From: Heyndrickxia coagulans 36D1
GTDB taxonomy: Bacteria > Bacillota > Bacilli > Bacillales > Bacillaceae_C
DNA: 64,000 nucleotides
Direction of reading: 5' to 3'
Assembly (NCBI RefSeq): GCF_000169195.2
Contig: NC_016023.1
Location: forward strand, 3,224,001 to 3,288,000
The position numbers and the translations under genes are program-made. Positions 1-64,000 of the stretch are shown here, in pieces; the first letter of the stretch is position 1, and each line of letters begins with the position of its first letter. The notes below the pieces were generated by a model. It saw nothing but the letters and a program-made list of their open reading frames with translations. It made no database searches and was not told the origin of the DNA.

Positions 1-2
1 CC

Positions 3-1220
3 GGAGCCGACTCGATCAATGCCCGGCATACCGGCGTAGCATTTGAATATATTAAAGACTCGGATGCGGTTTTCTTCGTCACATACTACAACCATGCCTT
101 CGCGCGCGCAGACAGGGAATTTCTCATCCAGCTCGGGCGGGTAAAAGAAGCATTTGAACTGGATAAGATGTTTTTTATTGTCAATGCGATTGATCTTGCC
201 TCGTCCGGCGAAGAATATAAAGAAGTGATGGACTATGTCAGGGGTCAACTGCTCCATTTCGGCATCCGCAATCCGCGCCTTTATGGTGTATCAAGCCTGC
301 TTGCGCTTTCAGGCAGGCGGGAGGAAGCGAAAATGGCCGAATTTGAAGCGGGCTTCCGCCAATTTCTCGACCATGATTTGCTGAATATGGTGCTTCAGTC
401 TGCACAAAACGAGCTGGAACGCGGCCTTGCCATGGTGGATGCCGTGATCCGCGATGCCAATGAATCGATTGAAACAAAGAAAGCGAAACGGGAACTTCTC
501 CGGAAACGGCGGGAAGAGGCAGAAGCCATTTTGAAAAATACAAAGCCGGCGTTTTTCACGGACAGCTTCATGCAGGAGCAGAAGGAGCTGCTCTATTACG
601 TAAAACAGCGCGTTTTCTACCGCTTCGCCGACTTTTTCAAGGAAGCTTTTAATCCGGCAACGGTGAAGGCAGCGAAAGATTTGCCGGGCGCCCTTCAAGA
701 GCTTGCAGAACTCGTTGGCTATGATTTTGCGCAGGAGATGCGGGCGACAAATGTAAGGCTTGAAGCCCATTGCCGGAAATTATTCACATTGCAAAGCGCG
801 GAATGGAACAGGGAGATGAAACGTTTGCTTCCTGATTTGTCTGTCAGCACGTTTGAAGCGGGCGCACACGCTACGCCTGATTTTCCTGCGGCCTTTTCGG
901 AAACGGATTTGGAACCGTTTGAAAAGGCATTCCGCCATTTTAAAAATGCGCGCACTTTTTTTGAAAAAGGGGGAAAAGCCGGCATGCAGGAAGAACTGCA
1001 GGCGATGTTTGAACCGCTTGCGCAGCAGTATCTTGACGTGCAAGGAGAAAAGCTTGCCGGTTCGTTCCGCTCATGGCTGGAGGAAGAGTTTGCGAAAATG
1101 CAATCGGAAGCTTTACTCGATATTGCCGAACAGTTCGATGCCCGTCTTGAAGCCCTTGAAGAAAGTGTGAACGTGGCAGAATGGATGGAAATCCGCGAAA
1201 AACTCGTTTTGCCTTCCTGA
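3..1220 (+). CDS. dynA: Dynamin-like GTPase DynA, C-terminal part (5' end outside window)
   Basis: About 405 residues remain; the open frame runs in from the left edge, so the ATG at 168 is internal. The first residues (GADSINARHTGVAFEY, then DAVFFVTYYNHAFARADREF and FIVNAIDLA) look like the G3-to-G4 part of the second GTPase domain of the tandem bacterial dynamin DynA/YpbR. The rest is charged helical sequence typical of the stalk/trunk region. In Bacillus, DynA is a membrane-remodelling protein of about 1,190 residues that fuses membranes and protects against pore formers and phage. It ends just before the glnR promoter, with no clear terminator between them. Family assignment is confident; subtype rests on gene similarity recalled, not searched. 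Confidence 0.85.
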   Translation, partial: GADSINARHTGVAFEYIKDSDAVFFVTYYNHAFARADREFLIQLGRVKEAFELDKMFFIVNAIDLASSGEEYKEVMDYVRGQLLHFGIRNPRLYGVSSLLALSGRREEAKMAEFEAGFRQFLDHDLLNMVLQSAQNELERGLAMVDAVIRDANESIETKKAKRELLRKRREEAEAILKNTKPAFFTDSFMQEQKELLYYVKQRVFYRFADFFKEAFNPATVKAAKDLPGALQELAELVGYDFAQEMRATNVRLEAHCRKLFTLQSAEWNREMKRLLPDLSVSTFEAGAHATPDFPAAFSETDLEPFEKAFRHFKNARTFFEKGGKAGMQEELQAMFEPLAQQYLDVQGEKLAGSFRSWLEEEFAKMQSEALLDIAEQFDARLEALEESVNVAEWMEIREKLVLPS

Positions 1221-1233
1221 GGATAAAAAATGA

Positions 1234-1250
1234 TGTGAGAAAATATAACA
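1234..1250 (+). promoter_or_regulatory. GlnR/TnrA box 1 upstream of glnRA
   Basis: The 17-mer TGTGAGAAAATATAACA fits the GlnR/TnrA consensus TGTNAN7TNACA at every fixed position. Its centre lies about 49 bp before the predicted transcription start. Bacillus subtilis glnRA carries an equivalent upstream operator, so repression by GlnR (and TnrA) under nitrogen excess is likely. Confidence 0.85.
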
Positions 1251-1255
1251 TTTTG

Positions 1256-1284
1256 TTGACAAAAAAACTCACATGGAATATAGT
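1256..1284 (+). promoter_or_regulatory. glnRA sigma-A promoter with second GlnR box
   Basis: TTGACA (1256-1261), a 17-bp spacer and TATAGT (1279-1284) form a near-ideal sigma-A promoter. A second GlnR-type 17-mer at 1257-1273 (TGACA...TCACA) has one mismatch and overlaps the -35 element, as in the two-operator glnRA promoter of B. subtilis. Confidence 0.8.
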
Positions 1285-1312
1285 AAAAATATAAAGAAAA
1301 GGAGCGTATAAC

Positions 1313-1702
1313 ATGGGTCGAAAAGAAATCCGCCGTTCGATGCCGCTTTTGCCGATCGGAACCGTTATGAAGCTAACAGATTTATCGGCCCGGCAGATCC
1401 GCTATTATGAAGAACACGAGCTGATTACACCGGCAAGAACGGAAGGCAATCGCCGCCTTTATTCTTTAAATGATGTCGACCGGCTTCTTGATATTAAAGA
1501 TTTGCTGGATCAGGGGATCAATATTGCAGGCATCAAAAAAATCTTATTGATGAACGACCGCCGCGGAACCGGGCCGGTACTCGTCAAAAATCATGTAACG
1601 GATGAAGAAATCCGCAAACGGCTTCGCCAGGAACTGCTGCAGGCCGGCCGTTTTCAAAGACCGAGCCAGCGGTTGTCCGATGCGCCCCGGTTTTTCCATT
1701 AA
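1313..1702 (+). CDS. glnR: GlnR, MerR-family repressor of nitrogen assimilation genes
   Basis: 129 residues, the usual GlnR length. The N-terminal winged-helix MerR domain (about 15-85) contains [22 protein letters not shown] and a typical dimerisation helix. The C-terminal tail (about 95-129) is where GlnR senses feedback-inhibited glutamine synthetase. The protein represses glnRA, and in Bacillus also tnrA and urease genes, when glutamine is plentiful. The start is chosen by AAAGGAG 8-9 bases upstream. glnA follows 69 bp later without its own clear promoter, so the two form an operon, autoregulated through the two boxes at 1234-1273. Confidence 0.95.
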
Positions 1703-1771
1703 CATTGTTGAAAAGCTAGTTTTATAGCTTAGATATATACTTTTTATTGCCTAAAGGGAGGAATACTGTTC

Positions 1772-3109
1772 ATGCCTAAGTTTACACGTGAAGATATTTT
1801 GAAGAATGCCGAAGAACAAAATGTGAAATTCATCCGCTTGCAGTTCACGGATATTTTGGGGACGATTAAAAACGTGGAAATCCCGCTCAGCCAGCTTGAA
1901 AAAGCGCTCGACAATAAAATCATGTTCGACGGCTCTTCGATTGAAGGGTTTGTCCGGATTGAAGAATCGGATATGTATCTGTATCCGGACTATGATACAT
2001 GGGTCATTTTCCCGTGGACCGCTGAGAAAGGGAAAGTCGCCCGTCTGATTTGCGATATTTATAATCCGGACGGCACCCCGTTTGAAGGTGATCCGCGGAA
2101 TAATTTGAAACGGGTATTGAAAGAAATGGAAGAACTTGGCTTCACGAGTTTTAATCTTGGGCCTGAACCGGAATTCTTCCTCTTCAAGCTGAATGAAAAA
2201 AATGAACCGACACTGGAGCTGAACGACAACGGCGGCTATTTTGACCTGGCGCCGACGGACCTTGGCGAAAACTGCCGGCGCGACATCGTATTGGAACTCG
2301 AGGAAATGGGCTTTGAAATTGAAGCGTCCCACCATGAAGTTGCACCCGGCCAGCACGAAATTGATTTTAAATATGCGGATGCAGTCAGGGCATGCGACAA
2401 TATCCAGACCTTTAAACTGGTGGTCAAGACGATTGCACGCAAACATGGCCTGCATGCGACGTTTATGCCGAAACCGTTGTTTGGCGTGAACGGTTCCGGG
2501 ATGCACACCAATCTTTCGCTTTTTAAAGGAAAAGAAAATGCATTCTATGACCCGAACGATGCAGAACTGCAGCTGAGCGATACGGCATACCAGTTCATTG
2601 CCGGCATTATGAAGCATGCTTCGAACTTTACGGCTGTCACGAATCCGACGGTGAACTCCTATAAACGGCTTGTGCCGGGTTATGAAGCGCCTTGTTATGT
2701 TGCCTGGTCCGCTCGCAACCGCAGCCCGCTCATGCGGATTCCGGCTTCCCGCGGTTTAAGCACGCGCGTTGAGGTGCGCAGCGTTGACCCGTCTGCCAAT
2801 CCGTATCTCGCGCTCGCCGTCCTGTTAAAAGCAGGGCTTGACGGCATCGCGAACAAATTGCAGGCGCCGGAACCGGTCGACCGCAACATCTATGTCATGA
2901 CGAAAGAAGAAAGAGAAGAAGCCGGCATTGTCGACCTCCCGGGCACACTGCTGCAGGCGCTGGAAAACTTAAAATCGGATGATGTAATGGTAGACGCCCT
3001 TGGCGATCACATTCTCGAACACTTCCTTGAAGCTAAGGAAATTGAATGGGATATGTTCCGCACACAAGTCCACCAATGGGAACGCGACCAGTATATCGAA
3101 ATGTATTAA
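1772..3109 (+). CDS. glnA: Glutamine synthetase, type I-alpha
   Basis: 445 residues, matching Bacillus GS I-alpha (444). It makes glutamine from glutamate, ammonia and ATP in a dodecameric cytosolic enzyme. Visible motifs are the N-terminal beta-grasp with FDGSSIEGF (about 49-57), the metal/ATP region [29 protein letters not shown] and the arginine-rich [10 protein letters not shown]. No adenylylation tyrosine motif is expected in this class: control is by feedback inhibition. Feedback-inhibited GlnA directly regulates GlnR and TnrA; both genes are in this window (1313 and 35402). A Shine-Dalgarno AAAGGGAGG lies upstream. The gene ends in a strong terminator. Confidence 0.97.
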
Positions 3110-3114
3110 GCAAG

Positions 3115-3150
3115 AAACCCCTTGAAGCGTAAGGCTTTGAGGGGTTTTTG
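3115..3150 (+). terminator. Intrinsic terminator after glnA
   Basis: AACCCCTTGAAGC / GGCTTTGAGGGGTT pair as a stem followed by a T run, directly after the glnA stop codon. Confidence 0.85.
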
Positions 3151-3294
3151 TTTATCGGGCATTTTTGCGTCGAACGCCCAGAAAAACAAAATGCCCATTA
3201 ATTGCCCCGATTTTTCCTTCGAAAATAGATTGGAAGCCCAGAAATCCTCAAGTGTCACAGGCATTTTTGCCATCAAACTCGCATATGCTCTATT

Positions 3295-3325
3295 AAAAAA
3301 GAAGCAGCCGAAACTGCTTCTTTTT
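3295..3325 (-). terminator. Terminator of lexA (symmetrical, may act both ways)
   Basis: AAAAAAGAAGCAG, a 6-nt loop and CTGCTTCTTTTT form an A/T-flanked hairpin directly beyond the lexA stop on the minus strand. Confidence 0.8.
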
Positions 3326-3327
3326 GA

Positions 3328-3948
3328 TCAGTGCACCATTTGCCTGTACAGCCCGATGACAACGCCGAGAATGGTGACGTTTTTCAATATGATCGGTTCC
3401 ATTGTCTGGTTTTCAGGTTGCAGCCGGAAGTAGTCTTTTTCCTTGAAAAATCTTTTTACTGTCGCTTCATTTTCATCTGTCATAGCGACCACGATATCTC
3501 CGTTGTTTGCCGTCTGCTGGGAGCGGACAATCACATAATCGCCGTTTAAAATCCCGGCATCCACCATGCTGTCCCCTTCAATTTCCAGCATGTAGACGGA
3601 CTCGTCAGACGGGACAAGATGTTCCGGAAGCGGAAAATACTCTTCAATATTTTCTACAGCGGTAATCGGTATGCCTGCTGTTACTTTTCCGACAACAGGC
3701 ACATTGACAACATTTTGGGCCGGTATTTCTTCATCATGGTCCAAAATTTCAATCGCTCTCGGCTTTGTAGGGTCGCGCCTGATCAACCCCTTGCTTTCAA
3801 GCCTTGCGAGATGGCCATGGACAGTTGAACTGGAAGCAAGTCCGACTGCCTGGCCGATTTCCCGCACGGAAGGGGGATAACCTTTTGTTTTTACTTCATG
3901 CTTGATGAAATCAAGTATCGCCTGTTGCCGTTTTGATAGTTTTGCCAT
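3328..3948 (-). CDS. lexA: LexA, SOS repressor and autoprotease
   Basis: 206 residues. The winged-helix DNA-binding domain (1-65) is followed by the S24 latent protease domain. The self-cleavage bond is Ala91-Gly92 (KVTAGIP), with catalytic Ser127 (EGDSMVD) and Lys165 (EATVKRF). RecA filaments trigger cleavage and derepress SOS genes. The ATG at 3948 is chosen over the 37-codon upstream extension because GAGGTG lies 5 bases before it and because the extension would run through the LexA operator and promoter. It is divergent from yneA, sharing a control region with LexA boxes, as in B. subtilis. Confidence 0.96.
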
Positions 3949-4030
3949 TCTATTCACCTCGTCACAGTTTTGTTTGGCACCCGCGCTGCGTATGGGGACG
4001 TTTACGGGAGGAATGCCATTATTTGCTATT

Positions 4031-4070
4031 ATTATATCACATTGCAGCAGATAAAACAAACGTAAGTTCG
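4031..4070 (-). promoter_or_regulatory. lexA promoter with overlapping LexA (SOS) box
   Basis: On the minus strand, TTGTTT (4059-4054), a 17-bp spacer and TATAAT form the lexA promoter. The 14-mer CGAACTTACGTTTG (4070-4057) matches the Bacillus SOS box CGAACN4GTTCG with one mismatch and overlaps the -35, consistent with autorepression. Confidence 0.8.
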
Positions 4071-4078
4071 AAAAAATG

Positions 4079-4138
4079 TTGACGAAAAACAGGCGTTCGT
4101 TTTATAATAGAACTGGTGATTGGACGAACGAATATTCG
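4079..4138 (+). promoter_or_regulatory. yneA promoter with downstream LexA box
   Basis: TTGACG (4079-4084), an 18-bp spacer and TATAAT (4103-4108) form the promoter. CGAACGAATATTCG (4125-4138) is a one-mismatch SOS box placed between the -10 and the start codon, so LexA would block elongation or initiation. The spacer also contains a CGTTCG half site. Confidence 0.75.
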
Positions 4139-4154
4139 CGGGAGGAAGATGGAG

Positions 4155-5143
<989 letters not shown>

Positions 5144-5173
5144 TATCAAAACCGTTTCACGGGTGCGCTTTCG

Positions 5174-5202
5174 TTGCAGGCGGGTCCATATTTTAGTAAG
5201 AT
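5174..5202 (+). promoter_or_regulatory. Probable ynzC promoter
   Basis: TTGCAG (5174-5179), a 17-bp spacer and TAAGAT (5197-5202) lie 32 bp before the ynzC start. This may add to read-through from the SOS promoter. Confidence 0.5.
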
Positions 5203-5233
5203 GGCATCAATTACGGATAAAAGGAGAGAAAAT

Positions 5234-5467
5234 ATGCTTTCAAAAGAAAAAATGGCAAGGATTAACGAATTGGCGAAAAAAGCGAAAACCGGCGCCCTGA
5301 CAAGTGAAGAAGCAAAGGAACAGTCAAAATTGCGAAGCGAGTATTTGCAGGCGTTCCGCTCTTCATTCAGAAAAACGATTGAAAATGTCCGTGTGCTTGA
5401 CCCGGCTGGCCAGGACGTTACCCCGGAAAAAATTAAGCAAATTCAAACAAAAAGAAAGCTGCACTAA
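5234..5467 (+). CDS. ynzC: YnzC family (DUF896) small protein
   Basis: 77 residues, helical and highly charged, typical of the DUF896/YnzC family (three-helix protein, in B. subtilis the last gene of the SOS yneA operon). The start is ATG 5234, set by AAGGAG 7 bases upstream; the 20-residue upstream extension lies in the promoter. The conserved part is the first 60 residues ([33 protein letters not shown]). The tail ends [12 protein letters not shown]. Function is not established. Confidence 0.9.
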
Positions 5468-5521
5468 AAAGGAAACCATCCTGCTTTTTTCTTACAAAAT
5501 CCATACAAAATGGTAAAAGAG

Positions 5522-5566
5522 TTGTGTTATGGGTTTCACTTGCCTTAATATAGAGTTGTAACCCAT
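5522..5566 (+). promoter_or_regulatory. tkt promoter region with inverted repeat around the -10
   Basis: TTGTGT (5522-5527), an 18-bp spacer and TAATAT (5546-5551) make a plausible promoter. ATGGGTT (5529-5535) and AACCCAT (5560-5566) are perfect inverted copies, centres 31 bp apart, flanking the -10. They could be paired operator halves; no regulator is known to me for this motif. Confidence 0.45.
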
Positions 5567-5585
5567 GAAGAAAGGATGTTAACAG

Positions 5586-7592
5586 ATGTTTGATAAAACG
5601 GACGAACTGGCAGTCACAACAATCCGAACATTGTCCATTGACGCCATCGAAAAAGCAAAATCCGGTCATCCGGGGCTTCCGATGGGGGCTGCACCAATGG
5701 CATACACCCTCTGGACAAGATATTTGAACCATAATCCGGAAAACCCGCACTGGTTTAACCGGGACCGTTTCGTATTATCCGCAGGGCATGGTTCCATGCT
5801 GCTCTATAGCCTGCTCCATTTATCCGGTTATGCATTAAGCATGGATGATATTAAAAATTTCCGGCAATATGGCAGCAAAACCCCGGGTCATCCGGAATAC
5901 GGGCATACGGAAGGCGTGGAAGCAACGACCGGTCCGCTCGGGCAGGGGATTGCCATGTCAGTCGGAATGGCGATGGCAGAACGGCATCTGGCGGCTGTAT
6001 ACAATAAAGAAAATTTCCCTGTCATTGACCATTATACATATGCTTTATGCGGAGATGGCGACTTAATGGAAGGCGTATCTGCCGAAGCTGCTTCATTGGC
6101 GGGACACTTAAAATTGGGACGTCTCATTGTATTGTACGATTCCAATGACATTTCCCTTGACGGCGACTTAAATAAGGCCTTTTCCGAAAGTGTTGCCGAC
6201 CGGTTTAAAGCATACGGCTGGCAGTATTTGCGGGTTGAAGACGGGAATGATATGGCACAGGTCGCAAAAGCGATCGAGGAAGCAAAGGCGGATACAAGTC
6301 GGCCGACACTCATTGAAGTGAAAACGATCATCGGTTACGGTTCTCCAAACAAATCCGGGAAATCGGCTGCCCACGGCGCCCCGCTCGGAGAAGATGAACT
6401 GAAACTAACGAAAGAAGCGTATAAATGGACATTTGAAGAAGACTTCTATGTTCCGGATGAAGTTTACGCACGGTTCCGTGAATTGGTTGTGGAAAATGGC
6501 GTGAAAAAGGAACAGGAGTGGGCGTCCCTGTTTGAGGCCTATGAAAAACAATACCCGCAGCTTGCGGCTGAACTAAAACAGGCGATAAAAGGCGGGCTGC
6601 CGGATGGATGGGACAAGGACATTCCGGTCTATGAAGAAGGCAAAACCCTTGCCAGCCGTGCGGCAAGCGGGGAAGTGCTAAATGCCGTCTCCAAACATTT
6701 GCCGTCTTTGTTCGGGGGATCTGCAGACCTTGCCGGATCCAACAATACGCGGCTGAAAGAAGACAAGGACTATATGCCGGATGCCTATGAAGGGCGCAAT
6801 ATTTGGTTCGGTGTCCGCGAATTTGCGATGGGCGCAGCCATGAACGGTATGGCGCTTCATGGTGGTGTCCATGTATACGGCGGCACGTTCTTTGTTTTCT
6901 CGGATTATTTGCGTCCTGCCATCCGCCTAGCTGCTCTTATGGGCCTTCCGGTAACGTACGTCTTTACGCATGACAGTATCGCTGTCGGGGAAGACGGTCC
7001 GACACATGAACCGGTTGAACAGCTTCCTTCTTTAAGAGCGATGCCGGGCTTGTCGGTCATCCGCCCCGCGGACGGCAATGAAACGGCGGCTGCCTGGCGC
7101 CTTGCTCTGTCATCTGAAAACCATCCGACAGCGCTTGTTTTGACGCGCCAAGGGCTGCCAACCTTGAAAGGGACGTCTGAAAAAGCGTTGGAAGGCGTTT
7201 CAAAAGGTGCCTATGTCGTGTCCCCTGCACAAAAAGAAACGGCTGACGTTCTCCTTCTTGCCAGCGGGTCGGAAGTCCATCTGGCTGTGCTCGCGCAACA
7301 GCAATTGGCGGAACAAAAGATTGATGCTGCTGTTGTCAGCATGCCGTCATGGGACCGTTTTGAACAGCAAAGCAAAGCATACAAAGAATCCGTATTGCCG
7401 GCACAGGTGAAAAAACGCCTTGCCATTGAAATGGCTTCACCATTCGGCTGGGAAAGGTATACCGGGGATGAAGGCGATATTTTGTCGGTTAATACGTTTG
7501 GCGCCAGCGGAAACGGTAAAACCGTTATGGAAAAATACGGATTTACCGTTGAAAATGTTGTGGCACGTGTAAAAAAATTATTGGGCATGTAA
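5586..7592 (+). CDS. tkt: Transketolase
   Basis: 668 residues, full length for Bacillus transketolase (667). This thiamine-diphosphate enzyme transfers C2 units between pentose phosphates and glycolytic sugars. The first domain carries the TPP/metal motif [20 protein letters not shown] with later NDISLDG. The pyrimidine-binding domain has [22 protein letters not shown], and the C-terminal domain ends in [11 protein letters not shown]. The start has AAAGGATG upstream. Monocistronic, with an own promoter and a strong terminator. With rpiA (37045) and gnd (51910) it covers much of the pentose phosphate pathway in this window. Confidence 0.97.
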
Positions 7593-7601
7593 TCGTTCCG
7601 G

Positions 7602-7639
7602 GCCTGCTTTTGCGGTATTCGCGAAAGCAGGCTCATTTT
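7602..7639 (+). terminator. Terminator after tkt
   Basis: GCCTGCTTTTGCG and CGCGAAAGCAGGC form a long stem followed by a T run. Confidence 0.85.
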
Positions 7640-7813
7640 TTATGCAGGAAGGGTATAAGAAAAGGGGGACTAAAAGTGCGGGGGCTGAGCTGAATGGCTT
7701 TTCCCTTGGATGCTACCGCATAATCGGCAGCGCGTTGATGTATTTACGCTTATTTTCTTGTCTGTACATGCAATCAAATGTTTCAAATTCATTTTTTAAA
7801 TTTTGTTACAACA

Positions 7814-7847
7814 AACGACAACTTTTTTGAGGCCCGTCCATTATAGT
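7814..7847 (+). promoter_or_regulatory. Likely sirA promoter, possibly Spo0A-activated
   Basis: TATAGT (7842-7847) sits 32 bp before the start codon without a recognisable -35. A weak match to the Spo0A box, AACGACA (7814-7820), occupies the -35 area. B. subtilis sirA needs phosphorylated Spo0A, so activator dependence is plausible, but the box has two mismatches. The 287 bp between tkt and sirA otherwise hold the tkt terminator and nothing I can assign. Confidence 0.35.
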
Positions 7848-7878
7848 GAAGGTAACAAAGTTGCGGGAGTGAGATCAT

Positions 7879-8316
7879 ATGCGGTCCTATTCTATCTATC
7901 TGATAAAAGAGGAGTTTGCACAATATTATTACGGCAGGGAACGAATGTTTTTTAATCTTTTTCACCAGTATGCGCACGTTTCCGGAAGTTTGAAAAATGT
8001 CCTCAGCAGACAGATCCATTATATTACAAAGCCGATTCCGCTCTTGTCTGTCCATCATGTCTTGCAGCCGTTATTTTCTGACACCAGCAACATGACGAAA
8101 ACAGGCGCTTGCCAACTTCTTTCAAAGAAAGAGGGGCAGGTGCTGGAAGTGACCATAGAAGAAAGAATGCTCCAGCTGAACGTATACGGGAGTTATGATA
8201 CAGAAACCGCCGTTTTTGAAATTCTGAGGAACTTTAAAGGAGATTTGCTTGCAATCGATTATGACCATAAACGATTCGGCTGGATAAAACCGGTTAAAGA
8301 AAGAAAATTCGTGTGA
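7879..8316 (+). CDS. sirA: SirA, sporulation inhibitor of replication
   Basis: 145 residues, close to B. subtilis SirA/YneE (148). The start MRSYSIYLIKEEFAQYYYGRE and FFNLFHQY are family hallmarks. In Bacillus, SirA binds domain I of DnaA at the onset of sporulation and blocks new rounds of initiation, keeping the cell at two chromosomes. Its place between tkt and yneF is the conserved Bacillus order. GGGAGTG lies 7 bases upstream. It supports a spore-forming host. Confidence 0.9.
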   Translation: MRSYSIYLIKEEFAQYYYGRERMFFNLFHQYAHVSGSLKNVLSRQIHYITKPIPLLSVHHVLQPLFSDTSNMTKTGACQLLSKKEGQVLEVTIEERMLQLNVYGSYDTETAVFEILRNFKGDLLAIDYDHKRFGWIKPVKERKFV

Positions 8317-8383
8317 GAAGAAAACAAGTATTGTATAATTCAAATGGATTTAGTACACTGTATGTGAGTGAAGGAGGTATATT

Positions 8384-8602
8384 ATGATTTGGGTGTTCGT
8401 TCTTGTAGCCCTAATTGCTCTTTTGGCAGGCGCAGCAATCGGGTTTTTCATCGCCCGTAAATATATGATGAATTACCTGAAGAAAAATCCGCCGATTAAT
8501 GAACAAATGCTGAGAATGATGATGATGCAAATGGGTATGAAGCCGTCTCAAAAGAAAATCAATCAAATGATGAATGCCATGAACAAACAAATGAAATCTT
8601 AA
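8384..8602 (+). CDS. yneF: YneF, UPF0154 small membrane protein
   Basis: 72 residues. One N-terminal transmembrane helix (about 3-25, [21 protein letters not shown]) is followed by a cytosolic Met-rich tail with [12 protein letters not shown] and [11 protein letters not shown]. This matches UPF0154, a conserved Firmicute family of unknown function. A strong AAGGAGG is 9 bases upstream. The conserved neighbours are sirA and ccdA. Confidence 0.9.
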
Positions 8603-8662
8603 GCTGGGCGACCGGCTTTTGTGGTATATCCATCACCATTGTTAAGCTTCTCACGATTCTGT

Positions 8663-8709
8663 AAACCACTTTTTCTGCCAATTTTCTGCACAGAAAAGGT
8701 GGTTTTTGA
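8663..8709 (+). terminator. Terminator after yneF
   Basis: AACCACTTTTTCTG and CAGAAAAGGTGGTT pair around a 14-nt loop, followed by TTTGATTT. Confidence 0.75.
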
Positions 8710-8802
8710 TTTCATGTTCCATTTTTATGCTTTTTACGATGTTTTTTCTCTTTCAATCAGTTTATGTTAAAATGAAAATGAGCCGGGATGGGGAGTGAAC
8801 CG

Positions 8803-9510
8803 ATGGCTGATGTAACTGTATGGCTGTCTTTCGGGGCAGGTTTCATGAGCTTTATATCGCCTTGCTGCCTGCCGCTTTATCCTGCTTTTGTTTCTTATAT
8901 AACAGGCGCTTCTGTCAGCCGGTTAAAAAGCGGGGGCGGCATGCGGGAGTGGAAAAGTATCCTGCATACCGTTTGGTTTCTCGCGGGATTTTCCACTGTT
9001 TTTATTGCATTGGGGTTTGGTGCTTCCTGGATCGGGAGTTTTTTTATCCGTTACCAGGATGTCATCCGGCAGCTCGGTGCAGTCGCGCTCATTTTTTTTG
9101 GGCTGCTTGCAGCGGGCATTTTTCATCCGGGGATCTTTATGAAGGTGTACCGAATCGATATAAAAAAGCAGCCGGCGGGATTTTTGGGTTCTTTTCTCGT
9201 CGGGCTAGTGTTTGCTGCCGGCTGGACGCCCTGCACCGGGCCGATTCTTGCCTCGGTATTGGCAATGGCAGTGGCCCATCCGGCTTCTGCGTCGGTCTAT
9301 ATGGCTGCATATGTACTTGGCTTTTCCATACCTTTTTTTGTCCTTGCTTTTTTTATCGGACGGTTGGGGTGGATGCAAAAATACAGCGTAAAACTTTTAA
9401 AATGGAGCGGTGTTGTGATGATAGTCGCCGGAATCCTGCTCTTTTTTGACTGGATGCCTGTCATTTCCGGTTATATGAGTGCACTGTTCGGGGGATTCCA
9501 GGGATTTTAA
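8803..9510 (+). CDS. ccdA: CcdA, thiol-disulfide membrane transporter for cytochrome c maturation
   Basis: 235 residues from ATG 8803, exactly the B. subtilis length; the ATG at 8788 overlaps the Shine-Dalgarno GGGGAG and is rejected. Six membrane segments are visible. The two redox cysteines lie in FISPCCLPLYPAF (first helix) and AGWTPCTGPILASVL (fourth helix), the DsbD-beta/CcdA signature. CcdA passes electrons from thioredoxin across the membrane to keep apocytochrome c (and StoA, spore cortex) thiols reduced. It heads a ccdA-yneI-yneJ group. Confidence 0.93.
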   Translation: MADVTVWLSFGAGFMSFISPCCLPLYPAFVSYITGASVSRLKSGGGMREWKSILHTVWFLAGFSTVFIALGFGASWIGSFFIRYQDVIRQLGAVALIFFGLLAAGIFHPGIFMKVYRIDIKKQPAGFLGSFLVGLVFAAGWTPCTGPILASVLAMAVAHPASASVYMAAYVLGFSIPFFVLAFFIGRLGWMQKYSVKLLKWSGVVMIVAGILLFFDWMPVISGYMSALFGGFQGF

Positions 9511-9556
9511 TCCGGGTTGCATTTTAACGGATCAATGAGGAGGAGAAATTCGATCG

Positions 9557-9916
9557 ATGGCAAATGTGTTAATTGTGGATGATGCAAAATTTATGAGGAT
9601 GACTTTGGCGAAAATGCTGGAAAACGGCGGCCATACCGTTGTAGGCGAAGCGGAGAACGGGCAGCGGGCGATTGAATTATACCGTGAAGTCAGGCCGGAT
9701 GTTGTGACGATGGACATTACTATGCCGGAGATGACCGGCATTGAAGCGGTAAAAAAGATCGTGCGCGAATTCCCGGACGCAAAAATTATTATTTGCTCCG
9801 CGCTTGGCCAGCAAAAACTGGTCGTCGAAGCAATTGAATCCGGCGCAAAGGATTTTATCGTCAAGCCTTTTGATGAAACGCGTGTTTTAGAAGCGGTTGA
9901 ACGCGTTTTGAACTGA
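9557..9916 (+). CDS. yneI: YneI, CheY-like single-domain response regulator
   Basis: 119 residues forming one receiver domain with acidic pocket Asp8-Asp9, phospho-acceptor Asp53 (VTMDITMPEM), Ser81 and Lys103 (IVKPF). There is no output domain. It is very similar to CheY in sequence, but the ccdA-yneI-yneJ order identifies it as YneI, whose partner kinase is unknown. GAGGAGG precedes the ATG. Naming it cheY cannot be excluded from sequence alone. Confidence 0.85.
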   Translation: MANVLIVDDAKFMRMTLAKMLENGGHTVVGEAENGQRAIELYREVRPDVVTMDITMPEMTGIEAVKKIVREFPDAKIIICSALGQQKLVVEAIESGAKDFIVKPFDETRVLEAVERVLN

Positions 9917-10057
9917 CAGGCGCCACAAAAAAAGGGAGGCAGGCATTCCGGCTGGACATCAACCCCGCTTTTATGGTTGAATATTACCATAGGAAACATA
10001 TATTTATCGTATCTACATTTCTTTTGTTAAAAATCTGTTACTAAAGAGGGTTGAGAC

Positions 10058-10537
10058 ATGGAAGGCATTATCATCTCGTTCATTGTTGCGATTTTGATGG
10101 GGTCTTTGGTCATTTTTGTCCGTTTAAAAGGGCAGAACAAGCCCGTTTCCACAAAAAAAATATTGTTGCCGCCGGTCTTTATGAGTACCGGGGCATTGAT
10201 GTTTGTCGTCCCGTATTTTCGTGTGACACCTGCCGAAGTATTGGAAGCATTTGTGGTCGGAATGTTCTTTTCCATATTTTTAATTAAAACTTCCCGTTTC
10301 GAAGTCCGTGACGGAAACGTATATTTAAAACGATCGAAAGCTTTTCCGTTTATTTTGATCGGGCTTCTTCTCATCCGGTTGCTGATGAAGGTGGTGCTTA
10401 GTTCTTCGATTCAAATCGGGCAGCTGAGCGGCATGTTTTTTCTGCTCGCATTCGGCATGATTCTGCCGTGGCGCGTCGCCATGTATATTCAGTACAGGCG
10501 GCTCATGCAGGAACTGGATGAAGGGGTCCGTGCTTGA
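10058..10537 (+). CDS. yneJ: CcdC/YneJ integral membrane protein
   Basis: 159 residues with about four hydrophobic segments (near 4-20, 36-52, 66-80, 98-145) and a short polar tail. Sequence and position match the CcdC family (YneJ), found beside ccdA; its part in cytochrome c biogenesis is uncertain, as B. subtilis mutants have little phenotype. GAGGGTTGAGAC precedes the ATG. The gene ends in a terminator shared with the convergent yneK. Confidence 0.85.
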   Translation: MEGIIISFIVAILMGSLVIFVRLKGQNKPVSTKKILLPPVFMSTGALMFVVPYFRVTPAEVLEAFVVGMFFSIFLIKTSRFEVRDGNVYLKRSKAFPFILIGLLLIRLLMKVVLSSSIQIGQLSGMFFLLAFGMILPWRVAMYIQYRRLMQELDEGVRA

Positions 10538-10572
10538 AAAAACATCATTCGCTTTTGCCGAATGATGTTTTT
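10537..10572. terminator. Bidirectional terminator between yneJ and yneK
   Basis: AAAAAACATCATTCG and CGAATGATGTTTTTT are perfect complements around a 7-nt loop, giving T runs on both strands. Confidence 0.85.
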
Positions 10573-10576
10573 TCAT

Positions 10577-11029
10577 TTATTGGGCCGATTTTGTTTTTTC
10601 CTGCGCAAACAATTGCTCATATCGGCTGTCGTCGATGTTCAGCTGCTTCAATTTTTTTCGGAGGAATTTATGGTCGCGTTTCGGCGTAGCGAGAATATAG
10701 CCCTGAATGATATTGTCCAGTGTCATTTTTTTTGTATTTTTGGAAAGCGCCACATCCCCGATTTTTGCTGCGATCTTTTTCCTGGCCACATCGCGGAACA
10801 ATTCCGGGACAGGGCTTACCAGTTCTTCAAGCAGTTCCCTGTACTCCGGCGTCCAGAGGTGCCGCGTTTTAAGGATTGTCTCCTCCTGCCGGTCAAGTAT
10901 TGATTTTCCGTCTTCTTTCGGAAGCCTTTTCAAAAATTTCCGGAACATAAAATAGCCGCCAACTGAAAAGAGAAAAACGAGACAGAGGATCCATATTAAA
11001 ATAAAGGCAGAAAACCATCCACTCAGCAT
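10577..11029 (-). CDS. yneK: YneK (DUF2621) membrane-anchored protein
   Basis: 150 residues: a transmembrane segment (about 5-28) then a soluble charged domain with LWTPEYRELLEELVSPVPELFRDVARKKIAAKIG and DNIIQGYILATPKRDHKFL. This matches the DUF2621/YneK family of spore-forming bacilli, function unknown. AAGGAGG lies 7 bases upstream. It is convergent with yneJ, the conserved arrangement. Confidence 0.85.
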   Translation of the reverse strand: MLSGWFSAFILIWILCLVFLFSVGGYFMFRKFLKRLPKEDGKSILDRQEETILKTRHLWTPEYRELLEELVSPVPELFRDVARKKIAAKIGDVALSKNTKKMTLDNIIQGYILATPKRDHKFLRKKLKQLNIDDSRYEQLFAQEKTKSAQ

Positions 11030-11166
11030 GACGCTCTCCTCCTTGGCAAGTACTCGCTTTTATTATAAGAAAAGATGGACTGTTTTTTCAATTAAAAAAG
11101 GAAAAACCCTTTTGCCGGCCGGCAGGGGACAGAGAAAAAGGGATGTTTTATCTTTATTTGTCCATG

Positions 11167-11212
11167 AAAAAAACGGTGAGGCACTTTGAATGCGGTGCCT
11201 CGCCGTTTTTTT
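11167..11212. terminator. Terminator downstream of the plsC-like gene (bidirectional)
   Basis: AAAAAAACGGTGAGGCAC and GTGCCTCGCCGTTTTTTT pair with one G-U around a 10-nt loop. Confidence 0.8.
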
Positions 11213-11260
11213 GATTTCTTTTGTGCTTTTTCATCTGCTTCGGGCAAGCAGAAAGCATTT

Positions 11261-11845
11261 TTACTGTTTTTTCAGCGCTTCAAAAGTGTCTTGCAGCAGA
11301 ACAATCGTTTTTTCAATTTCTTCTTTTGTTCCTTTTTTTTCGTCTGCCAGCCTGATCGGGTCGCCAAAGCGCACGCGTTTCGGCTTTCTCGCGAGGACTT
11401 CTTTGAACGTTTTCGGCCCTTCGTAAATGGCCGGGACAAGCGGCACATTTGCTTTTAAAGCAATCGTCACGGCACCGCGTTTTAAAGAAACATGTTCGCT
11501 TTTGCGTGTTCCGGAAGGGAAAATGCCGACGACCTTCCCTTCTTTTAAAAGTTTCATTGGAATTTTAATCGAGCTCGGGCCCGGATTTTCACGATTGACG
11601 GGAAAAGCGTGCAACTTCGTGAATAGCCATTTTGACCATTTTTTAGAGAAAAGTTCCTGTTTCGCCATATAATGAATTTGGACAGGCCAGATGGCAATCG
11701 CCAGGTAAATAATATCCAGCCATGTTTGGTGGGTACAAACGACCACAAACGGAGCCGCAGGGATTTTCTCTTTGTTTTCTTTTTTGATTTTGCCGCCAAG
11801 CAGCCAAAAAATGCCGGCAACAACATAATAGCCAAACCGGTACAT
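11261..11845 (-). CDS. plsC: 1-acyl-sn-glycerol-3-phosphate acyltransferase-like protein
   Basis: 194 residues of the PlsC/LPLAT family. The catalytic HX4D motif is HQTWLD (about 38-43), and the glycerol-phosphate site appears as GIFPSGTRK (usually FPEGTRS). It would acylate lysophosphatidate at sn-2 to make phosphatidate at the membrane face. The Glu-to-Ser change in the second motif is unusual and may signal a different acyl acceptor. GGGGGTG precedes the ATG. It is monocistronic. Confidence 0.8.
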   Translation of the reverse strand: MYRFGYYVVAGIFWLLGGKIKKENKEKIPAAPFVVVCTHQTWLDIIYLAIAIWPVQIHYMAKQELFSKKWSKWLFTKLHAFPVNRENPGPSSIKIPMKLLKEGKVVGIFPSGTRKSEHVSLKRGAVTIALKANVPLVPAIYEGPKTFKEVLARKPKRVRFGDPIRLADEKKGTKEEIEKTIVLLQDTFEALKKQ

Positions 11846-12035
11846 GATTACACCCCCACAAGCATTTTATACTATACAGGCATGCTTGTTCTACTAATTT
11901 GGAAAAAAATATTTAAAAACGCGAAATGAATCATTGGAAAAAAGAAGATAGCAGCCAAAACAGCGTTTACGGAAAGATTAAAATAAAGAAGGAATATGAT
12001 AAAGCAAGGCAGAATTTCATACGGAGGGAAACGGA

Positions 12036-13523
12036 TTGCATAAAAGATGGGTCGTGATATGGACGATGGCATTTCTATTTATTCAGGGAACTGGGCCTTA
12101 TGCAGCAGGGGACAGGGAAGGCTGCGGGAAAAAAGAAACAGACGCAAAGATTGCCGGTATTCTTGAGGCCGCCCCTTTAAAAGGCGGGATCGTTGCGATC
12201 AGCGTCCGTTCGGCTGATAGCGGGAAACTGCTCTACGAACAAAATGGCAATACGCTGCTGCGCCCTGCATCCAATATGAAACTGCTGACCGCAGCCGCCG
12301 CGCTTGAAACGCTCGGGAAAAATACCCGTTTTAAAACGGGCGTGTACCGGACAGGCGCGATCCAAAACGGTACGCTTTACGGTGATATATACATACAAGG
12401 GGGAGGAGATCCTGCTTTATTGAAATCCGATTTAGCGGACTGGGCGGCTGAATTAAAGAAGCAGGGAATCCGGCGTATTCAGGGGGACCTGGTCGGGGAT
12501 GATTCGCGCTATGATGATACCCGGTATTCACTTGACTTGCCATGGAGCGATGAACAGGAATATTACGGCGCACAAATTTCGGCTTTAACTTTATCGCCTA
12601 ACCGGGATTATGATGCAGGGACGGCCATTTTTGAAGTTGTTCCGGCAAAAAAACCCGGCATGAAAGCGCGAATCAAAATGGTTCCGGAAAGCGGGATGGT
12701 TAAACTGGTCAACCATGTCCGAACCGTGCGAGACGGTGAGCAGCAGGAGGACGATATCGTCATCAGCCGGGCACATGGCGGGAATACGTTTACGGCAAGC
12801 GGGACGATTACAGCCGATTCCGCCGCAGTCCGGCAATGGAAAGCGGTCTGGGACCCGGCGAAATGGGTGCTGTCTGTTTTCAAAAAAACGTTAGAGGAAA
12901 ACGGGATCACCGTTCAAGGCACAATCAAAACGGGCAGGGTGAAGGATGCAGCAGTTCCGGTTCTCTTTTCGCAATCGCCGCCTTTATCAAGCATCATGGT
13001 GCCGTTTTTAAAATTCAGCAATAATACCATCGCCGAAATGCTTGTAAAAGAAATGGGGAAAACGGAAAAAGGGGAAGGAAGCTGGGAAAAAGGGCTTGAA
13101 GTCATTCGCAGCGTTGCAGGTAACTTTGGCATGGACCCTGACCAGATGATGCTCCGTGATGGTTCGGGCATATCTCACGCCGATTTGGTCCGGGCAAATG
13201 ATTTGACGGCGCTTTTATACCGGATACAGGAAAAAGACTGGTTTCCGTGCTTTTTCGATGCGCTGCCTGTTGCGGGGGCTGAAAACAGGTTGGAAGGCGG
13301 AACCCTCAGAAACCGGTTTAAGGGGACGGCTGCTCGAGGACAGGTGTTTGCCAAAACTGGGTCGATTACAGGCGTCAGCACACTTTCCGGCTATATGCAG
13401 GCAACATCCGGGGAAAAGCTGATTTTTTCCATTTTGATCAATAATGTACTGGATGAAGAAGCAGTACATCAAGCGGAAGAGCAAATTGTACTGCAATTCA
13501 TCAACCAGGGGGGAGAAGGATGA
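12036..13523 (+). CDS. D-alanyl-D-alanine carboxypeptidase/endopeptidase (PBP4 type, S13)
   Basis: 495 residues. A signal peptide (about 1-25, ending YAAG) marks it as exported. Active-site motifs of family S13 are SxxK at Ser79-Lys82 (PASNMKLL), SxN in FSNNTIAEML and KTG in FAKTGSITG. The large insertion between the first two motifs is typical of PBP4/DacC-like enzymes. It trims D-Ala-D-Ala stem peptides or cross-links. TTG start at 12036 with GGAGGG 7 bases upstream. It overlaps the next gene by 4 bases (ATGA), indicating coupled expression with an LD-carboxypeptidase. Confidence 0.9.
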   Translation: MHKRWVVIWTMAFLFIQGTGPYAAGDREGCGKKETDAKIAGILEAAPLKGGIVAISVRSADSGKLLYEQNGNTLLRPASNMKLLTAAAALETLGKNTRFKTGVYRTGAIQNGTLYGDIYIQGGGDPALLKSDLADWAAELKKQGIRRIQGDLVGDDSRYDDTRYSLDLPWSDEQEYYGAQISALTLSPNRDYDAGTAIFEVVPAKKPGMKARIKMVPESGMVKLVNHVRTVRDGEQQEDDIVISRAHGGNTFTASGTITADSAAVRQWKAVWDPAKWVLSVFKKTLEENGITVQGTIKTGRVKDAAVPVLFSQSPPLSSIMVPFLKFSNNTIAEMLVKEMGKTEKGEGSWEKGLEVIRSVAGNFGMDPDQMMLRDGSGISHADLVRANDLTALLYRIQEKDWFPCFFDALPVAGAENRLEGGTLRNRFKGTAARGQVFAKTGSITGVSTLSGYMQATSGEKLIFSILINNVLDEEAVHQAEEQIVLQFINQGGEG

Positions 13524-14434
13524 GAAAAGGGAAACGATTACAGGCGGGAGATACGATCGGGCTGGTCGCGCCTGCAAGCCCGGTCTCAATCGAAAGGCTT
13601 CAAACTGCTGTTGCGAAATTGCGGCGGCTCGGTTTCCGGGTAAAAGTGCGAGAAAATGCGGAGAAAGTATACGGTGGGTATATGGCCGGTACGCCGCTTG
13701 AACGGGCAGCCGATCTGCATGCGATGTTTGCAGACGATGACGTGCGGGCAATTCTTTGTTTGCGCGGCGGGTACGGGACACCGCAAATTTTACCGTATCT
13801 CGACGTTGAATGGATCCGGGAGAATCCGAAATTATTTATCGGTTACAGCGATATTACAGCACTACACATCGTTTTCCAGCAAAAATGCGGCCTCGCCACG
13901 ATCCATGGCCCGATGGCGGCTGTCGAATTTATCACAGACGATGCGCTTTCGGTACAATCATTGCTCAAGCTGGCGTCAACCGGTGTTCCTACCGGCAGTT
14001 ACACGGGGGAAGCGTGGGGTGAAGGGGTCATGACAGCGCCGCTTACAGGCGGGAATCTGTCATTAATCTGCGCACTGATGGGAACGCCGTTTGAAATCGA
14101 TACAAGCGGAAAAATTCTTTTTCTTGAAGAAGTGCATGAAGAGCCATATGCGATCGACCGGATGCTGACCCAGCTTCAGCTTTCCGGAAAACTGGATGAC
14201 GCCTCCGGGTTTGTGCTCGGGCAATGGACGGACTGTGAGCCGGAAGCATACGCGGATGGGTTTACGGCACAGGATGTCCTGAAAAAGTTTTTTTACGGGA
14301 GCGGTAAGCCGGTGCTTGCCGGCATACAGTCCGGGCACGGTACCCCGAATCTGGCGCTTCCGCTCGGCATCCCGGTCACACTGGATACGGTAGGCCAACG
14401 CCTGCATTTTTGCGAAACCATTGTCGTTGAATAA
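13520..14434 (+). CDS. LD-carboxypeptidase, S66 family
   Basis: 304 residues. The S66 nucleophile is Ser110 in FIGYSDITALH; the later catalytic Glu and His are in LFLEEVHEEPYAIDRML and QSGHGTPNLALPLG. The N-terminal LVAPASP and LRGGYGT are family hallmarks. The enzyme removes the D-amino acid after meso-DAP from muropeptides in wall recycling. No signal peptide is seen, so it acts in the cytosol on imported muropeptides. It is coupled to the upstream PBP4-type enzyme. Confidence 0.9.
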   Translation: MRKGKRLQAGDTIGLVAPASPVSIERLQTAVAKLRRLGFRVKVRENAEKVYGGYMAGTPLERAADLHAMFADDDVRAILCLRGGYGTPQILPYLDVEWIRENPKLFIGYSDITALHIVFQQKCGLATIHGPMAAVEFITDDALSVQSLLKLASTGVPTGSYTGEAWGEGVMTAPLTGGNLSLICALMGTPFEIDTSGKILFLEEVHEEPYAIDRMLTQLQLSGKLDDASGFVLGQWTDCEPEAYADGFTAQDVLKKFFYGSGKPVLAGIQSGHGTPNLALPLGIPVTLDTVGQRLHFCETIVVE

Positions 14435-14641
14435 GCTTGCATATCGTTCTCATCATAACCGCATACTTATTGCCCGTACGGTATGTCCGGAAGCAGGCTG
14501 GCCTAGCAAGGGGTTTACAATGCAGACGCACATCCGGCCGTTTAAATTGGCGCCTGTTTTCCCGCTTGCAGGCGGATGCACAAACGATGCGCTTCCAACT
14601 GCCATATTGTAAAAGCAGCAATGGATAAAGGAGTGACAAAT

Positions 14642-14887
14642 TTGGCAGAATCCAGGCAGTATTATGGCGGCTATCCGGGCCATTATATGCCGTATGGGCA
14701 CCACCACCATTATGGAGGATACGGTGGTTACGGCGGTTATCCGTACGGGCATTCGTACGGCCACTCGTACGGCCACTCACATGGTTATGGTTACCCGCAC
14801 GGCCACCATCATCATTACCATTCCGGGCATTACGGCCACAGCGGATACGGGAATTTTCCGGGCCACGGGTACAGGGAAGAAAAATAA
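14642..14887 (+). CDS. Gly/His/Tyr-rich low-complexity protein (possible spore coat protein)
   Basis: 81 residues from TTG 14642, set by AAAGGAG 9 bases upstream. After MAESRQYYGG the protein is almost only Gly, Tyr, His and Pro with GYGGYGGYPYG and repeated GHSY/GHSH units. The DNA shows matching GGCCACTCGTAC repeats. The composition resembles spore coat proteins and metal-binding His-rich proteins; I recognise no family. It stands alone with its own terminator. The 200 bp upstream hold no promoter I would defend. Confidence 0.65.
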   Translation: MAESRQYYGGYPGHYMPYGHHHHYGGYGGYGGYPYGHSYGHSYGHSHGYGYPHGHHHHYHSGHYGHSGYGNFPGHGYREEK

Positions 14888-14899
14888 AACGCTTTACCG

Positions 14900-14929
14900 A
14901 AAAAGATGCCTGCGTGCAGGCATCTTTTT
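14900..14929 (+). terminator. Terminator after the Gly/His/Tyr-rich gene
   Basis: AAAAAGATGCCTGC and GCAGGCATCTTTTT are perfect complements around a 2-nt gap. Confidence 0.85.
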
Positions 14930-15015
14930 CCCATTTTTGCAGCAGCATTTTTCCAGGCGGATGGATTCGGCAGCCATGAAAGGTTTTCATCCGAAAAAAT
15001 CACGGCATTAGTGGA

Positions 15016-15051
15016 GAAAAAAATAAAGAAAAAAATAAAGAAAAAAATAAT
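15016..15051 (+). repeat. Three tandem 12-bp A-tract repeats upstream of the csp promoter
   Basis: GAAAAAAATAAA occurs at 15016-15027 and 15028-15039, and GAAAAAAATAAT at 15040-15051. The block ends 9 bp before the -35 and looks like an UP element or bent-DNA enhancer. Confidence 0.8.
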
Positions 15052-15060
15052 CAATTCGTC

Positions 15061-15207
15061 TTGACACCACATTTATAATCTGCTATTATAATAAAGAATT
15101 ATTTTTGTTCGGTATGGTAAGGAAGGAAAAAGTTTTAAAACTGACCCCCTGAAATCACTTGAGCAAGGATAGTAATTTTGTGTTCAAACACATTAGGAGG
15201 AAACAAA
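15061..15207 (+). promoter_or_regulatory. Cold-shock gene promoter and long 5' leader
   Basis: TTGACA (15061-15066), a 17-bp spacer and TATTAT (15084-15089) give a start near 15097. The untranslated leader would be about 110 nt, typical of cold-shock mRNAs whose leader changes fold with temperature. AGGAGG precedes the ATG. Confidence 0.7.
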
Positions 15208-15408
15208 ATGGAACAAGGTAAAGTAAAATGGTTTAATTCGGAAAAAGGCTACGGATTTATCGAACGTGAAGGCGGCAGCGATGTATTTGTTCACTTCTCA
15301 GCGATTCAGGGCGAAGGTTTTAAAACTTTGGAAGAAGGCCAATCCGTATCTTTTGATATTGAAGAAGGCAACCGCGGACCACAAGCTGCAAACGTTTCGA
15401 AATTATAA
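15208..15408 (+). CDS. Cold-shock protein, CspA family
   Basis: 66 residues, one cold-shock domain. RNP1 is KGYGFIE and RNP2 is VFVHFSAI, which bind single-stranded RNA and DNA. It acts as an RNA chaperone in cold and growth transitions. Sequence is close to both CspB and CspD of B. subtilis, so I leave the symbol empty. The start has AGGAGG at 9 bases; ATG 15178 lies in the leader. Confidence 0.95.
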
Positions 15409-15437
15409 AAAACAGGCCTTTATGGCCTGTTTTTTTT
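15407..15437 (+). terminator. Terminator after the cold-shock gene
   Basis: AAAAACAGGCC and GGCCTGTTTTTTTT pair around TTTAT. Confidence 0.85.
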
Positions 15438-15593
15438 GCCTTGGGAATCAGGTTCACACGTCCCTTTGCTAGGAAAAAAAATATCCTTTTAATCCGGCCG
15501 CTTCGGATAAAAAATAGATACATATTGCAATCGCGATCTTTCATAATATATGATAAGAGCAATGCCAATATGGATAAAGGAGACAGGGGAATT

Positions 15594-16037
15594 TTGCAAA
15601 TCAGAGAAATGGCAACAGAATTACTAAAAAACGCCGGGTGCACCGCCCATTTGAAAATAAAGAAACAGTTCCCCGGCGGGCGCCTTGTTGGCGGCAAATA
15701 CCATCCGCACACCGATACGATTACGCTGTATATAGAGACAATCCGGCGGCAGTGCGAGCTATTGTTTGGAAGCTGCGAATGGTTTTTGCCTTACGCCACG
15801 ATTGTGCTTGCACATGAAATCGGCCATGCGATGGATGAAAATCTGCCTCTATTGTCCGCCGCCTTTGAAGAGTCCGGGCATTTACCGGAAAAGCAAGCAC
15901 TGGCACTTACGATTGAGCAAAATGCGTGGGATTTTGCCGGCCAGCTGATCCCCGTACATCTTGAGCCGCTTTTTCAAAAAATCATGGATGAGTCGCTATC
16001 TGCCTACCGCCAACCGGTGATGGCGGGTGCATATTAA
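15594..16037 (+). CDS. Small zincin-like protein with HEIGH motif, function unknown
   Basis: About 147 residues from TTG 15594 (AAAGGAG and AGGGGAA upstream; ATG 15609 or 15570 are alternatives). ATIVLAHEIGHAMDE (near residues 78-92) is the HEXXH zinc-binding helix of metalloproteases, preceded by a strand-like TITLYIETIRRQC. A possible third ligand is a Glu in the following acidic helix (AAFEESGH or TIEQNAWDFAGQ). No signal peptide is seen. I do not recognise the family; it might be a minimal peptidase such as those acting on a repressor. Stand-alone, with a terminator shared with the Mn catalase. Confidence 0.7.
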   Translation: MQIREMATELLKNAGCTAHLKIKKQFPGGRLVGGKYHPHTDTITLYIETIRRQCELLFGSCEWFLPYATIVLAHEIGHAMDENLPLLSAAFEESGHLPEKQALALTIEQNAWDFAGQLIPVHLEPLFQKIMDESLSAYRQPVMAGAY

Positions 16038-16044
16038 GAAATGG

Positions 16045-16086
16045 CAAAAAAACCGGAAGAAGGAAAGTCTTCTTTCGGTTTTTGCT
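16045..16086. terminator. Bidirectional terminator
   Basis: AAAAAACCGGAAGAAG and CTTCTTTCGGTTTTT pair with one mismatch between the convergent HEIGH gene and the Mn catalase. Confidence 0.8.
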
Positions 16087-16911
16087 TTATTTAACGATTG
16101 GCAGTGTTCCGTGCACATAGGGCGGTGCCGGTTGTTGTCCGACACGGTCATGGGATGCAAAAGGTTCGACAAATTTAAATTCACCTTTTCCATCAATGCT
16201 TTCGCCGCTCGCCCATCTTCCCTTGGCACTTTCTTTGCCTTCCGAATGATTGATAAAGAGATGGGTAAATTCTTCAGGCTCCTGTTCAGGAGGGAATGTG
16301 CTCGGCACGACAACACCTTCCTGTTCTTCCAGTTCACGCAGGGCGGCCAGCCACTGGTTCTGATGCATCGTGTCCCGCGCGATCAAAAACGATAGTGTTT
16401 TTTTCACGCCCGGATCGTCCGTCATTTCATATAAGCGGACGACTTGAAGTCGCCCCTGCGATTCAGCGTTGAGATTGGCGCGGAAGTCAGCGATTAAATT
16501 CCCGCTTGATACGATATAACTGCCGCTCCACGGAACACCCGCACTGTTGACCGGCAACGCGCCGAGCCCGCCGACAATGGCGTGTTGCGGATTCATCCCG
16601 CCCATGACAGCTGCAATGGCAGGGTCTTTCGCAACCGCTTCTTCCTGCATTTTGACCGGTGCCTTATCGAGCAGGCGGGCGATTAATGTGGCGAGCATTT
16701 CCACATGGCCGATTTCTTCTGTCCCGATATCAAGCAGCATATCCCGGTATTTTTCATCTGCCCGGCAGTTCCATCCTTGGAGAAGATACTGCATCATCAC
16801 AGAGATTTCCCCGTATTGCCCGCCGAGCACTTCCTGCACTTTATTGGCGAAAACCGGATCCGGCCTTTCAGGTTTTGCTTCAAACTGCAACTCTTTTTTG
16901 TGTAAAAACAT
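16087..16911 (-). CDS. Manganese (non-haem) catalase
   Basis: 274 residues, the YdbD-like length. The four-helix bundle provides di-manganese ligands Glu35 (YGEISVMMQ), Glu66 and His69 (TEEIGHVEM) and a second Glu/His pair in NAESQGRLQ and ARDTMHQNQW. It dismutates hydrogen peroxide. The start at 16911 has AGGAG 9 bases upstream, and the 11-residue upstream extension is not needed. In this window mntH supplies Mn and Dps protects DNA. The C-terminal 60 residues are charged and less conserved. Confidence 0.92.
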   Translation of the reverse strand: MFLHKKELQFEAKPERPDPVFANKVQEVLGGQYGEISVMMQYLLQGWNCRADEKYRDMLLDIGTEEIGHVEMLATLIARLLDKAPVKMQEEAVAKDPAIAAVMGGMNPQHAIVGGLGALPVNSAGVPWSGSYIVSSGNLIADFRANLNAESQGRLQVVRLYEMTDDPGVKKTLSFLIARDTMHQNQWLAALRELEEQEGVVVPSTFPPEQEPEEFTHLFINHSEGKESAKGRWASGESIDGKGEFKFVEPFASHDRVGQQPAPPYVHGTLPIVK

Positions 16912-17066
16912 CTGCTCCACTCCTGTTCCGGTTTTGATCTTCAATTCCTGTCTACCCTAGGAAAAACGGGTTAAACATTCGAAAAAAACGAACGCCGGTG
17001 TTTAAGAACGGGGCAAAAAGGCAATATAAAAAGAAATCTGATTTACATACAAGGGGGAACATAACG

Positions 17067-17528
17067 ATGCAAAATATCGTTGCAAAAACAGAAGACAATT
17101 ATTTTGAAAAAAATAAATCGAAAGTGGACATTCACGTGTTCGACAAGGAAGATTCTCGCCCGTTTGCAAACTTCCCTTTTTCCAGCCGGAAAGTGTATGA
17201 GTTTTTCGATTATACGCTGCGTACGCCGCTCGAAAAAACAGATGCTTTCTATGAAATTTTAAAAATGCCATATGCATGTGAGATTTGGATTTTGCCGGTA
17301 ACCGAGAAATCTTCCCATTTTATGCGTGAAATTCAAGAACCGAAAACCGCTGCTTTGTTTTCCTTTTTGGCGAAAGTGAAAGACACCATTCAGCGCGACC
17401 GCACCTTTATTGTTACGGATCAAAGCCATGCAGCGGCAGTAGCTGAAGAAATGAAAAGACTCGGCTTTACGATGACGGAACCCAGCGCGGCGGAACTGGA
17501 AAAACTCGTCATTTCTTTTGGTGATTAA
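17067..17528 (+). CDS. Unrecognised 153-residue protein
   Basis: I do not recognise this protein. It begins MQNIVAKTEDNYFEKNKSKV and has an aromatic stretch (FANFPFSSRKVYEFFDYTL), a middle part with ACEIWILPV, and alpha/beta sequence near the C-terminus (TFIVTDQSHAAAVAEEMKRLGFTMTEPS). No signal peptide, membrane helix or cysteine motif stands out. AAGGGGGAA precedes ATG 17067. The next gene starts 15 bp after its stop, so they are probably an operon. A 155-bp upstream gap holds no convincing promoter. Confidence 0.7.
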   Translation: MQNIVAKTEDNYFEKNKSKVDIHVFDKEDSRPFANFPFSSRKVYEFFDYTLRTPLEKTDAFYEILKMPYACEIWILPVTEKSSHFMREIQEPKTAALFSFLAKVKDTIQRDRTFIVTDQSHAAAVAEEMKRLGFTMTEPSAAELEKLVISFGD

Positions 17529-17543
17529 TATGGGGACACGCAT

Positions 17544-17870
17544 ATGCAGTTAATTGGAATTTTTGCCGGACCCGGGGAAGCAGCGGAAGCCATTTTACAT
17601 CATCATAGAGAAAATGGGCGCATTACTGTCATCGCCAACAATGCTGCGGCCATCCGTGAAGTCGGCCGCGAAGCCGGAAAAGGTGTAAACGGAATATGCC
17701 TTCATACGGATGTGGATCTCATGAATGAACTGAAAGCACTGGTCAAAAGAAAAACATACCCGGAAAAAATATTGGAAAAGGTCCTTGAGCTCGGAATTCC
17801 GCTTGAAATTGCCACCCGGTATGTCGGTGCGGCGGCAAACGGAAAAATCGTCGTATTGGCACACGACTAA
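17544..17870 (+). CDS. Unrecognised 108-residue alpha/beta protein
   Basis: A strand-helix-strand pattern is visible: MQLIGIFAGPGEAAEAILHH, ITVIANNAAAIREVGREAG, and a final KIVVLAHD. The opening loosely resembles the N-terminal half of general-stress proteins of the 17M/YflT type, but the match is by eye and weak. A lysine-rich helix (LMNELKALVKRKTYPEKILEKVLELG) fills the middle. It is transcribed with the 153-residue gene and followed by a strong terminator. Confidence 0.65.
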   Translation: MQLIGIFAGPGEAAEAILHHHRENGRITVIANNAAAIREVGREAGKGVNGICLHTDVDLMNELKALVKRKTYPEKILEKVLELGIPLEIATRYVGAAANGKIVVLAHD

Positions 17871-17884
17871 TTTTCCTTGCAGAC

Positions 17885-17928
17885 GAAAAAGATCAAGCCC
17901 TGCCGGATGCAGGCCTTGATCTTTTTTG
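17885..17928 (+). terminator. Terminator after the two unknown genes
   Basis: AAAAAGATCAAGCCCTGC and GCAGGCCTTGATCTTTTT pair almost perfectly. Confidence 0.85.
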
Positions 17929-17973
17929 TTATGCTTGAAAGCGAAAAGTTTCTATTTTTTTATATTTTTAACC

Positions 17974-17989
17974 TTGTATAATCATACAT
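17974..17989 (+). promoter_or_regulatory. ARG box over the argC -10
   Basis: TTGTATAATCATACAT fits the ArgR/AhrC consensus WTGNATW4ATNCAW with one loose base in the centre. The promoter -10 TATAAT (17977-17982) lies inside it. A second, weaker element (TGAATTATAATAAT) starts at 17992. Arginine-bound AhrC would repress here. Confidence 0.8.
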
Positions 17990-18033
17990 AATGAATTATA
18001 ATAATGCACATACATAACAATAGGGAGATGAAA

Positions 18034-19071
18034 ATGTTGAAAATAGGGATTGTCGGGGCAAACGGATACAGCGGTGCGGAACTTGTCAGACTTCTTGCCC
18101 GCCATCCCCGCGCACAACTGGAAATGTTGATATCGCACCGCACAAAAGGCACGATGCTGACCGCACATTACCCGCATTTCCAGCAAATCATAGAAGCCGG
18201 ATTGGAAGACATGGTTCCGGATGAAATCGCAGGCAGGGTAGAACTATTGTTTTTCGCAACGCCGTCTGGGGTAGCCAAAAACTGGGTACCACGGTTTGTT
18301 GATAAAGGTTTAAAGTGTATCGACCTGTCCGGGGATTTCAGGCTGGATGGGGAAGCGTACAGGCAATGGTATAAACGCGAACCCGCCCCGCAAAAAGAGC
18401 TGGATAAAGCTATCTACGGCCTTTCAGAAATGAATGCGGACAGGATAAAAGAGGCTCAACTGATCGCCAATCCCGGCTGCTTCCCGACCGCAGCGCTTTT
18501 AGGACTTCTCCCGCCTGTTCAAGGGGGGTTCATCGATACTTCCTTTATTGTGATTGATGGTAAAACCGGTGTTTCCGGTGCGGGAAGAACCCCTTCTCTA
18601 GGCAACTTGTTTACTGAAGTAAATGAAAATACCGGTGCGTACAAAGTCGGAAGCCACCAGCATACACCGGAAATCGAGCGGTTCATCAAGGCGTTTGCCG
18701 GAAAAGAAGCGAAAATTTCATTTACGCCCCATCTTATTCCGATGACGAGGGGGATTCTTTGCACGATATACGCGCCTTTAGCAAAAAAAGTCACCACCGA
18801 AGATGTCCGCCAATATTATAGGAAAGTGTATAAAGGCCGGAAATTTATCCGGATCAGGCCGGCTGGTTCTTTTCCATCTACAAAGGAAGTATACGCCTCA
18901 AATTACTGTGATATAGGCGTCCATGTGGATGAACGGACGGGGAGGCTCGTGGTCATTTCTGCCATTGACAATCTTGTAAAAGGTGCAAGCGGGCAGGCAA
19001 TCCAAAATATGAATCTGCTTTTCGGGCTGGAAGAAGATACAGGGCTCGACCATGTTCCGGTTTATCCATAA
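18034..19071 (+). CDS. argC: N-acetyl-gamma-glutamyl-phosphate reductase
   Basis: 345 residues, identical in length to B. subtilis ArgC. The Rossmann start GIVGANGYSGAELV binds NADPH, and Cys149 (ANPGCFPTA) is the thioester nucleophile. It carries out step 3 of arginine synthesis, reducing N-acetylglutamyl phosphate to the semialdehyde. ATG 18034 is 6 bases after GGGAG; ATG 18028 abuts it. First gene of argCJBD-carAB-argF, all on one strand with short gaps or overlaps. Confidence 0.97.
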   Translation: MLKIGIVGANGYSGAELVRLLARHPRAQLEMLISHRTKGTMLTAHYPHFQQIIEAGLEDMVPDEIAGRVELLFFATPSGVAKNWVPRFVDKGLKCIDLSGDFRLDGEAYRQWYKREPAPQKELDKAIYGLSEMNADRIKEAQLIANPGCFPTAALLGLLPPVQGGFIDTSFIVIDGKTGVSGAGRTPSLGNLFTEVNENTGAYKVGSHQHTPEIERFIKAFAGKEAKISFTPHLIPMTRGILCTIYAPLAKKVTTEDVRQYYRKVYKGRKFIRIRPAGSFPSTKEVYASNYCDIGVHVDERTGRLVVISAIDNLVKGASGQAIQNMNLLFGLEEDTGLDHVPVYP

Positions 19072-19110
19072 GGCAATCTTAAACATACCGTTTATATATG
19101 GAGGATGGCA

Positions 19111-20349
19111 ATGAATCAATTATATGAAAAAGAAAGTACTGCATTTTTTACGAAAACAGACGGAAACATCTCGAGCCCGGCAGGATTTTTTGCCGGTGGG
19201 CTCCATTGCGGCATTAAAAGAAAACGTCCGGATCTTGGGTGGCTTTACTCCGCTGTCCCGGCACAAGCGGCTGCGGTCTACACGACGAATCAGTTTCAAG
19301 CTGCACCCATCCAGATTACAAAAGAAAGCATTATGGAAAGTGGGAAGCTGTCCGGCATCATTGTGAATTCGGGAAACGCGAACTCCTTTACAGGCAATGA
19401 AGGCCTCCGCCACGCCCGCCTGATGCGGGAATGGTTCGCCGCTCAAATCGGCGTAAACGAAAGCCTGATCGGCGTTGCCTCAACAGGTGTCATTGGCGAG
19501 CTTTTACCGGTTGAAAAAATTGAAACCGGCATTCGCCGTATCGAGAAAGAGGGCACATCCCATCCGGACCTTTTTGAAAAAGCGATACTTACGACGGACA
19601 CCTTTCAAAAACGCGCCTGCGTAACGCTTGAAATTGATGGGAAAACGGTCACGGTTGCCGGCTGCGCCAAAGGATCGGGGATGATCCATCCGAACATGGC
19701 AACGATGCTCGCTTTTATCACGACAGACGCCAAAGTTGAGGCCGCTGCATTGCAAAACCTGCTGAAACAAACGGTCGATGAAACGTTCAATATGATCACG
19801 GTGGACGGCGACACAAGCACAAATGACATGGTCGTTGTAATGGCAAACGGGCTGGCCGGAAACGATACGCTTTCCTATGCACACCCGGATTGGAAGAAAT
19901 TCGCAGAAAGCTTTGCCTATATTGCCCGGGAACTTGCCAAACAAATTGCAAGAGACGGGGAAGGCGCGACGAAACTGGTTGAAGTCTGTGTAACCGGGGC
20001 TGAAACGGAAAAAGAGGCACAAACGGTCGCAAAAACCGTTATCGGCTCAAATTTGGTAAAAGCTGCTGTCTTTGGCGCCGATGCGAACTGGGGAAGGATT
20101 ATCAATGCGATCGGATACAGCGGTGTCCAAGTGGATGAACAAACGCTTTCTATCCGCATCGGCGGGATTCCCGTAGTGGAAAAGGGCATGCCGGCTTCCT
20201 ATTCCGAAGACGAGGCACATGCCTATTTAAAGGAAAATGATAAAATCTGTATCGCCATCGACCTTGGTGCCGGAACTTGCCAGGGTACTGCATGGGGATG
20301 CGACCTGACCTATGATTATGTGAAAATCAATGCTACTTATCGCTCATAA
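19111..20349 (+). CDS. argJ: Bifunctional ornithine acetyltransferase/N-acetylglutamate synthase
   Basis: 412 residues. ArgJ is self-cleaving: the conserved KGSGMIHPNMATML places the cut between Ala197 and Thr198, Thr198 becoming the nucleophile. It recycles the acetyl group from acetylornithine to glutamate and, in thermophilic bacilli, can also use acetyl-CoA. The start uses GGAGG before ATG 19111. It follows argC by 39 bp in the same operon. Whether it is mono- or bifunctional cannot be told from sequence. Confidence 0.96.
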   Translation: MNQLYEKESTAFFTKTDGNISSPAGFFAGGLHCGIKRKRPDLGWLYSAVPAQAAAVYTTNQFQAAPIQITKESIMESGKLSGIIVNSGNANSFTGNEGLRHARLMREWFAAQIGVNESLIGVASTGVIGELLPVEKIETGIRRIEKEGTSHPDLFEKAILTTDTFQKRACVTLEIDGKTVTVAGCAKGSGMIHPNMATMLAFITTDAKVEAAALQNLLKQTVDETFNMITVDGDTSTNDMVVVMANGLAGNDTLSYAHPDWKKFAESFAYIARELAKQIARDGEGATKLVEVCVTGAETEKEAQTVAKTVIGSNLVKAAVFGADANWGRIINAIGYSGVQVDEQTLSIRIGGIPVVEKGMPASYSEDEAHAYLKENDKICIAIDLGAGTCQGTAWGCDLTYDYVKINATYRS

Positions 20350-20413
20350 TGTTTGTGCACGCATTGTTGCATAATTATACAATTCAATAACTATTTATAA
20401 GGGGTTGGCCAAA

Positions 20414-21202
20414 TTGGCATACGTTGTCATCAAGTGCGGCGGCAGCATTCTCCATCAGCTGCCGGATGCATTTTTTGAAAATCTGGTGCAAATCAAAGCG
20501 CGATTCGGGCTTGAACCTGTCATCGTTCACGGCGGGGGACCGGCGATCTCAGCCATGTTGGAAAAAATGCAGATCAAAACGCAATTTAAAAACGGGTTGC
20601 GCGTTACGACCGAGCCGGTGTTAAACGTCGTTGAGATGGTGCTTTCCGGCTCCATCAACAAATGGATTACGCGCCGGCTCTCGCAGGCGGGGGCCAAAGC
20701 GGTCGGCATCAGCGGAACCGACTCACGGCTTTTAACTGCCAGGAAGATTGAGACACCGAATCTCGGGTATGTCGGGGAAATCGAATCTGTAAACGAACAG
20801 GTGCTGCTTGCTTTATTGCGACAGCAGTTTATCCCAGTCATTTCCCCGGTTGCGACGGATAAAAACGGCCAGCGCCTGAATGTCAATGCTGATTTGGCAG
20901 CAGCCGCGGTTGCCCGGAAAATGAACGCGCGTGTTTGGATGGTGACGGATGTCCCCGGGGTCATGATGGAAGGGAAAGTGCTCCCTTATCTTACCCCCGG
21001 ACAGGTTGACGGGCTCATCCAAAAACAAGTCATTACCGGTGGCATGATTCCGAAAGTCCGGGCAGCAGCGGAATGCATCCGGTCCGGCGTAAAAGAAGTG
21101 GTGATTGTGGACGGGACAGAAGAAGACAGCCTCCTGTTTTTGGCAGGCGGCGGAAAAACCGGGACGAAATTTACAGGGAACGGGGTTTTGATCGATGGAT
21201 AA
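20414..21202 (+). CDS. argB: Acetylglutamate kinase
   Basis: 262 residues from TTG 20414, which has AAGGGG 9 bases upstream; TTG 20405 abuts the site and ATG starts are absent. The amino-acid kinase fold shows VIKCGGS, VHGGGP, and a C-terminal TGGMIPKVRAAAE that closes on ATP. It phosphorylates N-acetylglutamate (step 2). It lacks the N-terminal helix seen in arginine-inhibited hexameric kinases, so it is probably the non-inhibited dimeric type, consistent with control by AhrC instead. It overlaps argD by 8 bases. Confidence 0.95.
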   Translation: MAYVVIKCGGSILHQLPDAFFENLVQIKARFGLEPVIVHGGGPAISAMLEKMQIKTQFKNGLRVTTEPVLNVVEMVLSGSINKWITRRLSQAGAKAVGISGTDSRLLTARKIETPNLGYVGEIESVNEQVLLALLRQQFIPVISPVATDKNGQRLNVNADLAAAAVARKMNARVWMVTDVPGVMMEGKVLPYLTPGQVDGLIQKQVITGGMIPKVRAAAECIRSGVKEVVIVDGTEEDSLLFLAGGGKTGTKFTGNGVLIDG

Positions 21203-22391
21203 GATGACGCAAACGGTAAAAAAGCAAGCACTTATGCAAACGTACAGCCGGACGCCGGTAAAGTTTGTAAAAGGAAAAGGCAGTTATGTATGGGATGAAA
21301 ATGGAGAAAAATATTTGGATTTTACTTCAGGCATTGCCGTTTGCAATCTCGGCCATGTCCCCGAAAAGGTAAAAACCAAGGTGACCGGCCAGCTGGACCA
21401 AATCTGGCATACTTCCAATCTGTTTGAAATCGGGCCGCAGGAAGAGCTGGCTGAAAAACTAGCAGCACAAAGCGTATTTGACCGGGTGTTTTTCGCAAAC
21501 AGCGGCGCGGAAGCCAATGAAGCGGCGATCAAACTGGCCCGCCTTGATGCAAAAAAACGCGGAAAATCGGGGCCCATCGTCACCTTCAAGGCTTCGTTCC
21601 ACGGCCGGACACTCGGGACATTGTCGGCAACGGCACAGGAAAAAATCCAGCATGGCTTTGAACCGCTTGTGCCGGGATTCACCTATTTGCCGTTTAACGA
21701 CATCACGGCACTCCGCGATCTCGAAAAGCTTAAGCCCATTGCCGTCATGTTTGAACTGATTCAGGGGGAAGGCGGCGTCATCCCTGCGGAACAGGATTGG
21801 GTGGATGCCCTTGTCCGCACGTGCAGAAAGAACGATTGTTTAATCATTGTAGATGAAGTGCAGACGGGCATGGGCCGTACCGGTACACTGTTTGCCTATG
21901 AACAGTACGGCTTCGAACCGGATATCATGACGCTTGCAAAAGGGCTGGGGTCCGGCATTCCGATTGGCGCCATGCTCGCGAAAGAAAAAATCGCGCAAAG
22001 CTTTACGCCCGGTACGCACGGCAGCACTTTTGGCGGCAACCCGCTATCTGCGACAGCCGGTCTGGCAACGCTTGAAACGTTTGCGGAAGAAAATATCATC
22101 GAACATGTCCAAAAACAAAGCATCGATTTTTGGACAAAATTGGAAGACTTGAAGACGCAATTTTCTTTTATTAAAGAAATCCGCGGGAAAGGGCTGATGG
22201 CCGGCCTTGAAACGGAAATGGAAGCTGTAAAAATCACCCGGGCGGCATTGGCTGAGCATTTGCTTGTATTAACAGCAGGCCCGCATGTTGTCCGTCTGTT
22301 GCCGCCGCTTGTTATTACGGAAAAGGAAACGGCGCTTTTTGCAGAAAAAATGAAAACTGTTTTTACTAAGGCAAGCCAAAACAATCTTTAA
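21195..22391 (+). CDS. argD: Acetylornithine aminotransferase
   Basis: 398 residues, class III PLP aminotransferase. PLP contacts are NSGAEANEAAIKLAR, IVDEVQTGMGRTG and the Schiff-base Lys in MTLAKGLGSGIPIGA (near 245). It converts N-acetylglutamate semialdehyde to N-acetylornithine. The start lies inside argB (8-bp overlap), so translation is coupled. Confidence 0.96.
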   Translation: MDKMTQTVKKQALMQTYSRTPVKFVKGKGSYVWDENGEKYLDFTSGIAVCNLGHVPEKVKTKVTGQLDQIWHTSNLFEIGPQEELAEKLAAQSVFDRVFFANSGAEANEAAIKLARLDAKKRGKSGPIVTFKASFHGRTLGTLSATAQEKIQHGFEPLVPGFTYLPFNDITALRDLEKLKPIAVMFELIQGEGGVIPAEQDWVDALVRTCRKNDCLIIVDEVQTGMGRTGTLFAYEQYGFEPDIMTLAKGLGSGIPIGAMLAKEKIAQSFTPGTHGSTFGGNPLSATAGLATLETFAEENIIEHVQKQSIDFWTKLEDLKTQFSFIKEIRGKGLMAGLETEMEAVKITRAALAEHLLVLTAGPHVVRLLPPLVITEKETALFAEKMKTVFTKASQNNL

Positions 22392-22421
22392 CCGGCAAAG
22401 AGACAAGGGAGGACAGACATC

Positions 22422-23498
22422 GTGACAAGCGGATATCTTATTCTTGAAACGGGAGAAATTTTTGAAGGCTTTTTTGCGGGAAACCCCGCTGAAACAACGG
22501 GAGAAGTGGTATTTAACACCGGCATGACGGGGTACCAGGAAATGCTCACCGACCCGTCGTACACCGGGCAGATTCTGGTGTTTTGTTACCCTTTAATCGG
22601 CAATTACGGCGTAAACGGCGATGATCACGAAAGCAAAAGCATCTCGGCGCGCGCGGTTGTGACCGGTGAAATATGCGCAAGCCCGAGTTTTTATAAAGTG
22701 GAAAAGACGGCCCTATCCTTTTTGGAAAAGTCGGGTGTCCCTTGCCTTGCAGGAGTGGACACGCGCGCGCTTGTAAAAACGATCAGAAAACGCGGCACTG
22801 TGCGCGGCCTTGTTTCAACGTCCCGCGATCAAAAAGTGCCATGCGGCGGCGATGAATTTTTCGTAGCCGAAGTGGCCATAAAACAACCGGAAACGTATGG
22901 AGATGGCCCTTTGCACATTGCTTTGATGGATTTCGGCTACAAAAAATCCATTTTGCAATACTTGCTTGACCGCAACTGCAAAGTGACCGTCGTGCCCTTT
23001 GATTTTACGGCAAAACAAATGGCGGAACTTGCACCTGACGGCATTGTCATTTCAAACGGCCCTGGGGATCCTGCTAAACTAGCCGAGTGGCTGCCGGAAA
23101 TCAAAAAAGTAAGCGCCGCTTATCCGGTGCTTGGCATTTGCCTCGGCCACCAGCTATTGGCACTCGCTTACGGGGCAAAGACGAAAAAGCTGCCGTTCGG
23201 CCACAGGGGCGGCAACCATCCGGTTAAAGATTTAAAGACTGGAAAAGTGTTGATGACAGCCCAAAACCATGGCTATGTTGTCGATGAAGCATCACTTGCC
23301 GGATCGGAACTCGAGCTTTCCTTTAAGAATGTGAATGACGGCACGGTTGAAGGCTGCATCCATCCGGACTTGCCGGTCTATTCCGTCCAGTTCCACCCGG
23401 AAGCACATCCGGGGCCGCGTGATTCCGAATACATTTTTGACCACTTTTTACAACGAGTACAACAAAGAGCGGGAGTTTTGTCTTATGCCATTCAATAA
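22422..23498 (+). CDS. carA: Carbamoyl-phosphate synthase small subunit (arginine-specific)
   Basis: 358 residues. The C-terminal class-I glutaminase has the nucleophile Cys in LGICLGHQLLALA and the His-Glu pair in VQFHPEAHPGP. It hydrolyses glutamine and passes ammonia to CarB. GTG start with GGGAGG upstream. It lies within the arginine operon, so this is the arginine paralogue rather than the pyrimidine one. It overlaps carB by 14 bases. Confidence 0.96.
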   Translation: MTSGYLILETGEIFEGFFAGNPAETTGEVVFNTGMTGYQEMLTDPSYTGQILVFCYPLIGNYGVNGDDHESKSISARAVVTGEICASPSFYKVEKTALSFLEKSGVPCLAGVDTRALVKTIRKRGTVRGLVSTSRDQKVPCGGDEFFVAEVAIKQPETYGDGPLHIALMDFGYKKSILQYLLDRNCKVTVVPFDFTAKQMAELAPDGIVISNGPGDPAKLAEWLPEIKKVSAAYPVLGICLGHQLLALAYGAKTKKLPFGHRGGNHPVKDLKTGKVLMTAQNHGYVVDEASLAGSELELSFKNVNDGTVEGCIHPDLPVYSVQFHPEAHPGPRDSEYIFDHFLQRVQQRAGVLSYAIQ

Positions 23499-26400
23499 AT
23501 CGATCAAAAAAGTGCTTGTGATCGGCTCCGGCCCGATTGTTATCGGCCAGGCCGCCGAATTTGATTATGCGGGTACGCAGAGCTGCCTTGCCTTGAAAGA
23601 AGAAGGAATTGAAGTCGTGCTTGTCAACAGCAATCCGGCAACGATCATGACTGATGAAGAAATGGCCGACCGGATTTATTTTGACCCGCTGACGGTGGAG
23701 TCGATAGAACAGATTTTACAAAAAGAGCGTCCGGACGGCATTATCGGGACATTGGGCGGGCAAACCGGCCTGAATCTCACCGTCCAGCTCTATGAAGCGG
23801 GGATTCTCGATAAGTATGGGGTACAATTGCTCGGGACACCGGTGGATTCGATCCAGAAGGGGGAAGACCGCGAAAAGTTCCGCCAGTTGATGCTTGATAT
23901 CGGGGAACCGATCCCGCCGTCAAAAATTGTGGAAAATATGGAAGACGGGCTGGCATTTGCGAAAAAAATCGGCTACCCCGTCATTATCCGCCCCGCTTAT
24001 ACGCTTGGCGGCTCCGGCGGGGGATTTGCAGCCAATGATGAAGAACTTCGGGAAGTGCTCCAGCGCGGCCTTGACCTGAGCCCGATCCACCAGGTGCTGC
24101 TTGAAAAAAGCATCAAAGGCTGGAAAGAAATTGAATACGAAGTCGTGCGCGATGCAAACGACACGTGCATCATTGTCTGCAATATGGAAAATATCGATCC
24201 GGTCGGAGTGCATACGGGCGACTCGATTGTGGTCGCGCCATCGCAGACTTTATCGGATGTGCAGTACCAGCTGCTCCGGGACGCTTCTTTAAAAGTGATT
24301 CGCGCGCTCGGGGTGATCGGCGGGTGCAACATCCAATTTGCGCTCGATCCCCACTCCGACCAGTACAATATTATTGAAGTCAATCCGCGCGTCAGCCGGT
24401 CATCCGCCTTGGCTTCGAAAGCAACCGGTTACCCGATCGCCCGCATTGCCACGAAATGCGCAATCGGCTATCATCTGGATGAAATTTTAAACCCGGTAAC
24501 CGGCAACACGTTTGCTTCCTTCGAACCGGCCCTTGATTATGTTGTCGTGAAAATTCCGCGCTTTCCGTTCGACAAATTTACGGAAGCGGACCGGAAACTT
24601 GGCACGCAAATGAAGGCGACCGGCGAAGCAATGGCGATCGACCGCACATTTGAAGGAGCGCTTAACAAAGGAATCCGTTCGCTTGAACTCGGGCTTTCAG
24701 GTCTGTTCTATCCGGCGCTTGCTGAAAAACAGCCGGATGATTTGGTCCCACTTTTAACGGAAGCGACCGATATCCGCCTGTTTGCGGTGGCGGAAGCGAT
24801 GCGTAAAGGCATGGCGCTGGATGACATTGAAAAATACACGGAAATCGACCGCTGGTTTCTTGAAAAAATAAAAAATATCGTGGATATGGAAGAAACATGC
24901 AAGCAATATACGATCGATACGATGCCGGCTGCTTTGCTGCGCGCAGCCAAAAAAATGAACATCAGTGATGAGTGTCTTTCGGCATTATGCGGATGCAGCG
25001 AAAAAGCGGTGCGCGAAAAAAGAAAACAGCTCGGGCTTATGCCGGTTTATAAACTTGTGGACACCTGTGCCGCCGAGTTTGAGGCGCAAACGCCGTACTA
25101 CTATTCCACCTGGGGCGGCCGGGATGAAGTGGAAGTATCAAACCGCCCGAAAGTGCTGATCATCGGTTCCGGACCGATCCGCATTGGGCAGGGAATTGAA
25201 TTTGATTACTGCTCGGTCCATGCCGTTATGGCGCTCAAACAACTTGGCTATGAAACGATTGTTGTAAACAACAATCCGGAAACGGTCAGCACCGATTTTT
25301 CAATGGCGGATAAATTGTATTTTGACCCGCTGCGCCCGGAAGATTTGCTGCATATTATTGAAAAAGAGCAGGTGGCAGGCGTCTTCACGCAATTCGGCGG
25401 CCAGACCGCGATCAATGTCGCATCGAGCCTTGAAGCTGAAGGCGTGAAACTGTTTGGAACGAACGTGGAACAAATCGACCAGCTTGAGGATCGCAACCTT
25501 TTTTACAAGCTGCTGGATGAGCTTGGCATTCCGCATATTAAAGGGCATACCGCCTATGATGCAGAAGAACTGAAACGGGGGGCAAAAGACCTGTCGTTTC
25601 CGGTGCTTGTCCGCCCGTCCTATGTTATTGGCGGACAGTCAATGTTCATTTTTTACCACGAAGACGAACTCAACGCTTATGCGGATGCGTTGAAGTACGC
25701 AAGCGAAAAAAGCTGGCCGCTTATGATTGACCAGTATTTGCCGGGTACGGAATGCGAACTCGACTGCATTTGTGACGGGGAGAAGGTGCTCATCCCGGGC
25801 ATTTTTGAACATATTGAAAAAGCGGGCGTCCACTCCGGCGACAGCATGGCCGTTTATCCGCCCCAGCATTTAAGCCCGTCTGTGCAGGAAACGCTTATCC
25901 GGTATGCCGAAAAAATCTGTTTAAAGGGCAAAATCAAAGGCATTGCCAATATCCAGTTTTTAATTTATGAAGGGACCGTTTATGTGCTGGAAGTGAATCC
26001 GCGTGCTTCAAGAACCGTCCCAATTTTAAGCAAAGTCACCGGCATTCCGATGATTGATCTCGCCATTGCCATACAACTCGGAAAACCGCTTGCAGAAAAA
26101 GGGCTTCCTGCACCGCCGGAACTTGTCGCCGTGAAGGCACCGGTATTTTCCTATATAAAACTGAAAGATGTCGACCCTGTTTTAGGGCCTGAAATGAAAT
26201 CAACAGGCGAAGTGCTCGGCCTTGCCCGGACATTCGGGGAAGCACTCGAAAAAACGCTTCTGTCCGTCCAAGATCCGGTGTTTGAGCCGCCGCTTGAAGA
26301 ACAATTTGTATTTTGCTCGGTGACGGACCGCGAAAAAGCAGCCGCGCTCCCGGTATTGAAAACATTGGCGGACAGAGGCTACCGGATTGCCGCAACGGAA

Positions 26401-26688
26401 CATACGGCCCGGTTCCTGGCGAAAAACGGCGTGGCGGCGGAAACAGTAGGCCTTGAGGATGCCTCCGCCTTTTTCGAACAGCAACCCGTGACCGCTGCGG
26501 TGGTCATCCCGACAAAAGGGCGGGACCAAAGAAGGGGCGGCAGCAAGCTGCGTGAAGCAGCGATGCGTTTCCATATTCCGCTGTTTACCTGTCTGGATAC
26601 ATTGGAAGCCATTACCCGCTATGCCACAGGGACAACGCCAAAAGTGGCCCCGCTTCACGATTTTAACCGTATAAAAGCAGAAGTTTAG
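23485..26688 (+). CDS. carB: Carbamoyl-phosphate synthase large subunit (arginine-specific)
   Basis: 1,067 residues with the usual duplicated layout: ATP-grasp half 1 (VLVIGSGPIVIGQAAEFDYAG start), an oligomerisation segment (about 400-550), ATP-grasp half 2 (VLIIGSGPIRIGQGIEFDYC) and a C-terminal MGS-like allosteric domain from about 930. It makes carbamoyl phosphate from bicarbonate, ammonia and two ATP. The ATG at 23485 is chosen since the earlier in-frame start is buried in carA. The last domain is shorter than in the pyrimidine-type enzyme, fitting lack of UMP control. Confidence 0.96.
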   Translation: MPFNKSIKKVLVIGSGPIVIGQAAEFDYAGTQSCLALKEEGIEVVLVNSNPATIMTDEEMADRIYFDPLTVESIEQILQKERPDGIIGTLGGQTGLNLTVQLYEAGILDKYGVQLLGTPVDSIQKGEDREKFRQLMLDIGEPIPPSKIVENMEDGLAFAKKIGYPVIIRPAYTLGGSGGGFAANDEELREVLQRGLDLSPIHQVLLEKSIKGWKEIEYEVVRDANDTCIIVCNMENIDPVGVHTGDSIVVAPSQTLSDVQYQLLRDASLKVIRALGVIGGCNIQFALDPHSDQYNIIEVNPRVSRSSALASKATGYPIARIATKCAIGYHLDEILNPVTGNTFASFEPALDYVVVKIPRFPFDKFTEADRKLGTQMKATGEAMAIDRTFEGALNKGIRSLELGLSGLFYPALAEKQPDDLVPLLTEATDIRLFAVAEAMRKGMALDDIEKYTEIDRWFLEKIKNIVDMEETCKQYTIDTMPAALLRAAKKMNISDECLSALCGCSEKAVREKRKQLGLMPVYKLVDTCAAEFEAQTPYYYSTWGGRDEVEVSNRPKVLIIGSGPIRIGQGIEFDYCSVHAVMALKQLGYETIVVNNNPETVSTDFSMADKLYFDPLRPEDLLHIIEKEQVAGVFTQFGGQTAINVASSLEAEGVKLFGTNVEQIDQLEDRNLFYKLLDELGIPHIKGHTAYDAEELKRGAKDLSFPVLVRPSYVIGGQSMFIFYHEDELNAYADALKYASEKSWPLMIDQYLPGTECELDCICDGEKVLIPGIFEHIEKAGVHSGDSMAVYPPQHLSPSVQETLIRYAEKICLKGKIKGIANIQFLIYEGTVYVLEVNPRASRTVPILSKVTGIPMIDLAIAIQLGKPLAEKGLPAPPELVAVKAPVFSYIKLKDVDPVLGPEMKSTGEVLGLARTFGEALEKTLLSVQDPVFEPPLEEQFVFCSVTDREKAAALPVLKTLADRGYRIAATEHTARFLAKNGVAAETVGLEDASAFFEQQPVTAAVVIPTKGRDQRRGGSKLREAAMRFHIPLFTCLDTLEAITRYATGTTPKVAPLHDFNRIKAEV

Positions 26689-26705
26689 CAGAAAGGAAGA
26701 TACAG

Positions 26706-27659
26706 ATGGCGACATTGGCCCGTACGAAAAAGAAAGATTTTTTAACAATCGGCGCGCTGCAGGAAGAGGAGCTGAACGATCTGCTCCAGGAAGCGGCCGC
26801 TTTAAAAAAAGCGCATAAAGAAGGGAAGGAGACCCCGTACTTAAAAGGGAAAGTGCTCGGTATGATTTTTGAAAAATCATCCACGCGCACCCGGGTTTCA
26901 TTTGAAGCCGGCATGCTCCAGCTCGGCGGCCACGCTCTTTTCCTCAGTTCAAGGGATATTCAGCTCGGGCGCGGTGAGACGATCCATGACACGGCAAAAG
27001 TGTTGTCGCGTTATGTCGACTGCCTGATGATCCGCACATTCGCGCACGAAACCATCGAATCTTTTGCGCGCCACGCAGATGTCCCTGTGATCAACGGGCT
27101 GACCGATCTGCACCATCCGACCCAGGTTTTGGCCGATTTGCTGACCATTCAGGAATATAAAGGACAACTGGCCGGGCTCAAAATCTGCTACCTCGGGGAC
27201 GGCAATAACAATATGTGCCACTCATTGCTCGAGGGGGCGGCAAAGGCGGGTATGCATATGTCCGTCGCTGCCCCGGAAGGCTATTTGCCGAATGCCGGCA
27301 TTCTTGCCGGGGCTCAAAAAGAAGCGGCCAAAAAAGGGGTCTGTATTGAAATGGGCCAAAACCCGGAAGAAATGATCCGGAATGCCGATGTGGTCATCAC
27401 CGATGTGTGGGCGAGCATGGGGCAGGAAGACGAAACGAAGAAACGGCTCGAAGATTTACAAGATTATCAGGTAAATGAATCATTATGCAAACTGGCAAAA
27501 AAAGATTTTCTTTTCCTCCATTGCCTGCCCGCCCACCGCGGCGAAGAAGTCACGGAGGCGGTCATTGACGGCCCGCATTCCGCGGTTTTTGACGAGGCGG
27601 AGAACCGGCTCCATGCCCATAAAGCCATTTTAAAAAAACTACTGGAAAATGTTGAATGA
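26706..27659 (+). CDS. argF: Ornithine carbamoyltransferase
   Basis: 317 residues. The carbamoyl-phosphate loop is SSTRTR (59-63), followed by HPTQVLADLLT, and the ornithine-binding HCLPAHRGEEV near the C-terminus. It makes citrulline. AGAAAGGAAG precedes the ATG, 17 bp after carB. It ends the first arginine operon; an ARG box follows before argG and no terminator is visible, so read-through is possible. Confidence 0.97.
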   Translation: MATLARTKKKDFLTIGALQEEELNDLLQEAAALKKAHKEGKETPYLKGKVLGMIFEKSSTRTRVSFEAGMLQLGGHALFLSSRDIQLGRGETIHDTAKVLSRYVDCLMIRTFAHETIESFARHADVPVINGLTDLHHPTQVLADLLTIQEYKGQLAGLKICYLGDGNNNMCHSLLEGAAKAGMHMSVAAPEGYLPNAGILAGAQKEAAKKGVCIEMGQNPEEMIRNADVVITDVWASMGQEDETKKRLEDLQDYQVNESLCKLAKKDFLFLHCLPAHRGEEVTEAVIDGPHSAVFDEAENRLHAHKAILKKLLENVE

Positions 27660-27665
27660 ATCCGA

Positions 27666-27689
27666 TATAATGGGTGTATAAAAATTCAA
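27666..27689 (+). promoter_or_regulatory. ARG box and probable argG promoter
   Basis: TGTATAAAAATTCA (27675-27688) is a perfect 14-base ARG box core. TATAAT (27666-27671) lies just before it; the -35 is poor. AhrC repression of argG is expected. Confidence 0.75.
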
Positions 27690-27727
27690 CTTCAATATTA
27701 ATTATACAAAGAGGCAGGGAGAGAGAA

Positions 27728-28942
27728 ATGGCAAAGGAAAAAATTGTATTGGCCTACTCAGGCGGTTTGGATACATCCGTATCGATTAAATGGATTCAGG
27801 AAAAATACGGCTATGATGTTATTGCGCTTGGCATTGACGTCGGCGAAGGCAAAGATTTAAATGCAATCCGCCAGAAAGCGCTGAATGTCGGTGCAATCAA
27901 AGCTGTGATCATAGACGGGAAAGAAATGCTTGCAAAAGATTATATATTGCCGGCATTAAAGGCAAATGCGCTCTATGAAGGAAAATATCCGCTGTCTTCT
28001 GCGATCAGCCGCCCGCTTATTTCAAAGCTTTTGGTAGATGTCGCGGAACAGGAAGGCGCCGTTGCCGTGGCGCACGGCTGTACCGGAAAAGGGAACGACC
28101 AGGTCCGTTTTGAAGTGTCCGTTCAGGCGCTGAACCCGAACCTGAAAGTCGTTGCGCCTGTCCGTGAATGGGGCATGACCCGCGATGAAGAAATTGCATA
28201 TGCGGAGAAAAACAATATTCCGATTCCGGTAGACTTAGATAATCCGTTTTCGATTGATGCCAATATATGGGGAAGAGCGTGCGAAGCCGGCGTCCTTGAA
28301 AATCCTTGGAACGAAGCGCCGGAAGCAGCATTCGACTGGACTGCGCCGATCGAAATGACGCCGGATGAGCCAGAATATATTGAAATTACGTTTGAAAAAG
28401 GCGTCCCGGTTGCCTTAAACGGCAAAGCGATGGGCCTCGTCCAAATGATCGAAGAGCTGAACCTGACAGCCGGCAAACATGGCATCGGCAGAATCGACCA
28501 TATTGAAAACCGCCTTGTCGGGATCAAATCGCGCGAAGTATACGAAAACCCTGCTGCAGTCGTGCTGATCAATGCCCATAAAGAACTGGAATTTTTAACG
28601 CTGCCACGTGAAGTGACACAATTTAAAACAACGGTGGAACAGCAGTTGACCAAAATCATTTATGAAGGGCTCTGGTATTCGCCGTTAAAGGCCGCGCTCG
28701 ATGCGTTTGTCGAGGAAACACAGAAAACGGTCACCGGCACGGTCCGCGTGAAACTGTTTAAAGGCACCCACACGGTAGTGGCAAGAAAATCCCCATACAG
28801 CCTGTATAATGAAGAACTGGCGACCTATTTGAAAGGCGATTCGTTTGACCATAATGCTGCAGTCGGCTTCATCAAACTGTGGGGGCTGCCGACAAAAGTA
28901 TTTGCCGAAATCCAGGAAAACGGGAAAGTGTTAAATCAATAA
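27728..28942 (+). CDS. argG: Argininosuccinate synthase
   Basis: 404 residues. The N-type ATP pyrophosphatase loop is [15 protein letters not shown], with later [16 protein letters not shown] for citrulline and aspartate. It joins citrulline and aspartate using ATP. ATG 27728 is preceded by GGGAG; an 18-codon upstream extension runs into the ARG box. It is separated from argH by a 186-bp leader containing three hairpins. Confidence 0.97.
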
Positions 28943-28945
28943 GCC

Positions 28946-29099
28946 ATTTGGCCGTTGTTTCTGATGTTAAATCATAAGCACGGCAAATTTCAAGGTTGGA
29001 ACCGGCCCGTTCAGGTATTTTTCACCTGTTTACCGGGCCGGGAGAAAACGGTAAAATATCCGGAAGGCTGTGGCGGTTTGCCGTGCAGCCTTCATTTTT
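28946..29099 (+). promoter_or_regulatory. Structured argG-argH intergenic leader (candidate attenuator)
   Basis: Three hairpins follow each other. P1: ATTTGGCCGT (28946-28955) with ACGGCAAAT (28980-28988), one G bulged. P2: CCGGCCCG (29002-29009) with CGGGCCGG (29034-29041), inner stem CAGGT/ACCTG. P3: terminator at 29063-29099. GCACGGCAAA (28978-28987) is also perfectly complementary to TTTGCCGTGC (29077-29086) in the P3 loop, so P1 and that pairing exclude each other. No known riboswitch or T-box signature is seen. Confidence 0.6.
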
Positions 29100-29100
29100 T
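29063..29100 (+). terminator. Intrinsic terminator between argG and argH
   Basis: GAAGGCTG and CAGCCTTC, with an inner GGC/GCC stem, are followed by ATTTTTTAATT. It lies 29 bp before the argH start, as an attenuator would. Confidence 0.75.
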
Positions 29101-29128
29101 AATTCTATTGCAGCAGGAGGAAATGACA

Positions 29129-30511
29129 TTGTCAAAGCTTTGGGGCGGACGTTTTACAAAGGAAACGAATCAGCTTGTTGAAACCTATACAGCTTCGATC
29201 GGATATGACCAAAGGCTTGCTTTTGAAGATATTGAAGGGAGCCTTGCCCATGTCCAAATGCTTGGCGAATGCGGCATTTTGCCTGAGAACGATGTGGAAC
29301 AGATCAAAGCAGGGCTTCGGAAAATTGCCGAAAAAATTAAAAACGGGGAAGCAGCATTTACAGTTGAGAATGAAGATATCCATATGAATATCGAAAAAAT
29401 GCTGATGGATGAAATCGGCCCTGCCGGCGGGAAGCTGCATACAGGGCGGAGCCGGAATGACCAGGTTGCGACCGATATGCACCTGTATGTCCGGAAAACG
29501 ACAAAAGAAATGATCCGCCTGATTGCGCTCGTCCAGGAAGCCATCGTGACGAAAGCAAAAGAAAACAAAGAAACGATGATGCCCGGTTACACCCATCTGC
29601 AACGGGCGCAGCCGGTGTTGTTTGCCCACCATCTTCTCGCTTATTTTTGGATGCTGGAACGTGATAAAGAGAGATTTTCAGACAGCTTAAAGCGGACGGA
29701 CTGGCTGCCGCTCGGTGCCGGGGCGCTTGCCGGGACGACTTTTCCGATTGACAGGGAACGGACGCGCGAACTGCTCGGATTTTCCCGCATTTATCCGAAC
29801 AGCCTGGATGCTGTCAGCGACCGCGACTTTGTGCTTGAATTTTTGGCAAATGCCGCTATATTGATGACGCATATTTCCCGTTTGTCGGAAGAACTGGTGC
29901 TGTGGTCGAGCCAGGAATTCCAGTTTATCGAGCTGGATGATTCTTTTTGCACGGGGTCAAGCATTATGCCACAAAAGAAAAATCCCGATGTCCCCGAACT
30001 TTTGCGCGGGAAAACGGGAAGGGTGTTCGGGAACCTCATCGGGCTGTTGACCGTCCTGAAAGGGTTGCCGCTTGCCTATAATAAAGACATGCAGGAAGAT
30101 AAAGAAGGCATTTTTGATACGGCTGATACGCTTCAAGGGGCGCTTAAGCTGCTTGCGCCGATGATTGAAACGATGAAAGTGAACCGGGAGAAGATGTTCC
30201 GGGCTGTCTCGAACGATTACGCGAATGCAACCGATATTGCCGATTATTTGGCAAAAAAAGGGCTGCCGTTCCGTGAGGCGCATGCGGTGATCGGGCAGAT
30301 TGTCCTTTATGGCATTCAGCACGGCAAGTATTTGCTTGACCTGACACTGGATGAATACCAGTCGTTCAGCCCGCTTTTTGAGGCCGATATTTTTGAAGTG
30401 CTGAAACCGGTTCATGTTGTAAAAATGCGGAACAGCGCCGGGGGAACAGGACATGCACAAGTGGCGGCACAGCTTCAGATGGCGGAAAAACAACTCCGCA
30501 AACCGGATTGA
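29129..30511 (+). CDS. argH: Argininosuccinate lyase
   Basis: 460 residues from TTG 29129, giving the usual start (M)[17 protein letters not shown] is 8 bases upstream, only 2 from ATG 29123. The fumarase/aspartase signature is [12 protein letters not shown], and [13 protein letters not shown] and TRLQ-type [12 protein letters not shown] segments form the active site. It splits argininosuccinate to arginine and fumarate. Its expression probably depends on passing the leader terminator at 29063, since I find no good promoter in the gap. Confidence 0.96.
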
Positions 30512-30633
30512 ACAAGCGGATGCAAACGTGGCTACGGAATCAAAAGCATAAGAAACGGGCTTCTTACGCAATCGTCAGGCTTTTAATCAGGCCGGATCCT
30601 TCGCTTCCAACTATAACTGTATGATAACAGCTC

Positions 30634-30702
30634 CCAGGATGCCGGAAAGTGTGGTACAATAAATCATTATAAACCTTTTAATCTTATGCTAATGCATCCT
30701 GG
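30634..30702 (+). promoter_or_regulatory. Aminotransferase promoter flanked by 9-bp inverted repeats
   Basis: CCAGGATGC (30634-30642) and GCATCCTGG (30694-30702) are perfect inverted copies 60 bp apart, on either side of a TACAAT -10 (30655-30660) that lacks a -35. The first copy occupies the -35 position. The remaining part of the 238-bp gap after argH (30512-30633) shows no terminator with a T run and nothing else I can assign. Confidence 0.45.
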
Positions 30703-30749
30703 AACAGGCACACAAAGCCCTAGGACCGGGAAATTGGGAGGAAAAGCTT

Positions 30750-31934
30750 TTGGTTGACACTGCAAGACGCATGAACCAGTTACCGACGTTGATATTCAAT
30801 GAGCTTTTGGCGTACAAAAAGAAAAAAATAGAAGAAGGCAACCGGATGATTGACTTAAGCATCGGGAGTCCGGATCAGGCACCGCCTGCTTTTGTAATGG
30901 AAGAAATGGCCCGAAATGCAGCTGACCCACGCCAATACGGGTATACAATTTCCGGGATCGGACCTTTCTACGAGGCGGCGGCCCGGTATTACGAACAGTT
31001 CGGAGTGAAACTGGATCCTGAACACGAAATCATTCAGCTTGCGGGTTCCCAGGATGGCATTATCCATCTTCCACTCGTCTTTTGTAACCCCGGCGATATC
31101 ATTCTCGTTCCGGATCCCGGTTATACAGCCTATGAATCAGGGGTAAAACTGGCGGAAGCCGTACCTTATCCGATGCCACTTCTGGAAGAGAACGGATTTA
31201 TGCCGGATTTGTCAAAAATCCCGGAAGAGATCGCAAAAAAAGCGAAAATGATGATGCTGAATTTTCCGGGCAACCCAATCCCGGTGCTTGCTGAGAAAAA
31301 GTTTTTTGAAGAAGCCGTCCGGTTTGCAAAACAATATGATCTCGTCGTCGTCCACGATTTTGCCTATTGTGAACTCGTCTTTAACGGGAAAAAGCCGATC
31401 AGTTTCCTGTCTGTTGACGGGGCAAAAGATGTGGGGGTTGAATTTAATTCCTTATCGAAAAGCTTTAACCTGGCGGGGGCACGGATCGGTTTTCTGGCAG
31501 GGAACCGGGAAGTGATCCGGCTGTTTGCCCAAATGAAATCGCATATGGATTACGGCATTTTTGAACCGGTCCAAAGGGCGGCTGCCGCTGCTTTGGCAAA
31601 CGGCAAGGAATTCGCGCGCCACAATGCTGCACTGTATGAGAAAAGAAGGGATTTGTTTGTTTCCGGATTATCGCGGATCGGCTGGGAAATCCGCCCGTCT
31701 GATGCTACGATGTTTTTGTGGGCCAAAATCCCGGAAGGCAAAAAGTCCCTCGCTTTTACATATGAACTGATGGACAAAGCCGGCGTTGTGGTTACGCCTG
31801 GCAACGCCTTTGGTCCCCACGGCGAAGGATATGTCAGAATCGCGCTTGTACAGGATGAAGAAAGGCTTATGGAAGCTGTCCGCCGCATTGAAAAAAGCGG
31901 CGTGCATTTGCCGCAAAAAGCGGGACTCCTTTAA
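30750..31934 (+). CDS. Class I PLP aminotransferase (LL-DAP/alanine aminotransferase-like)
   Basis: 394 residues from TTG 30750, with GGGAGG 8 bases upstream. Fold type I: IGSPDQAPP, the substrate Tyr in YGYTISGIG, and the Schiff-base Lys in SLSKSFNLAGARIGF. The widely conserved NPxNPTG motif reads NFPGNPIP, with Thr and Gly replaced, which is unusual. The C-terminal Arg for the substrate carboxylate is in GYVRIALV. It is similar to DapL/PatA-type enzymes, but the amino donor cannot be named. Monocistronic, between argH and feoA. Confidence 0.8.
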   Translation: MVDTARRMNQLPTLIFNELLAYKKKKIEEGNRMIDLSIGSPDQAPPAFVMEEMARNAADPRQYGYTISGIGPFYEAAARYYEQFGVKLDPEHEIIQLAGSQDGIIHLPLVFCNPGDIILVPDPGYTAYESGVKLAEAVPYPMPLLEENGFMPDLSKIPEEIAKKAKMMMLNFPGNPIPVLAEKKFFEEAVRFAKQYDLVVVHDFAYCELVFNGKKPISFLSVDGAKDVGVEFNSLSKSFNLAGARIGFLAGNREVIRLFAQMKSHMDYGIFEPVQRAAAAALANGKEFARHNAALYEKRRDLFVSGLSRIGWEIRPSDATMFLWAKIPEGKKSLAFTYELMDKAGVVVTPGNAFGPHGEGYVRIALVQDEERLMEAVRRIEKSGVHLPQKAGLL

Positions 31935-31952
31935 GGGGCCCGCTTTTTGCAT
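31913..31952 (+). terminator. Terminator overlapping the aminotransferase stop
   Basis: GCAAAAAGCGGG (31913-31924) and CCCGCTTTTTGC (31939-31950) are perfect complements; the stop codon lies in the loop. Confidence 0.75.
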
Positions 31953-31986
31953 GTTGGGGCGGCCAAGCCGGCTGTCAATGCATATT

Positions 31987-32004
31987 ATGTGAATAATTTC
32001 ACAT
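31987..32004 (+). promoter_or_regulatory. FNR/Rex-type palindrome upstream of feoA
   Basis: ATGTGAATAATTTCACAT has perfect 7-bp arms. It fits the FNR consensus TGTGAN6TCACA and differs from the Rex box TTGTGAAN4TTCACAA only at the outer bases. A further half site TATGTGAAAG follows at 32009. Confidence 0.6.
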
Positions 32005-32042
32005 AAATATGTGAAAGTTTCCCTTGTTCCCTGAAAATAAGA

Positions 32043-32098
32043 TAGACGCTCACAATGAAATGCGGTATGATAGGAATATAGAATGATAATCATTATCA
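32043..32098 (+). promoter_or_regulatory. feoAB promoter with Fur box
   Basis: TAGACG (32043-32048), 17 bp and TATGAT (32066-32071) are followed by TGATAATCATTATCA (32084-32098), a perfect 7-1-7 Fur box placed at about +7 to +21. Iron-loaded Fur should block transcription. Confidence 0.85.
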
Positions 32099-32139
32099 AT
32101 GAACAGACGCTATTTCTCTATCTCTGGGAGGGGCATACC

Positions 32140-32367
32140 ATGGTCTTGACCGAACTGAAACCCGGAAGCAAAGGGATTATTACAGATTTATCAAGCATTG
32201 ATCAAAGTATTCAAAGGCGCCTTCTTGATTTGGGTGTGCTTGAAGGCCGGGAAGTTTGTTATAAATGCGGATTGCCTTTCGGCGGGCCTTGCATGCTTGA
32301 AGTCAGCGGGCAGTGCATCGGCATCCGCAAAAAAGAAGCAATGCGGATCCAAGTGGAGTGTTTATAA
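32140..32367 (+). CDS. feoA: FeoA, ferrous iron transport accessory protein
   Basis: 75 residues, SH3-like FeoA domain with QRRLLDLGVLEGREV and a basic IRKKEAMRIQV end. It interacts with FeoB and affects its activity. Start ATG 32140 is set by GGGAGGGG; ATG 32083 would overlap the Fur box. It overlaps feoB by one base. Confidence 0.93.
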   Translation: MVLTELKPGSKGIITDLSSIDQSIQRRLLDLGVLEGREVCYKCGLPFGGPCMLEVSGQCIGIRKKEAMRIQVECL

Positions 32368-34361
32368 TGCAGGTCGCTTTATTTGGAAACCCCAATACGG
32401 GAAAAACATCACTCTTTAATGAGCTTACCGGATCATATGAATATGTTGGAAACTGGACAGGTGTCACCGTTGAAAAAAAGGTGGGCCAGCTGAAGGAAAA
32501 TGCCGGGGTGCTGATTGATTTGCCCGGTATTTATGCCTTGAACCCGCTTTCTAAAGATGAAGCGGTGGCATCGAGATTCTTAATTGAGGAAGACTTCACA
32601 TCCGTTTTGAATATCGTCGACGCTTCCCAGCTTGCACGGAACCTGCATTTGACCATCCAATTGATGGAGTACGGAAAGCCGGTTTTGATCGGGCTGAATA
32701 TGATAGATGTTGCAAAATCGCGCGGCATGAAAGTGAACGATCGTTCACTTGCAGAAGCCCTCGGCATTCCAGTCGTGCCGATTATTGCAAGGACAGGAAA
32801 AGGATGCAAGGCCATATCGGAGCAGATGCAAGAAAAGGCGGTTGTGCCCGATTTCCGTATTGATTACGGCGATGAATTGGAGCATGCGGCGACCTATCTC
32901 ATGGACCGGCTGCCGGATTTCCGGTCATTGAACAAACGATGGCTGGCGCTCCAGTTTTTGGAAGGCAATGAAGTGATTCGCCAAATTCCGGCGTTTATGA
33001 ATGTAAAGCCGGAACTCGAAGATTTTTGCGCGGGTGTGGAGCGCAGGCTCCGTGCCGCCAACCCGCATACTTCCATTAAGCAGGAAATGTTTAAAAAGCG
33101 GCAGCAATTTATTGACAGGCTAATGGAAACCGCTGTTGAAAAAACGGCGGCAGAAAAGAAAACGCTGACGGAGAAAATAGATGCCGTCGTCACGAATAAA
33201 TACCTTGGCGTGCCGATCTTTCTTGTGATGATGTATTTGGTATTTTGCATTACATTCAACTGGCTCGGCACCCCTTTATCGGATTGGCTTGACAAGTTTT
33301 TTTCAGGCCCGCTGACCGCCTGGATTGAAGCAGGGTTGAAAGAAGCGGGGGCAACACCGTTTATCCGTGATCTTGTGTTAAACGGGATTGTGGCCGGAGT
33401 TGGCGGCGTTCTCGTTTTTGTGCCGCAAATTTTTGTTTTGTTTTTCTTTATCTCGGTGATTGAAGATTCCGGATATATGGCACGGGTAGCGATGGTCATG
33501 GACAGGGTGATGGAATCAGTCGGCTTGAACGGAAAAGCGTTTATTCCGCTTATTATCGGCTTCGGCTGCAATGTGCCCGGCGTCATGGCAGCAAGGACGA
33601 TTGAACAGCCGAAAGAGCGGCTGTTAACGACGCTTTTGACCCCATTGATGTCCTGTTCTGCGCGGCTTTCGGTCTACAGTTTGTTTGTCGCGGCTTTTTT
33701 CCGCCACCATCAGGCACTCATTGTCCTGTCGCTGTATGTGCTCGGCATTGTCGTTGCGCTTTTGCTTGCCAAAGTATTTTCAATGGTGGTAAAAACGGAA
33801 GGTTCTGTTTTTGTCATTGAACTGCCGCCGTACCGCGTGCCGAATGCGCGGAGTTTGTACAGAAGCACATGGGATAAAGGGAAAGGTTTCGTCCGGAAAG
33901 CAGGGACTTTGATTTTCGGTGGCACGGTAGCCATTTGGCTCATTTCGAATGCGGGGCCGGGCGGATTCAATGTGCCTGTCGATAAAAGTTTTATGGCGAT
34001 CCTATGCGGATGGATTGCGCCTGTCTTCAAGCCGCTCGGTTTTGGAACATGGCAGGCCGCGGCTGCCCTTCTGACCGGTTTTATGGCAAAAGAAGTGGTC
34101 GTTTCGACGATGAACGTCCTCTATTTTGTTCCAGACGGCGCATCTCTGGCAGGTGTGATTTCCCATGCTTTTACACCGCTTTCGGCCTATAGTTTCATGG
34201 TATTCATTCTTTTATACATTCCATGCCTTTCGACCGTGGCCATTATCCATAAAGAAACCGGTTCGGGGAAAGTGACGCTTTTTTCGATCGCTTATGCACT
34301 TGTGATTGCTTACTTGATCGCTTTTCTGATTTACAATATTGGGCGGTTCATCGCTTTTTAA
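32367..34361 (+). CDS. feoB: FeoB, ferrous iron transporter with GTPase domain
   Basis: 664 residues. The N-terminal G domain has G1 GNPNTGKTS, G3 DLPG, G4 NMID, then a helical GDI region (about 170-260). The membrane part (from about 285) has the two gate regions (VFVPQIFVLFF..., GFGCNVPGVMAARTIEQ with the conserved Cys, and GFMAKEVVVSTM). It imports Fe(II). Start ATG 32367 overlaps the feoA stop. Expression is under Fur and possibly an anaerobic/redox regulator through the palindrome at 31987. Confidence 0.96.
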   Translation: MQVALFGNPNTGKTSLFNELTGSYEYVGNWTGVTVEKKVGQLKENAGVLIDLPGIYALNPLSKDEAVASRFLIEEDFTSVLNIVDASQLARNLHLTIQLMEYGKPVLIGLNMIDVAKSRGMKVNDRSLAEALGIPVVPIIARTGKGCKAISEQMQEKAVVPDFRIDYGDELEHAATYLMDRLPDFRSLNKRWLALQFLEGNEVIRQIPAFMNVKPELEDFCAGVERRLRAANPHTSIKQEMFKKRQQFIDRLMETAVEKTAAEKKTLTEKIDAVVTNKYLGVPIFLVMMYLVFCITFNWLGTPLSDWLDKFFSGPLTAWIEAGLKEAGATPFIRDLVLNGIVAGVGGVLVFVPQIFVLFFFISVIEDSGYMARVAMVMDRVMESVGLNGKAFIPLIIGFGCNVPGVMAARTIEQPKERLLTTLLTPLMSCSARLSVYSLFVAAFFRHHQALIVLSLYVLGIVVALLLAKVFSMVVKTEGSVFVIELPPYRVPNARSLYRSTWDKGKGFVRKAGTLIFGGTVAIWLISNAGPGGFNVPVDKSFMAILCGWIAPVFKPLGFGTWQAAAALLTGFMAKEVVVSTMNVLYFVPDGASLAGVISHAFTPLSAYSFMVFILLYIPCLSTVAIIHKETGSGKVTLFSIAYALVIAYLIAFLIYNIGRFIAF

Positions 34362-34378
34362 AACGGGGGAATGTTCCG

Positions 34379-34558
34379 ATGTTATTTAGTATTTTGCTCG
34401 GTGTTGTGATTTTTGCTTATGCGGCATTTACGCTGATCCGTTTTATCAAAAAAAGCAGGGAAGGGCAGTGCGCTTCCTGTGCATTGAAAAACCACTGCAA
34501 TACAGCAAGCTGTTGTGCGCCGGACGCTCCATCTCGGGCCAAAACGGCAAAAAGCTGA
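34379..34558 (+). CDS. FeoB-associated Cys-rich membrane protein
   Basis: 59 residues: one transmembrane helix (about 2-22, LFSILLGVVIFAYAAFTLI) followed by a cytosolic CASCALKNHCNTASCC cluster. This is the FeoB-associated Cys-rich family found right after feoB in Firmicutes; it may bind iron or an iron-sulfur cluster, or stand in for FeoC. AACGGGGGAA precedes the ATG, 17 bp after feoB. It is too short for most gene finders. Confidence 0.85.
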   Translation: MLFSILLGVVIFAYAAFTLIRFIKKSREGQCASCALKNHCNTASCCAPDAPSRAKTAKS

Positions 34559-34562
34559 AAAT

Positions 34563-34596
34563 ACCGGGCCGCCCTTTAAAAGGTGTGCCCGGTTTA
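34563..34596 (+). terminator. Probable terminator of the feo operon
   Basis: ACCGGGC (34563-34569) and GCCCGGT pair with an inner CCCTTT/AAAGG; the T tract (TTTAT) is short. Confidence 0.5.
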
Positions 34597-34775
34597 TGAT
34601 AGGCAGGGGGTTCGCATTGGCGGAAACCGTGTCCGGCGTTCCGTCTGTTTAGATTTTTTTGCTGCGGTATGGTAAGATTAACAATGTCCAAACAGGTATA
34701 ATGGCAGCCGGTTCCGGGGCCGTCCCGTGCCGGGTAAATAGAATTTCAGGAAAAAGGCAGATGAGGGTTCAATCT

Positions 34776-35357
34776 ATGAGCAAATATAATGATGATTATA
34801 TGATTACAATGGATGATATCGTCAGGGAAGGCGATCCGATTTTAAGAAAAGTGCTGGATGAAGTGAACATGCCGCCAACTGAAGAAGACAAAGCGGAACT
34901 GCGCTGCATGCTCCAGTTTTTAAAAAACAGCCAGGATCCGGAGATTGCCGGCAAATGCAATTTGCGTGCAGGCGTTGGATTGTCCGCAAATCAGATCGGC
35001 CTTAATAAAAGGATGTTTGCCGTTTATATTGCGGATGAAGACGGTGAAAAGGCGTACACGGTTTTTAATCCAAAACTGGTCAGCCATTCGATATCGATGA
35101 TCTACCTTCCGCAAGGGGAAGGCTGCCTGTCGGTTGACCGGAAAGTGGATGGTTTTGTGCCGCGTTATGAACGGATTAAAGTAAAGGCATACGATTTGGA
35201 CGGGAATGAAGTGCTCATTAAATTAAAGGGCTATCCCGCGATTGTTTTTCAGCATGAGATGGACCACTTGAACGGGATTATGTTCTATGACCATATTAAC
35301 AAGGACAATCCGTTCGCCCTTCCTGCAAACACGGATATCCGGAGCGTGTATGAATAA
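34776..35357 (+). CDS. Peptide deformylase
   Basis: 193 residues from ATG 34776 (GAGGG 8 bases upstream; ATG 34761 is possible). The three motifs are GVGLSANQIGL (usually GVGLAAPQIG), EGCLSV with the metal-binding Cys, and QHEMDHLNG with the HEXXH-type zinc/iron ligands. It removes the formyl group from nascent proteins. Size and insertions match the type 2 (YkrB/DefB) enzymes of Gram-positives. Monocistronic. Confidence 0.94.
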   Translation: MSKYNDDYMITMDDIVREGDPILRKVLDEVNMPPTEEDKAELRCMLQFLKNSQDPEIAGKCNLRAGVGLSANQIGLNKRMFAVYIADEDGEKAYTVFNPKLVSHSISMIYLPQGEGCLSVDRKVDGFVPRYERIKVKAYDLDGNEVLIKLKGYPAIVFQHEMDHLNGIMFYDHINKDNPFALPANTDIRSVYE

Positions 35358-35368
35358 ACAGCTTGCGC

Positions 35369-35397
35369 AAACGGCAGCCTGCCCGGCTGCCGTTTGA
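35369..35397 (+). terminator. Hairpin after the deformylase gene
   Basis: AAACGGCAGCC (35369-35379) and GGCTGCCGTTT (35385-35395) are perfect complements between convergent genes; the T tract is short. Confidence 0.55.
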
Positions 35398-35401
35398 TGC
35401 A

Positions 35402-35722
35402 TTATTCTCTTGTGCGGAAATAAGCATTCAGCTGGCCGCGGATGACTTGTTCGCGCATCGTGCGTTCATTGTATTTTTTCTCTTTCATATATTCTTTGCG
35501 GATTTCCGCAGTCTGGATGCCTTCTTCACGTTTATTGGCGATGTCCATCAGGCGTTCAACATCGGTAAATGAATATTTCCGGATCCCTCTGTTTGTCCGT
35601 TCCGGGAAAATCAATTTCCTTTCTTCATAGTAGCGGATTCTTCTTTCACTTAAGCCGGTTAATTCACATACCGTTCCGATCGAGATGACTTTCTTTTCCA
35701 AGTATGATTCATTCGTTGCCAC
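35402..35722 (-). CDS. tnrA: TnrA, MerR-family global nitrogen regulator
   Basis: 106 residues from GTG 35722 (GGGAGG 8 bases upstream). The MerR wing-helix is [35 protein letters not shown] in content, near identical to B. subtilis TnrA, and the C-terminal [11 protein letters not shown] is the segment that senses feedback-inhibited GlnA. TnrA activates nitrogen-scavenging genes when nitrogen is short and represses glnRA. A GlnR/TnrA box lies about 50 bp before its likely start site. Confidence 0.93.
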
Positions 35723-35790
35723 CGGTGCATCCTCCCTTTGTAAGGTGTTTTTATTAATATATACCAAAAAAGCCGTTTAGACCATCTTTG

Positions 35791-35807
35791 TGTAAGAAAA
35801 CCTGACA
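35791..35807 (-). promoter_or_regulatory. TnrA box upstream of tnrA
   Basis: TGTAAGAAAACCTGACA (plus strand) matches TGTNAN7TNACA fully. A TATATT -10 on the minus strand (35761-35756) puts the box centre near -50, the spacing used by TnrA-activated promoters in B. subtilis; autoactivation is inferred. The rest of 35808-36087 shows nothing I can assign beyond the next ribosome site. Confidence 0.75.
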
Positions 35808-36087
35808 AAAATATACGTATTTTTCATCGGCACGTGAGATTACATAACAGCAGTCCTTTGATGTTCATTTTGGATTGCTCTTACGCGGAGTTGAGTTCTT
35901 TCCAATTTATCCATATAATAATTCAAGACTGGTTTCTCTGCAGGAATGGCGGCTTCCCGTGGCCGGCTTAAAAGCGGGACAGACAGTTTCCCGTGCGCTT
36001 CCCCGGCCGGCAGGGGTTAAAGTGCATACAGGAAAGAACGGAAAGACGGTGAATGCTTTCGCCATAACCGAAAGGGGAGTAGCACAG

Positions 36088-36783
36088 ATGAAATCATCCA
36101 GGCTCATTTTTGCAGCAATCGTATTGATCGTCATGTTGCTCGCCTTAAATGAGTATCTGACCCATAAAGAATCGGCCCAAAAATCCGCGCAAAATAACGC
36201 TGCTGCCAAAAAACTGCTCGATGTGCCGATTATCAGGCAAATGGATGCGCCCCGCCTTTATAACGGCTGTGAAGTGACAAGCCTCGCGATGCTGCTTGTC
36301 GATAACGGTTTTCATGTGACCAAGAATCAATTGGCGGAAGAAATCAAGTATGTGCCGTTTACCTATAAAAACGGGCAGCACGGCAATCCGAACGCAGGTT
36401 TTGTCGGGAACATGGAGGATGGTCCCGGGTATGGCGTGTACCACGGCCCTGTTTTTGAACTGGCCAAAAAATATGCCGGCAAAAGAGCGGCGGATTTAAC
36501 GGGACAGCCTTTTTCAAAAATCCTGGAAAATGTTGAGGAAGGGCATGCTGTCTGGGTGATTACGACAGCCCGGTTTCAGCCGGTTTCTGATTTCAAAACA
36601 TGGGACACGCCCCAGGGAAGTATTAACATCACATACAGCGAACACAGTGTTGTCATTACAGGGTACGATCCAGGCCATATTTATGTGAATGACCCGTATG
36701 GAACAAAAAATAAGCAGCTTGGCCGTGAAGCATTTGAGAAAGCGTGGAAGCAGATGGGCAGCCAGGCCATTGTGATCCGGTGA
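36088..36783 (+). CDS. C39-like cysteine peptidase domain protein (YvpB-like)
   Basis: 231 residues from ATG 36088 (AAGGGGAG upstream; the 71-codon extension lacks a ribosome site). An N-terminal signal/anchor (about 5-22, LIFAAIVLIVMLLAL) is followed by a papain-fold C39_2 domain: Cys in LYNGCEVTSLAMLL, His in YSEHSVVITGYD, and Asn/Asp in YVNDPYG. Close to B. subtilis YvpB. It is probably exported and cell-surface bound; its substrate is unknown. It does not sit with a bacteriocin cluster. Confidence 0.85.
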   Translation: MKSSRLIFAAIVLIVMLLALNEYLTHKESAQKSAQNNAAAKKLLDVPIIRQMDAPRLYNGCEVTSLAMLLVDNGFHVTKNQLAEEIKYVPFTYKNGQHGNPNAGFVGNMEDGPGYGVYHGPVFELAKKYAGKRAADLTGQPFSKILENVEEGHAVWVITTARFQPVSDFKTWDTPQGSINITYSEHSVVITGYDPGHIYVNDPYGTKNKQLGREAFEKAWKQMGSQAIVIR

Positions 36784-37044
36784 ACAAAAAGCCTGACGGA
36801 AAACGAGCTTCAAAGTTGTTGGATTGCCCGAAAAAGCGCAAAAAGCGGCCGCCCGTGAATGTATGCTTGTATAAGGCCCGGCATGTCCGGTTATATTATC
36901 CAAAAATGGCCCGTGTGTGTGCGTGTTGCGTTTAAACCTTGAAAGGCAGAGCGATTTTTTTATTTTCATTTCATGGCTGTTTGCGCTTTCCTTTATAATT
37001 CTTTAAGACTGTTATAAAATCAAAGTAAAGGCAGGTGCAGAGGT

Positions 37045-37731
37045 ATGGACGGGAAAAAGATGGCCGGGGAGAAAGCAGCGGAACTCGTAGAAGATGGAAT
37101 GATTGTCGGGCTTGGGACCGGCTCAACTGTTTATTACACGATAAAAAAATTAGGGGAACGGGTGCAAAGCGGCCTGCACATCACCGGTGTGCCCACCTCG
37201 CGTGCGACAGAAAAACTTGCGCGCGAATGCGGCATTCCGATAGCAGACTTGAACGACACGGCACAAATGGATGTGACCATTGACGGGGCCGATGAAGTGG
37301 ACCCTTCCTTAAATGGCATTAAAGGCGGCGGCGGGGCGTTGTTGTTTGAAAAGCTGGTGGCAAAGGCATCAAAAAGAAATATCTGGGTGGTGGATTCCCG
37401 GAAAATGGTTCAACAACTTGGCGCTTTTCCGCTGCCGGTGGAAGTGGTCCCGTTCGGATACAAGCATTTGATGAAAACGTTTGAGCGGGAAGGATTAAAC
37501 CCTGTCCTCCGGATGAAAGAAGGCCGGCCGTATGTAACAGACGGCGGCCACTATATCGTGGATATAAAGCTCAAATCGCCTGATATCGGCGCGTTTGGAG
37601 CCTGGCTTGATGGTTACACAGGTGTTGTTGAACACGGGCTTTTTCTCGGCATTTGCGATCTTGTTGTCATCGGGGACGGCAGCAAGGTATATACCAAGAA
37701 CCGGGCGGAGGCAAAGAATATTATTTTGTGA
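37045..37731 (+). CDS. rpiA: Ribose-5-phosphate isomerase A
   Basis: 228 residues. The phosphate loop VGLGTGSTV, the catalytic DGADEVD and KGGGGALLFEK motifs are all present. It interconverts ribose-5-P and ribulose-5-P. A TATAAT-like -10 lies upstream (near 36994) and CAGAGGT precedes the ATG. The 262-bp gap before it (36784-37044) contains no gene I can support. nrnB follows 52 bp later and may be cotranscribed. Confidence 0.95.
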   Translation: MDGKKMAGEKAAELVEDGMIVGLGTGSTVYYTIKKLGERVQSGLHITGVPTSRATEKLARECGIPIADLNDTAQMDVTIDGADEVDPSLNGIKGGGGALLFEKLVAKASKRNIWVVDSRKMVQQLGAFPLPVEVVPFGYKHLMKTFEREGLNPVLRMKEGRPYVTDGGHYIVDIKLKSPDIGAFGAWLDGYTGVVEHGLFLGICDLVVIGDGSKVYTKNRAEAKNIIL

Positions 37732-37783
37732 AAAACATCCGTATGGGAGACCATACAGAAATTTTAATTTCGGAGGAAGATTG

Positions 37784-38971
37784 ATGTATCGTTTATTAAC
37801 CCATAATGACCTGGACGGGCTTGGCTGTGGGATTCTTGCCAGGCTTGCATTCGGAAAAGACATTGAAATCCAGTATAATTCTGTGTCCGGTTTAAATCCC
37901 CAGGTTGAAGCTTTTTTGAAAAAGGAACATAAAGAAGACATACTGTGGATTACCGATTTATCGGTCAACGAAAAAAATGCGGAGCTCCTTGATGCCTATG
38001 CCGCACAGGGCGGAAAAGTGAAACTGATTGACCACCATAAAAGCGCGCTTCACTTAAATGAGCATGAATGGGCTTCTGTCCAGGTGGAGGAAGACGGCAA
38101 ACAGGCAAGCGCCACTTCTTTGTTTTATCGGTATCTGCAAGCGGAAGGAAAAATCAACCCGACAGGTGCTGTTGACGCGTTTGTCGAACTTGTCCGGCAA
38201 ATGGATACATGGGAATGGGAACGCAACGGGAATATGCAGGCCAAAAAATTAAATGATCTTTTCTATCTGTATCCGATCGAAGAGTTTGAAGAGATTTTGC
38301 TACATAAACTTAGCGGCAGTGAAACGTTTTCATTTGATGATTTGGAAGAAAAAATACTTGATCTGGAAGAGAAAAAAATCGAAAGATATATAAATGGAAA
38401 AAAGCGGGAAGTCTACCAGGCTGTGATTGACGGTTATTATGCAGGCGTTATTCATGCCGAGTCGCATCATTCCGAATTGGGGAATGCCGTTGCAAAAGAA
38501 TACCCGCATCTCGATTATATCGCCATTTGCATGGTCGGAAAGAAACGGATCAGTTTCAGGACGATTCATGACCATATTGACGTATCGGAAATTGCCAAAA
38601 AATACGACGGGGGCGGGCACAAAAAAGCATCGGGGGCCGTGCTGACGGAAGAGGCGTTCCGGCAGTTTGTCGTCGAAACGTTTAAAACAGAACCGCTGAA
38701 ACGCGATTTTGCCCATAACCAGTCCAATATCAAAGGGCAGGAAGCGGGATGTTTATACCAAAACCGCAGCGGGGAACCAATCTTTATTTATAAAGACCCT
38801 CAAAAAGGCTGGGCGATCGAAGCAAGAGGCTTAAAGCAGTCTCCTTCTTTTTCTGCCTTTGAAGAAGCGGAAAAATTTGTAAAGCGCCAGTTCCAAGCAT
38901 GGCTTACCCACGATGAGGCGTATTTGGAATATATGGACAAAAAGAAAAAAAGAAGCGAAAGTGGTTTGTAA
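37784..38971 (+). CDS. nrnB: DHH-family oligoribonuclease NrnB (YngD-like)
   Basis: 395 residues from ATG 37784, set by GGAGG. The DHH domain has HNDLDGLGCG, ITDLS and LIDHHKSA; the DHHA1 domain has GGGHKKASGAV. About 395-400 residues and an extra C-terminal region fit NrnB rather than the shorter NrnA. It degrades 2-5 nt RNAs and possibly pGpG/pApA. The 5' leader contains GTATGG-GAGA-CCATAC (37741-37756), a small GNRA-capped hairpin. Confidence 0.85.
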   Translation: MYRLLTHNDLDGLGCGILARLAFGKDIEIQYNSVSGLNPQVEAFLKKEHKEDILWITDLSVNEKNAELLDAYAAQGGKVKLIDHHKSALHLNEHEWASVQVEEDGKQASATSLFYRYLQAEGKINPTGAVDAFVELVRQMDTWEWERNGNMQAKKLNDLFYLYPIEEFEEILLHKLSGSETFSFDDLEEKILDLEEKKIERYINGKKREVYQAVIDGYYAGVIHAESHHSELGNAVAKEYPHLDYIAICMVGKKRISFRTIHDHIDVSEIAKKYDGGGHKKASGAVLTEEAFRQFVVETFKTEPLKRDFAHNQSNIKGQEAGCLYQNRSGEPIFIYKDPQKGWAIEARGLKQSPSFSAFEEAEKFVKRQFQAWLTHDEAYLEYMDKKKKRSESGL

Positions 38972-38974
38972 AGC

Positions 38975-38999
38975 TGCCCGGTGATGCCGGGCTTTTTTT
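38975..38999 (+). terminator. Terminator after nrnB
   Basis: GCCCGG and CCGGGC pair around TGATG, followed by seven T. Confidence 0.85.
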
Positions 39000-39085
39000 C
39001 GTGCAGGTATAGAGCCGGTTGCGGCCAATTTGCACGAAAAAAAAGCGCGGCCTGCAACTTAGGTTTGCCGGGGAAAAAGAGGCTT

Positions 39086-39120
39086 AAAAAAGGCGCATCC
39101 GCGTTTGGATGCGCCTTTTT
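39086..39120 (-). terminator. Terminator of the yjlC-ndh operon
   Basis: AAAAAGGCGCATCC and GGATGCGCCTTTTT are perfect complements around GCGTTT, just beyond the ndh stop. Confidence 0.85.
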
Positions 39121-39122
39121 CC

Positions 39123-40304
39123 TTAATATACAAGTGAGAATAACCCGTTAATATGGGCCAGGTAACGAATATTGCTTGCTTCTTTCATAGCGGAAGCAGG
39201 GAAGCCTTTTAATTGCGTTTGGTTTTCCCCGATAAACGCAATGGCATCTTTTCTGCCGAGGCTTGCAAGCGTACCGGAGTTGACCGGCTGGAACGTCTGC
39301 ATTTTTCCGCCTTTTAAATAAGCATAAAGATTATAGCCGATCAATTCGCCCATTTGCCATGACATTTGTGCTGTTGGCGGATAAGGGCGTGCGCCTTCTG
39401 ACGGGAAGACAACCGCGCTGTCGCCTGCAACAAACACATCCGGGTGGGAAGTGGATTGCAAAAAGGCGTTTACCGTTGCACGCCCGCGGTTTACTTCAAT
39501 CCCGGAATTCGCAACGACACGGTTTCCTTGCACGCCGCCCGTCCAGACAAGCGTCTTCGTTTCGATTTTCTGGCCGTCTTTTAATTCCACGACATTGTCT
39601 TGGAATTTTGTAACAGGGATGCCTGTGAAAAATTGCACGCCGCGCGCTTCCAGGCTCTTCGTTGCCCGCTCAATCAGATTTGGCGCGAAGTTCGGCAAAA
39701 TGGAAGGCGCCGCTTCGACACAAATAAGCGAGATTTCGGAAGGGTCGATCGCAAATTTTTTCGACCATACCGGCACCTTGTCCGCCAGCTCACCAACCAG
39801 TTCAATCCCGGTCAGGCCGCCGCCGCCGACAACAAATGTGGCATCCGCTTTGTTTTTCGTTTTGGCATACTGCGCAAGGCAGGACTCAATATGGGCATGA
39901 ATGCGTTTCGCATCGTCCACTGATTTTAACAGAAAACTGTTTTCTTCAAGGCCCGGAATGCCGAAGAAAGCTGTTTCGCTGCCGAGTGCGACAACAAGCA
40001 CATCGTAATTCAGCTTAAAGCCACTTCCAAGCGATACCTCTTTCGAATCAGGCGAGATTTTTGTGACTTCATCCACCTGAACGTCGACATCTTTGCCCTT
40101 AAACAGTTTTCTGAGCGGAAGCGACACCCGTTTTTCAGAAACGCCGCCCGCTGCCAGACGGTGCAATTCCGTAATAATTTGATGGTCCGGCACACGGTTT
40201 ACGACCGTGATCGCTGCATCGTCTTTTGACAAATATTCACGCGCTGATAACGCAGATAACAGGCCGCCATAACCGGCCCCTAAAATGACAATTTTTTTAC
40301 TCAT
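39123..40304 (-). CDS. ndh: Type II NADH dehydrogenase
   Basis: 393 residues (B. subtilis Ndh 392). FAD binding uses GAGYGGLLSAL; the NADH fold is VVGGGGLTGIELVGEL; FVAGDSAV closes the FAD site. A C-terminal amphipathic region (ASNIRYLAHINGLFSLVY) anchors it to the membrane. It passes electrons from NADH to menaquinone without pumping protons. It is second in an operon after yjlC, as in B. subtilis, where Rex represses the pair. Confidence 0.94.
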   Translation of the reverse strand: MSKKIVILGAGYGGLLSALSAREYLSKDDAAITVVNRVPDHQIITELHRLAAGGVSEKRVSLPLRKLFKGKDVDVQVDEVTKISPDSKEVSLGSGFKLNYDVLVVALGSETAFFGIPGLEENSFLLKSVDDAKRIHAHIESCLAQYAKTKNKADATFVVGGGGLTGIELVGELADKVPVWSKKFAIDPSEISLICVEAAPSILPNFAPNLIERATKSLEARGVQFFTGIPVTKFQDNVVELKDGQKIETKTLVWTGGVQGNRVVANSGIEVNRGRATVNAFLQSTSHPDVFVAGDSAVVFPSEGARPYPPTAQMSWQMGELIGYNLYAYLKGGKMQTFQPVNSGTLASLGRKDAIAFIGENQTQLKGFPASAMKEASNIRYLAHINGLFSLVY

Positions 40305-40338
40305 ATGGATCCCCCGTTTTCATTCATTCTCATTCACC

Positions 40339-40788
40339 TTACTGCTGTTTGCTGCGTTCTTCCGCGACTGCAAGATAAGACTGCAGGAAACGGAACAGCT
40401 TCTGGGCTTGCGGATCTTTCAGCAATCTCAACAGGCCGAACAATCCGATCGTGTCTGTGGACGTCTCGGCACGGTCTTTTGCTTCAATCGCAGTTTGGGC
40501 AAGCCCCTTTGCTTTTTCGGCAACGGGATCCAGAAAGCCTTGAAATCCGCCTTTAAAATCATTGACCAGCACTTTATCTGTCATAATGGATTGCGCAAAA
40601 TCATAGGCTTTGTTTAACATGGTGACCAGTTCGGCCATTTTCGGCAGGCTTTCAACCAACACCGTCAAAGATTGCTGGATTTCCGGATCCAATAATTGAT
40701 CCAGCAAATCTTTCTGTGCGACTGCCGTTTCCGGGGTTACTTCCGGTTTTTCTTCAGGATTGCCTTTTTGAGCTGAAGTTTCTGCCAT
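40339..40788 (-). CDS. yjlC: YjlC (DUF1641) protein
   Basis: 149 residues. An acidic, disordered N-terminus (about 1-25) precedes a helical DUF1641 domain (LVESLPKMAELVTMLNKAYDFAQSIM, and LFGLLRLLKDPQAQKLFRFLQSYL). DUF1641 proteins accompany ndh or formate dehydrogenase genes; function unknown. AGGAG precedes the ATG. Upstream lie two TTGTGAAT copies in inverted orientation. Confidence 0.9.
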   Translation of the reverse strand: MAETSAQKGNPEEKPEVTPETAVAQKDLLDQLLDPEIQQSLTVLVESLPKMAELVTMLNKAYDFAQSIMTDKVLVNDFKGGFQGFLDPVAEKAKGLAQTAIEAKDRAETSTDTIGLFGLLRLLKDPQAQKLFRFLQSYLAVAEERSKQQ

Positions 40789-40872
40789 CTCCTATTTCTC
40801 CTTTTCTGATGGAATTCCCACACATATGTAGATGCAAAAAAATATACGGGTTCCCTGATTCCCCCCTCCTGA

Positions 40873-40911
40873 TTGTGAATTTCCTCCCATAATTACGTAC
40901 CAAGATTCACA
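40873..40911 (-). promoter_or_regulatory. Paired Rex-like half sites upstream of yjlC-ndh
   Basis: TTGTGAAT (40873-40880) and ATTCACAA (40904-40911) are perfect inverted copies whose centres are 31 bp apart. Each equals one half of the Rex box. Known Rex control of B. subtilis yjlC-ndh makes redox control likely, although the spacing is not that of one standard operator. Confidence 0.5.
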
Positions 40912-41058
40912 AAGAAAGGTGATGAAACCTCATACATGACTAGTATATCAAATTTTCACCGTATAGAAAGTAATTTGCTTTCCATTTTCGGGGGAAATCC
41001 GCATGTAAGCTTATTTTCTGTCCCGGCTGCCTGGGTTATGCATAGCAAAATATTTTGC

Positions 41059-41087
41059 TTGCATTTCTGCGACTGCTGTTGTAAGAT
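41059..41087 (+). promoter_or_regulatory. proBA promoter
   Basis: TTGCAT (41059-41064), a 17-bp spacer and TAAGAT (41082-41087) lie just before the T-box leader and predict a start near 41094. Confidence 0.6.
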
Positions 41088-41093
41088 AATTAA

Positions 41094-41335
41094 AAATACT
41101 GAACGTGAACGAAGGAATAGTAGGCGGATCACCCTTGCATAAGAGAGCGGCACCCACAGGCTGAAAGGTGCAGCAGCAGGCGGCCTGCCGAACCTGCCTT
41201 CCGGGTCCCGGAAAACCGGGCGCAAAGTTTTGCGTTATCAAAAAAGAGCGGGGCGCAAATGTCGCCCAAAAAAGGTGGTACCGCGAAAAGCAAGGCCTTT
41301 TCGTCCTTTTTACAGGGACGGAAAGGCCTTTTTGT
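41094..41335 (+). ncRNA. T-box leader of proBA (tRNA-Pro sensing)
   Basis: The T-box sequence AAGGTGGTACCGCG (41272-41285) is canonical. Stem I shows AGTA (about 41120), AGAGAGCGG, and GAACCTGCC opposite it; a likely specifier is CCT (Pro) at 41193-41195, read after GAA and before a purine. The terminator is AAGGCCTTTTCGTCC with GGGACGGAAAGGCC and a T run (41292-41333). Uncharged tRNA-Pro would stabilise the antiterminator and switch on proline synthesis. The specifier is inferred by eye. Confidence 0.9.
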
Positions 41336-41364
41336 TTCACCTTTTTTAGAAGGAGAGAAAAGCC

Positions 41365-42459
41365 ATGGAGAAAAACAGAGTCGTCGTAAAAATCGGAAGC
41401 AGTTCTTTAACAAATGACGCCGGTGAAATCGATGAACAGAAGTTTGCCGATCATATCGGCGCCCTTGTCGCATTGCACAAAGCCGGGCATGAGGTGGTCG
41501 TCGTTTCATCCGGCGCCGTCGCGTGCGGGTTCCGGCTGCTCGGTTACCCGGCGCGGCCCGTCACGTTAAAAGGGAAGCAGGCTGCTGCTGCTATCGGCCA
41601 GAGTGTGCTCATCCAGCGTTACAGGGAAGCGCTCGGTGCTTACGGCTTAATACCGGCGCAAATTTTGTTGACCCGGAAAGATTTTTCCACAAAAGACCGG
41701 TACCATAACGCTTATTCAACGATAACAGAGCTTTTGCGCCGCGGCGTCATCCCAGTTATCAATGAGAATGATTCCGTGTCGGTCTCAGAACTGACTTTCG
41801 GCGATAATGATATGCTGTCAGCGCTTGTCAGCGGGCTTGTCCACGCCGGATGCCTCATCATTTTAACGGATGTAAATGGGCTGTACAGCACGAATCCAAA
41901 ATACGACCGTTGTGCGCAGCGCATTGATTTTATCGATCATATTACGCCCGAGATGATGAAAATGGCTGGAGGCGCCGGGTCGAAAGCGGGAACAGGCGGC
42001 ATGTTGTCAAAGTTAAAAGCCGCAAATACAGCTGTCTCCCTCGGCGTCCGGGTGTTTATTGGAAAAGGAAAAGGGTGCGATAAACTCGTCAGGATACTCG
42101 AAGGAAAAGGGGACGGCACGTATATCGGAGCCACCCGCCCAGCTGTAAAGAGCCGGAAACAATGGATCGCGCTGTTTTCGGAAAGTGCCGGAAAAATATA
42201 CATTGACCGCGGCGCGGAACAGGCTTTGCTGCAAAAAGGGAGCAGCCTGCTTCCGGCAGGCATTCAAAAAATTTCCGGCACATTCCAAAAAGGCGATGTC
42301 GTGGACGTCTACGGCGCAAAAGGGCTGCTTGGAAAAGGGGAAGTGCTTTATGATGCAGAAGAGCTGTTGCGCGTGCTTATGAGGCCTAGCGGGCGGGCAG
42401 CAGAAGAAGTCATTCACCGCGATCATTGGGTGCCTTTAAACAGAAAGGGGCTGGGTTAA
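41365..42459 (+). CDS. proB: Glutamate 5-kinase
   Basis: 364 residues: amino-acid kinase domain (VVKIGSSSLTND, VSSGAVACG, NENDSVSV, GTGGMLSKLKAA) plus a C-terminal PUA domain (from about 275). It makes glutamyl phosphate, the first step of proline synthesis. Start with AGAAGGAGAG upstream. The proA ATG follows its stop without any gap. Controlled by the upstream T-box, so it is the anabolic rather than osmotic copy. Confidence 0.96.
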   Translation: MEKNRVVVKIGSSSLTNDAGEIDEQKFADHIGALVALHKAGHEVVVVSSGAVACGFRLLGYPARPVTLKGKQAAAAIGQSVLIQRYREALGAYGLIPAQILLTRKDFSTKDRYHNAYSTITELLRRGVIPVINENDSVSVSELTFGDNDMLSALVSGLVHAGCLIILTDVNGLYSTNPKYDRCAQRIDFIDHITPEMMKMAGGAGSKAGTGGMLSKLKAANTAVSLGVRVFIGKGKGCDKLVRILEGKGDGTYIGATRPAVKSRKQWIALFSESAGKIYIDRGAEQALLQKGSSLLPAGIQKISGTFQKGDVVDVYGAKGLLGKGEVLYDAEELLRVLMRPSGRAAEEVIHRDHWVPLNRKGLG

Positions 42460-43707
42460 ATGTCTGAAGCCGCAGAAAAGGGAAAAAAAGCGAAGAATAT
42501 TAGCATGGTGCTCGCCAAAAAAACAACGGAAGAAAAAAACAAAGCGCTTTTGGCGATTGCCCGTGTTTTGCTTGAGGACCGGGAAACGATCATTTCCGAA
42601 AACAAAAAAGACCTCAGCCGGGGGAGTCGGGCAGGCCTTCCGGAAAATATACTCGACAGGATGATGCTGAACGAGAAGCGGATCCATGATATGTCAGAAG
42701 CGGTCCGGCTGCTTGTGAAATTAAGAGATCCGGTCGGGGAAACGGTCGAGGAAATCAAGAAAGAAAACGGATTGCTCATCCTCAAAAAGAAAGTGCCGGT
42801 CGGTGTCATCGGCATGATTTACGAAGCGCGCCCGAATGTTACGGCCGATGCTGCCACGCTTGCGATCAAAACGGGCAATGCGGTCATTTTAAGGGGAAGC
42901 TCGTCTTCCATCTGCTCAAATCAGGCGCTCGTCACTTCCATTCACCGCGCATTGGCGGAGACAGGCTTTCCTGAAGATGCCGTCCAGCTCATCGAAGATA
43001 CAGGCAGGGAGGCGGCAACAGAAATGTTCCACCTTCGTGATTATCTTGATGTCTTGATCCCGAGAGGCGGGAAAAAGCTGATTGATACTGTTGTCCGCGA
43101 AGCTTCTGTACCGGTGATTGAAACCGGGGCGGGCAATTGCCATTTATATATTGACGAAACAGCACAGCCGGAAATGGCCGTCCGGATCGCAGTCAATGCA
43201 AAAACACAGCGCCCATCCGTCTGCAATGCTATCGAAACGCTTTTAATCCATGCGCATTGGCTCGCCCAGCACGGTGAAAAGCTGCTTAGCGCACTGGCCG
43301 AAAAAGGGGTGGAGATTTACGGAGACGAGCCGGTGCGAAAAATTTTTCCGGCTGCAAAAGAGGCGGCGGAAGAGGACTGGTATTGCGAATACCTCGCGCT
43401 TAAAATCAGCGTCAAAACGGTGGAAGATACAGATGAAGCGATCCGGCACATCAACCGTTACGGCACAAAACATTCAGAGGCGATTGTAACAGAAGACGGG
43501 GCCCGGGCGGAACATTTCATGTTCATGGTGGATGCCGCCTGTGTGTACCATAATGCGTCCACCCGCTTTACAGACGGTTTTGAGTTCGGATACGGGGCGG
43601 AAATCGGCATCAGCACCCAGAAACTGCATGCCCGCGGTCCGATGGGGTTGGATGCCTTAACGTCCACAAAATATTGGATTTACGGGAGCGGCCAAGTCAG
43701 AGAATGA
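42460..43707 (+). CDS. proA: Gamma-glutamyl phosphate reductase
   Basis: 415 residues. The aldehyde-dehydrogenase-type fold shows GMIYEARPNVTADAA, LRGSSSS and the catalytic Cys in RPSVCNAIETLL. It reduces glutamyl phosphate to the semialdehyde, which cyclises towards proline. AAAGGGGCTGGG precedes the ATG. Translationally coupled to proB. Confidence 0.97.
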   Translation: MSEAAEKGKKAKNISMVLAKKTTEEKNKALLAIARVLLEDRETIISENKKDLSRGSRAGLPENILDRMMLNEKRIHDMSEAVRLLVKLRDPVGETVEEIKKENGLLILKKKVPVGVIGMIYEARPNVTADAATLAIKTGNAVILRGSSSSICSNQALVTSIHRALAETGFPEDAVQLIEDTGREAATEMFHLRDYLDVLIPRGGKKLIDTVVREASVPVIETGAGNCHLYIDETAQPEMAVRIAVNAKTQRPSVCNAIETLLIHAHWLAQHGEKLLSALAEKGVEIYGDEPVRKIFPAAKEAAEEDWYCEYLALKISVKTVEDTDEAIRHINRYGTKHSEAIVTEDGARAEHFMFMVDAACVYHNASTRFTDGFEFGYGAEIGISTQKLHARGPMGLDALTSTKYWIYGSGQVRE

Positions 43708-43711
43708 ATGC

Positions 43712-43744
43712 AAAACGGCGCGGCCAGATAGCCGCGCCGTTTTA
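43712..43744. terminator. Terminator between proA and the permease gene
   Basis: AAAACGGCGCGGC and GCCGCGCCGTTTT are perfect complements around CAGATA. Confidence 0.85.
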
Positions 43745-43770
43745 TTCATATGCTCCGGGCAATCGTTTGG

Positions 43771-44835
43771 TTAAAAAAACATTCCACATAATCCTGCCAC
43801 AATCCCGACCACAACACAGGAGGCTGCAACAAACAGAAGGGTTTGTTTTGAAAACGACCGGCCAACCATGATCAAGGAAGGAAGGCTGATGGCCGGAAGC
43901 GTCACAAGCAGTGCGCTGGCCGGACCTGTCCCGAGCCCGAAAGCCATCATCGTCTGGACAATCGGAATTTCAGCTGCTGTCGGAATGACAAACAGCATGC
44001 CGGCAAGAGCAAGCAGGATCACCGCCGTAATGCTGTTTCCGGCATGCTGGCCGAATGCCGGAAACAACCAGAAACGGGCCGCACTTAACACAACAACCGA
44101 AAGCAAATAAGCCGGAACAAGATACAGGATCATATTTCCGGCGGCCTTTCCCCATCTTAAGAAAAAGGACCCGTTGTTTTCTCCGGCATCTGGCTCGAAC
44201 TGGCGGATGTTCACCGGTTGTTCGTTTTTCACAAGCCGGCCCGCCAGCCAGCTGACCCCGAACGTCATGATAAGCCCTGCGACGATGCGGAGAAGGGTAA
44301 ATTTCCATGATAATACAAAAGCCATGAAAATCAGCGTTGCCGGATTCAGCATCGGGTTACCAATCCAAAAGGCGAGTGCCGCAGGTGTGGACACTTGTTT
44401 TTTGCGCAGCCCGACTGCAATCGGTGCTGCGCAGCATGTGCACATCATGCCGGGAATGGCGCTCGCTCCGGCAATGACCGTACTTCCAAATGACGTTTTG
44501 CCGAGCACTTTAAGCAGCCATGCAGAAGGCAGGAGCACTTGCACGAGCGAACCGAGCAAAATGCCGAGCACGGCCGCTTTCCAAACAGCCTGAAAATACG
44601 CGATCACATATTGGAAGGTGCCATCCCATGAAAATGATGCCGATTTGCCCGGATCCCCGAGAATCGATGTCCCGATGGAATGCGTATGGGCGGCAAGCAA
44701 AGACTTCTCATAGTACGGCCACCATTTTACATAAAAAAGGCCGAACGCGGCAATGACGAGAAACAAAACGGCAAGCCATGCCGCCTTTTTCTCGGATTGC
44801 TGTTCAGGTTTTGCCGTATGATTCACAACAGCCAA
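43771..44835 (-). CDS. ArsP/DUF318-type permease
   Basis: 354 residues, two blocks of four membrane helices joined by a charged loop (about 205-225). The motif GMMCTCCAAPIAVGLRK and FWIGNPMLNPATL mark the ArsP_1 (DUF318) permease family, some members of which export organoarsenicals through the Cys pair; many others have unknown substrates. TTG start at 44835 with GGAG 11 bases upstream. No ars genes are near. A dyad (44880) and a Rex-like box (44978) sit upstream. Confidence 0.8.
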   Translation of the reverse strand: MAVVNHTAKPEQQSEKKAAWLAVLFLVIAAFGLFYVKWWPYYEKSLLAAHTHSIGTSILGDPGKSASFSWDGTFQYVIAYFQAVWKAAVLGILLGSLVQVLLPSAWLLKVLGKTSFGSTVIAGASAIPGMMCTCCAAPIAVGLRKKQVSTPAALAFWIGNPMLNPATLIFMAFVLSWKFTLLRIVAGLIMTFGVSWLAGRLVKNEQPVNIRQFEPDAGENNGSFFLRWGKAAGNMILYLVPAYLLSVVVLSAARFWLFPAFGQHAGNSITAVILLALAGMLFVIPTAAEIPIVQTMMAFGLGTGPASALLVTLPAISLPSLIMVGRSFSKQTLLFVAASCVVVGIVAGLCGMFF

Positions 44836-44879
44836 AGCAACAACATCTCCATTTCTATGACAGTAAAATTTATACCAAT

Positions 44880-44893
44880 TGTTAATGATAACA
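44880..44893 (-). promoter_or_regulatory. Dyad in the permease promoter
   Basis: TGTTAATGATAACA has perfect TGTTA/TAACA arms. It lies just upstream of a minus-strand TATAAA (44874-44869), between that -10 and the -35 position. Regulator unknown. Confidence 0.45.
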
Positions 44894-44977
44894 TAATAAG
44901 GTGAAAAAATAAATGGCGGGTGATGCCAAAGGCTGTCTCTTTTTTGGCATGGGGCTGCTGCGCTTTTTTATGCTCTT

Positions 44978-44995
44978 TCGTGAAAAATTTCACAA
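44978..44995 (-). promoter_or_regulatory. Rex-like box upstream of the permease
   Basis: Read on the minus strand, TTGTGAAATTTTTCACGA matches TTGTGAAN4TTCACAA with one mismatch. Confidence 0.5.
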
Positions 44996-45007
44996 AAACT
45001 TCTGCCG

Positions 45008-45034
45008 AAAAAACCCCCGGTTAAAACCGGGGGT
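45008..45034 (-). terminator. Terminator of the phosphoesterase gene
   Basis: ACCCCCGGTT and AACCGGGGGT pair, with a T run on the minus strand. Confidence 0.85.
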
Positions 45035-45038
45035 GGGT

Positions 45039-45758
45039 TCAATCATTTTTTGCCCGGGTTAAAATGTCGATCAGCTTGTCTTTATTCGGATAATCGGAAG
45101 CTTCAAATAACCCGATCGTCTTTTGCACATCGTAGGAAACACGGACATTGGAAACCTGGTAATCGTGATCGCCAATTTCCACCATCGCATAAGAGGCTTT
45201 GGCGATCCCGTCAAACGGCAGACCGACACTGCCGAGATTGACAAACGTTTTGCCATCAAACGTGCGGATAAACGGCAGGTGGATGTGCGCGTATAAATAA
45301 ATATCCGCGTCTTCCTGCATTAACTTCTCTTTCAACTTGCTGTTTTCACTATCCGGCGGCACATTTTCAAACAAACTGTACGGGGTGGCGTGAAATCCGT
45401 GAATTTTGATGCCGCCGTATTCGTATTTTACCTCTTCGGGGAGCTGGTGCAACGACTCCACTGCATTCTGCTCCATCCGGGAAACCGTCCAGTCCCGCTC
45501 CCGGTTCATCATTTCATAAGCCTTTTCCGGCACTTCGTTCATGCCGACACCCCTGTACACCCATTCATCAGCATTTCCTTTAATCACTTCCGTATTTAAA
45601 GCCATCACCATCTCATATGCCCGCTGTGGTTCCGGGCCGCGAAAGCAAAGATCGCCGAGGACAAAAATTTTATCGGCCCGCTTTTGTTCAATATCTTCCA
45701 GCACGGCTTCGAGCGCATGCGCATTGCCGTGAATATCGGATATAAATGCCAGTTTCAA
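45039..45758 (-). CDS. Calcineurin-like metallophosphoesterase (YfcE/MJ0936-like)
   Basis: 239 residues from TTG 45758 (GAGGTG 6 bases upstream; the GTG at 45767 abuts it). Metal ligands appear in FISDIHGN, VLGDLCFRGP, IKGNADEW (GNHD-type) and YAHIHLPF (GHTH-type). The family hydrolyses phosphodiesters or phosphomonoesters of varied substrates; none can be assigned. Monocistronic. Confidence 0.87.
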   Translation of the reverse strand: MKLAFISDIHGNAHALEAVLEDIEQKRADKIFVLGDLCFRGPEPQRAYEMVMALNTEVIKGNADEWVYRGVGMNEVPEKAYEMMNRERDWTVSRMEQNAVESLHQLPEEVKYEYGGIKIHGFHATPYSLFENVPPDSENSKLKEKLMQEDADIYLYAHIHLPFIRTFDGKTFVNLGSVGLPFDGIAKASYAMVEIGDHDYQVSNVRVSYDVQKTIGLFEASDYPNKDKLIDILTRAKND

Positions 45759-45908
45759 CGCGATCACCTCAAAAATTTGTTTCCTTTATTATACCATAAT
45801 GGGTTGCGGGTTTATCCCGACCTGCCTGGTTTCACCACCGGGATCCGTTTTCAGCGTCCTCATTAGGCGGACGGAGCGGAAGAAAATGCATTTTGCTGCG
45901 AAGTGGTC

Positions 45909-45914
45909 TATAAT
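45909..45914 (+). promoter_or_regulatory. Probable selD promoter -10
   Basis: TATAAT at 45909-45914, 47 bp before selD; the -35 is weak. Confidence 0.4.
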
Positions 45915-45960
45915 GGTACAAGGATCAGACATGCTTTAAGAAAGGTCAGGTTGATGCAAT

Positions 45961-47010
45961 ATGGCACAATCAGAAAAAATAAAATTGACTTCACTGACAA
46001 CAAAAGGCGGATGCGGATGCAAAATCGGTCCGGCGGATTTGCAGCAGGTGATGCGGACGCTGCCACCGAAGGCAGCGGATCCGAATTTGCTTGTCGGGCT
46101 CGATACGAACGATGATGCCGGCGTTTACAAGCTGACGGATGATTTGGCAATCGTGCAGACAGTCGACTTTTTTACACCGATTGTCAATGACCCTTATGCA
46201 TTCGGCCAGGTGGCGGCGGCAAACGCAATTAGTGATATTTATGCCATGGGCGGTACGCCGCTAACTGCGCTGAATATTGTTGCTTTTCCGATCCATACCC
46301 TCGACAAAGCCATTCTTGCCGATATTTTAAAAGGCGCCGGTGATAAGTGCAAAGAAGCCGGGGTCACTTTAGCCGGTGGGCATTCGATTGATGACCAGGA
46401 ACCTAAATTCGGGATGGCGGTGACTGGCACGATCCACCCGGCAAATATCCGCACGAATGCAGGGGCCAAACCGGGGGACAAGCTGATATTGACGAAACCG
46501 ATCGGGGTCGGGATTTTGACCACTTCCATTAAACGGGATTTATTAACGGAAGAAGAGATCACACGCGTGACCAATGTCATGGCCACCTTAAATAAAAAAG
46601 CAGCTGAAATTTCCCGGGATTACACCATCCATGCTTCGACCGATGTGACCGGGTTCGGGCTTTTGGGCCATGCATCCGAAATGGCGCAGGGGAGCAAAAA
46701 TGGGCTCCGTATTTACCAAGACAAAGTGCCGGTGCTGCCGCGCGTGCGTGAACTGGCGGAAGCAGGTGCTGTTCCGGGCGGCACAAAGAATAATTTTGCC
46801 CATATTGAAAATGTCGTCGACTTCCCAGAAGGCATGGACCAAATAGATAAATGGATTTTAAGTGATGCGGTCACATCAGGCGGCCTATTGCTGTCCGTTG
46901 CCGGCGATGAAGCGGAACAGCTGCTCGAAGAACTTGTAAAATCAGGGGTGGAAGCCAGCCTGATCGGTGAAGTCGTCGCGAGTCATCCCGGCCGTATCAA
47001 AGTGCAATAG
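45961..47010 (+). CDS. selD: Selenide, water dikinase (selenophosphate synthetase)
   Basis: 349 residues. The flexible N-terminal loop has GGCGCK with Cys18 and Lys21, matching E. coli Cys17/Lys20, so it is a Cys rather than selenocysteine form. QTVDFFTPIVNDPYAFGQVAAANAISD and AGGHSIDDQEPKFG are the ATP/metal segments. It makes selenophosphate. The ribosome site is weak. It is followed 33 bp later by mnmH, so the product probably serves tRNA selenouridine. Confidence 0.95.
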   Translation: MAQSEKIKLTSLTTKGGCGCKIGPADLQQVMRTLPPKAADPNLLVGLDTNDDAGVYKLTDDLAIVQTVDFFTPIVNDPYAFGQVAAANAISDIYAMGGTPLTALNIVAFPIHTLDKAILADILKGAGDKCKEAGVTLAGGHSIDDQEPKFGMAVTGTIHPANIRTNAGAKPGDKLILTKPIGVGILTTSIKRDLLTEEEITRVTNVMATLNKKAAEISRDYTIHASTDVTGFGLLGHASEMAQGSKNGLRIYQDKVPVLPRVRELAEAGAVPGGTKNNFAHIENVVDFPEGMDQIDKWILSDAVTSGGLLLSVAGDEAEQLLEELVKSGVEASLIGEVVASHPGRIKVQ

Positions 47011-47043
47011 TCCCATCAGGAACCATAGAAAGGCGGGAAATAT

Positions 47044-48090
47044 TTGTTTCAAGACATTACCATTGAAGAAGCAAGAAAACGGATGGAGAAAAAGCAGCTC
47101 ACATGGGTGGATGTCCGTTCCCCTTCCGAATACCGGAACGCAACGATTCCGGGGAGCGTGAATATCCCTTTATTTAATGATGAAGAACGGGCGGAAGTGG
47201 GGACGATTTATGCCCAATCCGGCAACCGCGCTGCGAAAGAACGCGGACTTGAAATTTTTTCGAAAAAGTTGCCCGGTTTTATCGAGGCTTTCCGTGAAAT
47301 AGAAGGGGAAAAAGCGGTATTTTGCTGGCGCGGCGGTATGCGGAGCAAAACGGCGGCAACCGTTTTGGATCTGATGGACATCCATGCCTACCGGCTCCAG
47401 GGAGGCTACCGCGCCTACCGGAAATGGGTGACAGGTCTGCTTGAAAATATGGACTTTCATCCGGTTACGTATGTGCTGGGCGGCTATACAGGCACCGGTA
47501 AAACGTATATGCTCCGGGCGCTTGCTTCGGAAGGCTATCCGGTCCTTGACCTGGAAGGCATGGCCAATCATCGCGGCAGCATTTTCGGGGATATCGGCCT
47601 AAGCTCCCATAACCAGAAAACGTTCGATGCTTTGTTGGCAGAGCGCATTTTACAATTGAAAAATGCGCCGTATATTCTGATGGAAGCGGAAAGCAAAAGA
47701 ATCGGAAAAGTAGTGGTGCCGGAATTTTTGATGGAAAACAAAGCGCGCGGCACGAAAATTATGATTGAATTGCCGGTGGAGGAACGGGTCCGCAATATTT
47801 TGGATGATTACCGGCCGTGGGAGAACAAAGAAGCGTGCATCCGTGCCTTTCAAAGCATCAAAGAACGGATTCACACGCCGGTTGCAAAAGAAATCGAGAA
47901 AGATTTACAGACTGAACGATATCATGAGGCCGTAAAATGGCTGCTCGAATATTATTATGATCCAAGATATGACCATTCGCTCGGAATAGAGGAGACAGAA
48001 AGGGTGAAAACGATCCGGGCCGGACATACCGACGAAGCGCTCGGCCAATTAAAAGAAATGTTAAAAACAGCCGGCCTTCCGTTGCACTAA
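47044..48090 (+). CDS. mnmH: tRNA 2-selenouridine synthase
   Basis: 348 residues: rhodanese domain (about 1-130) with the catalytic Cys in VFCWRGGMRSKTA, then a P-loop domain (GGYTGTGKTYML). It exchanges sulfur for selenium at the wobble uridine of some tRNAs, using selenophosphate from SelD. TTG start with AAAGGCGGG upstream. No selA, selB or selC is in this window. Confidence 0.95.
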   Translation: MFQDITIEEARKRMEKKQLTWVDVRSPSEYRNATIPGSVNIPLFNDEERAEVGTIYAQSGNRAAKERGLEIFSKKLPGFIEAFREIEGEKAVFCWRGGMRSKTAATVLDLMDIHAYRLQGGYRAYRKWVTGLLENMDFHPVTYVLGGYTGTGKTYMLRALASEGYPVLDLEGMANHRGSIFGDIGLSSHNQKTFDALLAERILQLKNAPYILMEAESKRIGKVVVPEFLMENKARGTKIMIELPVEERVRNILDDYRPWENKEACIRAFQSIKERIHTPVAKEIEKDLQTERYHEAVKWLLEYYYDPRYDHSLGIEETERVKTIRAGHTDEALGQLKEMLKTAGLPLH

Positions 48091-48113
48091 AGCAATGGCA
48101 GGCCGGCTGTTTA
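48065..48113 (+). terminator. Hairpin overlapping the mnmH stop codon
   Basis: AAACAGCCGGCCT (48065-48077) and AGGCCGGCTGTTT pair perfectly, with an inner stem; the T tract is weak. Confidence 0.5.
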
Positions 48114-48174
48114 CATGTATCACTGCGGATTTATTTGGTACGCCTTATGGATTTGGCTCGCGGGTATGCCCCGG

Positions 48175-48588
48175 TCAGCAATGACAATCCCTGCCTGTCA
48201 TGCCCGGGTAATAACCGTGCATCATTCCCGGGGCCATGCCCATCCCAGCGCCCGCATATCCTGGATAACCCGGCATTTGTCCATGGCCGTAACCGGCGCC
48301 TGTGTACCCCGGGCCCATCGGCAATCCCATATGCTGACCGTACCCCGGCATGCCGTACATGCCCGGATACATCGAAGTTGCGGAATGCTGTCCCGGGTAC
48401 ATTTGCCCTGCCATCGGATATTGCCCTGCCAAACCGTCTGATGCTCCCATCTGGCCCATTTGCCCCATCGGACAGTAATGCTGCATCATATCCATATCAT
48501 CATCATAATAAGGCTGGCTTCCCCCGGCATAGCTGCCGAAATGCCCTAACCCCTGAGATTGCGGATAATTTCCATATGTTTGTTCCAT
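48175..48588 (-). CDS. Gly/Met/Pro/Tyr-rich low-complexity protein (possible spore coat protein)
   Basis: 137 residues from ATG 48588 (AGGAG 9 bases upstream). It opens MEQTYGNYPQSQGLGHFG, has an acidic patch (YYDDDMDMMQHYCPMGQMGQMG) and then Gly/Met/Pro/Tyr repeats such as MYPGMYGMPGYGQHMG, ending GRDCHC. Three cysteines lie at the ends. The composition resembles Bacillus spore coat proteins; no catalytic domain is present. An opposite-strand open frame here is a shadow of the repeats. Confidence 0.65.
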   Translation of the reverse strand: MEQTYGNYPQSQGLGHFGSYAGGSQPYYDDDMDMMQHYCPMGQMGQMGASDGLAGQYPMAGQMYPGQHSATSMYPGMYGMPGYGQHMGLPMGPGYTGAGYGHGQMPGYPGYAGAGMGMAPGMMHGYYPGMTGRDCHC

Positions 48589-48690
48589 CTCAACCCACTC
48601 CTTTTCGGTGTTCAACATTAGAGTATGTGGATCAGGGCGCATGGTTATAGACATTTGCCCCAAAAAGTGAAAAAAATGCGGGCAAAAGTC

Positions 48691-50055
48691 TCAAATAAAG
48701 ATTTTACCAGGGTTTAAAATATGATTCGGGTCAAACAGATCCTTGATTTTCTTCATCATCCCATAAGCGGGCCCGTGTTCTTCACGCTGATATTTTGCCT
48801 TTCCAATCCCAACGCCGTGTTCGCCTGTGCAGGTACCGCCCTTTGAAAGCGCAAATGACACAATATGTTCATTTAACGCCTGTGCCTGCCGAATTTCATT
48901 TTCATTTCCCATATCGATCATTAAAATGACATGATAATTGCCATCGCCAACATGACCGACAATGGCCCCGTCCATGCCCATTTTGTCAAGCGTTTTGCGC
49001 GTATCTTCAATGGCTTCGGGGAGGAAATGAAGGGGGACACAGGCATCGGTTACCATCATTTTCTTTCCCGGCGTGCCGCGGACAAAAGCGTAGGCAAGTT
49101 TATGCCGCGCATCCCAGAGCTTATGGCGCGCTTTTTCATCTTTTTCAAACATAACATTTTTGCAATGAAATTCGGCAAGAATGTCTTTCGCAAAGTTGAC
49201 ATCTTGTTTTAACCCGGATTCGTTCCCTGTAAATTCCAAAAATAAGGTGGGCCATTCCGGATACGATGTCCCCATAAACCGGTTTGCCTGCTGAAGCGAC
49301 CGTTTGTCAACCAGTTCCATCCTTTCCATCGGGATCCCGGCTTGGCGGATCGCGACAACAGCATCAACCGCCTGCCTGACCGTTTCGAAAACGGCCCTTG
49401 CCGCAACCATTGCTTCCGGAATGCCGTATACTTTTAAAGCCAGTTCGGTAATGACGCCCAGTGTCCCTTCAGACCCGACCATGAGCCCGTTTAAATGGTA
49501 GCCCGACGATGATTTTGCGGCAAGGCTTCCGGTATGAATGACCGTTCCGTCCGCCAGTACCACTTCTAAATCATACACCTGGTCGCGCATGACCCCGTAT
49601 TTAACAGAAGTGGTGCCACTGGCGTTGGTCGCGGCCATCCCTCCCAATGTTGCATCCGCCCCCGGGTCGACCGGGAAAAACAAACCATACTTTTTCAGCT
49701 CCCGGTTTAACTGCGTGCGCGTCACACCCGGCTGCACCCGGACAATAAAGTCACGGTCAAGTACTTCTACCACTTTGTTCATCCGCATCATATCAAGCGT
49801 AATCCCGCCCTGATAAGGAATGACATGGCCTTCGAGACTGGAACCGAGGCCAAAAGGAATCACCGGAATGCGGTTTTCATTGGCAAAAGCAACCACTTTC
49901 CTTACTTGCTCCACCGACTCGGGAAATACAACAGCCTGCGGCAAATGGGGTGTATGATAGGATTCGTCCCTGCTGTGCTGCTCAAGAACCGTTTCATTTC
50001 CGCTGACCAAATCCGGGCCGATCAATTCTTTCAGTTTTAAAATAAAATTTTCCAA
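48691..50055 (-). CDS. FAD-linked glycolate/D-lactate oxidase (GlcD type)
   Basis: 454 residues from TTG 50055 (GAGGTG 6 bases upstream). The FAD_binding_4 (PCMH) domain has PFGLGSSLEGH, GADATLGGMAATNASGTTSVKYG and SSGYHLNGLMVGSEGTLGVIT. The C-terminal oxidase domain has VGHVGDGNYH and GEHGVGIGK, whose His residues bind the hydroxy-acid. It would oxidise glycolate or D-lactate; the host group makes much lactate. Only the GlcD-like subunit is present, without GlcE or GlcF. Divergent from the fabG cluster. Confidence 0.88.
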   Translation of the reverse strand: MENFILKLKELIGPDLVSGNETVLEQHSRDESYHTPHLPQAVVFPESVEQVRKVVAFANENRIPVIPFGLGSSLEGHVIPYQGGITLDMMRMNKVVEVLDRDFIVRVQPGVTRTQLNRELKKYGLFFPVDPGADATLGGMAATNASGTTSVKYGVMRDQVYDLEVVLADGTVIHTGSLAAKSSSGYHLNGLMVGSEGTLGVITELALKVYGIPEAMVAARAVFETVRQAVDAVVAIRQAGIPMERMELVDKRSLQQANRFMGTSYPEWPTLFLEFTGNESGLKQDVNFAKDILAEFHCKNVMFEKDEKARHKLWDARHKLAYAFVRGTPGKKMMVTDACVPLHFLPEAIEDTRKTLDKMGMDGAIVGHVGDGNYHVILMIDMGNENEIRQAQALNEHIVSFALSKGGTCTGEHGVGIGKAKYQREEHGPAYGMMKKIKDLFDPNHILNPGKIFI

Positions 50056-50150
50056 GCTTGCCACCTCTTTATGTATATTTCTACTTTTTATAATATACGA
50101 AAAATAAAGCGCTGACAAAATTTTTGGCAGTGGAGTGCTTGAAAGGGATG

Positions 50151-51008
50151 CACAAATATTTACAAAAGGAAGCGTTTAATTTAAACTGTTTACTGTATAT
50201 ATTTAAAACAAACAGAAAAATTCGAACATGCGAGGGGGGAGCGGTTTTAAAAAGGTTTGAAAACAGGGTTGCGATTGTAACGGGTGCAAGCAGAGGGATC
50301 GGCAAAGCCGTTGCAGCCGCCTTTGCCAAAGAAGGGGCAAAAGTCTGTCTCGTCGATATCAATGAAAAGGCTTTAGAAGAAACTGTAAAGGCTCTCAAAG
50401 AAAGCGGTTACGATGTATTCGGGCAGCTGGCGGATGTGGCAAACCGCACGCAGGTGGAAGCGGTGGTTTCAGCTGTGTGCACCCGGTATGGAAAGATTGA
50501 TATTCTTGTCAACAATGCAGGCGTGATCCGCGATAATCTGCTGTTTAAAATGACGGATGAAGACTGGGATACCGTCATGAATGTCCATTTGAAAGGGGCG
50601 TTCCTCTTTTCAAGGGCTGTCCAGCAAAATATGGTTGAAAACAAATACGGAAGAATCATCAACACCTCTTCCACTTCCGCGCTCGGCAACCGCGGCCAGG
50701 CAAACTACGCGGCGGCAAAAGCGGGCATTCAGGGCTTTACAAAAACGCTGGCCATTGAACTCGGAAAGTTTGGCATTACCGCCAATGCGGTTGCGCCCGG
50801 CTTTATTGAAACCGACATGACAAAAGCGACGGCTGAGCGGCTCGGCGTTAAATTTGACGACTTTATCGCATTTAATCAATCGATGATTCCTGTCGGCCGG
50901 ACAGGAAAGCCGGAAGATATTGCAAACGCGGTCCTTTTCTTTGCGATGGAAGAATCGTCGTTCGTAAACGGCCAGGTGCTCTATGTTGCCGGCGGGCCGA
51001 AAGCATAA
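50151..51008 (+). CDS. fabG: 3-oxoacyl-ACP reductase-like SDR (FabG family); start uncertain
   Basis: The conserved protein begins near 50244 (KRFENRVAIVTGASRGIG), about 250 residues. NAD(P) motif TGASRGIG, NNAG, catalytic Ser (INTSSTSALG), Tyr-Lys (YAAAKAG) and PGFIETDMT are all present. A strong AGGGGGGAG (50233-50241) is followed at the right distance by GTT TTA, not a canonical start; the nearest in-frame ATG is 50151. It reduces 3-ketoacyl thioesters to (R)-3-hydroxyacyl thioesters. Two MaoC-type dehydratase genes follow at 15 bp and -4 bp. Confidence 0.85.
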   Translation, partial: HKYLQKEAFNLNCLLYIFKTNRKIRTCEGGAVLKRFENRVAIVTGASRGIGKAVAAAFAKEGAKVCLVDINEKALEETVKALKESGYDVFGQLADVANRTQVEAVVSAVCTRYGKIDILVNNAGVIRDNLLFKMTDEDWDTVMNVHLKGAFLFSRAVQQNMVENKYGRIINTSSTSALGNRGQANYAAAKAGIQGFTKTLAIELGKFGITANAVAPGFIETDMTKATAERLGVKFDDFIAFNQSMIPVGRTGKPEDIANAVLFFAMEESSFVNGQVLYVAGGPKA

Positions 51009-51023
51009 TAAGGGGGCGAGCGG

Positions 51024-51473
51024 ATGTTTGAAGAACTGATTGGAAAACGGTCAAATCCGGTCAAAAATACGATCGAAAGGGGCGCTGTCAGAAAGTTCGC
51101 CGAAGCCATCGGTGACCCGCACCCTGTTTTTACAGATCCTGCCTTTGCGGCTGAAAAAGGGTTTAAAGCCAACATCGCACCGCCGACATTCCCGGTCACG
51201 TTTGACTACGGGATAATAGAAGGCCTGGACCTTCCGAAAGCTGGGCTCATACACGGGGAACAAAATTTCGAATATCAACGGCCGCTCTATGTCGGAGAAA
51301 CATTGCACTGCTATAGGGAAATTGAAAAATATCAGGAAAGAAAAGGAAAGCTCGGACAGATGGGTTTCCTGTTTATAAAAAGCACGGCGGAAGATAAGAA
51401 TGGTGAAATCGTCATGACCGCAACCCAAACGATTATTCTTTCTGAAACGGTCCGGAAGGGGATGAAAGGATGA
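51024..51473 (+). CDS. MaoC-like dehydratase N-terminal-domain protein (HadA-like)
   Basis: 149 residues with a single hot-dog fold of the FAS1-like/MaoC N-terminal dehydratase type: an IGKRSNPVKNTIERGAVRKFAEAIGDPHPVF start, PPTFPVTF, and IHGEQNFEYQRPLYVGETL. Such subunits usually bind substrate and lack the catalytic Asp-His pair, pairing with a MaoC partner as in mycobacterial HadAB. The next gene overlaps by 4 bases (ATGA) and is that partner. Confidence 0.8.
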   Translation: MFEELIGKRSNPVKNTIERGAVRKFAEAIGDPHPVFTDPAFAAEKGFKANIAPPTFPVTFDYGIIEGLDLPKAGLIHGEQNFEYQRPLYVGETLHCYREIEKYQERKGKLGQMGFLFIKSTAEDKNGEIVMTATQTIILSETVRKGMKG

Positions 51474-51874
51474 GCCTTCGCGCGAAAAAACCCGGGGACA
51501 GCCTGGAAAGCATGGAACTCCCGCCGGTTTCAAGGTTGGACTTAATCAAGTACGCTGGTGCTTCCGGCGACTTTAATCCGATTCATACGATCGATGAAGC
51601 AGCAGAAAAAGCCGGGCTGCCCGGCATTATTGCCCACGGGATGTGGACAATGGGAAATCTCGGAAAGCTGTTTACACCGTATGTTGGCGAAGGATTCATC
51701 GAAAAATTTAGCGTGCGCTTTGCGGGCATGGTTTTTCTAGACGATCGCTTGACACTGTCGGCAACGCTGAAAGAAGCGCAAGGCGCCCGGCAAACGTATG
51801 AAGCAGTGGTGGCCAATCAAGACGGGGGAAAAGTGATCAAAGGCGAAATCGTGTTCAAAATGTACGGAGAGTAA
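51470..51874 (+). CDS. MaoC-type (R)-hydroxyacyl dehydratase (HadB-like)
   Basis: 134 residues, hot-dog fold with the hydratase-2 motif: catalytic Asp and His in YAGASGDFNPIHTIDEAAEKAG, then GIIAHGMWTMG. It dehydrates or hydrates (R)-3-hydroxyacyl thioesters. With fabG and the HadA-like subunit it forms a three-gene reductase-dehydratase module. Whether it works on ACP or CoA substrates is open. A terminator shared with gnd follows. Confidence 0.85.
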   Translation: MSLRAKKPGDSLESMELPPVSRLDLIKYAGASGDFNPIHTIDEAAEKAGLPGIIAHGMWTMGNLGKLFTPYVGEGFIEKFSVRFAGMVFLDDRLTLSATLKEAQGARQTYEAVVANQDGGKVIKGEIVFKMYGE

Positions 51875-51906
51875 AAAAATCCCGCCAGGTGCGGCGGGAT
51901 TTTTCT
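51873..51906. terminator. Bidirectional terminator between the MaoC gene and gnd
   Basis: AAAAATCCCGCC and GGCGGGATTTTT are perfect complements around AGGTGC. Confidence 0.85.
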
Positions 51907-51909
51907 GAA

Positions 51910-53322
51910 TTATAACTCAAGCCATTCCGTATGGAAGATGCCTTCTTTGTCAACGCGCTGGTACGTATGGGCACCGAAATAGTCACGCTGGGCCTGTAAG
52001 AGATTGGCAGGCAGCACTTCCGAACGGTACGAATCGTAATAGGCAAGCGCTGCGGACAAAGCCGGCACAGGTACGCCGAAGCGGACAGCTGTCGCGATGA
52101 CTTCGCGCAACGCATCCTGGTAGCTTTCCACGATTTCCTTGAAATACGGGTCAAGGAGCAGGTTTTTAAGATTGCGATCGCGGTCGTACGCATCTTTGAT
52201 TTTTTGCAAAAATTGCGCGCGGATGATGCAGCCCCCGCGGAAAATCATCGCAATTTCACCGTAATTCAAATCCCAGTTATATTCTTCCGAAGCGGCCCGC
52301 ATTTGCGCAAAGCCCTGGGCGTAAGAACAAATCTTGCTCATGTACAATGCTTTTCTGACCGCTTCAATGAACGCTTTTTTGTCTCCTGAAAAAGCGGGTT
52401 TTTCAGGCCCTTTTAGCAATTTGCTTGCCGCTTTCCGTTCTTCTTTCATGGCCGAGATAAAGCGGGCGAATACGGACTCCGTAATCAATGGCAGCGGAAC
52501 CCCTAGATCAAGCGCACTCTGGCTTGTCCATTTGCCTGTCCCTTTTTGGCCGGCCGTATCTAAAATGACGTCGACAAGCGGTTTGCCGGTTTCTGGGTCT
52601 TTTTTTGTAAAAATATCAGCGGTAATTTCGATTAAATAACTGTCGAGCTCGCCTTTGTTCCAGTCGGCAAACACTTCGTGCAGCTCGTCCGCAGTGAGGC
52701 CGAGGATATTTTTGAGCAGATTGTAGGACTCTGAGATGAGCTCCATATCGCCGTATTCGATGCCGTTATGAACCATTTTCACATAATGGCCGGCACCATC
52801 CGGACCGATATAGGTTGTGCACGGGTCACCATTTACTTTAGCAGCAATGTCTTTTAAAATCGGTGCAACAAGGTCGTATGCTTCTTTTTGCCCACCAGGC
52901 ATGATCGAAGGGCCTTTCAGCGCGCCTTCTTCACCGCCTGAGACACCGGTGCCGATAAAATGGATGCCGAGTGCACTTAATTCCTTGTTACGGCGCTGTG
53001 TATCTTTAAAGAATGTGTTGCCGCCGTCAATCAAGATATCGCCTTTGTCGAGAAACGGTTTTAACTGCTCGATCGTGGCGTCTGTTGCTTCGCCCGCTTT
53101 GACCATCAGCAGGATTTTTCGCGGTTTTTCAAGCGAATGGACGAATTCTTCCATTGTAAAATAACCGAAAATATTTTTTCCTTCCGATTCTTTTAACATT
53201 TGCTCGGTTTTTGAACGGGAACGGTTGAAGACCGAAACGGTGTAACCTTTGCTTTCGATATTCCACGCAAGGTTTTTCCCCATGACGGCCAAACCGATGA
53301 CGCCGATTTGCTGTTTTTCCAA
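51910..53322 (-). CDS. gnd: 6-phosphogluconate dehydrogenase (decarboxylating)
   Basis: 470 residues from TTG 53322 (GAGGTG 6 bases upstream). NADP fold [15 protein letters not shown] with NRSRSK for the 2'-phosphate, [21 protein letters not shown], and [16 protein letters not shown]-like active site; [10 protein letters not shown] near the C-terminus. It yields ribulose-5-P, NADPH and CO2. A promoter with a 24-bp palindrome over the -35 lies upstream. Single gene, convergent with the MaoC cluster. Confidence 0.96.
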
Positions 53323-53426
53323 TGTAGACACCTCAACATGATTAGATTGTAAAGTCTTTCCTTTGCGCGCAGGTGGCTGCAAGCAAAATGGAAGTCTTAC
53401 ATTATTGTACCAAATATCTCCTGTTA

Positions 53427-53473
53427 TTATAAAGAAAAAGACAGCCTGGCCGGAAAATATTTATATTTTCCGG
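53427..53473 (-). promoter_or_regulatory. gnd promoter with perfect 24-bp palindrome
   Basis: CCGGAAAATAT and ATATTTTCCGG (53450-53473) are perfect 11-bp arms around TT. On the minus strand the inner edge supplies the -35 (TTCCGG), with TATAAT (53432-53427) 18 bp on. It is a strong operator candidate; the regulator is unknown. The same gap also holds a plus-strand promoter for yuzB (TTGGGA 53534, TATAAT 53558). Confidence 0.6.
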
Positions 53474-53611
53474 GAAAGAAGTGTCCGTGTATACGATTTC
53501 CGATGAACGGGGACCTCCGGGAAAGCGCGCCTGTTGGGATTTTTTTAAAGCTTACAGTATAATGGATAAAGATGCCGTTTTACGGCTTTTAAGCAAAAGG
53601 AGGAAACGGGA

Positions 53612-53857
53612 TTGGGCATTATTTTAGTCGAAATATGTGAAGGCAGCCTGATCAACACAATTGATGTGGAAGCAGAACTTGAATCCCGGTATCCTGAAGT
53701 TGCGGTGATTTCAAATGAATGCTTAATGGCGTGCGGGTTATGCACCTACAGTCCGTTTGCGATGGTGAACGGAAAAAGGATTTTTGCCAAAACGCCTGAG
53801 GCTTGCCTTGAAAAAATAAAAGCAGCAATTGAAACGGAATTAAAGAATCTGTCGTAA
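53612..53857 (+). CDS. yuzB: YuzB family (DUF1450) protein
   Basis: 81 residues from TTG 53612 with GGAGG upstream. The conserved cysteines are in VEICEGSL and NECLMACGLCTYSPFAMVNG, a thioredoxin-like or metal-binding pattern. B. subtilis YuzB is of the same length; function is unknown. It has its own promoter (TTGGGA-18-TATAAT). Confidence 0.87.
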   Translation: MGIILVEICEGSLINTIDVEAELESRYPEVAVISNECLMACGLCTYSPFAMVNGKRIFAKTPEACLEKIKAAIETELKNLS

Positions 53858-53928
53858 ATGGTTCTCGTTTCAAATTGTTTTTTATATTATAATGTGGAGT
53901 GGAGCATTCGGGAGAGGGGGATAACAGG

Positions 53929-54438
53929 ATGGATATTTGGACTGCATTCAAATACAGCTGTTTATTGCCGGGAAAAAGAGCTGCTTTTCGTTTGAACAGG
54001 CTTCCGATGGACAGGACTGTTTTGTATGTGGTTCTGCTTGTTCTTATGGTTTCCTGTCTGCATATCCCTGCACTTTTAACCGGCGGATCCCTTGATGCCC
54101 TGAATGCCATCCAATTTGTTTTTTATTTTCTGTTCGCTTATGTGCTCGTTGTCCTGTGTGGCGTATTGGCCGGCATTTCCCTGCTCGCTTGTGCCGGATA
54201 CGGGCTCAGGAAGCTGTGGAAGAGAAAACTGGCGTACCAGCATTTATGGAAAATGTCATGCTTTGTCATGACGGTCCCGTTTATTTTACATACAATCATT
54301 CATGAATGGTTTACGAAAAACGGTTTTGTTTCGGGTGTGGTGCTGATCGGGTATCCGCTTTTTTGTTTGGCGGCGATGATCCTCCACTATCCGGAAATAA
54401 AGAGGCATCAAAGAAAAGAAGGAGAAGAGCATGGCTGA
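53929..54438 (+). CDS. Membrane protein of unknown family
   Basis: 169 residues from ATG 53929 (GAGGGGG upstream). Four to five membrane segments (near 30-48, 62-90, 112-128, 135-155) with a positively charged N-terminal part ([15 protein letters not shown]). The final [12 protein letters not shown] is cytosolic. It resembles small DUF1189-like proteins only in outline, so I leave it unnamed. It overlaps murB by 8 bases, hence cotranscribed. Confidence 0.7.
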
Positions 54439-55342
54439 AAAGACAATTTTACAAGACTTGCGTTCGCTCATTTATCCGCGTGAAATTCTGGAAGATGAAC
54501 CGTTAAGCAAATATACTTTTACAAAAACAGGGGGAAAAGCGGATATTTTGATTTTTCCTGAGACATATGAAGAAGTGCAAAAGACGGTCCGTTTTGCCTC
54601 TCTGAACGGCGTGCCGTACACGATCCTCGGCAACGGCTCCAATCTGATCATCAAAGACGGCGGCATCAGGGGAATTGTGCTGATTCTGACCAAATTAGCG
54701 AAAATATCGCACACAGGCAATGACATTACAGCCCAGTGTGGTGCAGCCATTATCGATGTATCGCGCTATGCTTTAAAGCAAAAGCTGACAGGGCTTGAGT
54801 TCGCCTGCGGGATACCGGGATCTGTCGGCGGTGCGCTGTATATGAATGCGGGGGCGTATGGCGGGGAAGTCAAAGATGTTCTGAAAAGCGCGCTTGTCCT
54901 GACCAAAACAGGCGAGATGAAAAGACTTGAAAAAAGCGATTTGTCCTTCCAGTACAGGAAAAGTTCCATTGCGGAAAATGGGGAGATTGCGCTTGAAGGG
55001 ACGTTCAGCCTGGAGCCGGGCGACGCACAGGAGATCAAAGCCAAAATGGATGAATTGACTGATCTCAGGGAATCGAAACAGCCGCTTGAATACCCATCGT
55101 GCGGCAGCGTGTTTAAAAGGCCGCCCGGCTATTTTGCAGGGAAACTGATCCAGGACAGCGGGCTCCAGGGGAAACGCATCGGGGGCGTCGAGGTTTCGAC
55201 CAAACATGCCGGGTTTATGGTGAATGTCGGCGGCGGAACGGCAACGGATTATATGAATTTGATCAAATTTGTCCAAAAAACGGTGAAAGAAAAATTCGGG
55301 GTGGATCTTGAGACAGAAGTAAAAATTATCGGGGAAGATTAA
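54431..55342 (+). CDS. murB: UDP-N-acetylenolpyruvoylglucosamine reductase
   Basis: 303 residues. FAD domain with [14 protein letters not shown] and [20 protein letters not shown]; the substrate domain has YRKSS, the active-site Ser in SCGSVFKRP, and final [13 protein letters not shown]. It is the shorter type II enzyme of Gram-positives. It completes UDP-MurNAc synthesis. The start overlaps the upstream membrane-protein gene. Confidence 0.95.
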
Positions 55343-55387
55343 AAAACATCCCGGTTCTTTTATACGCAAAGGAACCGGGATGTTTTT
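55341..55387. terminator. Bidirectional terminator after murB
   Basis: AAAAAACATCCCGGTTC and GAACCGGGATGTTTTT are perfect complements around a 14-nt loop. Confidence 0.85.
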
Positions 55388-55725
55388 CATCCTTTCCGGT
55401 GGATATCGGTTAACCGGTTTCCACGGTATTTGATGTACACTTGATCGCCAATCTTAAAATTTAAATACGTATCGCAGTCGATCGCAAGCGTTTTGCCGTT
55501 ATTGAATGCGATCGCGCAATACGGTTTTGTCGTTGTTGGTGCCACTTTTATTTTTCGCTTTGTTTTCACACCGGTTGCAACCGGCATTTCTTTCCGGTTG
55601 GGCGTGTAAAATTTATCGATAATCTTTACGCGCTGATAGCTTACCGGGCGCTGAAAAAAGATCAATCCTGCAAGCACGGCCAGACAGATGATGAATAAAG
55701 CCAGTTTCCATTTCAGTTTTTCCAT
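55387..55725 (-). CDS. Membrane-anchored protein of unknown function
   Basis: 112 residues from ATG 55725 (AGAGGG 6 bases upstream; ATG 55731 abuts it). One N-terminal membrane anchor (about 6-25, WKLALFIICLAVLAGLIFF) and an exported beta-rich domain with KPYCAIAFNNGKTLAIDCDTYLNF and a closing GDQVYIKYRGNRLTDIHRKG. Two cysteines could pair outside. I do not recognise it. Confidence 0.7.
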   Translation of the reverse strand: MEKLKWKLALFIICLAVLAGLIFFQRPVSYQRVKIIDKFYTPNRKEMPVATGVKTKRKIKVAPTTTKPYCAIAFNNGKTLAIDCDTYLNFKIGDQVYIKYRGNRLTDIHRKG

Positions 55726-55892
55726 TGTCATCCCTCTACTCCCAGAACGTCTCTATGAATATCTTTATGGGGCTCTTCATTAAAATATGTATATACCACA
55801 ATCAAATGCTTTTTTAACCGAATCTTTTTTGAAACTTTTTAAGGCCAGTTTCGTATATGGATTAGACTCGTTTAGCAGAAAGTAGGGATGTT

Positions 55893-56831
55893 ATGAGTGA
55901 AATGGCGCTCTCGGTCAAAGGGATTACAAAACAAATCCGCTCGCGCAAAATTGTGGACCAGGTCAGTTTTGAAGTGAAAAAAGGTGAGGTTTTCGGCCTT
56001 CTCGGTCCAAACGGCGCCGGTAAAACAACGATTATCCGGATGATTGTTTCATTGATGAAACGCACAAGCGGGGAAATCTTTATTAACGGCAAAAGCCTTG
56101 ATAAAGATTTCAAAGGGGCTTTGAATGAAATCGGCGCGATCGTTGAAAATCCGGAATTTTATCCGTACATGACCGGCTATCAAAATCTCGTCCACTATAA
56201 GAGAATGTCAAGGAAACCCGTTTCCGAAGAGAGATTATGGGAAGTCGCAAAGCTTGTCAAACTGGAAGATGCCCTTAAACAAAAAGTCAAAACGTATTCG
56301 TTGGGAATGCGGCAGCGGCTCGGGGTTGCCCAGGCGATTTTGCACCAGCCTTCGTTATTGATCCTTGATGAGCCGACAAACGGCCTTGACCCGCAAGGCA
56401 TCCGCGAATTCAGGGGCTATTTGCGGGAGCTGGCAGGAAGCGGGGTATCTGTCCTCGTTTCCTCGCACCTGCTTTCAGAAATGGAACTGATGTGCGACCG
56501 TTATGCCATTATTGAAAAAGGAAAACTGATCCATATTGAAACGATGGCAGAAACGACAACGGTAAAACAGGATGACCGCCGCGATATCTTGTTTGCAACG
56601 GATGACAGCGAAAGCGCGAAGCAGACGGTGGAGAAACAGCTCCATTTTCCGGTTTCCATTGTCGATGATACGCGTATTTTGGTTTCGGCAGCTTACAAAG
56701 ACGCAGCCGTTATCAACGCAACATTGGTAGGAAGCGGCTGCAACGTCTATGAAATTCATTTTGAAAAGAAAACGCTGGAAGACCGTTTCCTTGAACTCAC
56801 GAATCATACAACAGGGGAGGAAAATCAATGA
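55893..56831 (+). CDS. ABC transporter ATP-binding protein (YhcH/BcrA-like)
   Basis: 312 residues. Walker A LLGPNGAGKTTI, signature YSLGMRQRLGVAQ, Walker B LLILDEPTNGLDPQG, switch His in SSHLLSEME. The C-terminal 80 residues form the domain typical of drug-export ATPases such as BcrA. It pairs with the permease gene that overlaps by 4 bases. The substrate is not evident; no two-component system is adjacent. Confidence 0.87.
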   Translation: MSEMALSVKGITKQIRSRKIVDQVSFEVKKGEVFGLLGPNGAGKTTIIRMIVSLMKRTSGEIFINGKSLDKDFKGALNEIGAIVENPEFYPYMTGYQNLVHYKRMSRKPVSEERLWEVAKLVKLEDALKQKVKTYSLGMRQRLGVAQAILHQPSLLILDEPTNGLDPQGIREFRGYLRELAGSGVSVLVSSHLLSEMELMCDRYAIIEKGKLIHIETMAETTTVKQDDRRDILFATDDSESAKQTVEKQLHFPVSIVDDTRILVSAAYKDAAVINATLVGSGCNVYEIHFEKKTLEDRFLELTNHTTGEENQ

Positions 56832-57775
56832 TCGCTTTAATCCGAAATGAATGGATGAAAATATTTGCCCGGAAAAGCGCATGGGTCTATATGCTCCTGA
56901 TTGTCGCGTTCGTGCTAATTGCTGCACTGTTTTACAATAAGGTGTACGGCAAAGACGATCCAAACTGGCGTACGAAAATCGAGAAAGAAATCAAAGCGGA
57001 TGAGGCGCTAATGAAAAAGGATCCTGAACAATACGCGGACCTTGCGCCAACCATCCAAAAAAACCAAGATTATTTGAAATACAATATCAATCCGGATGCC
57101 CATTCAAACTGGCATTTCATGAACAATGTGGTCATTCCGCTCGGTTCATTTGTCACCTTGTTCAGTGTGATCGTTGGGAGCGCCAACGTTTCATCGGAAT
57201 TTGCATCCGGGACGATTAAGCAACTGATGATCCGCCCGCATGCGAGATGGAAAATTTTGCTGTCCAAATACATTGCTGTCACAGCCTATGCGGTATTGCT
57301 GCTTGCCGTTCTGCTTATAGCCGGCTATTTGATTGGCCTTCTTTTTCAGGGATCCGGCAGTTTCCATATGAAAATGATAGAAAATACTGTGGGTGACAGC
57401 CAATATAAAATTAAAGAAATCGGACCGCAATTTTTCCTGAAATTTGCCCTTTATTTGCCGAGCCTTGTCATGGTAAGCGCGATTGCGTTCATGCTTTCGA
57501 CCTTGTTCAAGAGTCAGGCTCTGGCTGTTGGAATCGGCATTTTTGCCCTGTTTATCACAAACACACTGGGTGGGATTATTCTATTTCTGATGAACCGGTA
57601 CCATTGGCTGAAATTCCTGATTTTCCCGCATTTGGACTTGTCTGTTTATGCGTACCAGGATAAACTTACAGACGGTGTCACCTTGCCGTTTTCATTAATC
57701 ACGCTTGCTGTTTATTATGTCGTTTTTATGACCTTGACCTTTTGGTATTTTCAAAAACGCGACATTGCGTTTTGA
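56828..57775 (+). CDS. ABC-2 type permease
   Basis: 315 residues. A first membrane helix (about 18-40) is followed by a large charged extracellular loop (about 45-95), then five further helices. This is the ABC-2/YhcI layout of antibiotic or lantibiotic exporters. ATGA overlap with the ATPase gene gives coupled translation. A weak terminator follows at 57823. Confidence 0.85.
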   Translation: MIALIRNEWMKIFARKSAWVYMLLIVAFVLIAALFYNKVYGKDDPNWRTKIEKEIKADEALMKKDPEQYADLAPTIQKNQDYLKYNINPDAHSNWHFMNNVVIPLGSFVTLFSVIVGSANVSSEFASGTIKQLMIRPHARWKILLSKYIAVTAYAVLLLAVLLIAGYLIGLLFQGSGSFHMKMIENTVGDSQYKIKEIGPQFFLKFALYLPSLVMVSAIAFMLSTLFKSQALAVGIGIFALFITNTLGGIILFLMNRYHWLKFLIFPHLDLSVYAYQDKLTDGVTLPFSLITLAVYYVVFMTLTFWYFQKRDIAF

Positions 57776-57822
57776 TACAACGGGTAAATTCAGGTACAAT
57801 GGCTGTAAAAGGCCGGGTGAAG

Positions 57823-57860
57823 GAGGGATCTGCCAGAGCAGGTCTCTCTTTGCTTTTTTA
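57823..57860 (+). terminator. Probable terminator of the ABC operon
   Basis: GAGGGATCTGC pairs with GCAGGTCTCTC using two G-U pairs, followed by TTTGCTTTTTT. Confidence 0.55.
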
Positions 57861-57957
57861 AAGCGGCGGACGCATCAGGCTGTACGGGCGGCGCATAGCG
57901 TGTGCACCCGCCGAATAGGATGATAATGGGGGCTTGCCCGGACCGCTGGAGGATGAT

Positions 57958-58422
57958 ATGGGAAAAAATAACCGGAAAAAAATCAATGCGGCCGTTTTGT
58001 TCATTTTCATTGTGTATGCTGCTTATTTAGCGGAACTTTTGTTCTTTATCCCGTACCGCCATGCGCCCAATTCTGCCAGCCAAAATATCATTCCGTTTAA
58101 AACGATCCGAATGTATATCCTTTATTACCGTTACTTTCAATTTGAAGTCTGGTTTTCCAATCTGTTTGGGAATATTTTCATGTTTATGCCGTTCGGGTTT
58201 TTCCTGCCCTTTCTTTTCAGGCGGCTGAGAAAGGTCTGGATAATGGGATTGCTGTCGTTTTTGGCATCGGCTTTGGTGGAAACCATTCAAGGATATTTCC
58301 ATGTCGGAGGTTTTGATGTGGATGATATTTTGCTGAATACAACGGGTGGATTGTGCGGTTACGGTATCTTTTTACTGGTCCGCAAGCTTGTGAAAAAAAT
58401 CAAAATTGAGATTTGGCGTTAA
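57958..58422 (+). CDS. VanZ-family membrane protein
   Basis: 154 residues from ATG 57958 (GGAGG 5 bases upstream). Four membrane helices; the conserved NLFGNIFMFMPFGFFLP and VETIQGYFHVGGFDVDDILLNTTGG are the VanZ-like signature. VanZ gives low-level teicoplanin resistance in enterococci, but most homologues have no known role. Stand-alone. Confidence 0.87.
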   Translation: MGKNNRKKINAAVLFIFIVYAAYLAELLFFIPYRHAPNSASQNIIPFKTIRMYILYYRYFQFEVWFSNLFGNIFMFMPFGFFLPFLFRRLRKVWIMGLLSFLASALVETIQGYFHVGGFDVDDILLNTTGGLCGYGIFLLVRKLVKKIKIEIWR

Positions 58423-58502
58423 ATATGCATAAGAAAAGCCCTGCGGTGAAAATCTAACGAGGACCAATCAATGGCCGGCCTGTAAAAGGGGGGAAGTATG
58501 CA

Positions 58503-58952
58503 TTGGATGAAGAAAAACTGGTCCGATTTTTAAACCAGGAACTTTCAAATTTTACAGTGCTTTATATCAAACTGCACCGTTACCACTGGTATATTCAGGG
58601 AAAAAACTTTTTCACGCTCCATGCTTATTTTGAAGATTTGTACCGGTCATTTTCAAAACAAATGGATGTGCTTGCCGAAAGAATTTTGGCAATCGGGGGA
58701 CGGCCGCTTGCGACCATGTCGAAATTCCTTGACCAGAAGACGCTTGTTGAAGCGAGCGCGGATAATGAAGAGGGCGAACTGCTGCAGCAATTAAGGGAGG
58801 ATTTGGCGCAGTTGGCAAAGGAAATCCGGGAAACGGGGATTCCGCTGGCGGAAGAAAACAAGGACAATGCCACCGTCAATCTGCTCACCCGTTTTCTGAC
58901 CCGGTTTGACAAAGATATTTGGATGCTGGATGCGATGGCGGACAAACGGTAA
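58503..58952 (+). CDS. Dps-family ferritin-like DNA protection protein
   Basis: 149 residues from TTG 58503 (GGGGGGAAG upstream). Ferroxidase residues at the dimer interface are His28, His40, Asp55 and Glu59. Forms a dodecamer that oxidises and stores iron, limiting Fenton damage. No PerR box is visible upstream, so control may differ from MrgA. Convergent with mntH. Confidence 0.92.
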   Translation: MDEEKLVRFLNQELSNFTVLYIKLHRYHWYIQGKNFFTLHAYFEDLYRSFSKQMDVLAERILAIGGRPLATMSKFLDQKTLVEASADNEEGELLQQLREDLAQLAKEIRETGIPLAEENKDNATVNLLTRFLTRFDKDIWMLDAMADKR

Positions 58953-58993
58953 ATGCCGCTGCTTTTTTCCTAAGCCGTGAAAAAGCAGCGGCA
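58953..58993 (+). terminator. Hairpin after dps
   Basis: GCCGCTGCTTTTTTC and GAAAAAGCAGCGGC pair as a long stem. Confidence 0.65.
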
Positions 58994-59000
58994 AATAAAA

Positions 59001-59033
59001 AAACAGCCTTTCCATTTGATGGAAGGGCTGTTT
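59001..59033 (-). terminator. Terminator of mntH
   Basis: AAACAGCCTTTCCAT and ATGGAAGGGCTGTTT pair around TTG next to the mntH stop. Confidence 0.75.
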
Positions 59034-59037
59034 CACT

Positions 59038-60330
59038 TTATATAAATGTATCAATCAAAAGGAACAGATTCAGGCATACGACGAATCCTGCCACGATCCA
59101 CGAGATGATGCTCGTTATCCGGTGGTTCACCAGTTCACCCATGATCTGTCTGTTGCTCGTGAACAGAATCAGCGGGACAAGGGCAAAGATGATCCCGAAT
59201 GAGAGAATGACCTGGCTTATTACAAGCGCGCTTGTCGGGTTGGTGCCCATCATGATAATGAGAAGCGGCGGGATCATTGTGATCGCACGGCGCAAATAAA
59301 GATTGATCCGTTTGTTGATAAACCCTTGCATGACGACATCACCGGATAATGTGCCGACAGAGGAGCTGGAAAGCCCTGCAATCAAAAGGCCAAGGCCGAA
59401 AGAGATCGCCGCTGCCGGTCCGATATGGGTGTAGAACTCACGAAACGCGACATCCAGATCTTCCACGACAAGGCCGTTTTTATAAAATACACTGGACGCA
59501 ATCACAAGCATGCTCATATTGATGGCCCCGGCGATCACCATTGCGATGATGATGTCGATCAATTCAAATTTGAAAATTTTTCTTTTTTCCAGCTCGTTTT
59601 TTCCGACGATTCTGTTTTGCGTCAATGAAGAGTGCAAATAGATGGCATGGGGCATGACGGTGGCGCCGAGAATGCCGGCAGCCAGGACAATGCTTTGGAT
59701 GCCATCGAATTTTGGCGTGACAATCCCACCGAATACTTTTACCCATTCCGGTTTTGCCAGAAATGTTTGCAAAGCAAAAGCGAGCACGACAATCATCACA
59801 AGGGCGGCAATCACTGCCTCAAACGATCGGTAGCCGCGGCGCTGCAATTCGAGGATAGCAAACGATCCGACTGCTGTAATCAATGCGGCCGGCAAAAGCG
59901 GAAGGCCGAAAATTAAATACAGGCCTAAAGCTGCGCCGATAAATTCTGCCAAATCTGTTGCAATAATGACTAACTCACTTTGAATCCATAAAAAGATCGA
60001 CACCGGTTTTGGAAAATGGTCATGTGCCACTTCCGGCAAATTTTTCCCGGTTGCAATGCCGAGCTTTGCGGAAAGGGACTGGATTAAAACGGCCATTAAG
60101 TTTGAAAAGGCAATGACCCAAAGCAGCATATAGCCGTATTTCGATCCTGCCGTAATATTGGTGGCAAAATTACCGGGATCGATATAAGCAACGCCTGCAA
60201 TGAAGGCCGGGCCTAGGAAAGGCAAAATCCGTTTTAACCCTTTCACATCCCCCCGTAGTACAGCTTGTGCGCTCGTTGTATTATGGGACGTGCGGCCTGG
60301 CATTTTTTGGCTCATCGTTTTTTCACTCAT
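59038..60330 (-). CDS. mntH: Nramp-type manganese transporter MntH
   Basis: 430 residues, eleven membrane helices. Metal-binding motifs DPGN (helix 1, YIDPGNFATN) and MPH (helix 6, ATVMPHAIYLHSS) are intact; the conserved transport segment GLLIAGLSSSSVGTLSGDVVMQGF is present. A proton-driven Mn(II) importer. AAAGGGG precedes the ATG. An MntR box lies 40 bp upstream. It likely feeds the Mn catalase encoded at 16087. Confidence 0.96.
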   Translation of the reverse strand: MSEKTMSQKMPGRTSHNTTSAQAVLRGDVKGLKRILPFLGPAFIAGVAYIDPGNFATNITAGSKYGYMLLWVIAFSNLMAVLIQSLSAKLGIATGKNLPEVAHDHFPKPVSIFLWIQSELVIIATDLAEFIGAALGLYLIFGLPLLPAALITAVGSFAILELQRRGYRSFEAVIAALVMIVVLAFALQTFLAKPEWVKVFGGIVTPKFDGIQSIVLAAGILGATVMPHAIYLHSSLTQNRIVGKNELEKRKIFKFELIDIIIAMVIAGAINMSMLVIASSVFYKNGLVVEDLDVAFREFYTHIGPAAAISFGLGLLIAGLSSSSVGTLSGDVVMQGFINKRINLYLRRAITMIPPLLIIMMGTNPTSALVISQVILSFGIIFALVPLILFTSNRQIMGELVNHRITSIISWIVAGFVVCLNLFLLIDTFI

Positions 60331-60369
60331 AGATGTTTCCCCTTTCTTTAATTTTAACCCTGAAACAAA

Positions 60370-60392
60370 AAAGTTTCCTTAGGGAAAACTTT
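60370..60392 (-). promoter_or_regulatory. MntR box upstream of mntH
   Basis: AGTTTCCTTAGGGAAAACT on the plus strand strongly resembles the B. subtilis MntR operator (AGTTTGCCTTAAGGAAACT type), flanked by further A/T symmetry. Mn-loaded MntR should repress. Confidence 0.8.
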
Positions 60393-60546
60393 ATCTAGTA
60401 CTATTGTATTCAATGTTTGCGAAAAAGTAAACCTTTTGCATGCATTTTCCCCTGTATTTTTTATGGAAAACATGCTTTTTGTTCATTATGCCCGATTCCT
60501 GTGCTGTTATGGCTTCTGCTCCGGGAGAAAAAAGGAGGGGAGAAAA

Positions 60547-60582
60547 ATGCATCCTTTTCTTGAAAACTGTGGTATATATTAG
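60547..60582 (+). CDS. Possible 11-residue leader peptide
   Basis: ATG 60547 follows an excellent AAGGAGGGG and encodes MHPFLENCGIY before TAG. It lies 57 bp before the Nudix gene. No terminator or attenuator is seen beside it, so a regulatory role is only a possibility. Confidence 0.25.
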   Translation: MHPFLENCGIY

Positions 60583-60638
60583 GTATAGGGAAAACTGTTT
60601 TCACAACATGGAAACGAGGTTTAAAAGGGGGGAATCGA

Positions 60639-61265
60639 TTGAACGAGGCATTCATTATCGAAAAATTAAAAAGGCGGGAACCGTCCGTTTTTGGGATGGA
60701 CCGTTTGTCCCAGTTTGCGGTCCTGTTGCCGCTCGTTCAAAAAGGCGATGGCCTTCATGTTTTATTTGAAGTCCGGTCCCGGCAGTTAAGAAAACAGCCG
60801 GGGGAAATTTGTTTTCCGGGCGGCAGAATTGAAACGACGGACAAAAACCCAATGGAAGCCGCGATTCGGGAAACAACCGAGGAACTGTGCATGGATGCGT
60901 CTGTCATCCGCAACGTATTCCCGCTTGACTATGTCGTTTCATCATATGGAAGGCGCGCGATCTTTCCGTTTGCGGGTTTTTTGCCGGATATGCCTTTTCA
61001 TCCGAATCCGGGCGAGGTGGAAGAAGTCTTTACAGTCCCGCTTTCGCATTTTGCCAAAACAGCGCCGGAATGTTACCGGATTGAATTTAAGGTAGAGCCT
61101 GACCAGGATTTTCCTTTCCATTTAATTCAGGGTGGTAAATCATATAAATGGAACAGCCAGCAAATGGACGAGTATTTTTATTACTACGGGGATTATGTTA
61201 TTTGGGGATTAACCGCCGGCATTTTGAAAAACTTTATGGATATTTTGGGTGCGGACAAAGCTTGA
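60639..61265 (+). CDS. Nudix hydrolase, probable CoA pyrophosphatase
   Basis: 208 residues from TTG 60639 (AAAGGGGGG upstream). The CoA-type motif LFEVRSRQLRKQPGEICFPGG precedes the Nudix box GGRIE...EAAIRETTEELCM, which carries the metal-binding REXXEE. It would cut CoA or acyl-CoA into acyl-phosphopantetheine and 3',5'-ADP. The 219 bp downstream (61266-61483) contain no gene; a TATAAT near 61421 may drive the GNAT gene. Confidence 0.85.
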   Translation: MNEAFIIEKLKRREPSVFGMDRLSQFAVLLPLVQKGDGLHVLFEVRSRQLRKQPGEICFPGGRIETTDKNPMEAAIRETTEELCMDASVIRNVFPLDYVVSSYGRRAIFPFAGFLPDMPFHPNPGEVEEVFTVPLSHFAKTAPECYRIEFKVEPDQDFPFHLIQGGKSYKWNSQQMDEYFYYYGDYVIWGLTAGILKNFMDILGADKA

Positions 61266-61483
61266 ATGATGCCCGTGGCGGCTGTCCTGCCCTTTCGGAA
61301 ACCGGAAATGCCGCCGGAATCCGGCAGCCGGGTGCCTTCATACCGGGTGTTTTCAGCATGGTCTGGTGTGCAGGACATAAAAAAACTGTTCAATTACGTG
61401 AAATTATTATAAAATGTTGTTTATAATACAAAGCTTCCGTTCCGGAAACGGAGGGGACTTTTACAATTGAGGGAAAATGAGCG

Positions 61484-61993
61484 ATGATACAGCATGGCCT
61501 AATCAGAAATGCCACAGAAGAAGATCTGCAGGAGATTCTGGACATTTATAATGCCTGCATCGGAAACGGGATTATAACGGCTGACACAGTCCCGGTCACC
61601 GTAGAAGAAAAGTTGCCATGGTTTAAAGCCCATCACCCGGACAGCCGGCCGCTTTGGGTGTTGGAAGCAGACGGGGAGATTGCTGCCTGGATCAGTTTAA
61701 GCGATTTTTACGGAAGGCCCGCTTACCAGCCTACTGCTGAGGTCAGTATTTATGTCAGCGAAAAATGGAGAGGAAAAGGAGCCGGGAAGCACCTGCTCGG
61801 GAAAATGTTGGAAGCCTGCCCGAAGCTAGGGGTGGAAACACTGCTCGGCTTTATTTTCAGCGAAAACAAGGCCAGTTTAAAGTTGTTTGCATCCTTCGGG
61901 TTTGAAACTTGGGGGCATTTGAAAGAAGTGGCTGTGCTTGACGGACGCATGCACGATTTAATCATCACTGGTAAAAAAATTCAAGGATTTTGA
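61484..61993 (+). CDS. GNAT N-acetyltransferase (phosphinothricin/YwnH-like)
   Basis: 169 residues. Acetyl-CoA site in VSEKWRGKGAGKHLLGKML (motif A), with WISLSDFYGRPAYQPTAEVSIYV and a closing FGFETWGHLKEVAVLDGRMHDLII. This resembles the PAT/Bar-like subgroup, which acetylates phosphinothricin, methionine sulfone or other amino acids. GAGGG precedes the ATG. The DsbA-like gene follows 23 bp after its stop. Confidence 0.85.
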   Translation: MIQHGLIRNATEEDLQEILDIYNACIGNGIITADTVPVTVEEKLPWFKAHHPDSRPLWVLEADGEIAAWISLSDFYGRPAYQPTAEVSIYVSEKWRGKGAGKHLLGKMLEACPKLGVETLLGFIFSENKASLKLFASFGFETWGHLKEVAVLDGRMHDLIITGKKIQGF

Positions 61994-62016
61994 AAGGCTT
62001 AAGGAGCTATAAAGTT

Positions 62017-62523
62017 ATGAAAATAGAATTATGGTCGGATTTTTCATCGGCAGATTCTTATCTTGCCTTTGTAAGACTTGGCGAGGCACTGGAACAATTT
62101 GGCCACAGGGAAAGCATTCAACTGGAATTTCGCAGTTTCGTGAAAAACCCCGAAAAAGAAGTACATATTGAAGAGAGCCATAAATTGCTGCACTTTGCAA
62201 AACAACACGGGAAACAGACGTTCATTGCGAAGGCACTGTTTGAAACGTATGCCCGGCAGCCTTCACCAGGTACAGGAGATTTATTACATGCTGCCCAAAT
62301 GGCCGGACTGAATAAAAGAGCGGCTGAAAAAGCCATTGTAACGGATGTTTACTTGGAGCATATCAAAAAAGACCAGGCAGAAGCAGATCTATTGAGCGCG
62401 GATTTTGCCCCCTTTATGGTCATCAACCGGAAATATGCGATTTCGGGAGCCCGCCCGGTTGATTTTATTGTTCAGTCCATGCATGAAGCATGGCGAGAAG
62501 AAACCTATGTGGCGGCCATATAA
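62017..62523 (+). CDS. DsbA/FrnE-like thioredoxin-fold protein lacking CXXC
   Basis: 168 residues from ATG 62017 (AAGGAG 10 bases upstream). The start MKIELWSDFSSADSYLAFVRL follows FrnE-type DsbA proteins, whose WSDFVCPFCY holds the redox CPXC; here both cysteines are absent. FRSFVKNPEKE, a helical insertion and FAPFMVINRKYAISGARP (cis-Pro region) keep the fold. There is no signal peptide, so it is cytosolic. It cannot be a disulfide oxidoreductase and may have another role, perhaps glutathione-S-transferase-kappa-like. Confidence 0.75.
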   Translation: MKIELWSDFSSADSYLAFVRLGEALEQFGHRESIQLEFRSFVKNPEKEVHIEESHKLLHFAKQHGKQTFIAKALFETYARQPSPGTGDLLHAAQMAGLNKRAAEKAIVTDVYLEHIKKDQAEADLLSADFAPFMVINRKYAISGARPVDFIVQSMHEAWREETYVAAI

Positions 62524-62528
62524 ACATG

Positions 62529-62558
62529 AAAAAAGCGCCCGGTCCGGGGCGCTTTTTT
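62529..62558 (+). terminator. Terminator after the DsbA-like gene
   Basis: AAAAAAGCGCC and GGCGCTTTTTT pair around the CGGTCCG loop. Confidence 0.85.
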
Positions 62559-62717
62559 CCAATCTTTCTTGCGGCGGCTAAGGCTTGCACTCCACATTGT
62601 GCATTCCAAAAAGGTTGCCTTGCCGGCTTATGCAATTCAGCTCATCGCTATACCAATATAGCATGATTTTAAACGAAAAACAAGCGTTTTGGCGGATTTC
62701 CGTTTATTACCACAACC

Positions 62718-62748
62718 AAAAAAGGCCGGGAATCATCCCGGCCTTTTT
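62718..62748 (-). terminator. Terminator of ypzG
   Basis: AAAAAAGGCCGGG and CCCGGCCTTTTT are near-perfect complements around AATCAT. The 160 bp from 62559 to 62717 otherwise hold nothing I can assign. Confidence 0.8.
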
Positions 62749-62755
62749 AGTATCC

Positions 62756-62908
62756 TCACCAGCGATGCGCTTTTGCATTGCTCCTCAAGATGATGGTGTT
62801 TTGTGTAACTTCCGTCTCGCCATTGACCTGGGAATTTGTATGTTTCCGCCGCGTCCAGTTGTAATGGAACAACTCGGAATGCGGATCCAACTGGTCTTTG
62901 TAGCTCAT
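62756..62908 (-). CDS. ypzG: YpzG-like small protein
   Basis: 50 residues from ATG 62908 (AGAGGTG 6 bases upstream). MSYKDQLDPHSELFHYNWTR and the end NTIILRSNAKAHRW resemble the YpzG family of Bacillus (function unknown). The upstream extension of this frame lacks a ribosome site. An inverted repeat lies 33-53 bp before the start. Confidence 0.7.
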   Translation of the reverse strand: MSYKDQLDPHSELFHYNWTRRKHTNSQVNGETEVTQNTIILRSNAKAHRW

Positions 62909-62940
62909 ACGATCACCTCTTGGAAGGATTTGGATACCGC

Positions 62941-62961
62941 TGATATTCATACCGAATATCA
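62941..62961. promoter_or_regulatory. Inverted repeat upstream of ypzG
   Basis: TGATATTC (62941-62948) and GAATATCA (62954-62961) are perfect 8-bp arms around ATACC; operator candidate, regulator unknown. Confidence 0.4.
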
Positions 62962-62989
62962 ATTCTAGCTTGTGCAGAAAGGGCAAAAT

Positions 62990-63224
62990 TACACATCCTG
63001 TGTGTTTTGGGCAAAATCCGGCTGAAAGGCAGAGCAAAAAAATCAAAAGACACAATGTGCTAAAAACTCATACATTGTCACATTTTCCCCATCCATATCA
63101 AGGTTAAGATGTACGTATGGCACATTGTACTAATAACAGAAAATGATCAAAGCCGCAATTATGCCAAATTGGAAACCATGCCGCGCCTAAATAATCAAAT
63201 TACACTGTGTGCTGATAACACAAT
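62990..63224. repeat. Cluster of CACAATGTG-like palindromes in a gene-free stretch
   Basis: ACACATCCTGTGT (62991), CACAATGTG (63051-63059), ACATTGTCACA (63072-63082), GCACATTGTAC (63120-63130), ACACTGTGTGC (63202-63212) and AACACAAT (63217-63224) recur in 235 bp. No open frame with a ribosome site is present from 62909 to 63578. Confidence 0.5.
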
Positions 63225-63478
63225 AAAAACAAAAACCAAAACAAGCATTTAAGGGAAAGGAACGGAAAAAACTCCGGGATGCCGGAATTCAAGCGGGCAG
63301 AAACGGGCAAAAAAATCGGGCTTGATTAGGCTTTCTATATAATCATCCAACAAATGCAGACATAATATATAAAAAACAACCGTCCAGGAAAAGAAATGGC
63401 TGGCAATGGCAGCAACGCCGTTTGTCAAATCACGGCTTTTCCCGGCTTGAATGCATTTGAAAAAAGCAAAGATCTTAT

Positions 63479-63492
63479 TGAAAGCGCTTTAA
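63479..63492 (+). promoter_or_regulatory. cre site upstream of the GH15-type gene
   Basis: TGAAAGCGCTTTAA matches the CcpA catabolite-responsive element at the core (GAAAGCGCTTT) with one end mismatch. It lies 90 bp before the glycosidase start; glucose repression is likely. Confidence 0.7.
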
Positions 63493-63581
63493 AACAGGGG
63501 AGTTATGTTGGAATGGTTATAAAAGGATCAGCCTCTTGCCAACACTAATGGTATGGATCAACTTTTTGGAGGTGAAGATTG

Positions 63582-64000
63582 ATGAACATCGAAAAAGCTG
63601 TTGAGGTCATTGACCGGATGCGCCTGCCAAACGGTGCCTATACCGCCAGTTTGTCTTCCGACTACCATTATGTTTGGATCAGAGATGTCGTATATACCGT
63701 TCTGCCTTTTTTAGCCACGCCGTCCCCGTATTATGAAAAAGCATACCAGGCATTGCTTGATCTGTTTATCCGCTATGAGTGGAAAATTGACATTCATACA
63801 AAGAAAAGGCCACGGTATTTATATGAATATATCCACGCCCGCTATTCCACTGACCTCGAGGAACTCCCGCAAGAATGGGGCCATGCCCAAAACGATGCTA
63901 TCGGGGCTTTCCTTTGGGGCGTAGGGGAAGGCGTCCACCACGGCCAAAAAATCATCCGCAGCCAGAAAGATTTGGAGATTATCCAAAAACTGGTTGACTA
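63582..64000 (+). CDS. GH15-type glycoside hydrolase, N-terminal part (3' end outside window)
   Basis: 139 residues before the window ends. GGAGGTG is 7 bases before the ATG. VWIRDVVYTVLPFL and EWGHAQNDAIGAFLWGVG match the (alpha/alpha)6-barrel start of GH15 glucoamylase/phosphorylase-kinase-like proteins; the catalytic acids would lie beyond the window. No signal peptide is seen, so it would act on intracellular oligosaccharides. The cre site upstream fits a carbohydrate-use gene. Confidence 0.7.
   Translation, partial: MNIEKAVEVIDRMRLPNGAYTASLSSDYHYVWIRDVVYTVLPFLATPSPYYEKAYQALLDLFIRYEWKIDIHTKKRPRYLYEYIHARYSTDLEELPQEWGHAQNDAIGAFLWGVGEGVHHGQKIIRSQKDLEIIQKLVD

Follow-up and report, generated by a model that had tools for sequence, protein, structure and literature searches.

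Known attenuators and internal terminators

T-boxes and amino-acid riboswitches are transcription attenuators with which a hairpin ahead of a biosynthetic gene can be compared. A different kind of element, and the closest described case that was met, appears in the available part of PMC9045158: in the ABC-importer operons of Clostridia, internal terminators lie between operon genes and the efficiency of termination sets the ratio of the flanking transcripts; the same source, citing Lalanne et al. 2018, states that internal terminators are widely remodelled between bacteria. For argG and argH themselves, a described system is argGH of Listeria monocytogenes, which is controlled by ArgR/AhrC through an ARG box in the argG promoter (PMC5291005, which also quotes the B. 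subtilis ARG box consensus CATGAATAAAAATKCAAK). The tables available from PMC4448311 place a computed switch candidate of B. subtilis before argG and not between argG and argH, and the abundance table of PMC4342826 gives 2,738 for argG and 2,187 for argH of B. methanolicus MGA3. In our own survey (see below), the two genes are separated by 3 nt in Listeria ilorinensis (L054) and by 0 nt in B. methanolicus PB1 (L047). The original prediction for the locus studied here knew of no described argH leader of its kind, and none was met in literature searches on argG/argH terminators, leaders and AhrC.

The arginine cluster and the argG promoter

The window, that is, the whole stretch of DNA analysed, comprises 64,000 nt of Heyndrickxia coagulans 36D1 (NC_016023.1, positions 3,224,001 to 3,288,000), whose genome of 3.55 Mb is a single contig. 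According to the open reading frame lists, it carries an arginine cluster that runs from an argC-like gene (18004) through carA, carB and argF (26706-27659) to argG and argH; we take these arg and car names from sequence resemblance and gene order. All 60 relatives searched have a match to ArgH; in 56 it is at least as good as about E 1e-188, and in four it is only weak. The features at and around the two genes are:

27643-27671, plus strand: promoter-like site TGGAAA-17-TATAAT before argG (promoter scan, 10/12)
27675-27688, plus strand: ARG-box-like operator TGTATAAAAATTCA before argG, one mismatch to TGAATWWWWATTCA
27728-28942, plus strand: argG, named by resemblance, from ATG 27728 to a TAA stop ending at 28942
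29129-30511, plus strand: argH, with a TTG start

The pattern TGAATWWWWATTCA, allowing up to two mismatches, occurs six times in the window against 6.0 expected, and a single ARG-box-like match is therefore weak evidence. The motif TGTATAAAAATTCR lies upstream of argG in each of the five genus genomes, and a -10-like box stands beside it in the four inspected; by eye, the argG -10 of the relatives reads TATAAT in G003 and G004 and TATGAT in G001. Because the motif and its adjacent -10 are shared, argG is probably transcribed from an AhrC-type promoter of its own within the larger arg cluster, with argH following in the same unit.

Between the argG stop and the argH TTG lies a gap of 186 nt (28943-29128). 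It contains no stop in the argH frame (62 codons), which gives a 518-aa open reading frame from 28955. This open frame is not kept in the nearest informative relative, G003, whose gap of 161 nt does not divide by three; a leader peptide was rejected for this reason and because the translation, judged by eye, is not arginine-rich. The gap has no Rfam match at the gathering score, and a permissive search of 28800-29200 returned three matches at chance level (E 1.6 to 9.6), so that a known Rfam family was rejected at both thresholds. The only match in the window at the gathering score is the BsrF sRNA (RF01411; 62530-62648, minus strand, 72.4 bits).

Hairpins and terminator in the gap

The original prediction described three hairpins in this gap, the last of them an intrinsic terminator shortly before argH, and folding bears this out. 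The elements are:

28951-28984, plus strand: hairpin 1 (folded as 28949-28988, z -4.1)
28978-28987, plus strand: segment GCACGGCAAA, the exact reverse complement of TTTGCCGTGC at 29077-29086
29002-29041, plus strand: hairpin 2, CCGGCCCG...CGGGCCGG (folded as 29000-29043, z -4.5)
29029-29057, plus strand: promoter-like site TTTACC-17-TAAAAT just before the terminator hairpin (promoter scan, 9/12)
29063-29100, plus strand: intrinsic terminator, stem 29063-29093 and T-run 29095-29100 (folded as 29060-29100, z -4.3)
29077-29086, plus strand: segment TTTGCCGTGC in the terminator loop and 3' arm, complementary to 28978-28987

The stretch 28940-29105 folds at -63.7 kcal/mol (z -4.85) and the exact 186-nt gap at z -3.6; in neither case was the fold equalled by any of 200 shuffles, and hairpin 1, hairpin 2 and the terminator are each more stable alone than all 200 of their own shuffles. 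The terminator has the anatomy of an intrinsic terminator, a G+C-rich stem closely followed by a U-tract: its stem comprises 13 pairs with one bulge (-18.4 kcal/mol) and is followed by ATTTTTT. The simple terminator scan did not list this hairpin, presumably because the stem is bulged.

The T-run ends 28 nt and the stem 35 nt before argH, which leaves too little room for a promoter and a ribosome site after the hairpin. Because of this spacing, argH depends either on transcripts that read through the hairpin or on a promoter located at the hairpin or upstream of it; the 35 nt would fit an internal terminator that tunes the ratio of two genes.

A search of the genome with 28940-29052 found no second copy better than E 0.1, and a dispersed repeat was rejected on these grounds. 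A 7-bp inverted repeat, TTTACCG/CGGTAAA (29029-29035 with 29049-29055), shares bases with the 3' side of hairpin 2 and could form in competition with that hairpin.

Comparison within the genus

The source genome (G000) and four congeneric genomes provide four distinct gaps. The gap of G002 equals that of G000 letter for letter (0/186 differences), an identity that is uninformative because argG is identical as well (0/1221 differences, counted for argG together with 6 nt upstream). The argH genes show 14 differences in 1383 positions. Downstream of argH (L004/L005), 1497 nt fail to line up without gaps, with 1123 mismatches. Together, these comparisons hint that DNA was recently exchanged, with one end of the exchanged stretch close to argH.

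The terminator is conserved in one sister species. In G003 (ArgH 89% identical) it is the only part of the gap that aligns well: it carries one change in the loop and a U-to-C substitution by which a U.G pair of the stem becomes C-G, and its T-run is kept. In both genomes the T-run follows shortly after the stem (six T in G000, seven in G003). The sequence before the terminator is not convincingly alignable, hairpin 1 included. G003 has two upstream hairpins of its own at similar places (z -2.7, with 3/200 shuffles as good, and z -2.0, with 7/200; z -2.4 and 4/200 for the 90 nt that span them), and their sequences are unrelated to hairpins 1 and 2. The two remaining gaps are shorter. In G004 (85 nt), the outer stem AAGGCTG...CAGCCTT is kept, with 9 nt before it and no clear T-run; in G001 (78 nt), the hairpin is unrelated and likewise has no clear T-run. 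Both hairpins nevertheless pass the lenient tail requirement applied in the survey described below, and both genomes have almost no sequence ahead of them.

Covariance models gave a corresponding picture within a short reach, since both models were built on two identical sequences. In 60 genomes, the model of the whole gap (R1) matched the argG-argH gaps of G000, G002 and G003 (38.7 bits) and gave seven further weak matches in six other genomes (E 0.002 to 0.6); in 40 loci, only G000, G002 and G003 were found at E <1, and the one other match lies on the reverse strand at E 2.8. The printed alignment indicates that the G003 score comes mostly from the terminator. The model of hairpins 1 and 2 alone (R2), the kind of Infernal search that the original prediction had proposed, matched no argG-argH gap other than those of G000 and G002 in 39 loci and the five genus genomes. 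Its three other weak matches in the 39 loci (E 0.5 to 1.6) lie outside the argG-argH gaps of the relatives, and one weak match in the genus genomes (E 0.04) lies elsewhere in G003, not in its gap. Neither Rfam nor the R2 model thus provided a conserved aptamer or a known family.

Terminator-like hairpins between argG and argH in other genomes

In total, 106 argG-argH gaps were read (from 30 loci, 17 of 80 loci, a further 20, and 39 of 40 hand-picked stretches), all from the highest-ranking ArgH matches and not from the full set of 366 matching genomes; one locus (L186) was lost since argG was not found in its stretch. Sixty gaps measure 0-34 nt, one 49 nt, and 45 at least 50 nt. After two duplicates (L005, L034) had been dropped from the last group, 43 gaps were left, 40 of which (up to 480 nt) were scored for hairpins of -8 kcal/mol or better with at least five T in the next eight bases; the three longer ones (L043, L139, L143) were left unscored, and L139 and L143 have a terminator-like hairpin. 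Expected numbers came from 12 dinucleotide shuffles of each gap.

Such a hairpin is present in 24 of the 40 scored gaps against 8.8 expected, and in 23 against 3.8 at -12 kcal/mol or better. Thirteen of the 24 end within 49 nt of argH, and by eye their sequences differ between genera. The survey shows that terminator-like hairpins recur between argG and argH, which is recurrence and not function, because the genomes are related and the control consists of shuffled gaps rather than other same-strand gaps.

Two further peculiarities were seen in the gaps. Seven loci of one genus (g17: L130, L138, L141, L146, L147, L150, L157) contain long, similar structured stretches that look like dispersed repeats by eye, and in L143 and L145 many CGCAAG-type repeated units follow the terminator-like hairpin.

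The proposed strand exchange and other explanations

The original prediction went beyond the terminator and proposed that segment 28978-28987 switches between hairpin 1 and the terminator. The ten perfect base pairs on which it relied are real, and they form the longest Watson-Crick complement in the gap. Dinucleotide shuffles gave a 10-bp pairing anywhere in 6 of 500 cases and one with a span of at least 60 nt in 3 of 500; of 6000 random placements in the window, 48 reached 10 bp or more. If G-U pairs are counted as well, the duplex extends to 12 nt, a length attained in 34 of 1000 cases when the upstream part was shuffled by mononucleotides. Among surveyed gaps with at least 20 nt before the hairpin, only the one in the window has a 10-bp upstream complement; the second longest, 9 bp in L141, had 300 nt to choose from. 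The complement is thus expected by chance in about 1% of cases, which is somewhat unusual and not extreme. It was also singled out post hoc, and it is not decisive.

A regulated attenuator or riboswitch, in which under some condition the 3' strand of hairpin 1 would pair into the loop and 3' arm of the terminator and thereby weaken termination, would draw on this complement, on the stability of all three hairpins and on the two upstream hairpins at similar places in G003. The competing strand itself is absent from the three informative relatives: in G003, the longest Watson-Crick complement to the hairpin is 4 nt (9 nt if G-U pairs count, a length that 148 of 1000 shuffles also attain), and in G004 and G001 hardly any sequence precedes the hairpin, so that no mutually exclusive pairings are conserved. 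Moreover, equilibrium folds, which are computed without pseudoknots and thus bear on a plain exchange and not on the pseudoknot variant of the original prediction, disfavour the alternative. Forcing it costs 9.4 kcal/mol in a transcript ending at 29105 (-53.2 vs -62.6) and 7.8 kcal/mol in one reaching argH (-59.5 vs -67.3), and the printed probability of the alternative pairs is 0.0000. Together with the lack of an Rfam match, these results make a strand-exchange or ligand-dependent switch highly improbable, and this part of the original prediction is not supported. It had regarded missing compensatory changes or missing conserved hairpins in relatives as evidence against itself, and this is what was found for the switching segment but not for the terminator. 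A fast-evolving variant, in which the order of the three hairpins is kept and not their sequence, the strand from hairpin 1 invades the terminator, and argH is tuned to the state of the pathway apart from AhrC, is improbable to a similar degree, if still conceivable because G003 has upstream hairpins of unrelated sequence.

The hairpin might also be a full terminator of argG, with argH transcribed from its own promoter at 29029-29057 and the hairpin placed at the 5' end of the argH mRNA. The gap does contain this site, and by eye an A+T-rich stretch precedes the hairpin in G003 as well, but a relaxed scan of the G003 gap found only one 8/12 site, at the gap start about 60 nt before the hairpin and thus at a non-matching place, and it found no site in the gaps of G004 and G001. 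Single promoter-like sites are weak evidence, because a stricter scan of 16 kb returned 26 of them where shuffled sequence gave 16.5 (sd 4.8), and the terminator would fall within the first 30-40 nt of such a transcript. A separate argH promoter is accordingly unlikely. A hairpin of mRNA processing or stability that protects the 3' end of argG, and does not terminate transcription in the cell, would agree with the outer stem kept in G004 without a clear T-run; the six- and seven-T runs of G000 and G003 follow the stem as soon as in intrinsic terminators, which renders this reading quite improbable.

A probable leaky internal terminator of argGH

The reading we favour, at a probability of roughly 0.7, is a constitutive, leaky internal terminator of an argGH unit under AhrC-type control, which lowers argH relative to argG. 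Transcription would start at the AhrC-type promoter just before argG and may additionally arrive from carB-argF. At the hairpin 29063-29093 and its T-run, part of the polymerases would stop, leaving an argG RNA whose 3' end is protected. The remainder would read through, so that argH would be made at a level below that of argG and in fixed proportion to it. The sequences of hairpins 1 and 2 are not conserved, and these two may aid the stability of the 3' end. The sequence shows the anatomy of the terminator, its conservation in G003, the shared operator motif and the recurrence of such hairpins in other genera; the leakiness of the terminator, a partial read-through that serves to set the expression ratio and the lack of a ligand are inferred. 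The recurrence of terminator-like hairpins in argG-argH gaps and the precedent of the Clostridia operons speak in favour of this reading. Several observations count against this leaky terminator: the promoter-like site in the gap, from which argH could have its own start; the complement at about 1%; the upstream hairpins of G003; the lack of a clear T-run in G004 and G001; the 16 of 40 scored gaps that have no terminator-like hairpin; and the relatedness of the surveyed genomes together with their shuffle control. The suggestion in the original prediction that argH is attenuated apart from the argG operator keeps its ground in this form, as the predicted terminator could do so and its stem and T-run are kept in G003.

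If this reading is correct, a leaky terminator holds the dosage of argH below that of argG in H. coagulans and its sister species, and Bacilli in which argG and argH are separated have gained terminator-like hairpins between the two genes repeatedly. This would fit the known view that internal terminators, which are rapidly remodelled, tune the stoichiometry of operons, and it would add a case from the arginine pathway. The feature is real, and it looks like ordinary dosage tuning by a known kind of element.

With T-boxes and amino-acid riboswitches, the locus shares a terminator before a biosynthetic gene and a possible competing pairing; unlike them, it has no family match, no conserved aptamer that could be found and no conserved competing strand, and its hairpin sits after argG, inside the cluster. 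As in L. monocytogenes argGH, where an ARG box lies in the argG promoter and the two genes form one unit, an ARG-box-like motif stands at the argG promoter and argG and argH probably form one unit, whereas a terminator in the gap is not mentioned in the available part of PMC5291005. The internal terminators of Clostridia, as far as the available part of PMC9045158 describes them, belong to another pathway, and their efficiency was measured, whereas the argG-argH terminator is known from sequence; what they have in common with it is a stem-loop between two operon genes, followed by a U-rich tail, in a position suited to lowering expression of the downstream gene.
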